A stretch of 64,000 nt of DNA, from contig NZ_CP022412.2 of assembly GCF_002222615.2 (NCBI RefSeq), positions 3,162,001 to 3,226,000 on the forward strand, read 5' to 3'. The DNA comes from Bacteroides caccae (lineage in GTDB: Bacteria > Bacteroidota > Bacteroidia > Bacteroidales > Bacteroidaceae). A program made the translations under genes and the position numbers. Positions within the stretch are counted from its first letter, which is position 1; each line of letters begins with the position of its first letter. Below are positions 1 to 64,000 of this stretch, one piece after another. Under the pieces are notes generated by a model. That model searched no databases, was not told where the DNA came from, and saw nothing but the letters and a program-made list of their open reading frames with translations.

Positions 1-1681
1 TTCCGGTGAAATGTTGGATAATGTAGGAATCAGTTGTGAGAACTTTTATGATGAGGAGGGAGTGCCGTTGACGATGCGCGAAGTGCTTGACGAAATTCTT
101 CGTCCGTTTGCTCTACGTCTGATCCAGTGTGAAGGAAAACTGTTTATCTATGATTTGAATGCCGTACAAGCAGAATTTAAACCCGAACAAATTCGCTGGG
201 AAAGTGATGACGCAGTATTGGGAGTCGACAAGACATATAAGAATGTGACTCTTACTTTCAGTCCTTATCCTCAAAAGAAACTTTATTCTACTACATTGAC
301 AGAAAAAATGCTTGATGAAGGAGCGGAACGGTATTATGTAGCCAAGGATCTAAGCAAAAGTCCGTTTGTGGATAATAATATCGGCTTTATGATTGACCTT
401 AAAAAAACAGCCGGGGTAAGTGAAGAACTGGAGATAAGACCTGACAAGGCTTTACTTTTCAGGATTATTCCTGTCTTTTCCGGGAGTGAGGCCTTCGGAA
501 TAGCATCGCGCATCAGGGATGTATATAAGATGCCGCTTTTTGGAACTGAAACTCCCATAGATACCTCCGGAAGTGATTATGGAGCACCGTGGCTTTTTAA
601 AGTACGGCGTACTTTGTCATTACCGGAAACACGTGTTGTTTTTAATTATTCTTCTCCAGGTGTAATTCTGGATGGAAAATCCTGTTTGACTGATATAATG
701 CTGCGATTAAAAGTCGAAGCGATGATTGATGGCAGATATAACCCTTTTGAAGAAGCGACGGCATTAAACGGAAAAAGTGCCTATGAGAAAATGCAGGATA
801 TCAAGGAATATAATATATCATATATCTTGCGGATTATTGATACGGACGGAAATATAAAGATGCATTATGAAAATAGGGTATATGACAAAGAATCAGAGGA
901 GGAAGGATTTTTCCGGCATTATAAAGAGATAAACGGTAAATGGGTGGATGGAGATGTAGAATATGGTACTCCTAAAATGACTTCTCTAAGGTATTATGAC
1001 AGTGGTGGATATACAGGTTGGAGGGGTGGCTGGCAAATGAATCGGGTTGGATGTCTGCGCTCGTATATTCCGCGTACAGCATCAGGGGAAGGTGATCTTA
1101 TCCCTATTCCTCCCGGAAACCAAGGATGTACACTGGAACTGACAATTATAAGTTGTTTCGCCCGCGTGGTTAATCCACATAAACATAACGGTCTTACAAC
1201 TGACTCGCATACCATTCCACGCTGGGTTTTGTTCAAAATTCCGGAATTGACTCTGGTCAATCAATACGGAAAAGAAGTGGTTGGTAATGATATTGAATAT
1301 AAAACATGGCTCAATTCTTCTGCAAAAGAAGAAAAGAAGATTGAAACGATTGTGGGAACACCATGTACCTCCACAAATTTCGGAATGGGAATGTTGTTGG
1401 ATGTATCTAGCCGTACAACGTTACAGATATTTACCCGTGCCGGAGTATCCGCATCATTGGAAAAGCTGTTGATTGGCACTTGGTACAGTAACTATAACAG
1501 ACGCATGAATATGCTCTCCGGCACAGTCCGCTTATTAAACAGGTTCGGTACATATACGGATGTTAGCGAACCCGGCACATATTTAATGGTAGGGGATGTT
1601 CAGGACGTACGTGAAGATGAAAGTAATGTGAAATTGGCGGAGATAACTCCGGATAATTTCGAGGGAATAGAGTACGAATAA
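1..1681 (+). CDS. Phage tail/appendage structural protein, 5' end outside window
   Basis: The frame is open from base 2 through Ser-Gly-Glu into the first ATG at base 11, so the gene very probably starts upstream of the window; at least 556 residues are visible. I recognise no catalytic motif. The protein is beta-rich and acidic, without signal peptide or membrane segment, which suits a virion structural protein. Identification rests on context: it is followed at 14 bases by three co-directional genes that look like tail-fibre components. The likely role is a baseplate or tail-tip component of a Bacteroides prophage or prophage remnant. No terminase, capsid or lysis gene is visible, so the rest of the module must lie to the left if it exists. 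Confidence 0.6.
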   Translation, partial: SGEMLDNVGISCENFYDEEGVPLTMREVLDEILRPFALRLIQCEGKLFIYDLNAVQAEFKPEQIRWESDDAVLGVDKTYKNVTLTFSPYPQKKLYSTTLTEKMLDEGAERYYVAKDLSKSPFVDNNIGFMIDLKKTAGVSEELEIRPDKALLFRIIPVFSGSEAFGIASRIRDVYKMPLFGTETPIDTSGSDYGAPWLFKVRRTLSLPETRVVFNYSSPGVILDGKSCLTDIMLRLKVEAMIDGRYNPFEEATALNGKSAYEKMQDIKEYNISYILRIIDTDGNIKMHYENRVYDKESEEEGFFRHYKEINGKWVDGDVEYGTPKMTSLRYYDSGGYTGWRGGWQMNRVGCLRSYIPRTASGEGDLIPIPPGNQGCTLELTIISCFARVVNPHKHNGLTTDSHTIPRWVLFKIPELTLVNQYGKEVVGNDIEYKTWLNSSAKEEKKIETIVGTPCTSTNFGMGMLLDVSSRTTLQIFTRAGVSASLEKLLIGTWYSNYNRRMNMLSGTVRLLNRFGTYTDVSEPGTYLMVGDVQDVREDESNVKLAEITPDNFEGIEYE

Positions 1682-1695
1682 ACAAACTGCTTGCA

Positions 1696-2499
1696 ATGAA
1701 AGAAAAATATAATATTGTCATATCAGAACGTCAGGCCGTCCCACGCAGTAAAAGAATGCGTGAAAAGGGACAATCTGCCTCTTCTGCAGCTGTACTGGTA
1801 TCTGGAGCAGGTGAAGGAAATTCTTCCTGTGATAGACATACTCATACAAACCTTCCTGCTCTTGAACGTATCGGTTTTGACGAGGGAGATGACAAATATT
1901 TGATGGTGCGTGTTGGTACTGTCGATGATGAAACAGGTGAGTTGATTGTTACTCATGAGAAAGTAAAAGCAGGCTATGCGGATAAGGCCCACGAATTGGA
2001 TGAAGACAGTCCGATGAATGAGAAATTTCTTCGTAAGGACCAACCTGATAGTACCGATTTTCTATTATCAGCTAACGGAGGTTTGGTTGTCCGCTCTGGT
2101 AAAACACTATCAGAATTACAATCTCAAATATCCGATTCGTTATCAGAGTTGGATAAAGACTCTATCACAGAACTTGGAGATGAGGGTTCATTATCTACTG
2201 CATTACTCGAATTACCTGTAAACGAGGGAATAACCGGCACTTTAGGCGGATTGGACAATGTATCAGATAGAGCAGATGATATTGACGCCCAAGACGTAGT
2301 ACTTGTTAAGCAGAAAGGCGGAATTCTATGGGAAACGATCGGAATGGACAAAATGAAGGGTAAAGACGGCGTGATTGTTTATCCAACAATGGGCATCAAT
2401 GTACGCACAGGACACTTGATTTTAAGTGTACCAACGAATAATTATGAGAATCAATTCAAAGTAACTAATGGACACCTAATATTGCAGCAAAATGGCTAA
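1696..2499 (+). CDS. Hypothetical phage structural protein
   Basis: This 267-residue protein has no membrane segment or signal peptide. A Ser/Ala/Gly-rich stretch near residues 25-45 is followed by an acidic region. The C-terminus (about residues 225-265) has two near repeats of the phrase 'GHLIL', in 'RTGHLILSV' and 'TNGHLILQQ', resembling the short beta-repeats that end phage tail attachment proteins. It overlaps the next gene by 8 bases, suggesting translational coupling and a shared assembly role. I do not recognise a named family. A link between the tail tip (previous gene) and the fibres (next two genes) is inferred from position only. Confidence 0.55.
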   Translation: MKEKYNIVISERQAVPRSKRMREKGQSASSAAVLVSGAGEGNSSCDRHTHTNLPALERIGFDEGDDKYLMVRVGTVDDETGELIVTHEKVKAGYADKAHELDEDSPMNEKFLRKDQPDSTDFLLSANGGLVVRSGKTLSELQSQISDSLSELDKDSITELGDEGSLSTALLELPVNEGITGTLGGLDNVSDRADDIDAQDVVLVKQKGGILWETIGMDKMKGKDGVIVYPTMGINVRTGHLILSVPTNNYENQFKVTNGHLILQQNG

Positions 2500-5400
2500 T
2501 GATATAGATTTAGGCAAGATATCCATCACTCCCAGAGGAGACTGGAACAATAAGACAGAAGTTGAATATAATGATATTTGGCGTTATAAAAATGCCAAAT
2601 ATTTGGCTTTACAAGATTCAACCGGTGTAGTCCCGGCAGATGACGGGGTATATTGGTACGAACTTTCGTCTCAAGGAAAAAGCGCGTATCAGCAGGCAGT
2701 CGACAATGGCTTTCCCGGCAGCGAAGAAGAATGGCTTCAATCGTTGAAACAACCGGCGTTGGATGGCGCAGCGCGGGCAGATACTGCGGTAGCTAATATG
2801 GATAAACGGTTCCCGGATGAAATATCGAAGATTCAGAGCTCTTTATATAACCAGTTAAGTTCGGATTTAAACGACAAGGTCGTCAAACCTCTTGTTATTT
2901 CCGGTACCGAACAATTGGCCGGTCAATATAAGATGAATGGAGAAGTAATAGATATCTATGAAAGATCAGTATCTTTATCCAACTTGCCAAAGGCTGCCGG
3001 AGAAACGAAAGATTATGTGATTGCGGATGAGCCTCTAGGGTTTGGGACGTATGTTAACGTAGAATCATTCGTTGCTTCAACCGGAAAAGGATTGAATAAG
3101 GAGTTTTTCAATTTCAATTATGACATTACACGGTTTTACATTAATTCTCAATTGCAGACGTGTGTTGTGCTGAAATGCAGGAATACGGTATCTGAAGAGG
3201 TAAACGGTCTGATGCACATTCAATATTGCAAATTCCGGGGTGATGTGGTTGAGTTTGATATTACGCTTCCAAGCTCAGTTAATAAGGAGGCTATTTCGTT
3301 GGAGATTCCACCTTTGAAGTATAATAAGAAGATGGTATTTAGCTATATCACGGACGATAGCTATGCTATATACCAGTATATATTTTCGCTGATTAATAAA
3401 AGATATATAGCTAAAAGATTTAAATTGCCTGATGATAGGATTCTTACATGGCATTTGGGTATGCAGGGTGACCCGCAGATAGAGCAGTATGTTTCTGACG
3501 CTTATTATCCGGAAAAGCCCGCACAATGTACTGATGGTGCTGGAATAAAGAAAAGATATGCAACTACTGTTGCTACTTGGCCGGATAAATTAAAAAACCA
3601 ATACATAGGCCAGGATTTCGGTTATTTTCTACCGTGGATGTCAGAAAAGGAGTTTAAACTTTTTTTTGACTTCGGGTTCATGGTAGCCTATCACGATTTG
3701 ATAGGCTATGATACTGCTACTACCGACACACAGGCAAAATTTGATAAATGTGTCGAGGACTCGGTCGCACTTTTCAAGGAGTACATAGGCATTACCCCAA
3801 AATTAATGGTGGAACCGAATGGCGACCACAAATATATAACTTTCAGCCGGGTTAATGACAACATTCAGGTCATTACTGCGCAGGGAGGAGACCCCAGTAT
3901 TAAAAAAGTTTATCCATTCAGTCCTGATTTTACTTTAAGCAAAAATAATGTAACCATTCAGAGATTATTCGCTTACGGAGATGATATGGTATACGATAAT
4001 GATAATCCTCAATATGCGCAGGATTTACTTGATATTCTATCCGGATTTAATGCAACAGAAAACAAGGAATCGATCTACTGGTTGATAGGTTCCACACACA
4101 GAGGATCGCACTGGGAATCGGTATTCATTAAGAATCTGCATCGATTGTATGGAGATATCGGCTTAGACAATCTATGGTTCCCTACTTTAGATGAATTCTT
4201 TGAATATTGGTATATGAGGGAAAACACGCTGTCTGTTAAGACTGTGACGGAAACGGGGGTACATTACAGGATGTATGTGCCGAAGGGCGCCAATTTCTTT
4301 TTCAGGGACTTGTCCGTACTCATATCAGGTGTTCCGTCACTGGAAGGGGTGTCTGTCACATCGGGGGACAATGTGTATGGAACATCATTCGCTATGAATG
4401 ACGGCAGGCTGCTGGTTAACCTTGACTTCAACCCGTTGTTGTTGGAACGGGTGAACAAGTATGTGGAATCATTTGAGGCAGATTATAATGCGGAGTATGC
4501 GTATGATGACGCTTATTATTTTGTTCAGATGTTGAAACCGGGATTGAAGGAGCCGTATTTGGCAAGAATCAATAAATGGGTGTCACCGCCTGTACTTGAA
4601 TCGTTTGTGATCAACTCCGGGCAGGAATTCACTCAAGACCGGAATGTTATACTAAACATTACCTACAGCGGTCAGGCTCCGTCCCATTATATGGTTTCAG
4701 AGGATATGTCGTTTACAGGAGCCTCATGGATTGAATATGTGGAAAAACCGACATTCAAGTTGTCTTCCGGATTCAATGCTAAAACCGTTTATGTGAAGCT
4801 AAAGAATGCGTATGGGGAAACCGGAGTATTATCAGCCGGTATAACTCTGCTTGAGCCGACATTGACTCTGAAAGGCATCACGATAGATAACGGAGCAGCT
4901 TCGGCGATACAGAGAAATGTAAATGTAACATTTGACTACCTCGGATATCCAACTCATTACATGGTTTCGGAAAATTCATCGTTTGCGGGAGCATCATGGG
5001 TGGAATTCACTGAAAATCCGATAGTGCAACTATCCGCATCTTATGGAAACAAAATACTGTATGCAAAATTGAAAAATGCCACTACTGAAACGGTATCCAG
5101 ATCAGCCGCCATCGAGTTGATAGATGCTGTTACGGCACGGTTGGACAGTATTACTGTCAACAATGGGGATGCCAGCACAGATTCCGGTATTGTATCGGTT
5201 AAATTTGAGACGTTGAATACCATCACCAAATACAAGATCGGCCAACAGGCGGATTTGTCTGATTGTACAGACTGGATTGTGTGGGGCGGTTCGACAGTTC
5301 AATATGACTCAAAAATAGTGGATGGTAATTTGACAGTATATGCGCAGGTCGGAAATGAGACGACAGAATCTTCGATCAAGTCTGATTCTATACAGGTAGT

Positions 5401-6340
5401 GCAACCCGTTGGCCTGACAAGCATAACACTGGCGGAAGGGAAAGATTCTTTTGCCGGCTATACCGTACCTGTTTCATTTGAAATCAGTCAGGGAACTCCA
5501 ACGCATTACAGATTGGCGGAAACGTCAGCAGGCTTGGCGTCTGCTGCATGGGAAGCATGGAAAGATAATATTGTTTACGAATTTGCAACTTCTGGAGCTA
5601 AAACTTTGTATGGACAGTTGAAGAATGAAGTTTCTGAATCAAGCGTTGGCAGCGATTCCGTAACTCTTACAGAATCGCCTGTCATAATATTACTGGCAAA
5701 CATACCATCGGCAGGGAATGTGGATGGCGTCGGCTTTGTCCAGCCTATAAACTCCGGTAATGCGGCTGTGGATCTAAAAGATATTCAGGGAAACAACGTT
5801 GGAACCTTGACAGGTAGATATATACCATATAACAAAGCTGATTATGCAGCTATGGGAGCAAAGTTGTCCAAGGATGTCCTAGGCGGAACAGGCGCTCCTG
5901 TTTATTGGCAAGGGGTGACATTAGGAGCGGAAGTACAATATCCCAACTCAATGATTTGGGATGGCTCTACCAAAAATATCGTTGTTCCCACACGTGGTAA
6001 TTTCACTTCTTACACGGCTGAAATTCAAAGTGTCGTAATATTAAAGGGGTTAACTCCGGGTAACTATAAGGTCAGACTTTTATTATCAGACAAAAATTCT
6101 GTACCCAATACCCAACCTTGGAATTTATACGTTCAAAATGCTGTGCAACAAGTATTAGCATCCGACTTGTCTACTAAAGTAATCAACAATAATTCTGATT
6201 GGTATACATTCGACGATGTAGCAGTGGATTCAGATGGTTATCTGTTAGTTGCCCAAGGTTATAATAACGATCCTTCAGCAGAACCCGGTTACTCCAGAAT
6301 ATCCCCAATCTGTATAGTCGAAGTTACAAAACTATCTTAA
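2492..6340 (+). CDS. Large phage tail-fibre protein with deacetylase-like domain and four tandem repeats
   Basis: A 1282-residue protein. Residues 1-110 carry a fibre-type start ending in 'GFPGSEEEWLQSLKQPA', a phrase common in phage fibres. Around residues 275-560 there is a domain with 'FSYITDDSYAIY' and a later 'MVAYHDL', which I read as a NodB/polysaccharide-deacetylase-like fold (Asp-Asp metal motif). Residues about 698-1063 hold four repeats of roughly 90 residues, each starting L-x-S/G-I/F-x-I and carrying 'THYMVSE'-like and 'LYAKLKN'-like phrases, probably Ig-like beta domains. The last about 200 residues look like a separate beta domain. It overlaps the upstream gene by 8 bases. The likely role is host-surface binding, possibly with capsule-modifying activity; the enzymatic call is tentative because all catalytic residues were not verified. 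Confidence 0.65.
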   Translation: MANDIDLGKISITPRGDWNNKTEVEYNDIWRYKNAKYLALQDSTGVVPADDGVYWYELSSQGKSAYQQAVDNGFPGSEEEWLQSLKQPALDGAARADTAVANMDKRFPDEISKIQSSLYNQLSSDLNDKVVKPLVISGTEQLAGQYKMNGEVIDIYERSVSLSNLPKAAGETKDYVIADEPLGFGTYVNVESFVASTGKGLNKEFFNFNYDITRFYINSQLQTCVVLKCRNTVSEEVNGLMHIQYCKFRGDVVEFDITLPSSVNKEAISLEIPPLKYNKKMVFSYITDDSYAIYQYIFSLINKRYIAKRFKLPDDRILTWHLGMQGDPQIEQYVSDAYYPEKPAQCTDGAGIKKRYATTVATWPDKLKNQYIGQDFGYFLPWMSEKEFKLFFDFGFMVAYHDLIGYDTATTDTQAKFDKCVEDSVALFKEYIGITPKLMVEPNGDHKYITFSRVNDNIQVITAQGGDPSIKKVYPFSPDFTLSKNNVTIQRLFAYGDDMVYDNDNPQYAQDLLDILSGFNATENKESIYWLIGSTHRGSHWESVFIKNLHRLYGDIGLDNLWFPTLDEFFEYWYMRENTLSVKTVTETGVHYRMYVPKGANFFFRDLSVLISGVPSLEGVSVTSGDNVYGTSFAMNDGRLLVNLDFNPLLLERVNKYVESFEADYNAEYAYDDAYYFVQMLKPGLKEPYLARINKWVSPPVLESFVINSGQEFTQDRNVILNITYSGQAPSHYMVSEDMSFTGASWIEYVEKPTFKLSSGFNAKTVYVKLKNAYGETGVLSAGITLLEPTLTLKGITIDNGAASAIQRNVNVTFDYLGYPTHYMVSENSSFAGASWVEFTENPIVQLSASYGNKILYAKLKNATTETVSRSAAIELIDAVTARLDSITVNNGDASTDSGIVSVKFETLNTITKYKIGQQADLSDCTDWIVWGGSTVQYDSKIVDGNLTVYAQVGNETTESSIKSDSIQVVQPVGLTSITLAEGKDSFAGYTVPVSFEISQGTPTHYRLAETSAGLASAAWEAWKDNIVYEFATSGAKTLYGQLKNEVSESSVGSDSVTLTESPVIILLANIPSAGNVDGVGFVQPINSGNAAVDLKDIQGNNVGTLTGRYIPYNKADYAAMGAKLSKDVLGGTGAPVYWQGVTLGAEVQYPNSMIWDGSTKNIVVPTRGNFTSYTAEIQSVVILKGLTPGNYKVRLLLSDKNSVPNTQPWNLYVQNAVQQVLASDLSTKVINNNSDWYTFDDVAVDSDGYLLVAQGYNNDPSAEPGYSRISPICIVEVTKLS

Positions 6341-6349
6341 TATTATAAT

Positions 6350-8761
6350 ATGGCAGGATTATCCAGTTCGGCAATTGTCGGATTTATCTCATCCGGAATA
6401 AAGATGGGTGAGAAAATCGTAGAATTCTTTTTATCCGGTTTTTCGGGTTATGGTTGGAAAATTTGGGAATATGTCAAGGGCAAGTGGATGCTTGAAATTG
6501 ACGCTATCCGTGTACGTGGACAGTTCACCGTATTCGAGCTTCTGGTGTCTAAGATCAGGGCGATAATCGGTGCGCAGACTATTACACAGGGATGTGGCAA
6601 GATTAAGACAGTCCAGATGTCGGAAGACGGGACTGCCTACCTTGTCACACTCGAAGAACAGGACATGAGTTTCATGGAGCATGACTTCATCCGGTGCCAG
6701 GAGTTTACAGGCAACCAGCGATTGTATCACGTGGAGATAGAATCAATCGTTGACGGAGTAATCCGCATTCCGGTATCGGAGTTTGAATCGGAAGTGAACG
6801 AGGACGGGGTTACCTTTGTTACGAATCCCCCCATAGTGGGTGACGACATAGTGCAATTTGGTAACAGTTCATACGAAACACAGTACGCAGGAAGGCATTC
6901 CGCTATCTATATGCACGCTGATGAAAATGCACAGCCTGCCATTGACGTGCTGGCCGGTATTTATTCAAAGGACTGGAGCAACTGCCTGAAGGTTCGTGTG
7001 GGCGGTGATATACCGGGAACGAATGGATTGAAAGGATTCTATTGCGTCAACGGTATGCTGAAAGGTGTAGACGATGACGGGACAATCCTGTACCAGTTCA
7101 ATCCCGACAGTTCCGGATTCATTGCAAAAGGCAATATCAGATGGGACAAGGAAGGTAACGGTGACATATTCAACAGGGCTATATATTGGGACACTGACGG
7201 CTTCCATTTCGGAAGTGGCGTGAAACTTACTTGGGATAACTTGGATAGTGAAGTAAAAAAAAACCTGAAAGGCGAACCTGGGAAAGACGGTAGCAGTCTT
7301 GTATATAAAGGCGAGTTCACTTCTCATCCCTCCAATCCTCAGAACGGCTGGTATTACCGCAATACATCCGACAAGAAGAACTATGTCTATCAAGATAATG
7401 CTTGGTATGTAATGACCGTTGACGGTGAGGATGGCCTGGACGGAATTAACGGTAATGACGGAAAGGATGGTCTGGACATTGTATGGAAAGGTGACTTGTC
7501 TGCCGCTCCAGCTGACCCTGTTAAAAACTGGGTGTATCGTGACACTGACAACGGGCGTGTCTACATCTATAACGGCACAGCTTGGGAATTAATGGTGGCA
7601 GATGGCCTGGACGGTACGGATGGTACAAACGGTAAGGATGGTATGAGAGTTTACATAACCTATCATGACAGCGAAACCGAACCTGCCGTTCCTACAGGGA
7701 ATGGTACAACCGAAGGTTGGCATACAAATTCAACGGCATCCGTCGTTTGGATTTCACAGAAGGTTGCAGATAGTGCAGATTCAGGTGAATGGGGCACTCC
7801 TATCAGATTCAGAGGAAAAGACGGTCAAGATGCGAACCTTCTTCCGTGGATTGAGGAATGGAACAATAATAAGACGGAAATAGGAGGTGAGTATATGGTG
7901 TCTCCCAAGATGTTTTCCGGCACAAAAGACAGTAACGGGAAGCTGACAGGCGTCGCTATGGGACGTGATTGTCTCACCGGAGCTGACGGGACGAAGCGTA
8001 CCGGGATATTCGCATTGGTTGATGATGAAGTAGTGTTCGAGCTTGATCCAGTCAATAAAAAGTACAAATTCAAAGGAGAGGTGTTCGCGAATAAGGGAAC
8101 TTTTACTGGAACGGTAAATGCAAATGACGGCGTTATTGGTGGTTTTGAAATTGAAGGATCCGGGCTTAAAAACATTAGCGGACGAGATGCCATGATTTCC
8201 GTCCAAACGGATTATGGTGATCATCAAAGGCAAGCGGCACTTGGAAACACATTGTCCGCCATGGTCGGATTCGACGTGTCTGCTTATATGTCCGCTACAG
8301 GAAATTGGAACTCTTTCAACAGGGCACTCATGCTTCGCGCCAGTGGTAGTACGATGAGAAAGGATATGATGTTTGGGGGATATTGCAATTTATGCATTGA
8401 CGCTATTGGTGGCGTTGACTGGAAAATGGACAAGAACGACCATTGGAGTATGCCCGGAGTCCTTGGTTTTGTTGCTGTTGAAAGAGATTTAAATTCTGTC
8501 CAAAGGTGGGGTGACGGAATGATAATATCACGCATACAACGCACAAGTACCGGACAATATACCTTATATCACTCACAAGGGCATACTGATTATATTGTAA
8601 TTGTACAAACGACTCCCTGGGCAGTCGATGGCGAGCGTTGGACTATAGGTATAGAGTGTGGGCGGTACAATGATCATTTTAATATACAGACACTTGATGC
8701 CAATAAGGGGCTTATGAATATAGATTTTCGAGTTGTTGTAATAGGACGCCCCGCCGATTAA
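6350..8761 (+). CDS. Phage tail-tip/fibre protein with collagen-like segments
   Basis: An 803-residue protein starting 9 bases after the previous stop. Residues 1-40 are moderately hydrophobic with a 'MAGLSSSAIVGFISSGIK' start. The region to about 300 resembles tail-tip proteins of Bacteroidales prophages. Three Gly-X-Y stretches follow (near 'GEPGKDG', 'DGEDGLDGINGNDGKDG' and 'DGLDGTDGTNGKDG'), separated by two copies of a module of about 50 residues ('LVYKGEFTSHP...' and 'IVWKGDLSAAP...'). Gly-X-Y segments usually trimerise as collagen-like triple helices in phage fibres. The C-terminal 200 residues would be the receptor-facing tip. No further phage gene follows on this strand, so this looks like the right-hand edge of the tail module. 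Confidence 0.7.
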   Translation: MAGLSSSAIVGFISSGIKMGEKIVEFFLSGFSGYGWKIWEYVKGKWMLEIDAIRVRGQFTVFELLVSKIRAIIGAQTITQGCGKIKTVQMSEDGTAYLVTLEEQDMSFMEHDFIRCQEFTGNQRLYHVEIESIVDGVIRIPVSEFESEVNEDGVTFVTNPPIVGDDIVQFGNSSYETQYAGRHSAIYMHADENAQPAIDVLAGIYSKDWSNCLKVRVGGDIPGTNGLKGFYCVNGMLKGVDDDGTILYQFNPDSSGFIAKGNIRWDKEGNGDIFNRAIYWDTDGFHFGSGVKLTWDNLDSEVKKNLKGEPGKDGSSLVYKGEFTSHPSNPQNGWYYRNTSDKKNYVYQDNAWYVMTVDGEDGLDGINGNDGKDGLDIVWKGDLSAAPADPVKNWVYRDTDNGRVYIYNGTAWELMVADGLDGTDGTNGKDGMRVYITYHDSETEPAVPTGNGTTEGWHTNSTASVVWISQKVADSADSGEWGTPIRFRGKDGQDANLLPWIEEWNNNKTEIGGEYMVSPKMFSGTKDSNGKLTGVAMGRDCLTGADGTKRTGIFALVDDEVVFELDPVNKKYKFKGEVFANKGTFTGTVNANDGVIGGFEIEGSGLKNISGRDAMISVQTDYGDHQRQAALGNTLSAMVGFDVSAYMSATGNWNSFNRALMLRASGSTMRKDMMFGGYCNLCIDAIGGVDWKMDKNDHWSMPGVLGFVAVERDLNSVQRWGDGMIISRIQRTSTGQYTLYHSQGHTDYIVIVQTTPWAVDGERWTIGIECGRYNDHFNIQTLDANKGLMNIDFRVVVIGRPAD

Positions 8762-8931
8762 TACTTTTCTGCAATTGGTTATCAGTTACCTATAAAAGAA
8801 GATGAACTTTTCCAAAGTACGAAGAAAATGGAGTAAAAAGAAAGCCGTCCTGTTCATCACGAAGTTACTATTAAATAAAAATTGAAAATACACATTTCGT
8901 TTTATGTTAACGAGATTGAAAACTATTCAAA

Positions 8932-8958
8932 TCGATTTGTGATAACTTCGCAAATCGT
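8932..8958 (-). terminator. Possible terminator of the small minus-strand ORF
   Basis: Complementary arms TCGATTTG (8932-8939) and CAAATCGT (8951-8958, pairing over 7 bases) lie just downstream of the stop of the minus-strand ORF at 8967. On the minus strand the hairpin is followed by T-rich sequence, but not by a clean T run. The 205-base gap from 8762 to here shows nothing else. Confidence 0.4.
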
Positions 8959-8966
8959 TTTGCCGT

Positions 8967-9248
8967 TTATACATGTTTAGCTATATATAAGCTCTCCGTT
9001 TCGTAGATATATTCAGCTAAGTCTTTTAGTTTTTTAGAGCATCTGACGTGTACTTCCCCTCTTTCGAATTTGTGCAAATAAACAGTGAGAAGTTCCGTTT
9101 CATCTCCGGTTAATCCTGTCCTGTTTTCGAGTTCCTCCCAACTGATGATTTCCCCTTTCACATGTCTTCTAGTGTTCTTTTTCCGTTTTTGGACCTTCTT
9201 TTTTACTTGTACTTTTTTCTCTTGTTGATTTGTTTTTTTCTTTGCCAT
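8967..9248 (-). CDS. Hypothetical lysine-rich small protein divergent from the recombinase
   Basis: This ORF encodes 93 residues. The first about 30 are almost all Lys, Gln, Arg and Val (an unstructured, nucleic-acid-binding kind of tail). Residues 33-93 form a compact, probably helical domain beginning 'GEIISWEELENRTGL' that could be a small DNA-binding or regulatory fold; I do not recognise the family. It is transcribed divergently from the recombinase with a 131-base gap holding a nested palindrome. The position suggests a possible regulator or accessory factor for the recombinase, but a left-over of the neighbouring prophage is equally possible. The A-rich N-terminal coding sequence lowers confidence somewhat. 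Confidence 0.5.
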   Translation of the reverse strand: MAKKKTNQQEKKVQVKKKVQKRKKNTRRHVKGEIISWEELENRTGLTGDETELLTVYLHKFERGEVHVRCSKKLKDLAEYIYETESLYIAKHV

Positions 9249-9297
9249 AGTTTGCTAATTTTTGCAATGGTTAAATAAATTAAATAATAAATTATAC

Positions 9298-9353
9298 TTT
9301 GGCAAGCGTGCAACGAACCTGCAAAAAGATTTGTTTTTTTGCTGCATGCCAAA
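9298..9353. repeat. Nested palindrome between divergent small ORF and recombinase
   Basis: Outer arms TTTGGCA (9298-9304) and TGCCAAA (9347-9353) are perfectly complementary. Inside them GCAAAAA (9321-9327) pairs with TTTTTGC (9336-9342). The structure ends 26 bases before the recombinase start codon and overlaps an imperfect -7 element (ATACTTTG, 9294-9301). It may be an operator for one or both divergent genes, or a recombinase-binding site. Confidence 0.5.
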
Positions 9354-9379
9354 TGGTATATATTATAAAATAACTAGTG

Positions 9380-10333
9380 ATGCAAATGATGAGTAAAAAT
9401 GGATTTAGCCGGTGTGGAGAGATCTACATCGGTCGTTTGCGAAAGGAAGGGCGTTATTCTACGGCGCATGTCTACAAAAATGCCCTCCTTTCTTTCAGCC
9501 TGTTCTGCGGCACGTTCAATGTGTCGTTCAGGCAAGTAACCCGGGAACGTTTACGACGTTACGGACAGTATCTTTATGAATGTGGGTTGAAGCCCAACAC
9601 CGTTTCCACGTATATGCGTATGCTTCGCAGTATCTACAACCGGGGAGTGGAAGCGGGTAGTGCTCCTTACATCCCCCGCCTGTTTCACGATGTCTATACG
9701 GGTGTGGATGTTCGTCAGAAGAAAGCCCTTCCTGTCACCGAGTTGCGGAAGCTGCTTTATGAAGATCCCCAATCGGAACGTTTACGCCATACACAGGCTA
9801 TTGCCGCTCTGATGTTCCAGTTTTGCGGAATGTCGTTTGCCGACTTGGCACATCTGGAAAAGTCAGCTTTGGACCGGAACGTGTTGCGGTACAACCGTGT
9901 CAAGACGAAAACTCCGATCAGTGTGGAAGTGCTGGATACCGCGAAGGAGATGATTCACCGGCTTCGCAACAGTCAGCCTTCCCGCCCTGATTGTCCGGAC
10001 TATCTGTTTGATATCCTATCCGGTGATAAGAAACGTAAGGATGAAGGAGCTTACCGTGAATACCAGAGTGCTCTTCGTCGATTTAATAATTGTTTGAAGG
10101 ATCTGGCTCGGGCTCTCCGTTTGAATTCTCCTGTCACTTCCTACACGCTCCGTCATTCTTGGGCAACGACAGCCAAGTATCGCGGAGTGCCGATTGAAAT
10201 GATTAGTGAATCATTGGGACACAAATCTATAAAAACCACACAAATCTACCTGAAAGGCTTCGAGCTTAAAGAACGTACAGAGGTAAATAAAGGGAATTTA
10301 TCTTACATAAAGAATTGTTATGTAGGTAAATAA
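9380..10333 (+). CDS. Tyrosine recombinase, probable inverter of the capsule promoter
   Basis: A 317-residue phage-integrase-family protein with an N-terminal SAM-like DNA-binding domain (about 1-105) and a C-terminal catalytic domain. Catalytic motifs seen: box II 'YTLRHSWAT' (Arg present, the usual first His is Tyr, as is common in Bacteroidetes), 'LGHKSIKTTQIYL' with the His and the Tyr nucleophile, and a Lys in 'VKTKTP'. The first catalytic Arg, normally just before 'GMSF', is Cys here (codon 9824-9826). Several starts are possible (GTG 9377, ATG 9380, 9386, 9389). It lies immediately upstream of the invertible promoter and upxY, the standard place for recombinases flipping Bacteroides capsule promoters, so that role is inferred. 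A prophage integrase is less likely given its order and lack of phage neighbours to the right. Confidence 0.85.
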   Translation: MQMMSKNGFSRCGEIYIGRLRKEGRYSTAHVYKNALLSFSLFCGTFNVSFRQVTRERLRRYGQYLYECGLKPNTVSTYMRMLRSIYNRGVEAGSAPYIPRLFHDVYTGVDVRQKKALPVTELRKLLYEDPQSERLRHTQAIAALMFQFCGMSFADLAHLEKSALDRNVLRYNRVKTKTPISVEVLDTAKEMIHRLRNSQPSRPDCPDYLFDILSGDKKRKDEGAYREYQSALRRFNNCLKDLARALRLNSPVTSYTLRHSWATTAKYRGVPIEMISESLGHKSIKTTQIYLKGFELKERTEVNKGNLSYIKNCYVGK

Positions 10334-10374
10334 AAAGATGTAATGAGTTAATAATCAGAATTAAAGTGTATCTA

Positions 10375-10392
10375 TTACTTCTTAGGTAACAG
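10375..10392 (+). repeat. Left inverted repeat of invertible promoter segment
   Basis: TTACTTCTTAGGTAACAG is the exact reverse complement of 10644-10661, and similarity extends about 8 bases outward with two mismatches. It contains the inner dyad xTTAC-N7-GTAAC, typical of a recombinase core site. It lies 41 bases after the recombinase stop. Confidence 0.85.
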
Positions 10393-10406
10393 AATTAAAT
10401 TTGACG

Positions 10407-10439
10407 CAAAGATAGACATATTTTAAGATAGTAAACAAA
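10407..10439 (-). promoter_or_regulatory. Capsule promoter, pointing left (OFF)
   Basis: On the minus strand TTTG (10436-10439) is followed after 21 bases by TATCTTTG (10407-10414), a full match to the Bacteroidetes -33/-7 consensus. Transcription would run left toward the 3' end of the recombinase gene, with nothing to express. It is the only good consensus pair I found inside the invertible segment on either strand. Confidence 0.75.
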
Positions 10440-10475
10440 TATTTTCCCATTTTTTTTCGTTTTATCTGAAACATA

Positions 10476-10536
10476 GGGCAAAAAAGTATTTGAACATGAA
10501 ATCTCTTTTTTCATGCTCAATGATTTTTTATTGCCC
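10476..10536. other. Long imperfect hairpin inside the invertible segment
   Basis: GGGCAA (10476-10481) pairs with TTGCCC (10531-10536), and CATGAAA pairs with TTTCATG near the tip, with loose A/T pairing between. It sits behind the promoter in both orientations and could insulate the promoter from upstream read-through. There is no clear T run after it, so an ordinary terminator is unproven. Confidence 0.45.
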
Positions 10537-10643
10537 GAAATCAAGAAATCTTCTCGTTGAATATCAGGCCCCCCTCTTTTACACCCTGTATATCAGTGTA
10601 ATTTCCCTTTTTCATTGTTGTGTGTGTCTTGTGTATATACTGC

Positions 10644-10661
10644 CTGTTACCTAAGAAGTAA
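10644..10661 (-). repeat. Right inverted repeat of invertible promoter segment
   Basis: CTGTTACCTAAGAAGTAA is the exact reverse complement of the left repeat. It includes most of the dyad GTTAC-N7-GTAAC and ends 24 bases before the upxY start codon. Confidence 0.85.
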
Positions 10662-10685
10662 CAGATATACATGGGGTAAAAAAAT

Positions 10686-11258
10686 ATGATTTTAACGAAA
10701 CAAAAATCAGCAAATGCTGGGCCTAGTAATGGGACAGGGGAAGGCGTAGCATACTCAAAACGTTGGTATGTCGCTTTGGTTCGCATGCATCACGAGAAGA
10801 AAGTAGCCGAGCGTTTAAATAAAATGGGGATTGAGAATTTCGTTCCGGTTCAGCAGGAACTTCATCAATGGAGTGACCGACGCAAGATGGTCGAGTCTGT
10901 ATTGCTTCCAATGATGGTATTCGTACACGTTGATGCAAAAGAACGTAAAGAAGTTCTTTCCTTTTCTACAGTAAGTCGGTATATGGTAATGCGAGGTGAG
11001 AGCAGTCCGACTATCATTCCTGATGAGCAGATGGCTCGTTTCCGATTTATGCTTGATTATTCAAAATATGTCATTTCCATGAACAGTGCTCCCTTGGCAC
11101 GTGGTGAAAAAGTTCGCGTCATTAAAGGTCCTTTAACTGGACTTGTGGGTGAACTTGTTACAGTAGACGGCAAAAGCAAGATAGCTGTTAGGCTTAATAT
11201 GTTAGGATGTGCTTGTGCTGATATGCCGGTAGGGTATGTAGAACCGGTTAGATTTTGA
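10686..11258 (+). CDS. UpxY-family transcription antiterminator of the capsule locus
   Basis: A 190-residue NusG-like protein. The NGN domain begins at 'KRWYVALVRMHHEKKVAERL' (about residues 25-44) and includes 'FVPVQQELHQWSDRRK'. A KOW-like segment follows near residues 135-165 ('GEKVRVIKGPLTGLVGEL'). UpxY proteins are locus-specific NusG paralogues that let RNA polymerase read through the long 5' leader and operon of their own capsule locus. As first gene after the invertible promoter it fits exactly. The usual second gene, upxZ (inhibitor of other loci's UpxY), is absent: the next gene is a membrane dehydratase 47 bases downstream. Confidence 0.92.
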   Translation: MILTKQKSANAGPSNGTGEGVAYSKRWYVALVRMHHEKKVAERLNKMGIENFVPVQQELHQWSDRRKMVESVLLPMMVFVHVDAKERKEVLSFSTVSRYMVMRGESSPTIIPDEQMARFRFMLDYSKYVISMNSAPLARGEKVRVIKGPLTGLVGELVTVDGKSKIAVRLNMLGCACADMPVGYVEPVRF

Positions 11259-11305
11259 ATATGTACTTGTATTTCTGATACATTATTTTATTCATTTATA
11301 CTACA

Positions 11306-13231
11306 ATGGAAAAAACATTGAAGGGCATAGTACAATATGCTCGTAAAAACTATTTCAGCTATTGGGTTATTTTAGGTATTGATACGGCACTGTCTGTTTT
11401 ATGTTCATTGGTCGCTTATGCCGTAATTCACTATATGGCACATGTTCCGATAAGTGACTGGATGCTTTGCAAATTTATTTGCGTCTCTTTAGTGTCAAGT
11501 GTTGCAGGGGCATTAATATTCCACACTTATCGTAATACAATTCGTTTTTCACAGGCACGTGAACTTTGGCGTGTCATGTGTGCCGTCCTATTCAAGGTAG
11601 CCTGTCTGGTGGCTATTTCTTATTGGGTTATTTATGAGACTGAATTGCCGGATAATTATAGGATATCTTATCTCTTGTTTGATGGTTTATTGACTTTGGC
11701 GACACTGACAGCCTTCCGTGTATCACTGATAATTGTCTATGACCTGTTGCTGGATTGGGTGAATAAGAAGAATACCCGCATTCTTATTTATGGTATTGAC
11801 GAAAAGAGTGTGGCCTTAAAATTCCGTCTCCGCGACAGTGCACATTATAAAGTTGCAGGTTTCTACACTTACGGTAAAAACAACAGTAGACGTCGTCTGA
11901 CAGACCTTCCTATCTATTATTTTGAAACAGAAGAAGACTTTAATCGTGTCATAAAAAAACATGGTATTCATGGTATTCTGTTTTCCTGTTATGAAGATAC
12001 CCGTCTGGAGGAGAACCGCCTTTTAGAGTATTGTAAAAGTAATGCTGTCAAGACTTTTATTGCTCCTACTATCAGTGAAGCGGATTCTGACGGGAACTTT
12101 CATCAGTGGATACGTCCTATTAAAATTGAAGATTTATTGGGACGTGCTGAAATCAATATAAACCTTAGTCAGGTCGCAGAAGAATTCAGAGGAAAAGTTG
12201 TATTAGTGACCGGTGCTGCAGGTAGTATCGGTAGCGAGCTTTGCCGTCAATTGGTGCAAATGGGTATTCAAAAACTCATCATGTTTGACTCTGCAGAGAC
12301 TCCTTTGCATAATGTCCGTTTGGAATTTGAGAAAAATTATCCTGCTATCGATTTTGTTCCGGTGATTGGTGATGTACGTGTGAAAGAACGTGTGCGTATG
12401 GTATTCGAACTTTATCATCCTCAAATTGTCTTCCACGCCGCTGCTTATAAACATGTTCCTTTAATGGAAGAAAATCCTTGCGAAGCTGTACTTGTCAATG
12501 TCACGGGTTCGCGTCAGGTCGCCGATATGGCGGTGGAGTATGGTGCAGAAAAAATGATAATGGTTTCTACCGACAAAGCTGTGAACCCGACTAATGTGAT
12601 GGGATGTTCCAAACGTTTGGCGGAAATCTATGTACAGAGCTTGGGGTGTGCTATCCGTGAGGGAAAGATAAAAGGACATACTAAATTCATTACTACACGT
12701 TTTGGAAACGTATTAGGCAGTAACGGTTCTGTAATCCCGCGCTTCAAGGAACAGATTGAGAACGGTGGTCCTGTCACAGTGACTCACCCTGATATTATTC
12801 GTTTTTTTATGACGATTCCCGAAGCTTGTCGTTTGGTTATGGAGGCTGTTACAATGGGAGAGGGTAATGAAATCTTTGTCTTTGAAATGGGCAAGGCCGT
12901 TAAGATTGTCGACTTGGCTACCCGTATGATTGAATTGGCGGGTTATCGCCCGGATGAAGATATAAAGATTGAATTTACTGGCTTGCGACCGGGTGAGAAA
13001 CTCTATGAAGAAGTGCTGAGTGATAAAGAAAATACGATTCCTACCGAGAATAAAAAAATTATGATAGCTAAAGTACGTCGGTATGAATATGCTGATATTC
13101 TTGATATATATGCGGAGTTTGAGAAGTTGTCCCGTGCTGTGCGGATTATAGACACGGTCAGATTGATGAAAAAAGTTGTTCCGGAGTTCAAATCGAAGAA
13201 TTCGAAATTTGAGGTACTGGATAAAGAATAA
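11306..13231 (+). CDS. Membrane nucleotide-sugar 4,6-dehydratase, WbpM/CapD/FlaA1-like
   Basis: A 641-residue protein with about four N-terminal membrane helices (residues 14-145), a CoA-binding-like linker domain, and a C-terminal NAD(P)-binding domain starting 'LVTGAAGSIGSELC' near residue 299. The catalytic triad is of the WbpM type: 'VSTDKA' and 'NVMGCSKRLAE', with Met432 where short dehydratases have Tyr, and Lys436. Family members remove water from UDP-HexNAc to make the UDP-4-keto-6-deoxy sugar. Together with the DegT aminotransferase at 37424 it could supply a 4-amino-4,6-dideoxy sugar for the first residue of the repeat unit, as in B. fragilis PSA; this pairing is inference. It has Bacteroides-like base composition, unlike the genes from 16519 on. 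Confidence 0.88.
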   Translation: MEKTLKGIVQYARKNYFSYWVILGIDTALSVLCSLVAYAVIHYMAHVPISDWMLCKFICVSLVSSVAGALIFHTYRNTIRFSQARELWRVMCAVLFKVACLVAISYWVIYETELPDNYRISYLLFDGLLTLATLTAFRVSLIIVYDLLLDWVNKKNTRILIYGIDEKSVALKFRLRDSAHYKVAGFYTYGKNNSRRRLTDLPIYYFETEEDFNRVIKKHGIHGILFSCYEDTRLEENRLLEYCKSNAVKTFIAPTISEADSDGNFHQWIRPIKIEDLLGRAEININLSQVAEEFRGKVVLVTGAAGSIGSELCRQLVQMGIQKLIMFDSAETPLHNVRLEFEKNYPAIDFVPVIGDVRVKERVRMVFELYHPQIVFHAAAYKHVPLMEENPCEAVLVNVTGSRQVADMAVEYGAEKMIMVSTDKAVNPTNVMGCSKRLAEIYVQSLGCAIREGKIKGHTKFITTRFGNVLGSNGSVIPRFKEQIENGGPVTVTHPDIIRFFMTIPEACRLVMEAVTMGEGNEIFVFEMGKAVKIVDLATRMIELAGYRPDEDIKIEFTGLRPGEKLYEEVLSDKENTIPTENKKIMIAKVRRYEYADILDIYAEFEKLSRAVRIIDTVRLMKKVVPEFKSKNSKFEVLDKE

Positions 13232-13247
13232 TAAACTTGAGAAATTT

Positions 13248-14078
13248 ATGTATAATTTGTTTTGTATTTGTGCAAGTAGAGTAAGTAGAAAGGGGAGGGG
13301 GGTATTTCCCTGTTTAGTTGCGATATTGCTGTTCGCTTCCTGCCAGTCGTATAAGAAAGTTCCTTATTTACAAGATGCAAAAGTTGTAGAACAGACTGCT
13401 CAACAGGAAAATCTATATGATGCAAAGATAATGCCTAAAGATCTGCTTACTATTGTAGTGTCATGTACCAGCCCGGAATTGGCTGTTCCGTTTAACCTCA
13501 CGGTAGCTACTCAAAATAATGTAGCTATAACCAGTACAACCTCCCAACCGATATTGCAGCAATATCTCGTAGATAACGATGGAAAAATAAATTTTCCGGT
13601 ACTAGGTGAGTTGAGGGTAGGTGGCTTGACCAAGAAAGAGGCGGAGCAACTGATTGTGGAGAAACTGAAACCTTATATCAAAGAAACGCCGATAGTCACT
13701 GTCCGTATGGTAAACTATAAAATCTCCGTATTGGGTGAGGTTGCCCGTCCGGGAACTTTTACTATCAGTAACGAGAAAGTGAATTTGTTGGAAGCGCTTG
13801 CTATGGCGGGTGACATGACGGTTTGGGGAGTTCGCGACAATGTAAAGCTGATTCGTGAAAGTGCTGATGGCAAACAGGAAATTATAACACTGGATTTGAA
13901 CAGTGCGGAGACCATTCTTTCTCCCTATTACTGGTTGCAGCAGAACGATATCGTTTATGTGACTCCGAACAAGGCAAAAGCACGCAACTCGGATATTGGT
14001 AACAGTACAAGTCTCTGGTTCTCCGCTACTTCTATTTTAGTGTCATTGGCAAGTTTATTAGTAACAATTTTCAGATAA
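13248..14078 (+). CDS. Polysaccharide export outer-membrane lipoprotein, Wza-like
   Basis: I chose the ATG at 13248, 16 bases after the preceding stop; an in-frame start at 13176 would overlap the upstream gene. The 276-residue product has a lipoprotein signal ending 'AILLFASC', a Poly_export domain ('MPKDLLTIVVSC' to about residue 120), SLBB-type segments ('KISVLGEVARPGTFTISNE') and a C-terminal hydrophobic helix 'LWFSATSILVSLASLLVTIF'. Wza-family proteins form the outer-membrane channel through which capsule is exported, working with the Wzc-like protein encoded 9 bases downstream. The C-terminal helix is the part that would cross the outer membrane. Confidence 0.9.
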   Translation: MYNLFCICASRVSRKGRGVFPCLVAILLFASCQSYKKVPYLQDAKVVEQTAQQENLYDAKIMPKDLLTIVVSCTSPELAVPFNLTVATQNNVAITSTTSQPILQQYLVDNDGKINFPVLGELRVGGLTKKEAEQLIVEKLKPYIKETPIVTVRMVNYKISVLGEVARPGTFTISNEKVNLLEALAMAGDMTVWGVRDNVKLIRESADGKQEIITLDLNSAETILSPYYWLQQNDIVYVTPNKAKARNSDIGNSTSLWFSATSILVSLASLLVTIFR

Positions 14079-14087
14079 TAGCATTGT

Positions 14088-16502
14088 ATGATTGATGAAA
14101 GAAAAGATAAATTAGGGGAACAGTCCGAAGAACAGGTTAATATTCAGGAACTTCTTTTCCGTTATCTGATTCACTGGCCTTGGTTTGTAGTATCGATAAT
14201 TATTTGTATTGCTTGTGCATGGGGATACCTACGTCTGACAACACCTATATATAATATTTCTGCCACTGTCCTTATTAAGGACGAAAAGAAAGGTGGTGGT
14301 GCAAGTATGTCTTCCGATTTAGAAAAGATGGGATTGGAGGGTTTCGTCTCTTCATCTAGCAATGTAGATAATGAAATCGAAGTACTTCGTTCAAAGTCTT
14401 TGGCCAGAGAGGTGGTAAACAATCTGGGACTGTTCGTGACTTATATGGATGAAGACGAATTTCCAAGCAAAGAGCTTTATCATACATCTCCTGTTTTAGT
14501 GAGTCTGACTCATCAGGAAGCGGATAAACTTCCGGGTAGAATGGAAATAAATATGATTCTTCAACCAACGGGTGCGTTGGGGGTACAAATTACAGTAGGC
14601 GAAAAAGAGTACCGGAAACAGTTTGATAAATTGCCTGCTGTATTTCCGACAGATGAGGGTACGGTTGCTTTTTTCGCAAATAACGATACCTTGTCAGCAG
14701 TTTGTCCGGAAAATATAACCAAAGAACGTCATATCACAGCTTTTATTAACAGACCTTTTTCTGTGTTGAAAGAATATGTTAACTCTTTGTCAATAGCCCC
14801 CACTTCAAAGACTACTTCTGTAGTTGTTATTTCATTGGAAAATACAAATACCCGGCGTGGTAGAGATTATATCAATAAACTGCTTGAAATGTATAATATC
14901 AATGCCAATAATGACAAGAATGAGGTGGCTCAGAAAACTGCTGAATTTATTGACGAACGTATTGGTATTATTTCTAAAGAATTAGGCAGTACAGAACAGG
15001 ATTTGGAGAACTTCAAACGTAGTGCGGGAATTACTGATTTGAGCAGTGAAGCACAGATAGCCTTGACAGGCAATGCTGAATATGAAAAGAAACGCGTGGA
15101 AAATCAGACTCAGATAAATCTGGTGATGGACTTGCAACGCTATATGAAAGGTAATGAATATGAAGTATTACCGAGTAATATCGGCTTACAGGATGCAGCA
15201 TCAGCCGGTGCGATAGACCGTTATAATCAAATGCTGGTTGAAAGGAAACGTCTGTTGCGTACTTCGACGGAGAATAATCCGACCATAATCAATCTGGATA
15301 CCAGTATCCGTGCAATGAGAACCAATGTGCAAGCTACCTTAGATGCTACATTGAAAGGATTGCAGATTACCAAAGAAGATCTGGCTCGTGAAGCAAGCCG
15401 TTATTCCCGCCGTATCAATGATGCACCCACTCAGGAACGCCAGTTTGTAAGCATTGCCCGCCAGCAAGAGATTAAATCGGGTTTGTATCTGATGTTGCTT
15501 CAAAAACGTGAGGAGAATGCCATCACTTTGGCGGCTACTGCCAATAACGCGAAGATTATTGATGAAGCGTTAGCAGATGACAATCCGATTTCTCCCAAGA
15601 AGACGATAGTTTATTTGGCTGCTTTAGTCTTAGGTGTGGGACTTCCGGTAGGAGTTATTTATCTGATAGGTTTGACAAAATTCAAGATTGAAGGTCGTGC
15701 TGACGTTGAGAAATTGACTTCACTTCCTGTTGTTGGTGATATTCCGTTAGCAGATGAAAAGACTGGTTCTATAGCGGTATTTGAGAATCAGAATAATCTG
15801 ATGAGTGAGACTTTCCGGAATGTCCGTACTAATCTCCAGTTTATGCTTGAGAATGGTAAGAATGTAATTCTGGTAACTTCTACTATCAGTGGTGAAGGTA
15901 AGTCTTTCATATCTGCTAATTTAGCAATTAGTCTTTCTTTATTAGGGAAGAAAGTGGTGATAGTAGGACTGGATATTCGTAAACCGGGGTTGAATAAAGT
16001 CTTCAATATACCTAAAAAGGAACATGGTATTACTCAATATCTGACAAACACAACTGCGAATTTAATGGATTTTGTGCAGCCTTCTGATATAAACAAGAAT
16101 CTGTTTATTCTTCCCGGTGGTACAGTTCCACCTAATCCAACAGAATTATTGGCTCGTGGAGGGTTAGAGAAAGCCATTGAAACATTGAAGGCGAATTTTG
16201 ATTATGTGATATTGGATACAGCGCCGGTGGGTATGGTAACCGATACTTTACTTATAGGACGTGTCGCAGATTTATCCGTATATGTATGTCGTGCTGATTA
16301 TACCCATAAGGCAGAGTTTACTTTGATTAATGAATTGGCTGAAAATAACAAATTGCCTAATCTCTGTATTGCTGTCAATGGTTTGGATCTGAACAGTAGG
16401 AAGTATGGTTATTACTATGGCTATGGTAAATATGGCAAATATTATGGTTATGGAAAACGTTACGGTTACGGATATGGAGAGAAGCATGGAGGTGAAAAAT
16501 AA
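14088..16502 (+). CDS. Capsule chain-length/tyrosine autokinase, Wzc-like
   Basis: An 804-residue inner-membrane protein. It has a Wzz domain with membrane helices near residues 30-50 and 505-525 and a long periplasmic coiled-coil region between. The cytoplasmic BY-kinase domain shows Walker A 'STISGEGKSF' (about 597-606), Walker A' 'GLDIRKPGL' (about 625) and Walker B 'YVILDTAPVG' (about 705). The tail is a striking Tyr/Gly cluster ('YGYYYGYGKYGKYYGYGKR'), the autophosphorylation site. Wzc proteins control chain length and export of Wzy-polymerised capsule. It is the last gene with Bacteroides-typical composition before the sugar-specific section. Confidence 0.93.
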   Translation: MIDERKDKLGEQSEEQVNIQELLFRYLIHWPWFVVSIIICIACAWGYLRLTTPIYNISATVLIKDEKKGGGASMSSDLEKMGLEGFVSSSSNVDNEIEVLRSKSLAREVVNNLGLFVTYMDEDEFPSKELYHTSPVLVSLTHQEADKLPGRMEINMILQPTGALGVQITVGEKEYRKQFDKLPAVFPTDEGTVAFFANNDTLSAVCPENITKERHITAFINRPFSVLKEYVNSLSIAPTSKTTSVVVISLENTNTRRGRDYINKLLEMYNINANNDKNEVAQKTAEFIDERIGIISKELGSTEQDLENFKRSAGITDLSSEAQIALTGNAEYEKKRVENQTQINLVMDLQRYMKGNEYEVLPSNIGLQDAASAGAIDRYNQMLVERKRLLRTSTENNPTIINLDTSIRAMRTNVQATLDATLKGLQITKEDLAREASRYSRRINDAPTQERQFVSIARQQEIKSGLYLMLLQKREENAITLAATANNAKIIDEALADDNPISPKKTIVYLAALVLGVGLPVGVIYLIGLTKFKIEGRADVEKLTSLPVVGDIPLADEKTGSIAVFENQNNLMSETFRNVRTNLQFMLENGKNVILVTSTISGEGKSFISANLAISLSLLGKKVVIVGLDIRKPGLNKVFNIPKKEHGITQYLTNTTANLMDFVQPSDINKNLFILPGGTVPPNPTELLARGGLEKAIETLKANFDYVILDTAPVGMVTDTLLIGRVADLSVYVCRADYTHKAEFTLINELAENNKLPNLCIAVNGLDLNSRKYGYYYGYGKYGKYYGYGKRYGYGYGEKHGGEK

Positions 16503-16518
16503 TTAAATCAAACAAAAT

Positions 16519-17865
16519 ATGCGTGATTTTAAAGACATTAAGATTGCCGTAGCCGGTACGGGCTATGTGGGGCTGAGCATAGCGACGCTGCTATCACAAC
16601 ATCATCATGTAACCACCGTGGATGTAATTCCCGAAAAGGTGGAAAAACTGAATAATAAGATTTCTCCAATCCAGGACGATTATATCGAGAAGTATCTTGC
16701 TGAAAAGGATCTTAACCTCACAGCAACTCTCGATGGTGCCGCAGCTTACAAGGATGCAGATTATGTAGTAATCGCTGCTCCAACTAACTATGACCCACAG
16801 AAAAACTTTTTCGATACACATCATATCGAGGATGTGATCGACCTCGTTTTGAGTGTGAATCCTGGTGCAGTGATGGTAATCAAATCTACTATTCCTGTAG
16901 GATATTGCCGTTCACTTTACGTGAAGTATGCGCTCAAGTTTTTGACCGATCCTTCACTCAAGGGTAAGAAGTTCAATTTGCTTTTCTCTCCAGAGTTCCT
17001 TCGCGAGAGCAAGGCACTTTACGATAATCTCTACCCATCTCGTATAATCGTTGGCTATCCAAAGATATTGCCGGCTGATCGCAATAAGAAGTGGGATGAG
17101 GAAAATGCATCTATTGAGGCAATCAGTAATGCTGACGCTGAGAAAAATGCAAAAACATTTGCCGCACTCCTTCAGGAAGGCGCAATTAAGGAAAATATTG
17201 ATACTCTTATCATGGGTATGACTGAAGCAGAGGCTGTTAAGCTATTTGCTAATACGTATCTTGCACTTCGCGTGTCTTATTTCAATGAGTTGGATACTTA
17301 TGCTGAAGTAAAGGGCTTGGATTCTCAGGCAATCATCTCAGGTGTAGGGCTCGATCCACGTATCGGAACACACTATAATAATCCTTCATTCGGTTATGGT
17401 GGCTATTGCTTGCCAAAAGATACAAAGCAGTTGTTGGCTAACTATGCAGACGTTCCTCAAAACATGATGAGCGCTATCGTGGAGTCAAACCGCACGCGTA
17501 AGGACTTTATTGCTGATGAAGTTCTTCGTAAAGCCGGTTACTATACCGCCAATAGCGACTGGAATGAATCTTCAGAGAAGGAAGTTACAGTCGGTGTATT
17601 CCGCCTTACTATGAAGTCAAATTCTGACAACTTCCGCCAGAGTGCCATTCAGGGCATCATGAAGCGCGTAAAGGCAAAGGGTGCCAACATCATCATCTAC
17701 GAGCCAACACTTACTGATGGTGAAACATTCTTCGGCTCTAAGATTGTCAACAACCTTGATGAATTCAAGAAACTCAGCAATGCTATCATTGCTAATCGCT
17801 ATGATACCGCATTGGATGACGTAAAGGACAAGGTTTACACACGTGACATCTTCCAGCGCGACTAA
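16519..17865 (+). CDS. ugd: UDP-glucose 6-dehydrogenase
   Basis: A 448-residue nucleotide-sugar dehydrogenase. The N-terminal Rossmann motif is '[11 protein letters not shown]' (residues 10-20), followed by the 'KSTIPVGY' region. The catalytic Cys is Cys297 in '[14 protein letters not shown]'. The C-terminal UDP-binding domain begins near residue 335. It oxidises UDP-glucose twice to UDP-glucuronate. The intact gene two positions downstream is a UDP-glucuronate 4-epimerase, so the pair should make UDP-galacturonate. The synonymous codon style (frequent CGC, AAG, CTC) differs from the flanking wzc gene, suggesting this block came from another Bacteroidales genus. Confidence 0.9.
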
Positions 17866-17894
17866 GGATTTCCAAAAACAAACTATAAACTAAC

Positions 17895-18346
17895 ATGGCC
17901 AATTTCCAATATCACATATTCTCACCTTACCGTGTTTGCCCTGATGATGGTGCAAAATTTGTTGAGGAATAAAAATCTCTAATTCGAGACAAGAAAAATC
18001 AAAGAATACCAGCTGCATCATGTGTCATGAGCAACCATCTATAGAGAAACTCCAGCGCACTGGAGTCATTGTCGTTGATGACAACATGCGCGTACTCAAT
18101 ATGTAAGAAAAACCGCAAGAGCCAAAATCTCATTGGGCTGTTCCTCCATTCTATGTATATTTTAAAAAAAAATTGGGCCTTGTTTGCAATTCAGTTGCTA
18201 ATGGTTGTGGAAAGGATGCCCCAGGCAATCTTGCCCATTACATGGTTGACAATACTAAAATGCATGCATGGAAAATGTCAGCAGGCCGTTTCAACATCGG
18301 ATCTCTCGATACTTACTATGAAGCAGTAAAAAAATACGGAAAATAA
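17895..18346 (+). pseudogene. Broken sugar-1-phosphate nucleotidyltransferase (with a kinase-like 5' scrap)
   Basis: From 18021 to 18346 one frame reads like the C-terminal third of a nucleotidyltransferase: 'IEKLQRTGVIVVDDNMRVLN', a TAA at 18104-18106 where the family has 'xEKPxEP', then 'EKPQEPKSHWAVPPFYVY', and the ending 'GRFNIGSLDTYYEAVKKYGK'. The 5' piece at 17895 encodes 'MANFQYHIFSPYRVCP', which resembles the start of a GHMP kinase, then stops at once. So two genes appear collapsed into 450 bases by deletion, and a further in-frame stop kills the second. An 86-codon ORF at 18069 is in the wrong frame and is not real. Confidence 0.75.
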
Positions 18347-18348
18347 AC

Positions 18349-19404
18349 ATGGTAAAATTTAATTTAGATTTAAACGGAAAGACTATTTTGGTAACAGGTG
18401 CTGCTGGATTTATCGGTAGTAATCTTGCAAAACGTCTTATAAACGATTATAAAGATATAAAGGTAATCGGTCTTGATACCATGACCGATTATTATGATGT
18501 TAATATTAAGAAAGAGCGTCTTCGTGGAATAGAGGCTCTTGGTGGCAATTGGTCATTCGTGGAGGAATCTATTGCAAACAAAGAGGTTATCGATAAAATA
18601 TTCACAAAAAATCGGATTTCAGTAGTAGTTAACCTTGCCGCACAGGCTGGTGTACGCTACAGCATTACTAATCCAGATGCTTATATTCAAAGCAATCTCA
18701 TTGGTTTTTATAACATTCTTGAAGCATGTCGTCATCATGAAGTAGATCACTTGGTTTATGCTTCATCGTCAAGCGTATATGGTAGCAATAAGAAAGTTCC
18801 ATACTCTACAGAGGACAAGGTGGATAATCCTGTTTCACTTTATGCAGCAACCAAGAAGAGCAACGAGTTGATGGCTCACGCTTATTCAAAGCTTTATAAT
18901 ATTCCATCTACAGGTCTTCGCTTCTTCACTGTTTATGGCCCTGCTGGTCGTCCAGATATGGCTTACTTTGGCTTCACCAACAAGTTGCGTGAGGGCAAAA
19001 CTATTCAGATCTTCAACTATGGCAACTGCAAGCGCGACTTCACCTATGTAGATGATATCGTAGAAGGTGTACTGCGTGTGATGCAACATGCACCAGAAAA
19101 AGCCAATGGTGAGGATGGATTACCAATCCCACCATATAAGGTTTACAACATTGGTAACAATTCACCAGAGAATCTCCTTGATTTCGTAACTATCCTTCAG
19201 GAAGAATTGATTCGTGCAGGAGTATTGCCATTTGATTACGATTTCGATGCTCACAAAGAGCTTGTACCTATGCAACCAGGTGATGTTCCTGTAACATTTG
19301 CAGATACAACACCACTAGAAGATGATTTCGGATATAAGCCAAACACGCCATTGCGTGAGGGCTTACGAAAGTTCTCTGAGTGGTATAAACAATACTATGG
19401 ATAA
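18349..19404 (+). CDS. UDP-glucuronate 4-epimerase
   Basis: A 351-residue extended short-chain dehydrogenase starting 2 bases after the dead nucleotidyltransferase. It shows the NAD motif 'VTGAAGFIGSNL' (about 16-27), the family-typical 'DTMTDYYDVNIKKERL', the Ser cluster 'YASSSSVYG' and the catalytic Tyr165-x3-Lys169. 'AAQAGVRYSI' and 'VYGPAGRPDMA' are typical of UDP-GlcA C4-epimerases rather than GalE. It should convert UDP-GlcA from the dehydrogenase at 16519 into UDP-GalA. Confidence 0.88.
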   Translation: MVKFNLDLNGKTILVTGAAGFIGSNLAKRLINDYKDIKVIGLDTMTDYYDVNIKKERLRGIEALGGNWSFVEESIANKEVIDKIFTKNRISVVVNLAAQAGVRYSITNPDAYIQSNLIGFYNILEACRHHEVDHLVYASSSSVYGSNKKVPYSTEDKVDNPVSLYAATKKSNELMAHAYSKLYNIPSTGLRFFTVYGPAGRPDMAYFGFTNKLREGKTIQIFNYGNCKRDFTYVDDIVEGVLRVMQHAPEKANGEDGLPIPPYKVYNIGNNSPENLLDFVTILQEELIRAGVLPFDYDFDAHKELVPMQPGDVPVTFADTTPLEDDFGYKPNTPLREGLRKFSEWYKQYYG

Positions 19405-19460
19405 TATAATAAACCTGTCGAGTTTATATGTATTAGCATTCAAATAAACTCATATGGTAT

Positions 19461-19510
19461 TCTGGCAGCACAGGTAGGCGAAAGGCGAAGTTCGATACTT
19501 CCTGCCAGAT
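19461..19510. repeat. 50-base hairpin resembling a tRNA minihelix
   Basis: TCTGGCAG (19461-19468) pairs perfectly with CTGCCAGA (19502-19509). Just inside the right arm, GAAG-TTCGATA-CTTC forms a small arm with a seven-base TTCGATA loop, like a T-arm stacked on an acceptor stem. No anticodon arm is present. It may be a worn tRNA remnant or chance. It lies in the gap between the UDP-GlcA epimerase and the broken galE. Confidence 0.4.
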
Positions 19511-19527
19511 CAAATATAATTTGAAAT

Positions 19528-19953
<426 letters not shown>

Positions 19954-19963
19954 TTTATTTATT

Positions 19964-20509
19964 ATGATAAGAAATAGGGAAGATCTTAGGTTTTATTTAA
20001 AAGAAGACATGTCTCAGTATTCTTTGTCTTTTTGGAAATATATTGCTTATCTTATTTATGGATTTGAAAATGCATATATATTGAAATATTTAAGGCTTTT
20101 GAGATACTGTGAATATCATTATAATTGTCACCACAAAATAAGATTTCATTTATATAATATTAGGAGACAACATTTGGGATTGAAATTAAACATTGACATT
20201 CCATTAAATGTTTGTGGTTATGGCTTACGTATTCGTCACCTTTCTGGTGGTGGTGGGATTTTACTAAATGCTAGAAAAATAGGAAATTATTGCTCTTTTA
20301 ATTCGGGAGTTTTGTTAGGCAACAAGGATGATAATAGTAAGAAACCGATATTAGGTGAACGTGTCTCGTTTGGTCCATCTGCTAAAGCCTTTGGTGATAT
20401 TGTAATTGAGGACGATGTTTTTGTTGCTCCTGGTGCAATTGTAACTAAGTCTGTTAGTAAATCACAGATTGTTGGTGGAATACCTGCAAAACTATTAAAA
20501 AACAAATAG
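19964..20509 (+). CDS. Serine O-acetyltransferase-like (hexapeptide) sugar O-acetyltransferase
   Basis: A 181-residue protein with a helical N-terminal half and a C-terminal left-handed beta-helix of hexapeptide repeats: 'LSGGGGILLNARKIGNYCSF', 'GVLLGNKDDN', 'DIVIEDDVFVAPGAIVTKSV' and the family-typical close 'IVGGIPAKLLKNK'. The fold is that of CysE, but within a capsule operon such short proteins usually O-acetylate the glycan. Acetyl-CoA is the likely donor; the acceptor sugar cannot be told from sequence. It opens the strongly AT-rich middle block of the locus. Confidence 0.8.
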   Translation: MIRNREDLRFYLKEDMSQYSLSFWKYIAYLIYGFENAYILKYLRLLRYCEYHYNCHHKIRFHLYNIRRQHLGLKLNIDIPLNVCGYGLRIRHLSGGGGILLNARKIGNYCSFNSGVLLGNKDDNSKKPILGERVSFGPSAKAFGDIVIEDDVFVAPGAIVTKSVSKSQIVGGIPAKLLKNK

Positions 20510-20517
20510 ATTCATAT

Positions 20518-21783
20518 ATGAATAGATATTTTTTAGATGATCAAAAAGCTCCTTTGAAAAAACTTATATGGCAGATATTCTTCGTTTTTTTCTTCGTTTA
20601 TGAAGTTCAACCATTTGGAGTGCCTGACATGTTGACTTCGCGAAAGATAGTTTTTTACATTGCTGGTTTTACATTTATTACAAGGTTTTTAAAGCGTTTT
20701 AATTCAAAGACCTTTGATGATGTTAATTTTAAAAGGACATCAAAAAAATTAATTTCGATTGGTTTTGTCGTTTTCTTATGGCAAACTCTGATAACTTTAC
20801 TACATTCAGGTACAGGCAGTGGTCAACCTATGTGGGGTAAAACATTACTGTTTTTGTTATTAACTTCATTTTTTTGTACCTTTTCTTATTTCTTTTTTAA
20901 TAATATTAAACAGTTTCTACTTGCGATGTTTTACGCAACTGTGATTCAATCAGTTATTTGCATTGCAGATTTCTTTTCATTTGAAGTGAAAGTGTTTCTT
21001 TATAACCATTTTATGGTTGATGCAAATTTTGGTTATTTGTCTAGCTCAAGAGCTTACGGTTTAGGCGCCGCAGAGTCACTGTTGGCTATAAATCTTTTTT
21101 TGGGTCTTGTTCCAACTGCAATTTTGATCATTGGATGTTCAAAAAATGTATTTTATATTTTTGGATATATTGCAATATTATTTGCTGCTTTATTGGTGGG
21201 TTCAACTGGTTTTATTTTGGGAATTCTATTGCTAATCTTGACTATAGGCTTAGTCTTTATTTATGGTAGTTTCTACCAAAAATCAAGCTTAGCAATTATT
21301 GGAACAGTTGGTTTTTTTATCTTGTTTTCTTTGGCAGCTGTGTTTTTTTCAGATATTGAAGAGTTTGGTAATTTTCATAAGATATTAGCCTTTCAAGAGG
21401 TTGGAATTGAAAATCAAAATACAGTTCATACTTTAAGAGAACAAGCTGTAGCTCCTATTTGTCTGCATACTTTATTGGGAACATCATATTATCGTGGAAC
21501 GGTTGATGGATTAACAACAATGTCGGACACTGGCTATTTACAATCATATTTTGGAAACGGCTTAATCTTAACTCTTGTTTTTTATTTTTATTTATATCGA
21601 CTTATGTTTATAAATGTTAGATATATAAAAAATCGAGTTATTTGTATATTATTGGGGTTTCTTTTTCTATCTATTGTTTTTGCGGAAGGAAAAGAACCTT
21701 ACATTTATCATTATGGTAATACCTTTGTTTTCTTTTTAGCTTGTTTCCTTTCGAATAAACCTCATAAACAGTTGATTAAGTGA
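20518..21783 (+). CDS. Wzy-type polysaccharide polymerase
   Basis: This 421-residue protein has about ten membrane helices and a larger loop before the last ones ('NTVHTLREQAVAPICLHTLL...MSDTGYLQSYFGNG'), the layout of O-antigen/capsule polymerases. Wzy proteins diverge greatly, so the call rests on topology, the 'SDTGYLQ..FGNG' region and the presence of Wzx, Wza and Wzc partners here with no other polymerase candidate. It would join undecaprenyl-linked repeat units in the periplasm. Spacing to neighbours is 8 bases upstream and 1 base downstream. Confidence 0.75.
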   Translation: MNRYFLDDQKAPLKKLIWQIFFVFFFVYEVQPFGVPDMLTSRKIVFYIAGFTFITRFLKRFNSKTFDDVNFKRTSKKLISIGFVVFLWQTLITLLHSGTGSGQPMWGKTLLFLLLTSFFCTFSYFFFNNIKQFLLAMFYATVIQSVICIADFFSFEVKVFLYNHFMVDANFGYLSSSRAYGLGAAESLLAINLFLGLVPTAILIIGCSKNVFYIFGYIAILFAALLVGSTGFILGILLLILTIGLVFIYGSFYQKSSLAIIGTVGFFILFSLAAVFFSDIEEFGNFHKILAFQEVGIENQNTVHTLREQAVAPICLHTLLGTSYYRGTVDGLTTMSDTGYLQSYFGNGLILTLVFYFYLYRLMFINVRYIKNRVICILLGFLFLSIVFAEGKEPYIYHYGNTFVFFLACFLSNKPHKQLIK

Positions 21784-21784
21784 T

Positions 21785-22750
21785 ATGATTAGTGTCATTG
21801 TTCCAATATATAATGTTGAACGTTACATTAATAAATGTATTGATTCTATTATTCATCAGTCTTATAAAAATTTGGAAATTATTTTAGTCGATGATGGATC
21901 TCCTGATAAATGTGGCGAAATTATTGATGAGTATTCAAGAATTGATAAACGAATTCATGTAATACATAAATCTAATGGAGGTTTAAGTTCTGCCCGAAAT
22001 GCTGGGTTGGATATTGCTTCTGGTGATTTTATTGGTTTTGTTGATAGTGATGATTGGATTGAGCCTACCATGTATGAAGAAATGCTTTCATTTATGGAAA
22101 AGGAACAATTGGACCTTGTTGAGTGCGGAATAAATTTGGTTACTAATAATATTAGTAATAAATATATAGAAAAACCATCTATAGTTTTATCTGGTAAAGA
22201 TGCTTTAATCAGGCACTTAGATTCTAAAAATAGAACAGTTCAATCGCTTCCAAGAACCGCAGTATGGTCTAAATTGTTCAAAAAAGAATTTTGGAAAACT
22301 AATCGTTTTCCTGTTGGGGAAATTCATGAAGATTATTTGTTGACTTGCAAAGCTTTGTATGAAGCCAAATCTGTGGGACTATTAAGAAGGGGACTTTTGA
22401 ATCATCTTACAGATAATCCTAATAGCATTGTTAATACAAAGTTCAATTCTAAAGATCTTTATAAAGGCAAACAACTAGAATATCGAATTACATATTTAAA
22501 GGAAAAAAAAGAGCCTACACTTACAAATCTTGCTATGATTTCATATTATGGTTATATAGTATCAGCTATATGGAGATGTGATCAGAATGGAATGCCAGAA
22601 AGAGATAAATTAATTGCTAAGATAAAAGAAGATAAGAAGATTATATTCTCTCTTAATCTTCCATTTAAACGAAAAATAGATGCAAGGTTAATATGTTATT
22701 ATCCTAAATTATATCTCATCCTACGTAAATTTTTTAATAAAATTAAATAA
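21785..22750 (+). CDS. Glycosyltransferase family 2
   Basis: A 321-residue GT-A protein. Features are 'VIVPIYNVERYINKCIDS' at the start, 'ILVDDGSPDKCGEI' (about 35-48), 'GGLSSARNAGLD' and the metal-binding 'FVDSDDW' (about residues 84-90), and 'IHEDYLLTCKAL' containing the likely catalytic acid ED. It adds one sugar of the repeat unit on the cytoplasmic face. Donor and linkage are not predictable. The start is 1 base after the wzy stop. Confidence 0.88.
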   Translation: MISVIVPIYNVERYINKCIDSIIHQSYKNLEIILVDDGSPDKCGEIIDEYSRIDKRIHVIHKSNGGLSSARNAGLDIASGDFIGFVDSDDWIEPTMYEEMLSFMEKEQLDLVECGINLVTNNISNKYIEKPSIVLSGKDALIRHLDSKNRTVQSLPRTAVWSKLFKKEFWKTNRFPVGEIHEDYLLTCKALYEAKSVGLLRRGLLNHLTDNPNSIVNTKFNSKDLYKGKQLEYRITYLKEKKEPTLTNLAMISYYGYIVSAIWRCDQNGMPERDKLIAKIKEDKKIIFSLNLPFKRKIDARLICYYPKLYLILRKFFNKIK

Positions 22751-22759
22751 TTTCATAAT

Positions 22760-23572
22760 ATGAAAGTTGTTCTTCTTGCTGGTGGATTTGGCTCACGTAT
22801 AAGTGAGGAAAGTCAGTTCAAACCCAAGCCAATGATTGAAATTGGTGGAATGCCCATACTTTGGCATATAATGAAAGAATATGCCTTTTTTGGTCATAAA
22901 GAATTTATTATTTGTGCCGGCTATAAACAGGAATATACAAAGGAATGGTTTGCCAATTATTTTCTTCATAACTCTGATGTTACTTTCGATTATCGTAATG
23001 GTATGAATGAGATGACTGTTCACAGGACTAATATGGAACCATGGAAAGTTACAGTCGTTGATACTGGTTATAATACAATGACTGGAGGTCGTATCAAACG
23101 TATTCAAGAATATGTTGGTAATGAACCTTTCTTTATGACTTATGGAGATGGTGTTTGTGACGTAGAAATAGATAAACTTCTTGATTTTCATAAATCACAT
23201 GGAAAACTAGCAACTCTTACTGCAGTGAAAATGACGCAGGATAAAGGTGTTCTTGATATAGGCGGTGATAATGCGGTTAAATCATTCCGTGAAAAGAGTG
23301 CTTCTGATGGTGCACCTATTAATGCTGGATATATGGTTCTTGAACCTAAAATCTTTGATTATCTTACTGATGATTCATGTGTTTTTGAGAAGATTGCACT
23401 TACAAAACTAGCTGAAGAAGGTCAGTTGATGTCTTATATTCATGAGGGTTTCTGGCAGTGTATGGATAACATACGTGAAAAAGCAATGTTAGAAAAATTA
23501 TTAGCTGAAAATAAGGCACCGTGGAAACGTTGGGAACGCTCAGTTCCAAATATTCCTGATTTCGCAAAATAA
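22760..23572 (+). CDS. rfbF: Glucose-1-phosphate cytidylyltransferase
   Basis: A 270-residue nucleotidyltransferase. The N-terminal signature is 'VLLAGGFGSRISEESQFKPK' followed by 'PMIEIGGMPILWHIM', typical of RfbF/DdhA; 'FMTYGDGVCDVEID' holds the metal-binding Asp, and 'GFWQCMDNIREK' is diagnostic of CDP-glucose synthases. It makes CDP-glucose from CTP and glucose-1-phosphate, the entry to CDP-deoxyhexoses. It is followed by the matching 4,6-dehydratase after 5 bases. Confidence 0.93.
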   Translation: MKVVLLAGGFGSRISEESQFKPKPMIEIGGMPILWHIMKEYAFFGHKEFIICAGYKQEYTKEWFANYFLHNSDVTFDYRNGMNEMTVHRTNMEPWKVTVVDTGYNTMTGGRIKRIQEYVGNEPFFMTYGDGVCDVEIDKLLDFHKSHGKLATLTAVKMTQDKGVLDIGGDNAVKSFREKSASDGAPINAGYMVLEPKIFDYLTDDSCVFEKIALTKLAEEGQLMSYIHEGFWQCMDNIREKAMLEKLLAENKAPWKRWERSVPNIPDFAK

Positions 23573-23577
23573 ATAAA

Positions 23578-24645
23578 ATGGAAGATATATTTGATTTTTA
23601 CAAAGACAAGCGTGTATTTCTCACAGGTCATACAGGCTTCAAGGGATCTTGGATGTGTAAGATGCTTGCCAATGCTGGAGCGATCGTAACTGGCTATTCT
23701 TTGAATGCCCCTACAGAACCTTCACTTTTTAAGATTGCCAATATCGAAGGTGATATTCATTCTGTAATTGGTGATATTCGCAATCGTGAGTCATTAATGG
23801 CTGCATTCAATGAGGCTCAACCAGAGATCGTTCTTCACCTTGCTGCGCAGCCAATCGTTCGTGACTCTTACAAGGATCCTGCTTATACATACGAAACCAA
23901 TGTTATTGGTACTGTAAATATCTTGGAGTGTGTTCGCCAAAGTAATTGCGTAAAGTCATTCCTTAATGTGACTACCGATAAAGTTTATTTAAATAAAGAA
24001 TGGAATTGGGGCTATCGTGAAAATGAGGAGTTAGATGGCTATGATCCATATAGCAACTCTAAGTCTTGCTCTGAGCTGGTAACTCATAGTTATAAGCATT
24101 CATTCTTTACAGATAAGGAAGGACAGCCTATTATCCCTATTTCAACAGCTCGTGCAGGTAATGTAATCGGTGGTGGCGATTTTGCTAATGATCGTATTAT
24201 CCCTGATAGTGTACGTGCAGCTGAAAAACATGAGGATATCGTAGTTCGCAATCCATTCTCAACACGTCCTTATCAGCATGTTCTCGAACCACTTTATGCT
24301 TACCTCTTGATTGCCATGAAGCAATATCAGGATAGTAAGTATGCTGATTACTACAATGTAGGTCCTGATGATGTAGATTGTTTCCAAACAGGTGCTCTTG
24401 TAGATCTTTTTGTGAGCAAATGGGGCGAGGGGTTGAAGTGGATCAATAAGTACGATGGAGGTCCTCATGAGGCTAACTTCTTGAAGCTTGATTGCTCAAA
24501 ACTCAAATCCACTTTTGGATGGGCCCCACGTTGGAATTTGGATGAAGCCATGGAGAAGATTGTAGAATGGAGCAAATGCTGGCTTGCAGGTGGCGATGTT
24601 CGTGCTTGCATGGACAAGCAGATCAATAAATTCCTCGGACGTTAA
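23578..24645 (+). CDS. rfbG: CDP-glucose 4,6-dehydratase
   Basis: A 355-residue extended SDR with 'VFLTGHTGFKGSWMCKML' (NAD site plus the RfbG-typical 'GFKGSW'), 'LAAQPIVRDSY', 'TTDKVY', catalytic Tyr158-x3-Lys162 in 'DPYSNSKSC', and 'TRPYQHVLEPL'. It produces CDP-4-keto-6-deoxyglucose from the rfbF product. The pathway's next enzyme in 3,6-dideoxyhexose loci (the pyridoxamine/iron-sulphur E1 dehydrase, RfbH) is absent here, so the 3-OH is probably kept. Confidence 0.93.
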   Translation: MEDIFDFYKDKRVFLTGHTGFKGSWMCKMLANAGAIVTGYSLNAPTEPSLFKIANIEGDIHSVIGDIRNRESLMAAFNEAQPEIVLHLAAQPIVRDSYKDPAYTYETNVIGTVNILECVRQSNCVKSFLNVTTDKVYLNKEWNWGYRENEELDGYDPYSNSKSCSELVTHSYKHSFFTDKEGQPIIPISTARAGNVIGGGDFANDRIIPDSVRAAEKHEDIVVRNPFSTRPYQHVLEPLYAYLLIAMKQYQDSKYADYYNVGPDDVDCFQTGALVDLFVSKWGEGLKWINKYDGGPHEANFLKLDCSKLKSTFGWAPRWNLDEAMEKIVEWSKCWLAGGDVRACMDKQINKFLGR

Positions 24646-24659
24646 TTAACTTAACTAGA

Positions 24660-25559
24660 ATGAAAAATGTAATTGTAACAGGTGCTAACGGTTTTATCGG
24701 TAACTCTCTGATCAAGAAACTGATTGAAAATAATGTAAAGGTTGTAGCAGTTGATATCAGCTTTGCTGCACCTAGATTGCCAGAAACTGATCTTATCACA
24801 AAGATTGAGGCAACGGTTGATGCGTCACTTGCCGATAAGATACCTGCTGGTGAATATGATGCTTTCTATCATCTAGCATGGAGAGGTGTGAATGGAGCAG
24901 AAAAGGCAGATCCAACCATTCAGCTTGCCAATATTCAGATGGCTATTGATTGTGCAAATATCTGCAAGAAACTGTCTGTGAAAAAATATCTGTGTGCAGG
25001 CACTGTTGCTGAGAATGCTACCTATAGCCTTCCTAATCTTCAGGCTACCAGCGGTGGTATGATGTATGGTGTTGCTAAGCATGCATGTCATTTAATGGTT
25101 GACGATTATTGCAAGAACATCGGTCAGCAATTCGTTTGGATGCAATTCTCTAATATCTATGGAGTAGGCAATAAGACTGGTAATCTTGTCAGTTATACCC
25201 TTGGTGAGTTGTTGGCTGGTAAGGAAGCGACATTTGGCCCTGGTCTTCAGCCATATGATTTCATTTATGTTGAGGATTTGATTGAGGCTGTTTATCGTCT
25301 TGGTGCTCACGAAACCAAAAAGGCCTTCTATTATATAGGTTCAGGTTCTCCTCGCATCTTAAAAGGCTATCTTCTTCGCATTGGCGAGTTAGCAGGATAT
25401 GCAGATAAGATAGGTATTGGCATCCGTCCTGATGACGGCATCAAATACACTATAGAGATGTTTGATAATAGCGATCTCGTTGAAGCAATTGGCAACTATG
25501 TATCAACTGGCTTCGATTACGGTATCAACAAAACAATTACTTGGCTCAAGAGCCTCTAA
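24660..25559 (+). CDS. NAD(P)-dependent sugar epimerase/reductase, probably CDP-4-keto-hexose reductase
   Basis: A 299-residue SDR with 'VTGANGFIGNSLIKKL' (residues 5-20), 'YHLAWRGVNG' and catalytic Tyr136-x3-Lys140 ('MMYGVAKHAC'). By size and order it resembles RfbJ/AltB-type reductases that reduce the C4 ketone of CDP-4-keto-6-deoxy sugars. Its partner is the 3,5-epimerase-like gene 12 bases downstream. The exact product (for example CDP-6-deoxy-L-altrose or another 6-deoxyhexose) cannot be decided from sequence alone. Confidence 0.75.
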   Translation: MKNVIVTGANGFIGNSLIKKLIENNVKVVAVDISFAAPRLPETDLITKIEATVDASLADKIPAGEYDAFYHLAWRGVNGAEKADPTIQLANIQMAIDCANICKKLSVKKYLCAGTVAENATYSLPNLQATSGGMMYGVAKHACHLMVDDYCKNIGQQFVWMQFSNIYGVGNKTGNLVSYTLGELLAGKEATFGPGLQPYDFIYVEDLIEAVYRLGAHETKKAFYYIGSGSPRILKGYLLRIGELAGYADKIGIGIRPDDGIKYTIEMFDNSDLVEAIGNYVSTGFDYGINKTITWLKSL

Positions 25560-25571
25560 ATATATATTATT

Positions 25572-26141
25572 ATGATTCAAAAGTTTGAATTCAAAGAGAC
25601 ATCCTTGAAGGGTGCATACGAGATAATTCCATTTTATGCTACTGACGAACGTGGTGGTTTCGTCAAGGATTACAACATTGATTTGTTCAAGCAGAACGGT
25701 ATCGATCATGAGTTGAAGGAAGTTTTTTATACCATCAGCAAGAAAGGTGTTATTCGTGCTACTCACTTTCAGTTGGTTAAGCAGCAAGCAAAGTTGGTTC
25801 GTTGTATCAGCGGTCATGTTTATGATGTAATCGTCGACCTTCGTCCTGATTCTCCAACCTTTGGTAAGTGGCAAGGATTTGATCTTACAGGTGACAACCA
25901 GAAGACACTCTATGTACCTCAGTTCTTTGGTCACGGATATTTGGTACTTGAAGATTCTATCGTAAGCTACAAGTGTGGCGAAGTATTCTATGGCGAAGGT
26001 GATAGCGGTATCATGTACAATGATCCTGACATCAATATTGAGTGGCCATTTGAAAAGATCGGTGGTATCGAAAATCTGACTATCTCAGAAAAGGATACAC
26101 ATTTGATGAGCTTTAAGAAATATCAGGAAAAGGTTAAGTAA
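25572..26141 (+). CDS. RmlC-family dTDP/CDP-4-keto-6-deoxyhexose 3,5-epimerase
   Basis: A 189-residue cupin of the RmlC family: 'RATHFQLVKQQAKLVRCISG' (canonical RGxHxQ with Ala for Gly), 'DVIVDLRPDSPTFGKWQG' and 'YVPQFFGHGYLVLED'. RmlC normally acts on dTDP-4-keto-6-deoxyglucose, but no other rml gene is in the locus, and it sits directly behind rfbF-rfbG-reductase. A CDP-linked substrate, as for AltA in Yersinia 6-deoxy-L-altrose synthesis, is therefore likely (inference). The stop and the next start share a base (TAATG), so translation is coupled to glf. Confidence 0.85.
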   Translation: MIQKFEFKETSLKGAYEIIPFYATDERGGFVKDYNIDLFKQNGIDHELKEVFYTISKKGVIRATHFQLVKQQAKLVRCISGHVYDVIVDLRPDSPTFGKWQGFDLTGDNQKTLYVPQFFGHGYLVLEDSIVSYKCGEVFYGEGDSGIMYNDPDINIEWPFEKIGGIENLTISEKDTHLMSFKKYQEKVK

Positions 26142-27292
26142 TGGGTAAATATTTAATCGTTGGTTGTGGTTTGTCTGGATCTGTGATTGGCAGAGAACTT
26201 GCTGAGGATGGTCATGATATTACTATATGGGATAGACGTGATCATATAGGAGGAAATATGTATGATTATCTTGATGAGCATGGTATTATAGTTCATAAAT
26301 ATGGCCCTCATTGCTTTCACACAAATAATAAGGCATTGTATGATTATATGTGCCGCTACAATCAATGGCGTCCTTTTAGAATTTTTTGCCAAGCAGAAAT
26401 AAATGGTAAAGCAACGCCATCGCCATTCAATTTCCAGACGATTGATGATTTTTATACAAAAGATGATGCGCAAAAACTCAAAGATGCGTTGAAAGAGAAT
26501 TATCCAAACCGTGAGTTTGTTACAGTTGTAGAGGCTTTGGAATCTCCTGTAAGCATAATTAGAGAATATGCCGAATTTTTATTTGAAAAAGATTATAGCC
26601 TATATACCGCAAAACAATGGGGTATGGCACCCTCAGAGATAGATCCATCTGTTCTTAAACGAGTGCCATTGAGGTTATCGTATAAAGATGGATATTTTGA
26701 TGATGAATATCAGGTTATGCCTGTTACTACTTATGAGCAATTTTTTAAAAATATACTCAATCACCCAAATATTAAGGTAAAGCTTGGAATCGATGCATTG
26801 GATCATATTTCCAAAGACGAAAAACGCAATATTATTCTTGTTGATGGAGATGACAGTTTTAATGTAATCTATACAGGTGCATTAGACGAATTATTTGATT
26901 GTTGCTATGGTAAGCTTCCATATAGATCATTAAGGTTTGAATGGAAGTATGAAGAGAAAGATAGCTTCCAAGGAGCACCTTTGGTGGCATATCCTCAAGC
27001 TGAAGGGTATACTCGCATAGTAGAATACAAGAAAATGCCACTTCAGGATGTAAAGGGAACTTCTTATGCAGTAGAATATCCTCTTCCTTATAATCATAGT
27101 GAGGAAGTAGAACCATATTATCCTATACTGACAGAACATAGTCAAAGCCTCTATATTCAATATAGAGAACTTGCTTCAAAATATTCTAATTTAATTGCAT
27201 GTGGAAGATTGGCTGACTTTAAATATTATAATATGGATCAAGCACTAAATCGATCATTAGCCCAGAGTCGAATAATTCAAGAAAAGAAGTAA
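26141..27292 (+). CDS. glf: UDP-galactopyranose mutase
   Basis: A 383-residue flavoprotein with an FAD-binding start 'YLIVGCGLSGSVIGRELAED', then 'HIGGNMYDYLDEHG' and 'YGPHCFHTNN', the classic Glf signature, and 'AKQWG' and 'RIVEYKKM' further on. It interconverts UDP-galactopyranose and UDP-galactofuranose, the donor for Galf. Because the local galE is dead, UDP-galactose must come from an epimerase elsewhere. Its start overlaps the preceding stop by one base. Confidence 0.93.
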   Translation: MGKYLIVGCGLSGSVIGRELAEDGHDITIWDRRDHIGGNMYDYLDEHGIIVHKYGPHCFHTNNKALYDYMCRYNQWRPFRIFCQAEINGKATPSPFNFQTIDDFYTKDDAQKLKDALKENYPNREFVTVVEALESPVSIIREYAEFLFEKDYSLYTAKQWGMAPSEIDPSVLKRVPLRLSYKDGYFDDEYQVMPVTTYEQFFKNILNHPNIKVKLGIDALDHISKDEKRNIILVDGDDSFNVIYTGALDELFDCCYGKLPYRSLRFEWKYEEKDSFQGAPLVAYPQAEGYTRIVEYKKMPLQDVKGTSYAVEYPLPYNHSEEVEPYYPILTEHSQSLYIQYRELASKYSNLIACGRLADFKYYNMDQALNRSLAQSRIIQEKK

Positions 27293-27300
27293 TTAAATAA

Positions 27301-28389
27301 ATGGGTACAAAGAACAGAAATTCAAGTATTGAATTACTTAAGTTAATTTCAATTATACTTATTGTGTTGTCGCATGCTGCAGCTAGTGCACCTATTGCTA
27401 CTAAAAATGGGGGGGATTTAGTACTATTAAATTCATTAAAAATAACAATTACTAATTTAGGTCAAATCGGTAATTGCATTTTTTTTGTTAGCTCTGTATG
27501 GTTTTTGTTAGAATCTTATAATGTTAAAATTAATAAGGCAATAAAAATGATTGTAGAATCATTTTGTACTTCTGTTTTTTGCCTTGCAATAGTTTTGCTT
27601 GCAGGATATAATATCCCTCTTAAAGAGATAGTCTTTTCTTTTTTCCCATTAACTTTTGGATTTTATTGGTTTATATCTTGCTATATTTTAATATATTTAA
27701 TTCACCCATATATAAACTATGTGATAGAAAAATTGAGCCAATTTCAACTCTTTTGTATCGTTAGTAGTTTTGTATTGCTTTATAGTGTATACGTTTTAAT
27801 ATTAGGAGGTGACTATTTTTATTACAACGAGTTAATAGGGTTTCTTTCTCTGTACTTTATTACAGCGTATTTTAAGAAATATTCAAATAATAAATTATCT
27901 AGCAAAAAATTGTGCATATTGATATTGTTACCTTCATTATTATGGATTATTGGGTCAGTATTTTTAGCTATATTGGCTGCTAATGTGGCATCATTCTCAA
28001 ATAAATCACTTTGGCTTAATAAATTTATTAATCCTTGCTTTGTTGCAATAGCTTTGGGACTTGTTTCTTTTGCTAACAAAAGAAAATTTTACCTTGCTTC
28101 GATTAATTATTTATCATCTTTAACATTAATTGTTTTTATGCTTCATAATAATAAATTGGTCAGAACAATTGTTGAGATTGATTTTTATAATAAAATTTTC
28201 CTCAGGGATGGATTTGAATTTTGGATTCCAGCTGTATTAATGTATTTTGGAATATCGATTATTTTATCCTTTGGACTTTCATTTATCTTAGGTAAGATCT
28301 TTAATTTATATCTATTCAATAGATTTATAGAATATATTGCTTTACAGCTTCGAACATTTTTTCTTAATACTTTTTATATTTTTAAATAG
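27301..28389 (+). CDS. Membrane acyltransferase (acyltransferase-3 family)
   Basis: A 362-residue protein with about ten membrane helices. It opens 'NSSIELLKLISIILIVLSHA': the 'IELLK...I.LSHA' pattern, ending in the catalytic-type His, is the start signature of acyltransferase-3 proteins such as OafA and WecH. It probably O-acetylates or otherwise acylates a sugar of the repeat unit. It is very AT-rich. Spacing to the next gene is 2 bases. Confidence 0.82.
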   Translation: MGTKNRNSSIELLKLISIILIVLSHAAASAPIATKNGGDLVLLNSLKITITNLGQIGNCIFFVSSVWFLLESYNVKINKAIKMIVESFCTSVFCLAIVLLAGYNIPLKEIVFSFFPLTFGFYWFISCYILIYLIHPYINYVIEKLSQFQLFCIVSSFVLLYSVYVLILGGDYFYYNELIGFLSLYFITAYFKKYSNNKLSSKKLCILILLPSLLWIIGSVFLAILAANVASFSNKSLWLNKFINPCFVAIALGLVSFANKRKFYLASINYLSSLTLIVFMLHNNKLVRTIVEIDFYNKIFLRDGFEFWIPAVLMYFGISIILSFGLSFILGKIFNLYLFNRFIEYIALQLRTFFLNTFYIFK

Positions 28390-28391
28390 AT

Positions 28392-29459
28392 ATGGCTATA
28401 TTAAGTATTAGCATCCCTACATATAATCGTGTTGAGCAACTGAAGGAGTTAGTAGAATCAATTTTGTTTATTGATACACCAGACATTGAAGTTGTTGTGA
28501 CTAATAATGGATGTACCGATGGTACTATGGCAATGTTGCGTGGTATAGATGACTTACGTCTGAAAGTATTCACAAATGATAAACCAGTTCCTGGTTATTA
28601 TAATATGATACTCGGTCTTTTCAATTCGAATGGTAAATATGTTCTTCATTGTAATGATCGTGATATCTTATGTACTGAACGACTGCTTGAGTTTGTCGAA
28701 TTTTTAAAGAATAATAATTATTCTTATATAAGCACTACACGAAATTATTTAGAGCCAACATATGATTTAAAGGTTTATGATAAGGGATTTTCATCATTAC
28801 TAAATCAAGATTATTCTAGGCATCCTACGGGAATGGTTTTTAATCGCTATTTAATGAATAAGTATCTTCAAAAAGAGACTTATTATAAGTATGTTGACGA
28901 TACTTTTACTTATTGTTTTTTGCTACGTGATTTATTAATATATGAAAAGTCTGCAATTTATGACAATAGAATTTGGAACGAACGGCACAGCTCAATAAAA
29001 TTAAAACTGGCTTCTGGTTCAATTTATAAAGGAGGACTATATTTTGAACCTGAAAGAATTTGCGTGTTTATGAGAAGCGTAATAAAACATTTAATAGGTA
29101 ATCCATATTTTTCTTTAAATGAAAACCAAGAAAAAACTCTTATTATAAGTGTTTTCAAGTATTTTAAGAAACAACTTATATATAAGAAGGAGTGTTTTGT
29201 TGATAATAGAGAATGTGCACATTATGGAATGAAACAACGCTTTATTTCGTATTTCGAAATGAAGAAAAGTTATCTTCAGTACCTACATGAATGTGATGAT
29301 GTTCTTGAAACCACACCTTATACGGATTCGTTGAATAGGGAATGGTCAATGGAAAAAAATAAGATTATGAAATATTTACTAAAAGACTGTCTAAAGGCAG
29401 ATTATTTTATTCTTGTTAAAAAATATAAGAGATTAGTTGATTCAAAATATCCTTACTAG
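28392..29459 (+). CDS. Glycosyltransferase family 2
   Basis: A 355-residue GT-A protein: 'LSISIPTYNRVEQLKELVES' at the N-terminus, 'VVVTNNGCTDGTMA' around residue 38, and 'HCNDRDILC' near residue 90 in the place of the DxD motif. The C-terminal 150 residues are Lys/Tyr-rich and not recognised. It transfers one residue of the capsule repeat; donor unknown. Confidence 0.82.
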   Translation: MAILSISIPTYNRVEQLKELVESILFIDTPDIEVVVTNNGCTDGTMAMLRGIDDLRLKVFTNDKPVPGYYNMILGLFNSNGKYVLHCNDRDILCTERLLEFVEFLKNNNYSYISTTRNYLEPTYDLKVYDKGFSSLLNQDYSRHPTGMVFNRYLMNKYLQKETYYKYVDDTFTYCFLLRDLLIYEKSAIYDNRIWNERHSSIKLKLASGSIYKGGLYFEPERICVFMRSVIKHLIGNPYFSLNENQEKTLIISVFKYFKKQLIYKKECFVDNRECAHYGMKQRFISYFEMKKSYLQYLHECDDVLETTPYTDSLNREWSMEKNKIMKYLLKDCLKADYFILVKKYKRLVDSKYPY

Positions 29460-29460
29460 A

Positions 29461-30633
29461 ATGAAAAAAAAACTTATTTTTATTTGCTGTGAGATGGGAA
29501 AAGGAGGTGTGTCCAAAAGTCTGGCATCTCTTTTAAATACTATTGATTACGATGTTTATAATGTAGATTTATTTTTATTTTCTCGTCAGGGTTTGTTTTT
29601 AGATCAAGTACCTTCAAATGTAAATATTCTCAAAGAAACAACTACATTAAGAGAGTTAATATTTACTTTCAAATTTATAGCAGCATTTAAAAGGTTATTA
29701 TCTATTGTTCTTTGTAAAAGAATAACTTCTTTAGAAAAAAGATGGCGTTTATTTTGGAAATTAAATAAAAAATCATTTCGACCTAATTCTAAAAAGTATG
29801 ATTGTGCAATATCGTATAATGATGGAGTAGAGCTATATTACATGGTTGATTGTCTTTGTGCAAATGTTAAAATTGCTTGGAATCATACTAATTATACTAA
29901 CTCTTTTACCTATAAGCCGACATTAGACAAGTTTTATTATGACAGGGTAAATTATATTGTTACAATATCGGAAGAATGTGCATATACATTAAAAAGAGTA
30001 TTCCCTGAAAATGCGGATAAAGTACGTATCATCGAGAATATTGTTCTGAAAGATACACTTATGTCTTTAGCTGAAGTAGAAAATCCATATGACTCGTATT
30101 CAATAGATAGGGATACCACTGTTATTTGTACTGTAGCTGGTTTGTATGTTAGAAAAGGCTTTGATTATGCATCTGTTGCATTAGGTAATTTAAAAAAAGA
30201 AGGTATAAAGTTTCTTTGGTTTATTGTTGGTGGAGGTCCGGAAGAAAATGAAATTAAAGATCTTGTTAGAAATAATAACATTGAAAATGAAACCTTTTTT
30301 CTACATCAACAATCTAATCCCTATAAATTTGTAAAATGGGCTGATATATTCTTGCTTACAAGCCATGCAGAAGGAAAGAGTATTGCGATTGAAGAGGCCA
30401 AGTTATTAGAGAAACCTATATTGATAACTCATTTTGCTTCAGCTTTTGATCAAATAGAATCTGGTAAGAGTGGTCTCGTTGCAGAAATGACAAATGACTC
30501 AGTTACAGAAAAACTGCGGATGTTAATAGGAGACAAGGACTTACAAACAAATTTGAGTAATTATTTAAAAAACAATACTCATTCTAATAGGGATAAGAAT
30601 ATAAATGCATTATATTCCTTAATTAATTCGTAA
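29461..30633 (+). CDS. Glycosyltransferase family 4
   Basis: I start this at ATG 29461 ('MKKKLIFICCEMGKGGVSKS'), 1 base after the previous stop; an in-frame start at 29437 would overlap the upstream gene by 23 bases and adds no conserved residues. The 390-residue product has the GT-B layout, with the N-terminal 'GKGGVSKSLASLL' loop and the C-terminal nucleotide-sugar motif 'SHAEGKSIAIEEAKLLEKP' (E-x7-E) near residue 310. It is a retaining glycosyltransferase of the repeat-unit assembly. Confidence 0.87.
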   Translation: MKKKLIFICCEMGKGGVSKSLASLLNTIDYDVYNVDLFLFSRQGLFLDQVPSNVNILKETTTLRELIFTFKFIAAFKRLLSIVLCKRITSLEKRWRLFWKLNKKSFRPNSKKYDCAISYNDGVELYYMVDCLCANVKIAWNHTNYTNSFTYKPTLDKFYYDRVNYIVTISEECAYTLKRVFPENADKVRIIENIVLKDTLMSLAEVENPYDSYSIDRDTTVICTVAGLYVRKGFDYASVALGNLKKEGIKFLWFIVGGGPEENEIKDLVRNNNIENETFFLHQQSNPYKFVKWADIFLLTSHAEGKSIAIEEAKLLEKPILITHFASAFDQIESGKSGLVAEMTNDSVTEKLRMLIGDKDLQTNLSNYLKNNTHSNRDKNINALYSLINS

Positions 30634-30641
30634 GATCAAAC

Positions 30642-32093
30642 ATGCTTAAATCATTATATATAAAACTTTCCTCTTCATACTCTTCGTTAAGTGCTCCGGT
30701 AAAAGCCTCTTTTTGGTTTTTAGTATGTAGTATTATCATCAAATGTTTTTCGATGATTAGTACACCAATTTTTACGAGAATTCTAACGGTTGAAGAATAT
30801 GGAAAAACTGCTAACTTTTATTCATGGTATGATTTACTATATCCATTTGTAACATTATACCTCTCAGGTGTTGCTTATAATAATGTATTAATAAAACACG
30901 AAGATGATAGAAATCGGGCAACATTTTCATTGATGACTCTAGCATTAATAGTTGTTTTTTTCTTTTTTATTATATACATTATAGCAGATGAATTTTGGAA
31001 TTCTATGTTTGATATCACTACACCTATGATGTGTATAATGTTTTTACATCTATTATCATATCCAATAGTAGATTTTTGGTCAGCAAAGGAGAGATTTGAT
31101 TATAAATATAAAAAGCTTGTATTTGTATCGTTGTTTATTACCATATCAGGAGTAATAATTGGTATTTTGGGTGTAGTTTATTCTAAATATAAATATGAAT
31201 TCCGTGTTTCTTCTCCAATATTTGTTACTACATTCATTGGTATTATATTATATTTGAATACATACAAACAAGCTGATTATAAATTTACAACTAAGTATTG
31301 GAAATATGCATTAGTTTTGAGCATACCTTTATTGCCACATTATTTATCAATTAAAATTCTTAATCAAGTAGATAGGGTTATGATTACCCAAATGGTTGGG
31401 TTATCTGAAACTGGTTTGTACAATTTGGCATGTACTGTTTCAAATTTAATGATTATAGCAACTGATGCGATTAATAGATCTATGTGTCCGTATGTGTATA
31501 AAAGCATTAAGAACAAGAATATTTTACCTGTAAGAAAGATGACTTCATCTATTTTGTTAGTTGTAATGGTTGTTTCTTTTTTGGAAATGTTAATTGCTCC
31601 TGAATTGATAAAAATATTTGCGACTGATGATTATTTAGATGCTATTTATGTTATTCCTCCTGTAGCAATGTCTATATATTTTATTTTCCTCTATGTTGTT
31701 TTTGCAAATGTTGAATTTTATTTTGAGAAAACAATCTTTGCTACAATTGTGTCAGGAATTGCAGCAGTTATGAATATTGGAATGAATTATATATTTTTAA
31801 AAAAATATGGTTATTATGCTGCTGGGTATACTACTTTGATTTGTTATATGTTGTTTGCATTATTGCATTATTGGAATTATAAGAGAATATTAAAAAGAGA
31901 ACCATATTTAAATGGTATTTTTGATATAAGACACGTCTTACTAATCAGTTTTTCTGGTCTTGCTTTAATGGGTATTTGTTTACTTCTCTATCGGTATTCC
32001 GTAATCAGATTTTCATTAGTAATTATTATCATTACTATTTCTTTTTATTTTAGGAATCAACTCAAGAGTATTATAAAAACTAGCAATAATTAA
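30642..32093 (+). CDS. Wzx-type repeat-unit flippase
   Basis: A 483-residue protein with about 12-14 membrane helices. It begins with 'VKASFWFLVCSIIIKCFSMI' and 'FTRILTVEEYGKTANFYSWY', the characteristic start of the MATE-like polysaccharide transporters (PST family), and later shows 'QVDRVMITQMVGLSETGLYN'. It moves undecaprenyl-linked repeats across the inner membrane to the Wzy polymerase. It is the only flippase in the locus. Confidence 0.9.
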   Translation: MLKSLYIKLSSSYSSLSAPVKASFWFLVCSIIIKCFSMISTPIFTRILTVEEYGKTANFYSWYDLLYPFVTLYLSGVAYNNVLIKHEDDRNRATFSLMTLALIVVFFFFIIYIIADEFWNSMFDITTPMMCIMFLHLLSYPIVDFWSAKERFDYKYKKLVFVSLFITISGVIIGILGVVYSKYKYEFRVSSPIFVTTFIGIILYLNTYKQADYKFTTKYWKYALVLSIPLLPHYLSIKILNQVDRVMITQMVGLSETGLYNLACTVSNLMIIATDAINRSMCPYVYKSIKNKNILPVRKMTSSILLVVMVVSFLEMLIAPELIKIFATDDYLDAIYVIPPVAMSIYFIFLYVVFANVEFYFEKTIFATIVSGIAAVMNIGMNYIFLKKYGYYAAGYTTLICYMLFALLHYWNYKRILKREPYLNGIFDIRHVLLISFSGLALMGICLLLYRYSVIRFSLVIIIITISFYFRNQLKSIIKTSNN

Positions 32094-32094
32094 G

Positions 32095-33132
32095 ATGAAA
32101 ATAACTTTTATCACCCATTCTCTAGCTGGTGGGGGCTCTGAACATGTGCTTACTATTATTGCAAATTACTTTGCAACACATGGGTATGAGGTTACAATTA
32201 TTTCGAGAACACATAAAAATAATCAATATTCAATAGATAGTCATATAGATGTTCAATATGTTGAAACTAAAAGTCATTTGATTTTTTTGAGAAGATCAAG
32301 ACAAATCATAAGAAACATCAAACCAAATACTGTTATATCTTTTGAGTACTTTTATAATATGTGCGCTGTCCTTATTTGTTTAGGACTAAATGTAAAGTTA
32401 TTAATTTCTGAGAGAAATGACCCTGCAAGAGTTGGATCCGGGTTTATTAAAAGTAGAATTCGAAATATCTTATATTCTTTCGCTGATGTCTTAATTTGTC
32501 AGACTGATGATGCAAAGAATTATTTTCCTGATTATATTAGGAAGAAAGTATTTATTATCTTAAATCCAATTATGTCAGGATTACCTTCTAAGCAAGAAAA
32601 AGTCAGAGACAAAGTAATTGTTAATTTTTGTAGATTAAATAAACAAAAAAATATACCTCTATTAATCTCTGCTTTTGAAGAATTTTGTAACATTCATCCT
32701 GATTATGAACTTCATATATATGGGGACGGAGCAGAAAAAGAGACTATTCTTGATATTATTTATTCTAAGCATCTTGAGCGAATAATTAAGGTTTTTCCAA
32801 ATACTCCAAATGTTCACGAATTGGTAATTAATGCAGCAATGTTTGTATCAACTTCCGATTTCGAAGGTTTATCTAATTCTATGCTTGAAGCTCTTTCAAT
32901 GGGTTTACCTACGATTTGTACAGATTGCCCTTGTGGAGGAGCTCGAATGGTTATAGAAGATGGAGTGAACGGTTTTTTAATACCTGTCAATAATCAGAAA
33001 TCTCTTGTTGATAAAATGTTATTAATTGCTGGCAGCTCAGAGTTGACAATAAAATTATCTAACAATGCGCTTAAGATAAATAATAAATTGAATGTAGATA
33101 ATATTTGTAAACAATGGATATCTTTATTATAG
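32095..33132 (+). CDS. Glycosyltransferase family 4
   Basis: A 345-residue GT-B protein. The N-terminal glycine-rich loop is 'HSLAGGGSEHVLTIIANYF'; the C-terminal domain holds 'FCRLNKQKNIPLLISAF', 'IYGDGAEKE' and 'SDFEGLSNSMLEALSMGLP' (E-x7-E, about 255-275). The 'GGxE' loop and the close 'GGARMVIEDGVNGFLIP' are typical of GalNAc/glucosyl-type capsule transferases, but substrate cannot be assigned. It starts 1 base after the wzx stop. Confidence 0.88.
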   Translation: MKITFITHSLAGGGSEHVLTIIANYFATHGYEVTIISRTHKNNQYSIDSHIDVQYVETKSHLIFLRRSRQIIRNIKPNTVISFEYFYNMCAVLICLGLNVKLLISERNDPARVGSGFIKSRIRNILYSFADVLICQTDDAKNYFPDYIRKKVFIILNPIMSGLPSKQEKVRDKVIVNFCRLNKQKNIPLLISAFEEFCNIHPDYELHIYGDGAEKETILDIIYSKHLERIIKVFPNTPNVHELVINAAMFVSTSDFEGLSNSMLEALSMGLPTICTDCPCGGARMVIEDGVNGFLIPVNNQKSLVDKMLLIAGSSELTIKLSNNALKINNKLNVDNICKQWISLL

Positions 33133-33145
33133 TTAAGTTTGAATT

Positions 33146-34213
33146 ATGAAAATTTTACATATAGCTTCTATTGGACGTATTTATGAAGGCATTGGCACAG
33201 TGATAAATCACTTGTATCAAGAACAAATTAATTTGGGACATGATGTGCGTATTATTTCTAAGAGACAGAATTTGCTTTATACAAATTTGCCTATTTCCAC
33301 AATAATTTCAACTCGCGACTTTGAGTCTTTTATTTCTGAGTGGATTCCTGATATTGTAATATTCCATTCTCATTTTCATGTTGAATTTGTCCGTTTTAGT
33401 AAGATTCTGTCTATTAAACATATACCGTATTGTGTACAATTACATGGCGCTTTATCTAAAGAAAACTATAGAAAAGGATTTTTAAAGAAGTTTTTTGGTG
33501 GAAAAATATTTTTTAACAGTGTATTAAAGAATGCGAGTTCCATTATTTATTTAAACGAATCCGAATATAATAATAGTGTTGTTCCTTATATTAACCCCAA
33601 GAGGTGTATTATTCCTAATGGTTGTGAAGATTCTGATAATGCTGTTATTACTCCAAACAAAAGAGATAATATTAATTTGACATTTATTGGTCGTATTAAT
33701 TATTATCATAAAGGTTTGGATGTTTTGATTAATGCTTTGAAGATAATTGATACTATTGATAATCCAAAATTTCATATTAATTTTTATGGTAATGAAAATG
33801 ATGTGGATGTTGAACGTTTAAAACAGGATTTAACTTCTATTTCACATGGCAGTTATATGGGAGGTGTCTATGGCGATAATAAAGTTAAAGTGCTCCTTGA
33901 TACTGATATTTTTATTCTAACTAGTAGATATGAGGGCATGCCTATGGGAGTGCTAGAAGCTTGGTCATATGGAATTCCTTGCATATTATCTGATGGTACT
34001 AATATGATTAATTCCGATACACTTGAGAATTCATATTGGAAAGTGTCCTTAGATCCTAAATTGCTGGCAACATCTATTATTTCTTCTATTCGTGAATATA
34101 GACAAAATCCCCAAATATTTAGACAAGCAGCCTTCTTGGAATCAAAAAAAAATAGTTGGAAAAATATCGGTGAAGCTACAATTAATATATATAATAAAAT
34201 AATTAAGGGGTGA
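33146..34213 (+). CDS. Glycosyltransferase family 4
   Basis: A 355-residue GT-B protein: 'ILHIASIGRIYEGIGTVINH' at the start, 'QLHGALSKENYRKG' mid-way, 'LTFIGRINYYHKGLDVLINA' at the hinge and 'SRYEGMPMGVLEAWSYGIP' (E-x7-E) near residue 255. It is a retaining glycosyltransferase acting on the growing lipid-linked repeat. 13 bases separate it from the preceding gene. Confidence 0.88.
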   Translation: MKILHIASIGRIYEGIGTVINHLYQEQINLGHDVRIISKRQNLLYTNLPISTIISTRDFESFISEWIPDIVIFHSHFHVEFVRFSKILSIKHIPYCVQLHGALSKENYRKGFLKKFFGGKIFFNSVLKNASSIIYLNESEYNNSVVPYINPKRCIIPNGCEDSDNAVITPNKRDNINLTFIGRINYYHKGLDVLINALKIIDTIDNPKFHINFYGNENDVDVERLKQDLTSISHGSYMGGVYGDNKVKVLLDTDIFILTSRYEGMPMGVLEAWSYGIPCILSDGTNMINSDTLENSYWKVSLDPKLLATSIISSIREYRQNPQIFRQAAFLESKKNSWKNIGEATINIYNKIIKG

Positions 34214-34244
34214 TTATTGAAAGTTATTTTTAAATTTTAATTTT

Positions 34245-35126
34245 ATGATTAAAAAAATTTTATTTATCATTGCAAAGATGATGGTAGTTTTACCAGACTC
34301 TGTTTTTCTCAGTCTCATCTATCGTTTGAAAACTGGACGAGTTCTACATCTTAAGAATCCTCAAAGAATGTCTGAAAAGATTCAGCATTATAAAGCATAT
34401 TATCGAGATGAAAAAATGCTTCCTTGTACGGATAAATATCTTGTTCGTGATGTAGTAAAACAACGACTTAGAACTGATAGATATTTGAATGAATTATATC
34501 AAGTTTGTGATAATGCAGAAGAAATTAATTTTGACAAACTTCCTAGTCAGTTTGTTATTAAGACAACTGATGGCGGTAGTGGCAATAACATTTTTGTATG
34601 CAAAGATAAGTCAAATATAGATATTCCTAGTATTATTAAGGAAGTGAATAGCTGGAGAAATAAAAAATTATATGTAATTTCTCGTGAATGGGCATACAGA
34701 GGTGCAAAACAATCTCGAATAGTTGTTGAAAAATTCTTGGAAGACAAAAGTAATTCGGATGGATCTATTAATGATTATAAATTTCTTTGTTTCGATGGAA
34801 AATTCCGTTATTTGTGGGTAGATACAGGCCGCTATTCTAATTTTAAAAGAGGATGGTGGGATGAAAACTTGAAACCAATTAAAGTTAGAGATAATCGCCC
34901 TATTATGGATCCACCTATTGCTTTACCTGAGAATATTAATGAAATGATTAAATTGTCCGAAAAACTATCTTCTGGATTTCCTCATGCAAGAATCGATTGG
35001 TATAATATTGGAGGGAAGATAATTTTTGGTGAAATTACCTTCTATTCTTGGAGCGGATATAGCGTTTTTGATCCAGATAGTTTTGACTTCGAGATGGGTA
35101 AATATTTTAATATCAATTATAAATAA
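34245..35126 (+). CDS. TupA-like ATP-grasp protein (glycosyltransferase-associated)
   Basis: A 293-residue protein with 'FVIKTTDGGSGNNIFVCKD' (ATP-grasp nucleotide loop, about 102-120), 'SREWAYRGAKQSRIVVEKFL', 'DYKFLCFDGKFRYLWVD' and the metal-site region 'ARIDWYNIGGKIIFGEITFY'. This is the pattern of the TupA-like ATP-grasp family found in capsule and teichuronic-acid clusters. The family probably joins an amino acid or other carboxylate to a glycan by an amide-type bond; the exact reaction is not established. GalA, predicted from the start of the locus, would offer a carboxylate partner. Confidence 0.8.
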   Translation: MIKKILFIIAKMMVVLPDSVFLSLIYRLKTGRVLHLKNPQRMSEKIQHYKAYYRDEKMLPCTDKYLVRDVVKQRLRTDRYLNELYQVCDNAEEINFDKLPSQFVIKTTDGGSGNNIFVCKDKSNIDIPSIIKEVNSWRNKKLYVISREWAYRGAKQSRIVVEKFLEDKSNSDGSINDYKFLCFDGKFRYLWVDTGRYSNFKRGWWDENLKPIKVRDNRPIMDPPIALPENINEMIKLSEKLSSGFPHARIDWYNIGGKIIFGEITFYSWSGYSVFDPDSFDFEMGKYFNINYK

Positions 35127-35154
35127 CAACTTATCCTGATAATTATTTAATGTA

Positions 35155-35976
35155 ATGCAGAAAGTTGCAGTAACATTACCAGTATACAAAAATGATAAGG
35201 TTCCTTATATTCATCTTTCGTTTGATAGTATACTGAATCAAACATATAAGAATATCCATCTCTATGTTGGAGTGGATGGCCCTGTTGGTGAGGATCTTGA
35301 GAAGTGCCTCAAGGAATATGAGCAGAATGATAAGGTAACGGTATGTTGGTTCCCTGAAAATAGAGGATTGGCAATCGTATTGAATGATCTGCTGGATGTT
35401 TGCTTCAAGGCTGATTATAATATAATCGCCCGTATGGATGCGGATGATATATCAATGCTAGAAAGAATAGAGAAGCAGGTGGCTTATCTTGAATCACATC
35501 AGGATATTGATGTGGTGGGTGGAGCCATTGAGGAGATAGATGAAAATAGCGAAAGCAGAGAAAAGACGATTACATATCCAGAGACTCATGATGGGTGTTA
35601 TAAGTTTTTTGCTCGAAGAAATCCTCATGCTCATCCTGCAGTTACTTTTAGAAAGAGATTTTTTGAAAAGGCTGAATGTAAATATCGTCCTGAATACCGA
35701 CAAAACCAGGATACGATGTTGTGGGTGGATGGCATGAAGGCAGGTACGCGACATGCTAACCTAAAGGATGTTGTATTACAATTCCGCTTCACCGATTCGT
35801 TATTCAAGAAAAGACGTAATGGTTGGGCTTTTGCTAAAAAACAGTTTAACGATCGTTTGATGATCAATAAAACTTTGGGATATGGAATGGGTGCCAATGT
35901 ATTTGGTTTCTTGATGTTCTGTATGCTTGTAAGTCCACCTTGGGTAAAGAAAATTGCTTATAAGGTATTCAGATAA
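35155..35976 (+). CDS. Glycosyltransferase family 2, AmsE-like
   Basis: A 273-residue GT-A protein with 'VTLPVYKNDKVPYIHLSFDS', 'YVGVDGPVGEDLEK', 'ENRGLAIVLNDLLDVC' and the metal motif 'ARMDADDISM' (about residues 93-102), then 'NPHAHPAVTFRK' and 'RQNQDTMLWVDG'. This combination is typical of AmsE/GalNAc-type transferases. A short C-terminal hydrophobic segment may touch the membrane. It is followed by dead genes up to 36733. Confidence 0.88.
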   Translation: MQKVAVTLPVYKNDKVPYIHLSFDSILNQTYKNIHLYVGVDGPVGEDLEKCLKEYEQNDKVTVCWFPENRGLAIVLNDLLDVCFKADYNIIARMDADDISMLERIEKQVAYLESHQDIDVVGGAIEEIDENSESREKTITYPETHDGCYKFFARRNPHAHPAVTFRKRFFEKAECKYRPEYRQNQDTMLWVDGMKAGTRHANLKDVVLQFRFTDSLFKKRRNGWAFAKKQFNDRLMINKTLGYGMGANVFGFLMFCMLVSPPWVKKIAYKVFR

Positions 35977-35980
35977 TTAT

Positions 35981-36420
35981 ATGAATATCCCGTTGTCATA
36001 TAATCTTCTATTTCAACTTGTTCAAGCTTGGGATAAAGAGATTAATACAGAGCCTTTGTCTTCTTATTATCCAATTGCTGAGGATAGAAGTTTCGGGGAT
36101 ATAGATATATTTAGTTTCGGGGATCATGATAAGGTAAATACTTTCATTAGAAAGAAGGGGATTGAGATAGAATATGATGATAAACATGATGTTTTTAAAT
36201 ATGATGGAATTACAATCGAGCATCATAAATCTTTTTTTAGGATTAATTTTCAAGTCAGCTCGCATCCTTGAGGTATACCTCCAATCTGTGGCAAGCAAAG
36301 ACAAAGCGATTGTTTGCATCAAAATGGATGTTTGACTGCGGATTAATGCCTGATAATTTTTGGAGAGATGTCATTTGGCATTCTGTTATAGATCATCTGA
36401 AAGCTCCTCGTTTTATATAA
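35981..36420 (+). pseudogene. Broken gene, possibly a nucleotidyltransferase-like capsule protein
   Basis: From ATG 35981 a frame encodes about 95 residues ('MNIPLSYNLLFQLVQAWDKE', then 'DRSFGDIDIFSFGDHDKVNT'), with a D-x-D-x pattern as in PF14907-type nucleotidyltransferase-fold proteins, and 'IEHHKSFF' where that family has 'ELH'. Similarity to a protein stops near 36250. A different frame then reads 'FASKWMFDCGLMPDNFWRDV' to a TAA at 36418-36420. I read this as one gene that lost its centre by a frame-changing deletion. The parent family is a guess; the disruption is clearer. Confidence 0.6.
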
Positions 36421-36439
36421 ACTTATGATAAGATAATCA

Positions 36440-36733
36440 AAAGTGGATCTTCAAATATCACAGCGAGATATTGAGATACCTCAATCTCCAATTCGGAAGC
36501 TTGCTCCATTGGCTTATGAAGCTGAGAGCAAGGGTGTAAAGATTTACCGATTGAATATCGGTCAACCGGATCTACCTACACCTAAAAGGCTTTAGATTGC
36601 CTAAAGGAGATTGATCGTACGACATTAGAGTATAGTCCTTCACAGGGATATCGTGCTGAATAAGCATGATTTGAAGAGAGCACTTTTCATCTTGGAGAAG
36701 GCGCTTGAGGAATATAATAGTAAGAATAAGTAA
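36440..36733 (+). pseudogene. Aspartate aminotransferase remnant
   Basis: The three pieces, in changing frames, match different parts of a class-I aminotransferase of the AspC type. They are 'ISQRDIEIPQSPIRKLAPLA' to 'LNIGQPDLPTP' (36455-36590), then 'LEYSPSQGYRAE' (about 36628-36663), then the C-terminus 'DLKRALFILEKALEEYNSKN' ending in TAA at 36731-36733. The whole catalytic core, including the PLP lysine, is missing. The sugar-transferase ATG follows 1 base later, so its translation may once have been coupled to this gene. Confidence 0.85.
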
Positions 36734-36734
36734 C

Positions 36735-37388
36735 ATGATTATTAAATATATGTTTGACCGTGTGGTCGCATTGATAGGATTACTCTTTCTTTGGCCAGTA
36801 TTGCTGGTTGTGGCAATTATGGTGAAAGTAAAGATGCCAGGTGGACCTGCATTCTTTGTGCAGAAACGAGTGGGTAAAGGTGGTAAATTGTTTGATTGTC
36901 ATAAGTTTAGGAGTATGACCGTTAAACATAATGGTTCTGCTGTATCTGTTGCAGGTGACAGTCGTATCACTCCTTTTGGCGCAACTCTTCGCCACTATAA
37001 GCTTGATGAGCTGCCTGGTCTTTGGGATGTACTTATCGGAAACATGAGTTTCGTTGGCCCTCGTCCAGACGTACCTGGATATGCTGATAAGTTAGAAGGT
37101 GGTGATCGAGATGTGTTGAAACTCCGTCCAGGGATTACTGGTCCTGCTACTTTGAAGTATCGTCTTGAGGATGAGATGATCTCGGATTATGTAGCCAAGA
37201 AGCAAGCAGAGGGTGATGAGCGAGAAGCTCAGGAAATTGCTATTGAATACAATGATAATGTACTGTATAAGGACAAAGTTCGTTTGAACTGCTATTATTA
37301 TCATCATTATTCATTCATCAAAGACATACAGATGATCCTTTGTACAGTATTGGGAAAGAACATGATGTATGCGGGCGAGAAGATTTAA
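36735..37388 (+). CDS. Initiating sugar-phosphate transferase (short PglC/WcaJ-C type)
   Basis: I use ATG 36735; an upstream TTG at 36705 lies inside the aminotransferase remnant. The 217-residue product has one N-terminal membrane segment ('VVALIGLLFLWPVLLVVAIM') and the catalytic core 'FFVQKRVGKGGKLFDCHKFR', 'DELPGLWDVLIGNMSFVGPR' and 'RPGITGPATLKY'. This is the short bacterial sugar-transferase family that places a sugar-1-phosphate on undecaprenyl phosphate, starting the repeat unit. Being next to a DegT aminotransferase, as in wcfS/wcfR of B. fragilis PSA, it may use a UDP-4-amino-6-deoxy-HexNAc donor (inference). Confidence 0.9.
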   Translation: MIIKYMFDRVVALIGLLFLWPVLLVVAIMVKVKMPGGPAFFVQKRVGKGGKLFDCHKFRSMTVKHNGSAVSVAGDSRITPFGATLRHYKLDELPGLWDVLIGNMSFVGPRPDVPGYADKLEGGDRDVLKLRPGITGPATLKYRLEDEMISDYVAKKQAEGDEREAQEIAIEYNDNVLYKDKVRLNCYYYHHYSFIKDIQMILCTVLGKNMMYAGEKI

Positions 37389-37423
37389 CATTGATTATTT
37401 AGGATATTAAATATAAAGATATT

Positions 37424-38776
37424 ATGTCTGAAGAAAGAAAGACCATTTACCTTTGTCTGGCACATATGTCAGAAGAAGGTTGGGAACAAAAGTATGTACA
37501 GGAAGCATTTGATACCAATTGGGTTGTTCCAATGGGCCCTAATGTGAATGCATTTGAGAAGGACTTGTGCAAGTTCGTTACTAGCAATGCAGAGAGTTCT
37601 GTTTATGCAGATTCTCGTTGGCCTGAGGCTACTCCTTCCGCATGGCATTTGAATCCAGAATTAAAGGATACAACAGTAGTATGTCTTAGTGCAGGTACAG
37701 CTGCAGTACACCTTGCGCTTATTGCTGCAGGAGTAAAGGCTGGAGATGAAGTATGTGTACAGAGCTTTACTTTCTGTGCTTCTTCTCACCCGATTACATA
37801 TCTTGGTGCTAAACCAGTATTCATTGGATCTGAGAAGGATACATGGAATATGGATCCTGAATTACTTGAGAAGGCTATTCTCGATCGCAAGGAGAAGACG
37901 GGTAAATATCCAAAGGCAATCATCCCAGTAGCGCTCTATGGTATGCCATATCAGATTGATCGCATTATAGAGATTGCAAATAAGTATGATATTCCTGTTA
38001 TCGAAGATGCTGCTGAGGGTATGGGATCTCGTTTCAACGGTCAGATCCTTGGTACTTTCGGTAAGTTTGGTGTACTCTCATTCAATGGTAACAAGATGAT
38101 TACTACTTCAGGTGGTGGTGCTTTGATTTGTCGTAATGCTGAGGATGCAAACACAATCATGTGGTACGCTACTCAGGCTCGTGATGCATATCCTTACTAT
38201 CAGCATACAGCTATCGGTTTCAATTATCGTATGTCAAATGTATGCGCGGGTATTGGTCGTGGTCAAATGACGGTACTCGATCAGCACATTGCTCACCATA
38301 AGCACGTTCAGGCTCTGTATGAGGATTTGATGAAGGACATTCCTGGTATTCGCATCAATAAGCAACCAAATGATCCAAAGTATGATTCTAACTACTGGCT
38401 TTGTACCATGGTGCTTGATCCGGAGGTGAAGGTCGTAGGCCAGGAGAATGCTTACAAGGAGGTCATCAAGACTGCTGTTGGTGGTGCTGCAGGTGTTATT
38501 CATGCTGTTGAGTCTCCTACTACCGATTGTCAGCCAAATGATAATGTGGAGGCTATGCGTGTGTTCATGCTCAGCAAGAAGGTTGAGTGTCGTCCAGTTT
38601 GGAAGCCAATGCATAAACAGCCTGCATATGCTGATGCACCTGTCTACACAAATGGAGTCGAGGAAGATCTCTTCAAGGTAGGTATGTGTCTCCCTGCCGG
38701 TCCTTATGTATCAGATGATGATGTTCGCTATATCGTTGACTGTATTAAAGAGGCAATCGTGAATATATCCTATTAG
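37424..38776 (+). CDS. DegT/DnrJ/EryC1/StrS-family sugar aminotransferase
   Basis: A 450-residue PLP enzyme: 'WVVPMGPNVNAFEKDLCKFV', 'CLSAGTAAVHLALIAAGVKA', 'PVIEDAAEGMGSRFNGQILG' and the PLP-binding Lys224 in 'SFNGNKMITTSGGGALI'. It is about 50 residues longer than typical members, with extra sequence near residues 60-80 ('YADSRWPEATPSAWHL'). Members transfer an amino group from glutamate to the 4-keto carbon of UDP- or dTDP-4-keto-6-deoxy sugars. The keto substrate probably comes from the WbpM/CapD-like dehydratase at 11306. It is the last sugar gene of the operon. Confidence 0.9.
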   Translation: MSEERKTIYLCLAHMSEEGWEQKYVQEAFDTNWVVPMGPNVNAFEKDLCKFVTSNAESSVYADSRWPEATPSAWHLNPELKDTTVVCLSAGTAAVHLALIAAGVKAGDEVCVQSFTFCASSHPITYLGAKPVFIGSEKDTWNMDPELLEKAILDRKEKTGKYPKAIIPVALYGMPYQIDRIIEIANKYDIPVIEDAAEGMGSRFNGQILGTFGKFGVLSFNGNKMITTSGGGALICRNAEDANTIMWYATQARDAYPYYQHTAIGFNYRMSNVCAGIGRGQMTVLDQHIAHHKHVQALYEDLMKDIPGIRINKQPNDPKYDSNYWLCTMVLDPEVKVVGQENAYKEVIKTAVGGAAGVIHAVESPTTDCQPNDNVEAMRVFMLSKKVECRPVWKPMHKQPAYADAPVYTNGVEEDLFKVGMCLPAGPYVSDDDVRYIVDCIKEAIVNISY

Positions 38777-38787
38777 ATTTATGAAAT

Positions 38788-38871
38788 ATGTAGGCCCCTA
38801 ATTCATGCTATATACATGAATCCCTACATCTTATCGGTTGGGGAAAGTACAGCGGTACATACTTGACCGAT
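38788..38871. other. Two adjacent hairpins after the last capsule sugar gene
   Basis: Hairpin 1: ATGTAGG/CCTACAT and ATTCATG/CATGAAT (38788-38829) with a CTATATA loop. Hairpin 2: ATCGGT/ACCGAT (38833-38838, 38866-38871) with inner AAGTA/TACTT. Neither ends in a T run. The 325-base gap 38777-39101 otherwise contains the terminator and promoter annotated separately. It could be a 3'-UTR structure or a small RNA; function unknown. Confidence 0.5.
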
Positions 38872-38983
38872 GCCCTCATGTTGGCGTAAATGCCAGTATG
38901 AATTTCCTTTGTATATCAACTGTCTGGGAAGATCGTTGATATATTTTATTGATTAATAGCGGTTTATAATCTATCCTAAATAA

Positions 38984-39010
38984 AAAGAGCTCCGACAGGG
39001 GCTTTTTCCT
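38984..39010 (+). terminator. Terminator of the capsule sugar operon
   Basis: A 10-bp stem (38984-38993 with 38998-39007, one or two G-T pairs) around a GACA loop, with the right arm ending in TTTTT followed by CC and more T. It lies about 200 bases after the aminotransferase stop and just before the HU-like gene's promoter, separating the two units. Confidence 0.75.
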
Positions 39011-39056
39011 TTTCTATACGAAATAAAAACTGCACCTTTGCATCGTTGATCAACGA
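39011..39056 (+). promoter_or_regulatory. Promoter of the HU-like gene with a 14-bp palindrome
   Basis: A -7 box CACCTTTG (39033-39040, 7 of 8 to TAnnTTTG) has a weak -33 TTTC 18 bases upstream. The perfect palindrome TCGTTGATCAACGA (39043-39056) covers the expected start of transcription and could be an operator. Confidence 0.6.
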
Positions 39057-39101
39057 AATGTGAATAAAATAACTTGAATTTGAATCTTAAAAAAACGTAG
39101 T

Positions 39102-39614
39102 ATGAGTGTAATTTACAAAGTCATTACGCGGCCAACGGATCCGCGTGTTCCCAATTCTCCTAAGAGATTTTATCCGCATCTGATTACCTTGGGACAGTCT
39201 GTCAGTTTGAAATATCTTGCAGAGAAAATGAGGGATCGTTCTTCGCTTTCTGTCGGTGATATCAAGAGTGTGATTCAGAACTTCGTGGATAAGATGAAGG
39301 AACAGTTGCTGGAAGGTAAGTCGGTGAATATCGAAGGCCTGGGTGTATTTATGTTGGCTGCCCGTTCGAAAGGTGCAGATCTGGCAAAGGATATTACAGC
39401 CAAGAGTGTGGAGAGTGTCCGTATTTTCTTTCAGGCAAATAAAGAGTTGCGTATCACAAAATCTGCGACCCGTGAAGATGAAAAGCTGGACCTGATCAGT
39501 CTGGATGAATATCTGAAGAAGAACAGCGTGGTCGTATCTCCCGAAGACCCGGAAAATCCGGGTGAAGGTGGTGGAGAAGGAGGAGGTGGAGTAACACCTG
39601 ATCCGTCTGTTTAA
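39102..39614 (+). CDS. HU/IHF-like DNA-binding protein of capsule-locus type
   Basis: A 170-residue protein. Residues 1-125 carry the Bacteroidetes HU-like fold ('YLAEKMRDRSSLSVGDIKSV', 'EGKSVNIEGLGVFMLAAR'), extended N-terminally relative to true HU. The C-terminus is a flexible Gly/Glu-rich tail ('GEGGGEGGGG') ending in 'VTPDPSV'. Such proteins are regularly found at the 3' edge of Bacteroides capsule loci next to a smalltalk gene, as here; their job is not known, DNA bending or nucleoid binding being the default guess. It has its own promoter and a terminator upstream, so it is probably not co-transcribed with the sugar genes. Confidence 0.88.
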   Translation: MSVIYKVITRPTDPRVPNSPKRFYPHLITLGQSVSLKYLAEKMRDRSSLSVGDIKSVIQNFVDKMKEQLLEGKSVNIEGLGVFMLAARSKGADLAKDITAKSVESVRIFFQANKELRITKSATREDEKLDLISLDEYLKKNSVVVSPEDPENPGEGGGEGGGGVTPDPSV

Positions 39615-39678
39615 TTGATGTCTGCTAATTGACAGTTAATAGTATTTTTAAATGTTTAATTTGAAAAGTAGAAAATCT

Positions 39679-39771
39679 ATGAAAAAAACTTGGAGCATGA
39701 TTTTGAAAGTGATTATTGCTGTTGCCGGTGCAATTGCCGGAGTGATCGGTGTACAGGCGGCAACAATGTAA
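39679..39771 (+). CDS. Smalltalk protein
   Basis: A 30-residue hydrophobic peptide: 'MKKTWSMILKVIIAVAGAIA' followed by 'GVIGVQAATM', one membrane-like helix after a short basic start. It matches the 'smalltalk' family of tiny proteins found beside HU-like genes and N-acetylmuramoyl-L-alanine amidases in Bacteroides surface-polysaccharide loci; the role is unknown. It follows the HU-like gene by 64 bases and is ended by a strong terminator, so the two form a unit. The amidase often found next is missing. Confidence 0.85.
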   Translation: MKKTWSMILKVIIAVAGAIAGVIGVQAATM

Positions 39772-39806
39772 TTGGTATCTTAGAAGATATAATTAGGTAT
39801 GAATGA

Positions 39807-39832
39807 CAGGCGGGAAAAATCCCGCCTGTTTT
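39807..39832 (+). terminator. Terminator after smalltalk gene
   Basis: Perfect arms CAGGCGGGA and TCCCGCCTG (39807-39828) around an AAAA loop, followed by TTTT. It is a strong intrinsic terminator marking the right end of the capsule-associated genes. Confidence 0.92.
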
Positions 39833-39928
39833 GCGTTTATACAAATTATTGTTAATCACTTCTCAATCACGAGTTAGGCATATTTAGCCTTAAGGTATTT
39901 AACAAAACTGAAATAATAATCAAACTCG

Positions 39929-39959
39929 TTGGTTGCGTTCCGGATTTTATCTACCTTTG
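39929..39959 (+). promoter_or_regulatory. Promoter of the PBP1A gene
   Basis: TTGG (39929-39932), 19 bases, TACCTTTG (39952-39959): the -7 box matches the Bacteroides consensus TAnnTTTG fully. The start of transcription would be near 39966, giving a leader of about 30 bases. Confidence 0.7.
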
Positions 39960-39996
39960 CATCTTAATTTAAGCATCTTTTTAAGTAAGAATAAAC

Positions 39997-42321
39997 ATGA
40001 TTCGAAAAATAATAAAAGCTCTTTGGATTTTATTGGCAGTCGTGGTATTGGCTATCGTTGTTATCTTTGTTTCTATTTCAAAAGGTTGGATAGGTTATAT
40101 GCCCCCTGTAGAGGAACTGGAAAATCCAAATTATAAATTTGCAACGGAAATTTTCTCTGAAGACGGAAAGGTGCTCGGAACCTGGTCGTACAGCAAAGAA
40201 AATCGTGTATATACGGCCTACAAGGATTTGTCGCCTAATATTATCAATGCTTTAATCGCTACGGAAGATGTGCGCTTTGTAGAGCATTCCGGAATTGACG
40301 CCAAAGCGTTGTTTCGTGCATTTGTGAAACGAGGTCTGATGTTTCAAAAAAATGCGGGTGGGGGTAGTACCTTGTCTCAACAGCTTGCAAAACAGCTGTT
40401 TACTGAGAATGTGGCACGTAATACTCTTCAACGCCTTTTCCAAAAGCCGATTGAATGGGTGATTGCCGTGAAACTGGAACGTTATTATACTAAAGAGGAA
40501 ATCCTAAGTATGTATCTGAATAAGTTCGACTTCTTGAATAATGCTGTGGGGATTAAAACTGCTGCACACACGTATTTCGGATGTGAACCGAAGGAACTGA
40601 AAGTTGAACAGGCTGCTACTTTGGTAGGTATGTGTAAGAATCCGTCACTCTATAACCCTGTTCGCTTTAATGAGCGTTCTCGTGGTCGCCGGAATGTGGT
40701 GCTTGAGCAAATGCGCAAGGCTGGTTATATCACTGAGGCAGAATGCGATTCCCTGAAAGCTCTCCCGTTGAAATTGACTTATAATCGTGTTGACCACAAG
40801 GAAGGAATGGCAACTTATTTCCGTGAATATCTTCGTGGAGTAATGACGGCACCGAAACCTGTCAAAAGTACCTATCGGGGCTGGCAGATGCAAAAATACT
40901 ACGAGGATTCTCTTGCTTGGGAAACAAATCCGCTATACGGTTGGTGTGCAAAGAATAAAAAGAAGGACGGGACAAATTATAATGTCTACACTGACGGACT
41001 GAAAATCTACACAACTCTTAACTCGCACATGCAACAATATGCAGAAGAAGCGGTAGAAGAACATCTGAGCTTCTTGCAACCATTATTCTTTAAAGAAAAA
41101 GTGGGAAGTAAGAATGCTCCGTATGCGAGGTCTATATCGGCAAAACTTGTAGAGGAATTGCTGACAAAAGCAATGAAGCAAACTGACCGTTATCGTTTGA
41201 TGAATGAAGCGGGAGCGTCTGAGCAGGAAATCAGAAAGGCTTTTGATACACCGCAAGAAATGACTGTGTTTTCTTGGACGGGAGCTAAGGATACGATTAT
41301 GACACCCATGGATTCAATCCGTTATTATAAGTCTTTCCTGCGAACCGGATTTATGTCAATGGATCCGTTGAACGGGCACGTGAAGGCTTATGTGGGCGGA
41401 CCGAATTATGTATATTTCCAATATGATATGGCAATGGTAGGTCGCCGTCAGGTCGGTTCTACTATCAAACCATATTTGTATACGCTTGCCATGGAAAATA
41501 ATTTTTCTCCTTGTGATCAGGTACGTCATGTAGAGCAGACATTGATTACGGAAACAGGAGAACCGTGGTCGCCGCGTAACGCTAATAAAAAACGTTATGG
41601 TGAAATGGTAACTTTGAAATGGGGATTGGCCAATTCGGACAATTGGATTTCGGCTTATTTGATGGGGAAATTGAATCCGTATGAACTGGTTCGGTTGATT
41701 CATAGTTTCGGAGTACGTAATAAGGCCATTGATCCGGTGGTTTCACTCTGTCTGGGTCCTTGTGAGATTTCCGTCGGTGAAATGGTAAGTGCATATACAG
41801 CCTTTGCCAACAAAGGTATCAGGGTGGCTCCTTTATTCGTTACCCGCATCGAAGATAATGAGGGTAATGTGATTTCTACATTTGCTCCACAAATGGAGGA
41901 GGTGATCAGTGTTTCCAGTGTATATAAAATGCTCGTGATGCTTCGTGCGGTTATCAACGAAGGAACGGGAGCACGGGTGCGCCGCTATGGTATCACGGCT
42001 GATATGGGTGGTAAGACAGGTACGACAAACGATAACTCGGATAGCTGGTTTATGGGCTTCACGCCTTCATTGGTGTCCGGCTGTTGGGTAGGAGGTGATG
42101 AACGTGATATCCACTTCGGTTCGATGACTTATGGACAGGGCGCTGCTGCTGCATTGCCTATCTGGGCGAAATATATGAAAAAAGTATATGATGACCCGAC
42201 TTTAGGATATGATCAGCAGGAGAAGTTCAAACTCCCTGAGGGATTTGATCCTTGTGCCGGTTCGGAAGCGTCGGACGGTGAAGTCTTTGAAGAAACCGGA
42301 TTGGACGATCTGTTTAATTAA
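39997..42321 (+). CDS. Penicillin-binding protein 1A (bifunctional transglycosylase/transpeptidase)
   Basis: A 774-residue class A PBP. One N-terminal membrane helix (about 7-28) is followed by a GT51 transglycosylase domain ('ATEDVRFVEHSGID', 'GGGSTLSQQLAKQLF', 'KEEILSMYLNKFDF'). The transpeptidase domain has Ser488-x2-Lys491 in 'QVGSTIKPYLY', 'NSDNWIS' as SxN, and 'GGKTGTTNDNSD' as KTG. It polymerises and cross-links peptidoglycan in the periplasm. It has its own promoter, and is followed by folK after 13 bases, probably in one transcript through kdsB and the M16-like gene. Confidence 0.93.
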   Translation: MIRKIIKALWILLAVVVLAIVVIFVSISKGWIGYMPPVEELENPNYKFATEIFSEDGKVLGTWSYSKENRVYTAYKDLSPNIINALIATEDVRFVEHSGIDAKALFRAFVKRGLMFQKNAGGGSTLSQQLAKQLFTENVARNTLQRLFQKPIEWVIAVKLERYYTKEEILSMYLNKFDFLNNAVGIKTAAHTYFGCEPKELKVEQAATLVGMCKNPSLYNPVRFNERSRGRRNVVLEQMRKAGYITEAECDSLKALPLKLTYNRVDHKEGMATYFREYLRGVMTAPKPVKSTYRGWQMQKYYEDSLAWETNPLYGWCAKNKKKDGTNYNVYTDGLKIYTTLNSHMQQYAEEAVEEHLSFLQPLFFKEKVGSKNAPYARSISAKLVEELLTKAMKQTDRYRLMNEAGASEQEIRKAFDTPQEMTVFSWTGAKDTIMTPMDSIRYYKSFLRTGFMSMDPLNGHVKAYVGGPNYVYFQYDMAMVGRRQVGSTIKPYLYTLAMENNFSPCDQVRHVEQTLITETGEPWSPRNANKKRYGEMVTLKWGLANSDNWISAYLMGKLNPYELVRLIHSFGVRNKAIDPVVSLCLGPCEISVGEMVSAYTAFANKGIRVAPLFVTRIEDNEGNVISTFAPQMEEVISVSSVYKMLVMLRAVINEGTGARVRRYGITADMGGKTGTTNDNSDSWFMGFTPSLVSGCWVGGDERDIHFGSMTYGQGAAAALPIWAKYMKKVYDDPTLGYDQQEKFKLPEGFDPCAGSEASDGEVFEETGLDDLFN

Positions 42322-42334
42322 GAATCAGCTTCTT

Positions 42335-42703
42335 ATGCACAAGTGTATTATTTGCATTGGAAGTAACTACAACCGGAAGGAGAATCTGCTTTTAGCACGA
42401 AAGAGATTAGCGGATTTGTTTCCTTCCATTCGCTTCACGACCGAACGGGAAACACAACCTTTGTTTTTCCGGAGTCCGGCGTTGTTCTCCAATCAAGTGG
42501 CACTGTTTTTCTCCGAAGCGGAAGAAGAAAAAGTGAAGAAGGAATTGAAAGCTATCGAGAAATGTGCCGGTCGTCGTCCGGAAGATAAGAAAGAAGAAAA
42601 AGTTTGTCTGGATATTGATTTACTCTCTTTTGACGACCGGGTGTTGAAGCCGGAGGATCTGAAAAGGGAGTACATCGTGAAAGGATTAGAAGAATTAAAA
42701 TAA
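42335..42703 (+). CDS. folK: 2-amino-4-hydroxy-6-hydroxymethyldihydropteridine pyrophosphokinase-like
   Basis: Start chosen at ATG 42335, after the PBP stop; the frame is open further upstream to 42209, but that part overlaps the PBP gene. The 122-residue product begins 'MHKCIICIGSNYNRKENLLL', with the HPPK signature 'GSNYxxxEN', and has 'CLDIDLLSFDDRVLKPED', corresponding to the family's 'DLDLLxF' Mg-ATP site. It is shorter than E. coli FolK (about 160), lacking some of the middle and C-terminus, as is usual in Bacteroides. It performs the ATP-dependent pyrophosphorylation step in folate synthesis. Confidence 0.82.
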   Translation: MHKCIICIGSNYNRKENLLLARKRLADLFPSIRFTTERETQPLFFRSPALFSNQVALFFSEAEEEKVKKELKAIEKCAGRRPEDKKEEKVCLDIDLLSFDDRVLKPEDLKREYIVKGLEELK

Positions 42704-42711
42704 AATCAGAT

Positions 42712-43464
42712 ATGAAATTTCTGGGAATTATACCTGCCCGTTATGCATCCACTCGTTTCCCTGCGAAACCATTGGCTATCTTGGGCGGAAAAACAGTGAT
42801 ACAACGTGTGTATGAACAGGTAGCAGGGGTACTTGACGATGCCTATGTTGCTACGGACGATGAGCGGATCGAAGCTGCAGTGAAAGCATTTGGAGGGAAA
42901 GTGGTAATGACGTCTGTTGATCATAAAAGTGGTACGGACCGTTGTTACGAAGCTTGTACTAAGATCGGAGGTGATTTTGATGTTGTTGTCAATATACAAG
43001 GTGATGAGCCTTTTATCCAGCCTTCACAACTTAATGCTGTAAAAGCTTGTTTTGAAGACCCGACTACACAGATTGCCACATTGGTAAAACCTTTCACTGC
43101 CGATGAACCGTTTGCCGTTTTGGAAAATGTGAACTCTCCGAAAGTGGTGGTTAACAAGAATTGGAATGCATTGTACTTCAGCCGTTCCATTATTCCTTAT
43201 CAGCGTAATACTGAAAAGCAGGACTGGCTGAAAGGGCATACTTACTATAAGCATATTGGTCTGTACGCTTACCGCACGGACGTATTGAAGGAAATAACTG
43301 CCTTGCCGCAATCTTCTTTGGAACTGGCTGAGTCTCTGGAACAACTTCGCTGGTTGGAAAACGGATATAAAATTAAAGTAGGTATTAGCGAAGTGGAAAC
43401 TATTGGTATTGATACACCGCAGGATTTAGAACGTGCAGAAGAATTTTTGAAGAGTAGGTCATAA
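42712..43464 (+). CDS. kdsB: CMP-KDO synthetase (3-deoxy-manno-octulosonate cytidylyltransferase)
   Basis: A 250-residue protein with 'IIPARYASTRFPAKPLAILG' at the N-terminus, 'VATDDERI', 'VVNIQGDEPFIQPSQL' and 'HIGLYAYRTDVLKE', all KdsB hallmarks. It activates KDO with CTP for lipid A core assembly in the cytoplasm. 8 bases follow the folK stop and 1 base separates it from the next gene. Confidence 0.96.
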   Translation: MKFLGIIPARYASTRFPAKPLAILGGKTVIQRVYEQVAGVLDDAYVATDDERIEAAVKAFGGKVVMTSVDHKSGTDRCYEACTKIGGDFDVVVNIQGDEPFIQPSQLNAVKACFEDPTTQIATLVKPFTADEPFAVLENVNSPKVVVNKNWNALYFSRSIIPYQRNTEKQDWLKGHTYYKHIGLYAYRTDVLKEITALPQSSLELAESLEQLRWLENGYKIKVGISEVETIGIDTPQDLERAEEFLKSRS

Positions 43465-43465
43465 T

Positions 43466-44749
43466 ATGAATCGTAAGATACAACCCGAAATACAAACCCT
43501 GAAAGATTTTCGTATTCTTCCTCCTGTCCGGACTACGTTACCTAATGGTATTCCGTTGACTGTAATCAATGCCGGTGAGCAGGATGTGGTACGCATGGAT
43601 ATACTTTTCGGTGGGGGACGTTGGCAACAGTCGCAGAAATTGCAGGCATTGTTTACTAACCGGATGCTGCGTGAAGGCACAAAGAAATATACGGCTGCCA
43701 CAATTGCCGGAAAACTGGACTATTATGGTTCATGGCTGGAATTATCCAGTTCTTCGGACTATGCTTACATTACTGTTTATTCATTGAATAAATATGTGGC
43801 GGAAACGTTGGAAGTGGTGGAGTCGATGATTAAAGAGCCGTTGTTTCCGGAAAAGGAGTTGCATACGATTTTGGATACTAATATCCAACAATATCTGGTC
43901 AATACCTCCAAGGTGGATTTTCTGGCACATCGTAGTTTGTTACAGTCTCTTTACGGAGAACAACATCCATGTGGGAAGATTGTCGTGGAGGAGGATTATC
44001 ATGCTATCACTCCCGAAGTTCTTCGTAATTTTTATGAACGGTATTATCATTCGGGCAATTGCTCTATTTTTCTTTCCGGCAAGGTGACGGAAGATATTAT
44101 TCGACGGGTGAAGGATGCGTTCGGCTCTCCATTCGGGCAATATCAGTTGCAGACATCGAAATTAAATTTCCCTTATATTGCCGTGCCAGAGAAACGGATT
44201 TTTACGGAACGGGAAGATGCGATGCAAAGTGCCGTAAAAATGGGATATACTACTATCACCCGTGAGCATCCCGATTATCTGAAGTTACGGGTATTGATGA
44301 CTGTATTCGGAGGTTACTTCGGTAGTCGCCTGATGTCTAATATCCGGGAAGAGAAAGGATATACTTATGGTATTTCGGCAGGAATTATGTTCTATCCGGA
44401 TAGTGGTTTACTGATTGTTTCGACGGAAACGGATAATGAATACGTAGAACCGTTGATTCAGGAAGTGTATCATGAGATCGATCGTTTACATCAGGAGGTT
44501 GTGCCCGTAGAGGAACTGTCTATGGTGCGCAATTATATGCTTGGCGAAATGTGCAGGAGCTACGAATCGGCTTTTTCACTGTCGGATGCATGGATTTTTA
44601 TAGCTACTTCCGGCTTGGGAGACGACTATTTTTCACGTTCTTTGCAAGCTGTACAGGAGGTTACGCCTGCCGAATTACAAGATTTGGCGCAGCGTTATTT
44701 GTGCAAAGAGAAATTAAAAGAGGTCATAGCAGGTAAAAAGATATCATAA
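43466..44749 (+). CDS. M16 (pitrilysin) family protein lacking the zinc motif
   Basis: A 427-residue M16-like protein with two halves of about 210 residues. Where catalytic M16 subunits have H-x-x-E-H, this one reads 'KLQALFTNRMLREGTKKY', with no zinc ligands; the later 'EEKGYTYGISAGIMF' matches the R/Y-type substrate-binding motif of the non-catalytic partner. It is therefore probably the non-catalytic subunit, or acts alone as a chaperone or inactive homologue. No signal peptide is seen. No catalytic partner is encoded nearby. It lies 1 base after kdsB. Confidence 0.82.
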   Translation: MNRKIQPEIQTLKDFRILPPVRTTLPNGIPLTVINAGEQDVVRMDILFGGGRWQQSQKLQALFTNRMLREGTKKYTAATIAGKLDYYGSWLELSSSSDYAYITVYSLNKYVAETLEVVESMIKEPLFPEKELHTILDTNIQQYLVNTSKVDFLAHRSLLQSLYGEQHPCGKIVVEEDYHAITPEVLRNFYERYYHSGNCSIFLSGKVTEDIIRRVKDAFGSPFGQYQLQTSKLNFPYIAVPEKRIFTEREDAMQSAVKMGYTTITREHPDYLKLRVLMTVFGGYFGSRLMSNIREEKGYTYGISAGIMFYPDSGLLIVSTETDNEYVEPLIQEVYHEIDRLHQEVVPVEELSMVRNYMLGEMCRSYESAFSLSDAWIFIATSGLGDDYFSRSLQAVQEVTPAELQDLAQRYLCKEKLKEVIAGKKIS

Positions 44750-44788
44750 ATTACTTTCCGGTAGGGGGCTTTTTTGGGAGAGAAATCG

Positions 44789-44796
44789 TATCTTTG
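44789..44796 (+). promoter_or_regulatory. Probable -7 box of MORN-protein gene
   Basis: TATCTTTG is a full match to the Bacteroides -7 consensus, 38 bases before the start codon. No good -33 box sits at the expected distance. Confidence 0.5.
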
Positions 44797-44833
44797 TCCA
44801 AATTGTAATTTTAATGAGTAACTACTAAAACCA

Positions 44834-46003
44834 ATGAGGAAATATCTATATACTACACTTTTACTGGCTCTCCTTGCTCAAGGAGGAGCAATGGCACAAG
44901 ATAACGAAGGAAAAAAAAGCGGATTTTTCGGAAAAATAAAAGATACATTCTCCACTGAAATAAAGATTGGAAATTATACTTTTAAGGATGGCAGCGTCTA
45001 TACGGGAGAGATGAAGGGACGCAAGCCGAATGGCAAAGGAAAGACAGTCTTTAAGAACGGTGATGTCTACGAAGGGGAGTATATAAAAGGAAAACGTGAA
45101 GGATTCGGAATTTATATGTTCCCTGATGGAGAAAAATACGAAGGTCAATGGTTTCAGGACCAACAGCATGGTAAAGGTATTTATTACTTTATGAATAATA
45201 ACCGTTACGACGGTATGTGGTATCAGGATTATCAGCATGGTGAAGGAACAATGTATTATCATAACGGTGATTTATACGTAGGACATTGGGTAAATGATAA
45301 ACGTGAGGGCGAAGGTACATATACCTGGGCGAACGGTGCGAAATATTCCGGGCATTGGAAAAATGACAAGAAAAACGGCAAAGGAACCATGAACTGGGAC
45401 GACGGCTGTAAATATGACGGTGATTGGAAAGATGATGTCCGTCATGGAAAAGGTACTTTTGAATATACCAACGGCGATAAATATGAAGGCGACTGGGCAG
45501 ATGATATCCAACACGGAAAGGGGACTTACTTTTTCCATACAGGAGACCGCTATGAGGGTTCTTATCTCTTAGGTGAGCGTACCGGTGCAGGGGTTTATTA
45601 TCATGCTAATGGTGATAAATATGTAGGAAACTTTAAAGATGGTATGCAGGAAGGAAGAGGCACTTTTACCTGGGCAAACGGTGCTGTGTATGAAGGTGAG
45701 TGGAAAAATAATAAACGTGAAGGTAAGGGTACTTATAAATGGAGTAACGGAGACGTATATGAGGGCGACTGGAAAGATAACCGCCCGAACGGTCAGGGAA
45801 CTTTAAAAACTGTTGCCGGAATGCAGTATAAAGGTGGTTTTGTAGACGGTCTGGAAGAAGGACAAGGTGTACAGACCGACAAGAATGGTAACCGCTTTGA
45901 AGGTTTTTTCAAACAGGGAAAAAAGAATGGTCCTTTTGTAGAAACTGATAAGGACGGAAAAGTTATTAAAAAAGGAACATATAAGTTCGGAAGATTACAA
46001 TAG
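44834..46003 (+). CDS. Secreted MORN-repeat protein
   Basis: A 389-residue protein with a signal peptide ('YLYTTLLLALLAQGGAMAQD', cleavage near Ala-Met-Ala-Gln) and then about 14 MORN repeats of roughly 23 residues (Y-x-G-x-W/Y/F ... G-x-G-x-y), residues about 45-380. MORN repeats form an elongated beta-sheet; in bacteria the role is usually unknown. It is a single-gene unit ended by two hairpin terminators. It probably sits in the periplasm; no lipobox Cys was seen. Confidence 0.88.
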   Translation: MRKYLYTTLLLALLAQGGAMAQDNEGKKSGFFGKIKDTFSTEIKIGNYTFKDGSVYTGEMKGRKPNGKGKTVFKNGDVYEGEYIKGKREGFGIYMFPDGEKYEGQWFQDQQHGKGIYYFMNNNRYDGMWYQDYQHGEGTMYYHNGDLYVGHWVNDKREGEGTYTWANGAKYSGHWKNDKKNGKGTMNWDDGCKYDGDWKDDVRHGKGTFEYTNGDKYEGDWADDIQHGKGTYFFHTGDRYEGSYLLGERTGAGVYYHANGDKYVGNFKDGMQEGRGTFTWANGAVYEGEWKNNKREGKGTYKWSNGDVYEGDWKDNRPNGQGTLKTVAGMQYKGGFVDGLEEGQGVQTDKNGNRFEGFFKQGKKNGPFVETDKDGKVIKKGTYKFGRLQ

Positions 46004-46023
46004 AGAATTGTGGATAAATGATA

Positions 46024-46055
46024 GTAGGCTGCGCATTGCGTGGCCTATTTTTTTG
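46024..46055 (+). terminator. Terminator of MORN-protein gene
   Basis: TAGGC/GCCTA arms with an inner GC-rich loop (46025-46047) followed by TTTTTTTG. It is a classic intrinsic terminator. Confidence 0.8.
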
Positions 46056-46082
46056 TGTATATTATCCCTGAAGGGTAAAATA

Positions 46083-46119
46083 AAAATGGATAATGACCAT
46101 GACAGTCATTATCCATTTT
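46083..46119. terminator. Bidirectional terminator between convergent genes
   Basis: AAAATGGATAATGAC (46083-46097) and GTCATTATCCATTTT (46105-46119) are perfect 15-bp complements with a 7-base loop. A/T runs on both sides make it suited to stop both the MORN-protein gene and prs. Confidence 0.9.
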
Positions 46120-46143
46120 ATTATTTTTCAGTCGACTCTTTTA

Positions 46144-47082
46144 TTAAATAATATATTGTGAACTGATAGATTCGTTATTCATTACTCGTTTGATAGTTTC
46201 AGCAAACATATCGGCAATACTCAACTGTTTTACTTTCGCACATTTCTTTGCGTAAGGGATACTGTCAGTAAATACCATTTCTGTCAAGCCGGACTCTTGT
46301 ACACGGAATGAAGCAGGGTCGGACATTACACAGTGGCTGGCAATAGCACGTACGGACTTGGCACCGGCTTCCAACATAATGTTGGCTGCTTTAGTGATCG
46401 TTCCTGCTGTGTCAACGATATCATCGATCAAAACAACATTTTTGTTTTTCACGTCACCAATGATTTGCATAGAAGCTACTTCATTTGCTTTTTCACGTGA
46501 TTTGTTACAGAGTACCAATGGCACACCGAGGTATTTGGAGAAAGTACTAGCACGTTTTGAACCTCCTACATCCGGTGTAGCAATCACCAGTTCTTCCAGT
46601 TTCAACGACTGGATGTAGGGGAGGAATACGGCTGATGCATACAGATGGTCTACCGGGATATTGAAGAATCCCTGAATTTGATCTGCGTGCAAATCCATTG
46701 TGATTAGTCGGTCGATACCTGCTACTGACAGTAGATCGGCTACCAACTTAGCTCCGATAGATACACGAGGTTTGTCTTTTCTATCCTGACGTGCCCAACC
46801 AAAGTAAGGGACAACTGCTACAACGCTCTTTGCAGATGCACGTTTGGCAGCGTCAATCATCAGGAGAAGTTCCATTAAGTTGTCTGAGTTTGGGAATGTG
46901 GATTGAACCAGGAATACATGTGCGCCACGAATTGATTCCTCATATGAAACCGCAAATTCACCATCGGCAAAATGGGTAATGTTCATATTTCCCAGAGGAC
47001 AATCCAGGCTTGCGCAGATTTTTTCTGCAAGATATCTCGAGTTCGTTCCCGAGAATACCATAAAGGGTGCTTTTTCGCTCAT
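46144..47082 (-). CDS. prs: Ribose-phosphate pyrophosphokinase
   Basis: A 312-residue protein with 'FSGTNSRYLAEKICASLDCP' at the start, 'YFGWARQDRKDKPRVSIGAK' (ATP loop), 'LITMDLHADQIQGFF' and 'VVLIDDIVDTAGTI' (PRPP-binding loop). It makes PRPP from ribose-5-phosphate and ATP for nucleotide, His and Trp synthesis. It is a single-gene unit facing left, with a -7 box at 47119-47126. Confidence 0.97.
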   Translation of the reverse strand: MSEKAPFMVFSGTNSRYLAEKICASLDCPLGNMNITHFADGEFAVSYEESIRGAHVFLVQSTFPNSDNLMELLLMIDAAKRASAKSVVAVVPYFGWARQDRKDKPRVSIGAKLVADLLSVAGIDRLITMDLHADQIQGFFNIPVDHLYASAVFLPYIQSLKLEELVIATPDVGGSKRASTFSKYLGVPLVLCNKSREKANEVASMQIIGDVKNKNVVLIDDIVDTAGTITKAANIMLEAGAKSVRAIASHCVMSDPASFRVQESGLTEMVFTDSIPYAKKCAKVKQLSIADMFAETIKRVMNNESISSQYII

Positions 47083-47118
47083 TTTGTAATAGATGTTACC
47101 TATTTGTTAATTTGCCTG

Positions 47119-47126
47119 CAAAGGTA
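47119..47126 (-). promoter_or_regulatory. -7 box of prs promoter
   Basis: TACCTTTG on the minus strand, a full match to TAnnTTTG, about 37 bases before the prs start codon. No clear -33 TTTG at the right spacing. Confidence 0.55.
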
Positions 47127-47201
47127 GGAATTTCTCTTATTATTTAGAAGGACTTATTGTATAAAAAATATTTTTCTCTCCAATCTTATCGGAAATATTT
47201 G

Positions 47202-47209
47202 TAGATTTG
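47202..47209 (+). promoter_or_regulatory. Probable -7 box of tandem sensor-kinase gene
   Basis: TAGATTTG matches TAnnTTTG, 26 bases before the ATG at 47236. The -33 region is weak. Confidence 0.5.
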
Positions 47210-47235
47210 CTTTCTGAAAACAGAAAATCACTAAA

Positions 47236-50200
47236 ATGAGTTCACGCTTTCCTCTATATATAATAGGTATAGTGTTGTTTGCCTCTTTTTTTTCGTGTAC
47301 GGATATGGTGCCGACAAAAGAGGTACGGTTGATTGATTCGCTGAACGGGAAGGCGTATGCTTATCGTTACCGAAGTCTTGATTCTTCCTACAAATATGCT
47401 GATGCGGCCTATCGACAGGTAAATTTTTACAAATCGGGAAAAGCCGAAGCTTCTAATAATCTTGGTTTTTGTGCGTATATGAATATGGACTTTGACCGTG
47501 CGGAAGCATTACATAAGGAAGTCTATAAGCTGACAAAGAATGAACTCGAACTCCTGATTGCTGATATCGGGCTGATGAAAATCTGCCAACGGACGGCAAT
47601 GAACAAAGAATATTATGATTACCGGAACAGTGCGCTTCGCCGCATGAAACGTATCCGCGAAGAAAGTGACCTCTTTGCCGACCGGCACGAAACACTTCGG
47701 CTGGACTATGCGTTTACCGAGTTTTTTATCGTTTCGTCTATCTACTACTATTATCTTCAGCAGCGGCAGGAAGCGATTGACGCCCTCAACCAGATTCCGG
47801 AGGATGAAGCATTGACAGATACCAATCAGTTGCTTTATTATCATTATATCAAGGGCTCGGCTTCATTGGTGGAAGCAAATAATCCGGAAGAAAGAAAGCT
47901 TCGTGAGTTCGACCAGCTTTACTATACATGGCGGATAGCCGTTCAAAGTAAGAACCCTTATTTCGAAGGGAATGGTTTGCAAGGATTGGCTAATCTGATG
48001 GTTTCTCCTGCCAATTTCGAGTTTTATCGGGTAAGGAGGACGCATGCACTCGACCAATTCGATTTTCCGGTGGATTCACTTATGCCTTTGCGTATGGCAC
48101 AGTTGGCACTTGAGAAATTTCAGGAATATGATGATTTATATCAGATTGCCGGGGCGTATGTGTCTATCGGTAAGTATCTGAATGCGCATGGTCGTTATTC
48201 GGAAGCACTCGATACATTGACAAAAGCACTGGATTGTGTGAATCAACATCATCTGCTTTATTATCATTATAAGGCAGATACACTGGACAAATTGTGGCCT
48301 TATGCCGAAGGGGATACGACTTACACCGGAGTACCGTGGATTACGGAAGAGAAGGTTAAAACTGTTCCCGAATGGATTTCAAGGATTCGCGAGCAGTTGA
48401 GCGTTTCGTATGCAGGATTGGGAATGAAGCACGCATCGGACTATAACCGGAATATTTATCTGGATATTCTGAACTTTACACGGCAGGATAAGGAATTGGA
48501 GAGCCGCTATATTTCATTGGAAGCAGGTTCGCGGCAAATGACTCTCGTACTATCTGTGGTCATTGTTGGGTTGGTGCTGGTAGTTATTCTCTGGTGGTTC
48601 TTCAATAAGAGTTCCAAAACACGAAATCAGGTGGATGTGGAACGACTACAACAGATTCTATCGTTATGTAGGGATATAACTTCTTCTATTCCGATGAATG
48701 TTCCTTTAATTCAGCAAGGAATTGACCAATTATTCGGCAAAGGACGGATGACATTGGAAATACCCGAAGAGGGGAAAGCGGCACTTGTTCCTGTGCACCG
48801 ATTAAGCAAAGACGAGAAAGCGCTGGTGCATGTGCTTGAGCCATATATTATTTGGGCTGCCGATAATGAACAAATGGTAGAGGCATTGAGCGACGAACGG
48901 ATTCAATTGGAAAAACAACGGTATGTGTACGAGCAGCATATTGCCGGGAATAAACGCCAGAATCTGATAAAGAAGGCTTGTCTGGCGATTGTAAATGGCA
49001 TCAATCCATATATTGACCGGATTTTGAACGAGGTACATAAGTTGACAGAGAAAGGTTATATTGACGATGAGAAGATTAAGAAAGAGAAGTATCAGTATAT
49101 TGACGAACTGGTGACTACTATCAATGAGTATAATGACATTCTTGCTCTTTGGATCAAGATGAAGCAGGGAACTCTTAGCCTGAATATTGAAACATTCGGT
49201 CTTAATGAGTTGTTCGATTTATTGGGAAAGGGACGTCGTGCCTTTGAGATGAAAGAACAGACGTTAGAAATTGAACCGACCCATGCTATGGTGAAGGCGG
49301 ACCGTGCACTGACCCTATTTATGATAAATACGTTGGCCGAGAATGCCCGCAAATATACTCCTGAGGGAGGTGTAATCAAGGTGTATGCACGTACTACGGA
49401 TTCTTATGTGGAGATTTCTGTAGAAGATAATGGAAGGGGGATCTCAGCCGAAGATGTGGCACAGATTATTGGTGAGAAAGTGTATGATTCACGTGTTATC
49501 GGTATGAAGAATGCCACGGATGCAGATGAATTGAAGGAAAATAAGGGTAGTGGCTTCGGATTGATGAATTGTAAGGGAATCATCGAGAAATATAAGAAAA
49601 CGAATGAACTGTTCCGAGTATGTGTATTCAACGTGGAAAGCGAACTTGGAAAAGGGAGTCGCTTTTATTTCCGTTTGCCTTCGGGAGTGCGCAAAGTAAT
49701 TGGAGTGCTACTTTGCCTCTTACTTCCGTTTGGTATGGGGTCTTGTCTGTATGATCCGATTCCTCCGATGTTACAGGATACCGATTCGATTGTGGTTATT
49801 ACGGATTCTGCTTATGAAGATTTGTTGGATGCTGCATCAGATTATGCCAATGCTGCTTATTTCGCTAATGTGGATGAGCAGTATGAGATTGCTTTGCAAT
49901 ATGCTGATTCTGCCATATTGTTGCTGAATGAGCATTATCAGAAATATGCGCGCCCGGATGCTACGCATCGGTATATGAAGCTCGTCGGTGAAGGTATACC
50001 TGCTGAGATTCTGTGGTGGAACGAACTTTTTGATTCGGATTATCATGTGATATTGGATATAAGAAATGAGGCGGCGGTTGCTTTTCTGGCATTGAAACAA
50101 CTGGATGCGTATAGTTATAATAATTCGGCGTTTACAGATTTGTATAAGTTGCAGGGAGAAGATCAGACATTGGAAGGATATTGTCGGCAACTAGAACGTT

Positions 50201-51549
50201 CGAATATTAATAAGACAGTGGGAATTATCCTTTGTTTCGTTTTGTTGATTGTTTCTTTGGTAGGATATTATCTTTTGTATTTGAGGAAGCGGATACAAAA
50301 TCGTTTGAGTTTGGAACAGGTACTTGAAATTAATCAGAAAGTATTTGCTGCTTCCCTGATTCGACCGCAGGAGCAGGAAAATGCAGAAGCGCTCCAAAGG
50401 GAAGAAAGTACGCTCAAAGAGATTCCGCAACGTATCGTAGATGAAGCATTCGGCTCGGTAAATGAGTTGTTGACGATTGACCGGATGGGGATTGCCGTTT
50501 ATAATGAAACGACACATTTGTTGGAATATGCTTCGAGTCCCGGACAGGAAATGCCGGAAATGGTGCAGCTATGTTTTGATTCAAGAGAATATATTTCCGA
50601 GCAACATCGTCAGGCAATACCTCTCATGGTAGAAGCGGGAGGTGAACACCAATGTGTCGGTGTGCTTTATTTGGAACGAAGAGAAGGGACGGAACAGGAA
50701 ACTGACCGTTTGCTTTTCGAACTGGTGGCACGTTATGTAGCTATTGTCGTATTTAACGCTGTGGTGAAACTGGCAACGAAATATCGTGATATTGAGTCGG
50801 CGCATGAGGAAACGCAACGGGCGTCTTGGGAGGACAGTATGTTACATGTACAGAATATGGTACTTGATAATTGTCTTTCGACTATCAAGCATGAAACGAT
50901 TTATTATCCGAATAAGATTAAACAAATTATAGGTCGGCTGAATGCGCAGAACCTTTCGGAGAAAGAAGAAAAGGAGGCAGTGGAGACTATGACGGAGTTG
51001 ATTGAATATTATAAGGGGATCTTTACTATTTTGAGTTCATGTGCTTCCCGCCAGTTGGAAGAGGTTACTTTCCGGCGGACCACGATTCCGGTTCAAGAGC
51101 TTTTCGAAACTGCCGGAAAATATTTCAAAAAGTCTGTAAAGAACCGTATGGATAAGATAGAGTTGGAGATGGCTCCGATAGATGCAAGAGTAATAGGAGA
51201 TGTAAACCAGTTGCGTTTCTTATTGGAGAACCTGATTGATGAAGCATTGACGGTTCACGAAGACGGAGTATTGCGTTTGCAGGCTCGTAAGGATGATGAG
51301 TATATACGTTTTCTTTTCACGGATACAAGACGTGAAAAGAGCGTGTTGGAGTTGAATCAACTATTTTATCCGAATCTGGCACGTATGACGTCCGGAGAAG
51401 AGGGAGAATTGAGGGGGACGGAATATCTCGTATGTAAGCAGATAATCCGCGATCATGATGAATTTGCAGGGCGTAGAGGATGCCGTATTAATGCCGAACC
51501 GGCCGAAGGCGGAGGGTTTACGGTTTATTTTACTATTCCACGCAGATAA
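47236..51549 (+). CDS. Tandem lipoprotein/TPR sensor histidine kinase (DUF5112-type)
   Basis: A 1437-residue protein containing two complete sensor-kinase units in one frame. Unit 1: lipoprotein signal (Cys near 21 in 'FASFFSC'), helical TPR-like sensor to about 430, membrane helix 435-456, and an HATPase domain ('NTLAENARKYTP' near 698, 'EDNGRGIS' near 732, 'GSGFGLMNCKG' near 771). Its H-box region near 575-600 lacks a clear His. Unit 2: a second signal-like helix with lipobox ('VLLCLLLPFGMGSC', about 823-836), a short helical sensor, membrane helix about 994-1016, a GAF-like region, the H-box 'NCLSTIKHETIYYP' with His1219, and a worn HATPase domain lacking clear G-boxes. So the ATP site is good in unit 1 and the phospho-His in unit 2. 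Its partner regulator follows 36 bases downstream. Confidence 0.8.
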   Translation: MSSRFPLYIIGIVLFASFFSCTDMVPTKEVRLIDSLNGKAYAYRYRSLDSSYKYADAAYRQVNFYKSGKAEASNNLGFCAYMNMDFDRAEALHKEVYKLTKNELELLIADIGLMKICQRTAMNKEYYDYRNSALRRMKRIREESDLFADRHETLRLDYAFTEFFIVSSIYYYYLQQRQEAIDALNQIPEDEALTDTNQLLYYHYIKGSASLVEANNPEERKLREFDQLYYTWRIAVQSKNPYFEGNGLQGLANLMVSPANFEFYRVRRTHALDQFDFPVDSLMPLRMAQLALEKFQEYDDLYQIAGAYVSIGKYLNAHGRYSEALDTLTKALDCVNQHHLLYYHYKADTLDKLWPYAEGDTTYTGVPWITEEKVKTVPEWISRIREQLSVSYAGLGMKHASDYNRNIYLDILNFTRQDKELESRYISLEAGSRQMTLVLSVVIVGLVLVVILWWFFNKSSKTRNQVDVERLQQILSLCRDITSSIPMNVPLIQQGIDQLFGKGRMTLEIPEEGKAALVPVHRLSKDEKALVHVLEPYIIWAADNEQMVEALSDERIQLEKQRYVYEQHIAGNKRQNLIKKACLAIVNGINPYIDRILNEVHKLTEKGYIDDEKIKKEKYQYIDELVTTINEYNDILALWIKMKQGTLSLNIETFGLNELFDLLGKGRRAFEMKEQTLEIEPTHAMVKADRALTLFMINTLAENARKYTPEGGVIKVYARTTDSYVEISVEDNGRGISAEDVAQIIGEKVYDSRVIGMKNATDADELKENKGSGFGLMNCKGIIEKYKKTNELFRVCVFNVESELGKGSRFYFRLPSGVRKVIGVLLCLLLPFGMGSCLYDPIPPMLQDTDSIVVITDSAYEDLLDAASDYANAAYFANVDEQYEIALQYADSAILLLNEHYQKYARPDATHRYMKLVGEGIPAEILWWNELFDSDYHVILDIRNEAAVAFLALKQLDAYSYNNSAFTDLYKLQGEDQTLEGYCRQLERSNINKTVGIILCFVLLIVSLVGYYLLYLRKRIQNRLSLEQVLEINQKVFAASLIRPQEQENAEALQREESTLKEIPQRIVDEAFGSVNELLTIDRMGIAVYNETTHLLEYASSPGQEMPEMVQLCFDSREYISEQHRQAIPLMVEAGGEHQCVGVLYLERREGTEQETDRLLFELVARYVAIVVFNAVVKLATKYRDIESAHEETQRASWEDSMLHVQNMVLDNCLSTIKHETIYYPNKIKQIIGRLNAQNLSEKEEKEAVETMTELIEYYKGIFTILSSCASRQLEEVTFRRTTIPVQELFETAGKYFKKSVKNRMDKIELEMAPIDARVIGDVNQLRFLLENLIDEALTVHEDGVLRLQARKDDEYIRFLFTDTRREKSVLELNQLFYPNLARMTSGEEGELRGTEYLVCKQIIRDHDEFAGRRGCRINAEPAEGGGFTVYFTIPRR

Positions 51550-51585
51550 TGAAAAAGAACACATATAAAGTTATTAGATAAGGAA

Positions 51586-52314
51586 ATGGAAGAACAGAAA
51601 TTTAAAGTTATTATTGTAGAAGATGTAAAACTGGAGTTGAAAGGTACAGAGGAGATTTTTCGCCATGAGATACCCAATGCAGAGGTTATTGGTACAGCTA
51701 TGACGGAAAATGAGTTCTGGCCGTTAATGGAGGCACAACTTCCCGATTTGGTGTTGCTGGATTTAGGATTGGGAGGTTCAACCACTATCGGTGTTGATAT
51801 ATGCCGGAATATATTCAAACGTTACAAAGGAGTTCGGGTTTTGATATTTACGGGTGAAATTCTGAATGAAAAGTTATGGGTGGATGTGCTCAATGCCGGT
51901 GCTGACGGAATTATCCTGAAAACAGGGGAACTGCTCACCAAAACAGATGTGCAGGCTGTAATGGACGGAAAGAAGTTAGTTTTCAACTATCCGATTTTGG
52001 AAAAGATTGTAGATCGTTTCAAAAAATCGGTAGCTAACGATGCCAAGCGTCAGGAGGCGGTGATTAGTTATGATATTGATGAGTATGATGAGCGTTTCTT
52101 ACGTCATCTGGCTTTAGGATATACGAAAGAAATGATTGCCAGTCTGAAGGGAATGCCTTTCGGAGTGAAGTCATTGGAAAAACGACAGAATGATCTTATA
52201 GGACGCCTTTTCCCTAATGGGGAACGGGTGGGAGTAAATGCTACCCGTCTAGCAGTGCGTGCATTAGAATTACGTATTATTGACTTGGATAATCTGGAGG
52301 CTGACGAAGAATAA
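51586..52314 (+). CDS. Response regulator partner of the tandem kinase
   Basis: A 242-residue protein with a receiver domain (residues 1-125): acidic pair Glu12-Asp13, phospho-acceptor Asp59 in 'DLVLLDLGLGG', Thr in 'LIFTGE' and Lys in 'IILKTGE'. The C-terminal about 80 residues ('DERFLRHLALGYTKEMIASL', 'GVKSLEKRQNDLIGRLF') look like a divergent LuxR/NarL-style helix-turn-helix, so it probably binds DNA. It is very likely co-transcribed with the kinase and phosphorylated by it. Target genes are unknown; the AbgT transporter 12 bases downstream is a candidate member of the same operon. Confidence 0.85.
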   Translation: MEEQKFKVIIVEDVKLELKGTEEIFRHEIPNAEVIGTAMTENEFWPLMEAQLPDLVLLDLGLGGSTTIGVDICRNIFKRYKGVRVLIFTGEILNEKLWVDVLNAGADGIILKTGELLTKTDVQAVMDGKKLVFNYPILEKIVDRFKKSVANDAKRQEAVISYDIDEYDERFLRHLALGYTKEMIASLKGMPFGVKSLEKRQNDLIGRLFPNGERVGVNATRLAVRALELRIIDLDNLEADEE

Positions 52315-52326
52315 ATCTTGAGACAG

Positions 52327-53781
52327 ATGAAGAATAAATGGCGTATGCCTCACCCCGCTACGATGTTCCTTCTGCTGACAATAGCAGTGGTCTTTCTTTC
52401 ATGGATATGTGATATTTATGGATTGAAGGTGACGCTGCCACAAACCGGTGAGGAGATTCGCGTACAGAGCTTATTGAGTCCGGAAGGAATTCGCTGGTGG
52501 TTGCGGAATGCTATCAAGAACTTTACCGGATTTGCACCGTTGGGTATGGTGATTATTGCTATGTTCGGACTGGGGGTTGCCCAGCATTCAGGATTTATTG
52601 GTGCATGCATCCGTTTGGGAGTGGGGAACCGGAAGGAGAAAAGGAAGGTTATCTTGTGGGTAATCGTTCTTGGCTTGTTGTCCAACGTTATTGGCGATGG
52701 CGGATATATTATCTTATTGCCTATTGCCGCCATGCTGTTCCAATGGGTAGGACTTCATCCGCTTGCAGGAATTATTACGGCTTATGTTTCAGTGGCATGC
52801 GGATATAGTGCAAATATTGTATTAAGCACAATGGATCCGTTGCTGGCTCATACCACTCAGGAAGCTGCACTAGCTCAGACAGGATATCAGGGAAATACCG
52901 AACCACTTTGCAATTATTTTTTCATGAGTGCTTCTACCGTAGTAATTACTGCTATTGTTTACTGGCTGACTCAGAAATGGCTTCTTCCCGCTTTAGGAAA
53001 ATATGAAGGAAGCGTGAAGGTGGAAGCTTATCGGCCCTTGTCCCGTAAAGAACGGCGGGCGATAATGATTTCGATTATTGTAGCAGGAATTTATGTAGCT
53101 CTTATCTTATGGCTTACGTTTTCTTCTCATGGGATATTACGTGGCGTGAACGGTGGTTTGATGCATTCGCCTTTTATTGCCGGAATTCTTTTTCTTCTTT
53201 CCTTAGGGGCGGGCATCACGGGAATGGCTTACGGGTTCAGTTCCGGTCGTTATCGTTCCGACAATGATGTGATTGAAGGGCTTACCCAACCGATGAAACT
53301 TTTGGGTGTTTACTTTGTTATTGCTTTTTTTGCCGCTCAAATGTTCGCCTGCTTCGAGTATTCTCATTTGGATAAGTGTCTTGCTATTATGGGAGCTGAT
53401 CTGCTTTCTTCTTTCGAGCCGGCTCCGTTGTCTGCACTTGTTCTCTTTATCCTGTTTACAGCGTTTATCAATCTGATTATGGTATCTGCTACTTCCAAGT
53501 GGGCATTTATGTCTTTTATCTTTATCCCGATGTTTGCACAAATGGGAATCTCTCCGGATATCGCACAGTGCGCTTTCCGTATTGGTGACAGCTCGACAAA
53601 TGCTATTACGCCTTTTATGTTTTATATGCCTCTGGTATTGACATATATGAGGCAATATGATAAACAAGTTACTTATGGGACATTACTCAAATACACTTGG
53701 CGCTACTCTGTAGGTATTTTAGCTGCATGGACGCTATTCTTTATTATTTGGTATTTACTGAGGATACCAATGGGACTATAA
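52327..53781 (+). CDS. AbgT-family transporter (p-aminobenzoyl-glutamate / antimetabolite type)
   Basis: Start taken at ATG 52327; a TTG 9 bases earlier is possible. The 484-residue protein has about 11-13 membrane helices and the AbgT signatures 'STMDPLLAHTTQEAA', 'AFINLIMVSATSKWAFMSFI' and 'RIGDSSTNAITPFMFYMPLV'. The family moves p-aminobenzoyl-glutamate inward or exports sulphonamide-type compounds and p-aminobenzoate by cation exchange. With folK and pabBC nearby, a folate-related substrate is plausible. Confidence 0.88.
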   Translation: MKNKWRMPHPATMFLLLTIAVVFLSWICDIYGLKVTLPQTGEEIRVQSLLSPEGIRWWLRNAIKNFTGFAPLGMVIIAMFGLGVAQHSGFIGACIRLGVGNRKEKRKVILWVIVLGLLSNVIGDGGYIILLPIAAMLFQWVGLHPLAGIITAYVSVACGYSANIVLSTMDPLLAHTTQEAALAQTGYQGNTEPLCNYFFMSASTVVITAIVYWLTQKWLLPALGKYEGSVKVEAYRPLSRKERRAIMISIIVAGIYVALILWLTFSSHGILRGVNGGLMHSPFIAGILFLLSLGAGITGMAYGFSSGRYRSDNDVIEGLTQPMKLLGVYFVIAFFAAQMFACFEYSHLDKCLAIMGADLLSSFEPAPLSALVLFILFTAFINLIMVSATSKWAFMSFIFIPMFAQMGISPDIAQCAFRIGDSSTNAITPFMFYMPLVLTYMRQYDKQVTYGTLLKYTWRYSVGILAAWTLFFIIWYLLRIPMGL

Positions 53782-53801
53782 TTTATATTAATAAATCAAC
53801 C

Positions 53802-55841
53802 ATGAATGAATTAAACAACAGGGAACAAGAGCAATATGCCGAGCCCACGACAAAAAAGAGTAGTAAGCAAATCGTAAAACGTACCTTGGTGGTGATAGGG
53901 TTGGCTTTGGCGGTATATGTAGTATACTCCGTGGTTTATCTGTTTATCTCACCCGATCGTAATATTCAGCAGATTTATCTGGTTCCGGAAAATGCGGCAT
54001 TTATTATTCAATCATCAGCTCCGATTGAAGATTGGGAGAAATTTAGCGGAAGCGAAACATGGCAATGTCTGAAAAAAGCGAAGTCTTTTGAGGAAGTTAC
54101 GAAGAGTGTGGAAAAACTTGATTCAGTTGTGAAAAGTAACAAGGTGCTGTTGTCACTTGTCGGCAAACGGGATATGCTTATTTCACTTCATAAAACCCGC
54201 GCGACTGATTGGGATTTTCTGCTCATTCTGGATATGCAGAAAGCTTCTAAAATGGACTTGGTGAAAGATCAGCTTGAGACGGTTCTTGTAATGAGCGGCT
54301 TCACTGTTACTAACCGGATGCATAGTGGCATTAACATTCTTGAGATGCGTGATCCGGATACGCGTGATATCTTTTATATTGCTTTTGTGGATAATCATCT
54401 GGTAGGTTCTTATACTTCCGGGCTTATCGAATCGGCTATTGATTCACGTAACAAACCTAAAATCGGACTTGATCAAGCTTTTATTGAAACCGAGAAACTA
54501 GTTTCCGGTAAGGGACTCGTCAGGGTTTTTATCAACTATGAGCGTATCCCACAGTTTATGTCTATCTACCTGGGAACAAGGAATGAATATATTGATATGT
54601 TCAGTAATTCTATGAATTTTGCCGGTCTTTACTTGAATATGGGTAAGGATAAAATGGAGGTGAAAGGTTATACGTTGAAGAAAGATTCAGTAGATCCTTA
54701 TATCACTGCCTTGCTGAATTCCGGAAAGCATAAAATGAAAGCGCATGAAATCTTGTCCGGACGAACGGCCCTTTATACGAATATTGGTTTTAATAATCCG
54801 ATGACTTTTGTGAAGGAATTAGAAAATGCCCTCTCTGTTCATGATAAACAGTTGTATGATTCGTATCAAAATTCCCGAAAAAAGATTGAAGGACTGTTCG
54901 GTATCTCTTTGGAAGAAAACTTTTTGAGCTGGATGTCTGGAGAGTTTGCTATTACACAATCTGAACCGGGGTTACTTGGGCGTGAACCCGAACTGGTTTT
55001 GGCTATCAGAGCAAAAAGTATAAAGGATGCACGTGAGAACATGGAACTTATAGAAAAGAAGGTCAAACGTCGTACTCCGGTTAAAATTAAAACTGTTAAT
55101 TATAAGGACTTTGAAATTAATTATGTCGAGATGAAAGGGTTCTTCCGACTGTTTTTCGGAAAACTATTTGATAAGTTCGAGAAACCCTATTATACTTATG
55201 TGGATGATTATGTTGTTTTTAGTAATAAAGCTGCATCTTTACTCTCATTCGTAGAGGATTATGAACAAAAGAACTTGTTGAAAGACAATCCGGGATTTAA
55301 AGATGCTTTTTCATATCTGAAATCCAGTTCTACGATTTTCTTATATACGGATGTACGTAAGTTCTATTCCCAGTTGAAGCTAATGATGAATCCTGCCACA
55401 TGGAATGAGATACAGTCAAATAAGGATGTTTTGTATTCTTTCCCTTATTGGACTATGCAAGTGATAGGAGATAGCCAGTCTGCTTCTTTACAATATGTTA
55501 TGGATTATAGTCCATACGAACCGGAAGAACTTGTTGAGGTTGCTACCGATGAGGAAGATGAAGAAATGAATGAAGATGTTGTGACCGAGAAAGAACAGTT
55601 AAGTGAATTGAAACGTTTCTATGTCGAAAAGTTTGAAGGAAATGTTCTACGTGAATTTTATCCGGAAGGAGCACTAAAGAGTGAAGCGGAAGTAAAAGAG
55701 GGAAAACGTCACGGACGTTATCGTGAATATTACGAAAATGGAAAATTAAGACTTCGTGGTAAATATTCGCATAACCAACCTAAGGGTACTTGGAAATATT
55801 ATACCGAGGAAGGGAAGTTTGAACGTAAAGAGAAGTTTTAA
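53802..55841 (+). CDS. Membrane-anchored DUF3352-type protein with MORN-like tail
   Basis: I start at ATG 53802, after the transporter stop; the open frame reaches back to 53697 inside that gene. The 679-residue product has a short basic cytoplasmic tail, one membrane helix ('TLVVIGLALAVYVVYSVVYL', about 25-44) and a large outer domain to about 590 of the DUF3352 kind ('IYLVPENAAFIIQSSAPIED'). A Glu/Asp-rich linker (near 595) follows, then a C-terminal stretch of YwqK/MORN-like repeats ('EFYPEGALKSEAEVKEGKRH', 'YYENGKLRLRGKYSHNQP'). Function unknown. The fusion of DUF3352 with an antitoxin-like repeat tail is noteworthy. Confidence 0.75.
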   Translation: MNELNNREQEQYAEPTTKKSSKQIVKRTLVVIGLALAVYVVYSVVYLFISPDRNIQQIYLVPENAAFIIQSSAPIEDWEKFSGSETWQCLKKAKSFEEVTKSVEKLDSVVKSNKVLLSLVGKRDMLISLHKTRATDWDFLLILDMQKASKMDLVKDQLETVLVMSGFTVTNRMHSGINILEMRDPDTRDIFYIAFVDNHLVGSYTSGLIESAIDSRNKPKIGLDQAFIETEKLVSGKGLVRVFINYERIPQFMSIYLGTRNEYIDMFSNSMNFAGLYLNMGKDKMEVKGYTLKKDSVDPYITALLNSGKHKMKAHEILSGRTALYTNIGFNNPMTFVKELENALSVHDKQLYDSYQNSRKKIEGLFGISLEENFLSWMSGEFAITQSEPGLLGREPELVLAIRAKSIKDARENMELIEKKVKRRTPVKIKTVNYKDFEINYVEMKGFFRLFFGKLFDKFEKPYYTYVDDYVVFSNKAASLLSFVEDYEQKNLLKDNPGFKDAFSYLKSSSTIFLYTDVRKFYSQLKLMMNPATWNEIQSNKDVLYSFPYWTMQVIGDSQSASLQYVMDYSPYEPEELVEVATDEEDEEMNEDVVTEKEQLSELKRFYVEKFEGNVLREFYPEGALKSEAEVKEGKRHGRYREYYENGKLRLRGKYSHNQPKGTWKYYTEEGKFERKEKF

Positions 55842-55933
55842 AGAACTTCTCTTATTCTGACCTACATGTTCAATCGTTTATCTTCTGCGCTGCAAAAGGA
55901 AGTTGTCTATAAAAGCGAAAGTAATAAAAAAAT

Positions 55934-55966
55934 AAATCCGATAACTCTTTTCAAGTTATCGGATTT
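55934..55966. terminator. Bidirectional terminator between DUF3352 gene and tRNA-Arg
   Basis: AAATCCGATAACT (55934-55946) pairs with AAGTTATCGGATTT (55953-55966) around a short loop, with T/A runs on both sides. It serves the plus-strand gene and the minus-strand tRNA. Confidence 0.92.
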
Positions 55967-55972
55967 TATTTG

Positions 55973-56046
<74 letters not shown>

Positions 56047-56250
56047 AGCCTTATTTTCGGATGCAAAGGTAGTGCTTTTTATGAAAACTCAAAAACTTTC
56101 TGGAACTTTTTTATTCATATTTTTCTTTGGTGCTATGAATCAGTATTTTATGAAAGAAGTTTTTTTTATTTAATTAGGTGGGGACTGAATTCGTGTTTTA
56201 TAGATAAACAAATGAATAGCATTTTTTCGGGAAGTTAATAAAAGGAGATA

Positions 56251-56440
56251 TTTGGAAGAACTCTTGTGACAGTATATTTGATTTTATTCCCTGTTGTCCC
56301 TCATAGAACATTAAATATCCCTCTATACATTTTCTTGTTGTATACTATATTTATTTGATAAAAGTAGTTACCCAAACAGTTTGTGTATCACCCCTTTGAC
56401 GGCCGAGAAAGGCGTAAAAGGGTGATTCCTTTTACGCTGT
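56251..56440 (+). ncRNA. Candidate small RNA or cis-element with switching hairpins
   Basis: The 537-base gap 56047-56583 contains no credible ORF. A good promoter is TTTG (56251-56254), 18 bases, TATATTTG (56273-56280), giving a start near 56287. About 100-150 bases later there are three interlocking segments: ATCACCC (387-393 of 56,xxx) pairs with GGGTGAT (56420-56426), while GCGTAAAAGG (56412-56421) pairs perfectly with CCTTTTACGC (56428-56437). The middle segment can pair with only one partner at a time. No T run follows the second hairpin, so the 3' end is unclear. The next gene has its own promoter at 56521, so this is probably a separate RNA rather than its leader. Confidence 0.45.
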
Positions 56441-56520
56441 ATTTGAGAATAAAAGCCCGTTTTTACGAAGAATAACGAACGTTATATAGGTTTCAAAAAG
56501 CTCAAAAAAACAAAAATAGG

Positions 56521-56552
56521 GTTGTGTCTTTCTATTATTCCTTATACTTTTG
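56521..56552 (+). promoter_or_regulatory. Promoter of the TPR-protein gene
   Basis: GTTG (56521-56524), 20 bases, TACTTTTG (56545-56552), a full -7 match, 31 bases before the start codon. Confidence 0.65.
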
Positions 56553-56583
56553 GACGATAAACAACTAAAAAACACATAAAGTT

Positions 56584-57318
56584 ATGAAGAAATTGATTTT
56601 TTTATTTGCATTTAGTATTGCAGTAACTAACATTTTTGCACAAACGGATCCTAATCAAATTAAGAAAGAAGGAAATGACGCATTCAATGCTAAGAATTAT
56701 CCTGTGGCCTACGCTAAGTTCAGCGAATATTTGAAACAAACTAATAATCAGGATTCTGCAACAGCATACTATTGCGGTATAGCAGCAGATGAAGTGAAGA
56801 AGTATGCGGAAGCCGTAACTTTCTTTGATATTGCTATTCAGAAGAAGTTTAATACTGGTAATGCGTATGCCCGTAAAGCTTTGGCTTTGGATGCATTGAA
56901 GAAAACAGATGAATACGTTGCTACATTGGAAGAAGGCTTGAAAGTTGATCCGAATAATAAAACAATGATCAAGAATTATGGTTTACACTACTTGAAAGCC
57001 GGACTCGCCGCCCAAAAAGCTGGTAAAGCTGAAGAAGCAGAAGAATGTTTCAAGAAGGTAATTCCTCTGGATCATAAATCATATAAAACAAATGCTTTGT
57101 ACAGCCTTGGAGTATTGTGTTATAATGACGGAGCCAATATCCTGAAAAAAGCAACTCCTTTAGCAAACTCTGATGCAGATAAATATGCTGCTGAAAAAGA
57201 AAAAGCAACAGCTAGATTTAAAGAAGCATTAGGTTACTTGGAAGAAGCAGCAAAGGTATCTCCTGACAACGCAAATGTGAAAAAGATGATTCCTCAGGTA
57301 CAGGATGCAATGAAGTAA
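56584..57318 (+). CDS. Secreted TPR-repeat protein
   Basis: A 244-residue protein with a signal peptide ('KLIFLFAFSIAVTNIFAQTD', cleavage after Ala-Gln or nearby) and at least four TPR-like helix pairs ('AFNAKNYPVAYAKFSEYLKQ', 'KYAEAVTFFDIAIQKKF', 'EEAEECFKKVIPLDHKSY', 'ARFKEALGYLEEAAKVSP'). It is probably a periplasmic scaffold for protein contacts; partner unknown. It is a single-gene unit between its own promoter and a strong terminator. Confidence 0.82.
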   Translation: MKKLIFLFAFSIAVTNIFAQTDPNQIKKEGNDAFNAKNYPVAYAKFSEYLKQTNNQDSATAYYCGIAADEVKKYAEAVTFFDIAIQKKFNTGNAYARKALALDALKKTDEYVATLEEGLKVDPNNKTMIKNYGLHYLKAGLAAQKAGKAEEAEECFKKVIPLDHKSYKTNALYSLGVLCYNDGANILKKATPLANSDADKYAAEKEKATARFKEALGYLEEAAKVSPDNANVKKMIPQVQDAMK

Positions 57319-57342
57319 TTTGACCGATCTCGTATAGATAAT

Positions 57343-57380
57343 AAGGGTTGCCCGATAGACACGGTGGCAACCCTTTTTTT
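57343..57380 (+). terminator. Terminator of the TPR-protein gene
   Basis: AAGGGTTGCC (57343-57352) and GGCAACCCTT (57366-57375) form a perfect 10-bp stem followed by a run of T. Confidence 0.93.
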
Positions 57381-57412
57381 GTTGCACCTTTTTCTAATCT
57401 ATACTTTTTGCG

Positions 57413-57420
57413 TACATTTG
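57413..57420 (+). promoter_or_regulatory. -7 box of pabBC promoter
   Basis: TACATTTG, a full match to TAnnTTTG, 25 bases before the pabB ATG. The upstream region is T-rich but no clear -33 TTTG was found at about 20 bases. Confidence 0.6.
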
Positions 57421-57445
57421 CTTCACTTAAAAATAGAACAAATCC

Positions 57446-58444
57446 ATGCAGTTATATACAAAAGAACAGGCTATCAGACAAATGAACTATTTAGGGCAAT
57501 CCTGTCGTCCTTTTATTTTTATCATTAATTACCAGCAGGATGCTTCTTATATAGAAGCAGTATCTTCGGTAGACCCTGCCGAAATACTCTATAACTTGAA
57601 TGGTTTTACGAATCAGCCCATGTTTGCAGAGAATAATATAGCTTTTTTGTCAAGAAAGCGACTTCGTTGGCAATCTTTCCCGGAATCTTTGGCTACATAT
57701 CAACATTCGTTTGATATTGTCCAACGAAACATCTTTGCCGGAAATAGTTTTCTCACTAACTTGACTTGTCGCACTCCGGTAGAAACAAATCTGACTTTGA
57801 AAGATATCTATTGTTATTCAAAAGCTATGTATAAATTATGGGTCAGAGATGCTTTTACGGTTTTTTCTCCCGAAATATTTATAAGAATTCATAATGGAAG
57901 AATATATTCCTACCCCATGAAGGGAACGATTAATGCTTCAACCCCTTCGGCTGACCGGCTATTAATCAACGATCCTAAAGAAACGGCGGAACATGCCACT
58001 ATTGTAGATTTGATTCGTAATGATTTGAGCATGGTGGCCGAACAAGTATCCGTATCCCGATACCGGTATATTGATAAATTGCAGACCAATCAAGGGAGTA
58101 TTCTTCAGACAAGTTCTGAAATACAGGGTGTACTGCCGGATGATTATCTGACAAATTTGGGAAGTATTATATTCCGGCTTTTACCAGCCGGTTCTATCAC
58201 AGGAGCTCCGAAGAAAAAAACAATGCAGATTATCAAGGAGGCTGAAACCTATGACAGGGGATTCTATACAGGTATTATGGGCTATTTTGACGGTAAGGAC
58301 CTCGATAGCGCAGTTATGATCCGTTTTGTGGAGCAGGAGGGTGGTAAAATGTATTTTAAGAGTGGGGGTGGGATTACCAGCCAAAGTGATGTGGAAAATG
58401 AATATAATGAAATGAAACAGAAAGTATATGTGCCCATTTATTGA
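57446..58444 (+). CDS. pabB: Aminodeoxychorismate synthase component I (short form)
   Basis: A 332-residue chorismate-binding enzyme: 'GNSFLTNLTCRTPVE', 'SPEIFIRIHNGRIYSYPMKG', 'IVDLIRNDLSMVAEQVSV', 'LLPAGSITGAPKKKTMQII' and 'GFYTGIMGYFDG'. It is about 120 residues shorter than classic PabB, lacking most of the N-terminal domain, which is a common Bacteroidetes form. It makes 4-amino-4-deoxychorismate from chorismate with ammonia delivered by PabA (not in this window). It overlaps pabC by 17 bases. Confidence 0.9.
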   Translation: MQLYTKEQAIRQMNYLGQSCRPFIFIINYQQDASYIEAVSSVDPAEILYNLNGFTNQPMFAENNIAFLSRKRLRWQSFPESLATYQHSFDIVQRNIFAGNSFLTNLTCRTPVETNLTLKDIYCYSKAMYKLWVRDAFTVFSPEIFIRIHNGRIYSYPMKGTINASTPSADRLLINDPKETAEHATIVDLIRNDLSMVAEQVSVSRYRYIDKLQTNQGSILQTSSEIQGVLPDDYLTNLGSIIFRLLPAGSITGAPKKKTMQIIKEAETYDRGFYTGIMGYFDGKDLDSAVMIRFVEQEGGKMYFKSGGGITSQSDVENEYNEMKQKVYVPIY

Positions 58445-59024
58445 AACGATCCGAATAGAAGATGGAAAGATTTATAATATCAATTATCATACGGAACGTT
58501 GCAACCGGACTCGTGCCGCCTTCTGGCAAGATGTTGCCGATATTGACTTAGGTGAATTTATTTCTCCCCAATCATTGGAAGGTATCTGGAAATGCCGGAT
58601 TGTTTACGGAAAGGCGATAGAAGAAATTACATACGTTCCTTATCAGAGGCGCAAAGTTTCCTCTTTACGTCTGGTTACGTCGGATACTATTGATTATACT
58701 TATAAAAGTACGAATCGGGAAGAACTAAATTCATTGTACGCCCAGAGAGAAACGGCTGATGATATATTAGTGGTAAGAAACGGATACCTGACGGATACAT
58801 CTATTTCCAATATAGCTCTTTATGACGGCAATACATGGTTTACTCCGTCGTGCCCGCTACTCAAGGGAATCAAGCGGGCTGAACTTCTGGACAAGCATTT
58901 GATTCAAGAAAAGGAGATATTGCATACACAGTTGGGAAGCTATTTCCGTATTATGTTATTCAATGCGATGATTGATTGGGGACAAATCGTGATACCGATT
59001 GATGAAAAACATTTAATTCTATAA
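58428..59024 (+). CDS. pabC: Aminodeoxychorismate lyase-like class IV aminotransferase
   Basis: A 198-residue PLP fold-type IV protein, starting 17 bases inside pabB. It shows 'FIETIRIEDGKIYNINYHTE' at the N-terminus, 'LRLVTSDTIDYTYKST' with the probable PLP Lys, 'ADDILVVRNGYLTDTSISNI' and 'TPSCPLLKGIKRAELL'. It would release p-aminobenzoate and pyruvate from the pabB product, for folate synthesis. It is shorter than E. coli PabC (269), lacking part of the N-terminal domain. Translational coupling supports the assignment. Confidence 0.85.
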   Translation: MCPFIETIRIEDGKIYNINYHTERCNRTRAAFWQDVADIDLGEFISPQSLEGIWKCRIVYGKAIEEITYVPYQRRKVSSLRLVTSDTIDYTYKSTNREELNSLYAQRETADDILVVRNGYLTDTSISNIALYDGNTWFTPSCPLLKGIKRAELLDKHLIQEKEILHTQLGSYFRIMLFNAMIDWGQIVIPIDEKHLIL

Positions 59025-59048
59025 ACTATTATTAACAGAAATATTTAG

Positions 59049-59075
59049 AGAACCTTTGAACAAAGGTGTTCTTTC
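59049..59075 (+). terminator. Terminator of pabBC
   Basis: AGAACC-TTTG-AAC-AAAGGTGTTCT forms a stem (59049-59072) with one bulge, followed by TTTC. It is moderate in strength. Confidence 0.6.
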
Positions 59076-59165
59076 GTCTGTTATATTTATGTGTTTTTCA
59101 TAGTATTAGATATAAGATTAATTAAAAGAGATTGTACTCCACTTGTGAAAGCTAAAGTACGTCAG

Positions 59166-59187
59166 AGACAGAAGAGTCTGTTTTTTT
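59166..59187 (+). terminator. Second, short hairpin plus T run
   Basis: ACAGA/TCTGT around an AGAG loop (59168-59181) with seven T. It is 100 bases after the pabBC terminator and could mark the end of a small RNA; no consensus promoter was found ahead of it. Confidence 0.5.
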
Positions 59188-59201
59188 GATAAATGTGTTA
59201 G

Positions 59202-59233
59202 AGCATCGGTTTTACCAGGCCGATGCTTTTTTT
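59202..59233 (+). terminator. Third intrinsic terminator in the gap after pabC
   Basis: AGCATCGG (59202-59209) and CCGATGCT (59220-59227) form a perfect 8-bp stem, then TTTTTT. Three terminator-like hairpins in 190 bases is unusual. Confidence 0.85.
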
Positions 59234-59250
59234 ATGTCCTTTTGTTGCGT

Positions 59251-59285
59251 TTTGTAGTTTATATGAAATAAAATTTGTACGTTTG
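59251..59285 (+). promoter_or_regulatory. Promoter of the DUF2461-family gene
   Basis: TTTG (59251-59254), 23 bases, TACGTTTG (59278-59285); the -7 box is a full match and the spacing is somewhat long. Confidence 0.55.
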
Positions 59286-59302
59286 TAGGGTAATAATAGA
59301 AA

Positions 59303-59977
59303 ATGATAAAGATGAACATACCCGTTATCTTTCAGTTTTTAAAAGATCTTTCTGCGAATAATAATCGTGACTGGTTCAATGAACACAGGGCGGAGTATGA
59401 AACAGCCCGTGTCGAGTTTGAAAATTTCTTAGCAACAGTTATTGCCCGTATCTCCTTGTTCGACGAATCAATTCGAGGCATCCAACCTAAAGATTGTACG
59501 TATCGTATTTATCGTGATACACGCTTTTCTACGGATAAAACTCCGTATAAAATACATTTTGGCGGTTATATCAATGCAAAAGGAAAAAAATCCGATCATT
59601 GTGGCTATTATGTGCATCTGCAACCTGCTGGATCTATGCTTGCCGGAGGGAGCTTATGCCTGCCGTCTAACGTACTAAAAGCTGTGCGGCAGTCAATTTA
59701 TGACAATATTGAGGAATTTGTTGCGATCGTAGAAGATCCGGAGTTTAAGAAATACTTTCCGGTGATAGGGGAAGACTTCCTGAAAACTGCTCCTAAGGGC
59801 TTTCCAAAAGATTTTAAATACATTGATTATTTGAAGTGTAAAGAATATGTCTGTTCTTATAATGTCCCCGATGACTTCTTCGCCCAACCGGATATGTTGG
59901 AACAGATAGATAAAGTATTCCGCCAATTCAAGCGATTTGCCGACTTTATCAATTACACAATTGACGATTTTGAATAA
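59303..59977 (+). CDS. DUF2461 (TIGR02453) family protein
   Basis: A 224-residue protein starting 'MIKMNIPVIFQFLKDLSANN' with the family hallmark 'NNRDWFNEHRAEYE' and then 'YRIYRDTRFSTDKTPYKIHF' and 'GYYVHLQPAGSMLAGGSLCL'. The family is widespread and of unknown biochemical function. An internal ATG at 59312 is an equally good start given the promoter position. It is followed by the YhcH-family gene after 33 bases. Confidence 0.87.
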   Translation: MIKMNIPVIFQFLKDLSANNNRDWFNEHRAEYETARVEFENFLATVIARISLFDESIRGIQPKDCTYRIYRDTRFSTDKTPYKIHFGGYINAKGKKSDHCGYYVHLQPAGSMLAGGSLCLPSNVLKAVRQSIYDNIEEFVAIVEDPEFKKYFPVIGEDFLKTAPKGFPKDFKYIDYLKCKEYVCSYNVPDDFFAQPDMLEQIDKVFRQFKRFADFINYTIDDFE

Positions 59978-60010
59978 TACCTAGAATATAAACTTTTAAA
60001 TAAAACTCTT

Positions 60011-60457
60011 ATGGTAGTAGATACTTTAGAAAATCTGGAGAAATATGCGTCTTTAAATCCTTTGTTTGCACAAGCTATTGAGTTCCTGAAATCTCATGAT
60101 CTTCAAGCCATGGAAATCGGTAAGACTGAACTGAAAGGAAAAGATCTGCTGGTGAATATTGCACAGACCAAACCTAAGACTAAAGAAGAGGCTAAACTGG
60201 AAACACATAACGAATTTATTGATATTCAAATTCCATTGTCGGGAACAGAAATCATGGGGTATACTGCTGCTAAAGACTGTGTCCCGACAAATGCTCCATA
60301 CAATGTAGAAAAAGATATCACTTTCTTTGAAGGATTAGCTGAAACTTATATTGCCGTGAAACCGGGAATGTTTGCTATCTTCTTCCCGCAAGACGGACAC
60401 GCTCCTGGTATTACCCCGGACGGAGTGAAAAAAGTAATTGTAAAAGTAAAAGCATAA
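60011..60457 (+). CDS. YhcH/YjgK/YiaL-family cupin protein
   Basis: A 148-residue double-stranded beta-helix protein: 'ETHNEFIDIQIPLSGTEIMG' and 'KPGMFAIFFPQDGHAPGI' with the conserved His/Glu/His metal-ligand pattern (H in 'THNEF', H in 'DGHAP'). The family is linked to sugar (for example sialic-acid or gulonate) metabolism; some members are sugar anomerases or isomerases. The substrate here is unknown. It precedes glgB by 18 bases, so the two may be co-transcribed. Confidence 0.88.
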   Translation: MVVDTLENLEKYASLNPLFAQAIEFLKSHDLQAMEIGKTELKGKDLLVNIAQTKPKTKEEAKLETHNEFIDIQIPLSGTEIMGYTAAKDCVPTNAPYNVEKDITFFEGLAETYIAVKPGMFAIFFPQDGHAPGITPDGVKKVIVKVKA

Positions 60458-60475
60458 TCCTAATTTAATTCAGAT

Positions 60476-62488
60476 ATGGAAAAGACACTGAATCTTATCA
60501 AAAACGATCCTTGGCTGGAACCTTTTGCCGACGCTATTGCCGGCCGGCATCAATTTGTGCTGGATAAAGAAGCCGAACTGACTAATAAAGGAAAACAGAC
60601 GCTGTCGGATTTCGCTTCGGGCTATCTTTATTTTGGATTGCACCGTACTGCCAAAGGCTGGACTTTCCGTGAATGGGCTCCTAATGCCAGTCATATTTAC
60701 ATGGTAGGTACATTCAACAACTGGGAAGAAAAGGCTACCTATAAACTGAAAAAACTGAAGAATGGGATTTGGGAAATCAATCTTCCAGAAGGGGCCATTC
60801 ATCACGGTGACCTGTATAAACTGAATGTATATTGGGACGGTGGACAGGGAGAACGTATTCCTGCTTGGGCTACCCGTGTTGTTCAGGATGAACAGACGAA
60901 AATTTTTAGTGCACAGGTATGGGCCCCAGAGAAACCTTATAAATTCAAGAAAAAGACTTTTAAACCTAACACAAGTCCTCTGTTGATTTATGAATGTCAC
61001 ATCGGAATGGCACAACAGGAAGAGAAAGTAGGTTCATATAATGAATTCCGTGAAAAGGTGCTTCCCCGCATTGCCAAAGAAGGGTATAATTGTATTCAGA
61101 TAATGGCTATTCAGGAACATCCTTATTATGGAAGTTTCGGTTACCACGTATCCAGTTTCTTTGCCGCTTCTTCCCGTTTCGGTACTCCTGATGAGTTGAA
61201 GGAGTTGATCGATACTGCTCATGGAATGGGTATCGCTGTTATTATGGATATTGTTCATTCCCATGCAGTGAAGAATGAGGTAGAAGGATTGGGTAATTTT
61301 GCCGGTGATCCGAACCAGTATTTCTATCCGGGAGGGCGTCGTGAACATCCGGCGTGGGATTCTCTTTGTTTTGACTATGGCAAGAATGAAGTCGTTCACT
61401 TCTTGTTGTCTAACTGTAAATACTGGCTGGAAGAATATAAATTCGATGGATTCCGTTTTGACGGTGTAACGTCCATGCTGTATTATAGTCACGGATTGGG
61501 TGAAGCGTTCTGTAATTACGGAGATTACTTCAACGGACATCAGGATGATAATGCTATCTGTTATCTGACCTTAGCTAATGAAGTGATTCATCAAGTGAAT
61601 CCAAAAGCGATAACGATTGCTGAGGAGGTGTCCGGTATGCCGGGATTGGCTGCAAAAGTAGAAGATGGTGGTTACGGATTCGACTACCGCATGGCTATGA
61701 ATATTCCGGATTACTGGATTAAGACAATCAAAGAAAAGATAGATGAGGACTGGAAACCTTCCAGCATGTTCTGGGAAGTCACTAACCGTCGCCAGGATGA
61801 AAAAACTATTTCTTATGCAGAAAGCCATGACCAAGCATTGGTAGGAGATAAGACGATTGTTTTCCGTCTGATTGATGCGGATATGTATTGGCACATGCAG
61901 AAGGGAGATGAAAATTATATAGTCAATCGTGGTATTGCTTTGCATAAGATGATTCGCCTGTTGACCTCTTCCACAATTAACGGTGGTTATCTGAACTTTA
62001 TGGGTAATGAGTTCGGGCATCCCGAATGGATTGACTTCCCGCGTGAGGGTAACGGTTGGTCTTGCAAATATGCCCGTCGCCAATGGGATCTGGTCGACAA
62101 TAAGAATCTAGCCTATCACTATATGGGTGACTTCGATGAAGAAATGTTGAAAGTCATTAAGAGTGTGAAGGATTTCCAGGCAACCCCGATACAAGAAATA
62201 TGGCATAATGACGGCGACCAGGTATTGGCTTATGAGCGTAAGGATTTGATTTTTGTATTTAACTTCAATCCGAAGCAGTCGTTTACAGACTATGGTTTCC
62301 TTGTAGCTCCGGGAGCTTATGAGGTGATTCTGAATACGGATAATATAGCATTCGGTGGTAATGGCTTTGCCGATGATTCTGTGGTTCACTTCACGATTGC
62401 CGATCCTTTGTATAAGAAAGAAAAGAAAGAATGGTTGAAACTTTATATTCCTGCACGTACTGCCGTAGTGTTGAGAAAGAAGAAGTAG
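60476..62488 (+). CDS. glgB: 1,4-alpha-glucan branching enzyme
   Basis: A 670-residue GH13 enzyme of the eukaryotic-like short type. An N-terminal CBM48-like domain ('GWTFREWAPNASHIYMVGTF', about 60-150) is followed by the (beta/alpha)8 barrel with 'MDIVHSHAVKNE' (region I), 'FRFDGVTSM' with nucleophile Asp329, 'ITIAEEVSGMPG' with acid Glu383, and 'SYAESHDQALVGDKT' (region IV). A C-terminal beta domain ends 'RTAVVLRKKK'. It adds alpha-1,6 branches during glycogen synthesis. The bidirectional terminator at 62505 ends the unit. Confidence 0.95.
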   Translation: MEKTLNLIKNDPWLEPFADAIAGRHQFVLDKEAELTNKGKQTLSDFASGYLYFGLHRTAKGWTFREWAPNASHIYMVGTFNNWEEKATYKLKKLKNGIWEINLPEGAIHHGDLYKLNVYWDGGQGERIPAWATRVVQDEQTKIFSAQVWAPEKPYKFKKKTFKPNTSPLLIYECHIGMAQQEEKVGSYNEFREKVLPRIAKEGYNCIQIMAIQEHPYYGSFGYHVSSFFAASSRFGTPDELKELIDTAHGMGIAVIMDIVHSHAVKNEVEGLGNFAGDPNQYFYPGGRREHPAWDSLCFDYGKNEVVHFLLSNCKYWLEEYKFDGFRFDGVTSMLYYSHGLGEAFCNYGDYFNGHQDDNAICYLTLANEVIHQVNPKAITIAEEVSGMPGLAAKVEDGGYGFDYRMAMNIPDYWIKTIKEKIDEDWKPSSMFWEVTNRRQDEKTISYAESHDQALVGDKTIVFRLIDADMYWHMQKGDENYIVNRGIALHKMIRLLTSSTINGGYLNFMGNEFGHPEWIDFPREGNGWSCKYARRQWDLVDNKNLAYHYMGDFDEEMLKVIKSVKDFQATPIQEIWHNDGDQVLAYERKDLIFVFNFNPKQSFTDYGFLVAPGAYEVILNTDNIAFGGNGFADDSVVHFTIADPLYKKEKKEWLKLYIPARTAVVLRKKK

Positions 62489-62504
62489 ATATATATTAAT
62501 AAAG

Positions 62505-62545
62505 AAGCCCTTGCAAATTTTCTATACTTGGATTTGCAAGGGCTT
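62505..62545. terminator. Bidirectional terminator between glgB and PepSY-like gene
   Basis: AAGCCCTTGCAAAT (62505-62518) and ATTTGCAAGGGCTT (62532-62545), a perfect 14-bp stem with T runs on both strands, between convergent genes. Confidence 0.95.
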
Positions 62546-62548
62546 TCT

Positions 62549-63025
62549 TTATAAGAATGTGCCCGGACCGAGAATGTCGTACATATAACTGACATTGCGT
62601 GTTTTTAGCAATATCCCTTTAGGAGTATAGAACAACTGATATTTAATGTCAACATTATCTTGTCCTACCTCAATAACAATGATTGCCTGCCATTTAGGAA
62701 ATTCTACCATAGTCACATCTTCCGCAACCCAACTTGCATAAGAACTAAATGTAAAAGCATTATAGACCACAGGTGTCAGCCGATCGAGACTGACAAGATC
62801 AGTCTGCGTCATTTCCCATTGTCCCTGCGCATTGAACCATACATTTTTGGTGAAACCGTTCATTACAAAATTGGCACAATAGTATCCGTCATCTTGCGAC
62901 CAGGCTATATCATTTGTTTTGGGATACATTTTCTTGAAGGTAGCCTGCACATTATCAGGAGGTACAATCGCTAATACTGATATGGAAAATAGTAACAGAA
63001 CCGCCATAATATTAAATTTCTTCAT
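62549..63025 (-). CDS. Secreted PepSY-like (DUF2874) protein
   Basis: A 158-residue protein with a signal peptide ('FNIMAVLLLFSISVLAIVPP'), then two weak repeats of a beta-lactamase-inhibitor-like/PepSY-like fold: 'VQATFKKMYPKTNDIAWSQD' and 'YASWVAEDVTMVEFPKWQAI'. The family (putative beta-lactamase-inhibitor-like, PepSY-like) is abundant and secreted in Bacteroides; function is unknown. It is a single gene on the minus strand between two strong terminators. Confidence 0.8.
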   Translation of the reverse strand: MKKFNIMAVLLLFSISVLAIVPPDNVQATFKKMYPKTNDIAWSQDDGYYCANFVMNGFTKNVWFNAQGQWEMTQTDLVSLDRLTPVVYNAFTFSSYASWVAEDVTMVEFPKWQAIIVIEVGQDNVDIKYQLFYTPKGILLKTRNVSYMYDILGPGTFL

Positions 63026-63100
63026 AAGCTTTATGGTTTAGGAGATTATTTATCTACCTAAACAGCTATCATGACTATTTGTTTGAATGATACATATAAA

Positions 63101-63132
63101 ATAACCCGGTCATTATGGTGTGATCGGGTTAT
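63101..63132 (-). terminator. Terminator of the alpha-amylase-family gene
   Basis: ATAACCCGGTCA (63101-63112) and TGATCGGGTTAT (63121-63132) form a perfect 12-bp stem, downstream of the minus-strand stop at 63160 and followed on that strand by T-rich sequence. Confidence 0.88.
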
Positions 63133-63159
63133 AGGGGAATATAGGGTTTTTCGTCTTTT

Positions 63160-64000
63160 TCAGAATGCAATTTTCAGTATCTTTCCATTGTAGCCTCTAA
63201 CTGAAACTTCCGTAGCTTTATATGGCAATAAGCTGATTTCTTCTTTCGCACCGGTCAAAAGATCAACAGCCTGATAGGATTCCATTTGTGGAATTTGTAA
63301 AAAGTCGAAAGCGTGTGAGGGAACATTGATTGCTACATCTACTAGTTGACTGTCGAAATTGACAATGATAAACAATAGCTCGTTCTTGTATTTTCGCATA
63401 AAAGTATATTGCTTATGTTCATTGAAACGCCAGCCATTTTGATTAGCATACATCAGGTCAAAGAAAACACCCTTTGCAATAGCCAGTTCTTCATTACACA
63501 AAGTCAGCACTCTTTGATAAATTTCATATAAACGTTTATGATCTTCATTGAGCATTTTACCATCAAATTTTCCTCCGTTACGCCAACGACGGATGCTGTC
63601 TATACTCCAATAATCAAATATAGTAGTCCGTCCATCCCTTCCGCTGAAGCCCTCACTGTCCATTCCGGGTTCTCCAAATTCCTGTCCGAAGTAAATCATC
63701 ATAGGATTAGTATTCATGCAGGCGGAAACAATAAGTGCAGGGATTCCTTTGCGTGGGTCACCGGCAAAGAAATCGGACGCAATGCGTTGCTCATCGTGGT
63801 TTTCGAGGAAATTAAGCATCTTTTTCTCAATTCCGTTCAGACTCTGCCAGCAATGAGTGATAGAAGCAGCCGACTCATATCCACAGGCTACATTACGAAG
63901 TGTATCATATAAGCCTACTTTATCGTACAGATAGTCGAATTTTCCACGGAACAAATAATTGCGATATTCATTCGGATTGTAGACTTCTGCAATAAAGAGA
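63160..64000 (-). CDS. Alpha-amylase-family (GH13) glycoside hydrolase, 5' part outside window
   Basis: The frame is open to the window edge; 280 C-terminal residues are visible. They include 'LFIAEVYNPNEY' (acid Glu of the GH13 barrel), 'MLNFLENHDEQRIASDF' (region IV, His-Asp), 'MIYFGQEFGEPG' and a C-terminal beta domain ending in 'VSVRGYNGKILKIAF'. It should cleave or rearrange alpha-glucans. It is close to glgB but on the opposite strand, so a role in glycogen or starch breakdown is likely; exact activity cannot be fixed without the N-terminus. An apparent start at 63954 is a TTG inside the gene, not the real start. Confidence 0.88.
   Translation of the reverse strand, partial: LFIAEVYNPNEYRNYLFRGKFDYLYDKVGLYDTLRNVACGYESAASITHCWQSLNGIEKKMLNFLENHDEQRIASDFFAGDPRKGIPALIVSACMNTNPMMIYFGQEFGEPGMDSEGFSGRDGRTTIFDYWSIDSIRRWRNGGKFDGKMLNEDHKRLYEIYQRVLTLCNEELAIAKGVFFDLMYANQNGWRFNEHKQYTFMRKYKNELLFIIVNFDSQLVDVAINVPSHAFDFLQIPQMESYQAVDLLTGAKEEISLLPYKATEVSVRGYNGKILKIAF

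Follow-up and report, generated by a model that had tools for sequence, protein, structure and literature searches.

A probable invertible capsule promoter in Bacteroides caccae, read in the OFF orientation, and the recombinase cassette to which it belongs

Positions 10375-10661 of the window, the 64,000-nucleotide stretch of Bacteroides caccae DNA analysed here, very probably form a site-specific DNA inversion switch that controls a capsule locus and that was sequenced while OFF. An invertible capsule promoter captured OFF was what the sequence-only reading had proposed, and that proposal is now supported by related loci found in both orientations, by near-identical pairs of loci whose segments are inverted relative to each other, by the promoter spacing at a locked-ON locus and by a repeat core that is already in print. 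The locus thereby joins a familiar class of switches that turn surface structures on and off. Further features are a conserved mid-segment hairpin, for which we prefer the as yet unproven reading of a two-way insulator, and the antisense direction of the OFF promoter relative to the adjoining recombinase gene.

The segment and its neighbours

The arms at 10375-10392 and 10644-10661 pair over 18 of 18 bases, as had been claimed, and enclose an interior of 251 bp (10393-10643), one base fewer than the 252 bp first given; with two mismatches allowed the repeat grows to 27 nt (10366-10392 and 10644-10670, 93% complementary). A search of the whole window for 14-base inverted seeds 60-600 bp apart returned five, overlapping and all belonging to this arm pair, and no second repeat of that seed length and spacing anywhere in the 64 kb; 20 mononucleotide shuffles of the window gave four such seeds altogether, and a chance repeat was ruled out. 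Each arm carries a palindromic core of the form (A/G)TTAC-N7-GTAAC, namely ATTAC-TTCTTAG-GTAAC at 10374-10390 on the left and GTTAC-CTAAGAA-GTAAC at 10646-10662 on the right, so that repeats with a GTTAC...GTAAC core lie about 290 bp apart, a single outer base being altered in the left one. The left perfect repeat ends at the outer core base because 10374 is A instead of G, and among the matches listed the repeat halts at the same base in 10 other loci of the 80 described below. Copies of the core in viral contigs were set aside as chance: all 39 matches were single, and none was double in the stretches examined.

The promoter consensus TTTG-N18-22-TAnnTTTG, also given for Bacteroides in the accessible part of PMC8748976, matches the segment once, on the minus strand and aimed at the recombinase, with its -33 box TTTG at 10436-10439 separated by 21 bases from its -7 box TATCTTTG at 10407-10414. 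No second full match to this consensus occurs on either strand of the segment; the plus strand has a single -7-like box, TAAATTTG, to which no -33 box belongs, and weak sigma-70-like sites between the recombinase and upxY occur at the chance rate. Once inverted, the two boxes would occupy 10597-10600 and 10622-10629 on the plus strand, the -7 box ending 56 bases ahead of the upxY ATG at 10686. Both the sole promoter facing away from upxY and this reflected geometry had been put forward earlier, and the consensus scan and our recount bear them out; here and below, ON and OFF are labels assigned by consensus promoter score, not by mapped transcription starts.

Upstream, at 9377-10333 on the plus strand, an open reading frame encodes a tyrosine recombinase of 318 aa, the presumed invertase (Pfam Phage_integrase, 2e-14; Phage_int_SAM_5, 5.8e-17), with 41 bp between its end and the perfect left arm. 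Its catalytic positions were placed by motif position and by comparison with a XerC-like protein of solved structure, to which it aligns weakly, above all around Arg I (E 3.5e-07): Arg II (259), the second His (282), the nucleophile Tyr291 and Lys176 are present and Arg174 is conserved, while Ser153 stands at the Arg I position and Tyr256 at that of the first His. The same pattern recurs in 95 of 95 alignments that span the catalytic site (94 loci), all of which keep Arg II, the second His, Tyr and Lys, have Ser, Pro or Ala at the Arg I position and Tyr at the first His position, and keep an Arg 21 residues downstream of the Arg I position. Displacement of Arg I is known from the CTnDOT integrase, and Tyr in place of the first His from another subgroup, according to the accessible part of PMC8138268. 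Activity is likely despite the two unusual positions, because relatives with the same residues sit at loci found in both orientations; from its position and conservation we infer that this is the enzyme acting on both cores.

Downstream, upxY (10686-11258, plus strand) is the first gene of the capsule locus and encodes a NusG-like antiterminator (NCBIfam NF033644 at 174.6 bits, the cut-off being 100; NusG domain), some close relatives of which carry the name UpxY. It is followed on the same strand by capsule biosynthesis genes at 11306-38776, interrupted by gaps and two gene fragments, whose Pfam content comprises Polysacc_synt_2, Poly_export, Wzz/AAA, UDP-sugar dehydrogenase and epimerases, then glycosyltransferases, flippase-like Polysacc_synt, Bac_transf and aminotransferase. 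Both upxY and these genes lie within reach of the flipped promoter. The suggestion that a 28-kb operon is switched by one inversion holds as to size, given the same-strand run from 10686 to 38776; that the run, in which some gaps reach about 0.7 kb, forms a single transcript is putative. Two of the gaps contain a C-terminal epimerase fragment (19547-19909) and a nucleotidyltransferase-like fragment (35954-36268).

Sister segments, inverted orthologues and locked loci

The window is part of one 4.57-Mb contig, in which the core, with at most three mismatches, forms ten facing pairs, each adjoining a recombinase. Five pairs of 286-289 bp make up a first group, with recombinases 66-100% identical to the window's, and precede three upxY genes (the two besides the window's known from upxY alone), one DUF3575/DUF3868 locus and one YjbH-like locus; five pairs of about 300 bp, with recombinases 40-43% identical, make up a second group, which we presume to stand ahead of S-layer genes. 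At one second-group locus the downstream protein could not be placed clearly in any Pfam or NCBIfam family. In all ten segments the promoter scores higher on the side of the recombinase, with 10 of 10 consensus letters in three and 9 of 10 in seven, so that the nine further segments (G000:C1 near 1250942, 2580999, 3464070, 3654464, 2225312, 3833329, 4020402, 4162329 and 4166584) are all scored OFF. This uniform facing fits mostly-OFF populations and equally fits inactive switches. The segments near 1250942 and 2580999 have the same 7-base core centre as that of the window, and exchange between these distant loci is therefore conceivable. Elsewhere in the genome (4552840-4554815) a weakly UpxY-like gene, 28% identical, adjoins a recombinase gene (36% identity), and the two are separated by an imperfect inverted repeat of another sequence.

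Across 158 genomes of the genus, with at most 14 candidates per genome scored, the recombinase had at least 84 matches of at least 56% identity, of which one, incomplete, was left out and 83 were examined; one that ran into a contig end, one whose segment reads N and one that lacks a repeat pair were then set aside, leaving 80 loci at which the cassette of recombinase, two arms and one promoter was scored. Among the matches listed, these 80 loci in 20 genomes comprise 8 ON and 72 OFF by promoter score, with no ties and with 10 settled by a single letter. That the 8 ON loci fall in 8 genomes is expected in 22% of random draws, and a rule of at most one ON locus per genome is not claimed. The 7-base centre is equal on left and right in 70 of the 70 loci whose cores fit the pattern, an equality partly built in by the finding of arms as inverted repeats; it has five versions, one of them in 61 loci.

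The cassette family thus occurs in both orientations, and inverted orthologue pairs accompany the scores. Six ON loci have a close OFF match, and in all six the interiors agree better inverted (80-97%) than direct (46-50%). Three of these pairs are clear orthologues from different species that differ by inversion of the segment alone, their flanks agreeing in direct order at 91-98%: L230/L231 (interior 97% inverted vs 48% direct; flanks 92% and 98%), L227/L226 (94% vs 46%; flanks 95% and 93%) and L092/L236 (91% vs 48%; upstream flank 91%, downstream too short). The other three pairs are L217/L216 (flanks 81%), L215/L165 (flanks only 64% and 73%) and L228/L221, both members of which lie in one genome. 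The two remaining ON loci have no close OFF match (74% and 43%).

A natural control is offered by a fourth upxY locus of the same genome (L049:4907-4997; G000:C1 about 2963906-2963996), where upxY is followed by polysaccharide export genes, no recombinase match and no partner arm were found beside it, and a promoter, CTTG-N21-TATCTTTG, faces upxY, followed by a decayed arm and a leader resembling the window's. From the end of its -7 box to the ATG there are 55 bases, compared with 55-56 at the three invertible upxY loci turned round and 56 in the window. Over 95 bases it matches the window in 68 of 98 columns with the segment turned round and in 61 of 100 as it stands; because the inverted match exceeds the direct one only slightly, it is the position of the box that carries the argument. 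Four further genomes have a similar locked locus, one (G026) with the same arm and three (G040, G059, G001) with more decayed arms, and none of the five loci has a recombinase in the flanking sequence examined. Inverted seeds of 10 bases occur upstream at two loci (L289, L298), the arm not being involved, and two others (L299, L300) have no inverted seed pairing with the arm. The locked loci were collected with the locked-ON sequence as query, a search that locked-OFF loci would escape, and so are not an unbiased sample. The decayed-arm pattern is present in 11 of 158 genomes at up to two mismatches, about as often as a backwards control, and the exact matches followed were those in the genome under study and in G026; a further candidate, L302, was discarded, no locked promoter being seen there. 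The locked loci agree with the ON direction as assigned, and show the state of the arms where there is no recombinase. The sequenced population may make a default capsule while its switchable ones are OFF.

The central hairpin

Between the promoter and the far arm lies a dyad, GARCATGAA...TTCATGTTC, that forms a hairpin at 10476-10536 (inner stem 10490-10520), conserved with compensatory changes. In the window it folds at -23.5 kcal/mol (z -5.2) on the plus strand and at -22.1 kcal/mol (z -4.3) on the minus strand, and it was called terminator-like on the minus strand, where 1.7 such sites were expected by chance. When the 80 loci are reduced to 60 that are non-redundant, 92.5% of the alignment cells pair, as against 24-49% in slid versions, and seven of ten pairs have changed on both sides, with 28 compensatory cells against 11.1 (sd 3.0) in shuffles that ignore relatedness and test a structure derived from the same sequences. 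RNAalifold run on the hairpin alignment gave a weak structure of five pairs at -0.92 kcal/mol. Rfam gave no credible match, only a miRNA family at 22.6 bits where the cut-off is 100. Three second-group loci that were folded, without a shuffle control, also hold a central hairpin, of other sequence.

We favour the reading of this element as a putative insulator that works in both directions, though it is unproven. Somewhat below even chances, and thus a serious competitor, stands the alternative that the dyad acts as DNA, bound by a regulator or by the recombinase, rather than as a terminator. Such a site would account for the constancy of the layout: CATGAA-N4-14-TTCATG occurs in 44 of 80 loci, 33 of the 44 with an 11-base gap, and the distance from the dyad centre to the outer end of the arm is 123-140 bp, 133 bp being the commonest value (14 of 44), a constancy that shared descent could also explain. 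It would suit, too, an A+T-rich stem whose T-run begins some bases past it. The compensatory changes in seven of ten pairs weigh against it, as do runs of at least five T within 16 bases past the stem, found on one strand in 40 of 60 loci and on the opposite strand in 16 of 60. A strand bias that we considered as proof of an RNA structure was abandoned: raw cells numbered 58 G-T against 20 A-C, whereas parsimony on the tree counted 17 changes into G-T and 18 into A-C. Equal frequencies favour a DNA site, but the absence of bias is equally expected of a two-way terminator, and the counts fit either element.

Relation to known switches, mechanism and meaning

The closest published counterparts are the capsule loci of B. 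xylanisolvens and B. thetaiotaomicron. In the accessible part of PMC12118408, the core flanks a 290-bp segment at B. xylanisolvens CPS1, where inversion was called from sequencing data, a nearly identical segment is present at B. thetaiotaomicron CPS1, 3, 5 and 6, and B. xylanisolvens capsule operons with such segments shift their expression under phage. The published 20-bp repeat opens with GTTACTTCTTAGGTAAC, which is the core of the window's right arm, and continues past it with GGA where the window has AG; the fragment is 289-290 bp, compared with 287 bp over the perfect repeats here, and an invertase or integrase likewise lies upstream there, with upxY downstream at several loci. Two loci of B. 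xylanisolvens XB1A (L172, L185) have the promoter type of the window. Peculiar to the window are the outer A of its left core, other capsule genes and a genome in which UpxZ was not detected. The repeat described for the BT1927 S-layer family of B. thetaiotaomicron, CCGTTACCTABVRAGTAAC, fits by eye four of five right arms of the second group, the fifth with one difference (PMC12118408, PMC12548429, as far as accessible). Populations biased towards OFF have been described: in rich medium only about one cell in 1,000 expresses BT1927 (PMC12548429, accessible part). Segments of this second group differ from that of the window in length, at about 300 bp, and in their unrelated interior.

In B. fragilis, the invertase Mpi is of the serine type. 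There, as in the window, promoter inversion takes place ahead of capsule loci with UpxY, but one global invertase, Mpi, serves seven loci, whereas here every locus is flanked by a tyrosine recombinase of its own; UpxY antitermination is described as a separate regulatory layer (PMC12632263, accessible part). The B. fragilis large-capsule promoter was OFF in three genome sequences while PCR shows both forms (PMC3090145, accessible part). In a defined community, the accessible text of PMC11892184 places tyrosine invertases and upxY genes close to segments of this kind, oriented, as here, so that the promoter can transcribe upxY but not the invertase. No NCBIfam model bearing the name of that study's invertase cluster matched the window's recombinase, and a shared identity is putative. 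We found in the open literature no earlier report of an antisense invertible promoter over a recombinase in Bacteroides and no earlier statement of a hairpin or terminator within an inverton, the B. thetaiotaomicron inverton and terminator map, in its accessible part, being without it.

We posit that the adjoining recombinase (9377-10333) would act on the two GTTAC-N7-GTAAC cores, and that strand exchange would flip 10375-10661, turning the leftward promoter, antisense to the recombinase gene, into a rightward one that would start transcription about 50 bases before upxY. UpxY would then antiterminate the capsule locus of about 28 kb, as is known for B. fragilis UpxY and presumed here, and in either orientation the mid-segment hairpin, on our unproven reading of it, would stop recombinase transcripts from entering the capsule genes. 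Inversion may be necessary yet insufficient for capsule expression, because UpxY antitermination constitutes a second layer.

That the segment is instead a frozen relic, in which the repeats and the recombinase persist with the promoter stuck facing away, we consider highly improbable. In its favour, the left core has its outer half-site disrupted by A10374, all ten segments of the genome face one way, locked loci do occur in the genus and two of the usual catalytic residues are missing from the recombinase family; against this, the same outer base is broken at 10 other loci, the recombinase frame is open, its residues are those of relatives at loci found in both orientations, and the arms have decayed at loci without a recombinase, which those of the window have not. 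It is quite unlikely, if less so, that the promoter flips while capsule expression is set elsewhere, by a fixed promoter, by read-through from the recombinase or by UpxY alone. Antitermination by UpxY is indeed known as a layer of its own (PMC12632263, accessible part), and promoters of other types could lie between the recombinase and upxY; the segment, however, is without a second full consensus promoter, the central hairpin might hinder read-through, and the B. xylanisolvens capsule operons that have such segments respond to phage (PMC12118408, accessible part).

The inversion switch, our favoured reading, invites a broader and more speculative proposal. A profile search for UpxZ (PF06603) gave no match in the genome of the window, nor in any control genome of that run, a search that a divergent form could escape; in a set of 41 genomes that counts the one under study, it gave matches in 4. 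The cassette carrier G012 is among the four, and in the cassette carriers G001, G040 and G059 UpxZ was not found. The genome has four clear UpxY-like genes and no UpxZ match. If UpxZ is truly absent, cross-locus repression of the B. fragilis kind would be missing here. The cassette might be a self-latching module, with an antisense OFF promoter that damps the recombinase and a hairpin that insulates both ways; we hold this to be doubtful, but were it true, exclusive capsule choice would come down to the latch and one naturally locked-ON default capsule locus, without UpxZ.

For B. caccae, a genome with ten related segments gains a clear capsule switch in the OFF state, and its locked-ON locus with a decayed arm serves as a natural control that helps to fix the ON orientation. 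The hairpin and the antisense OFF promoter lead to testable ideas on how the OFF state may be maintained and how switching rates may be set.
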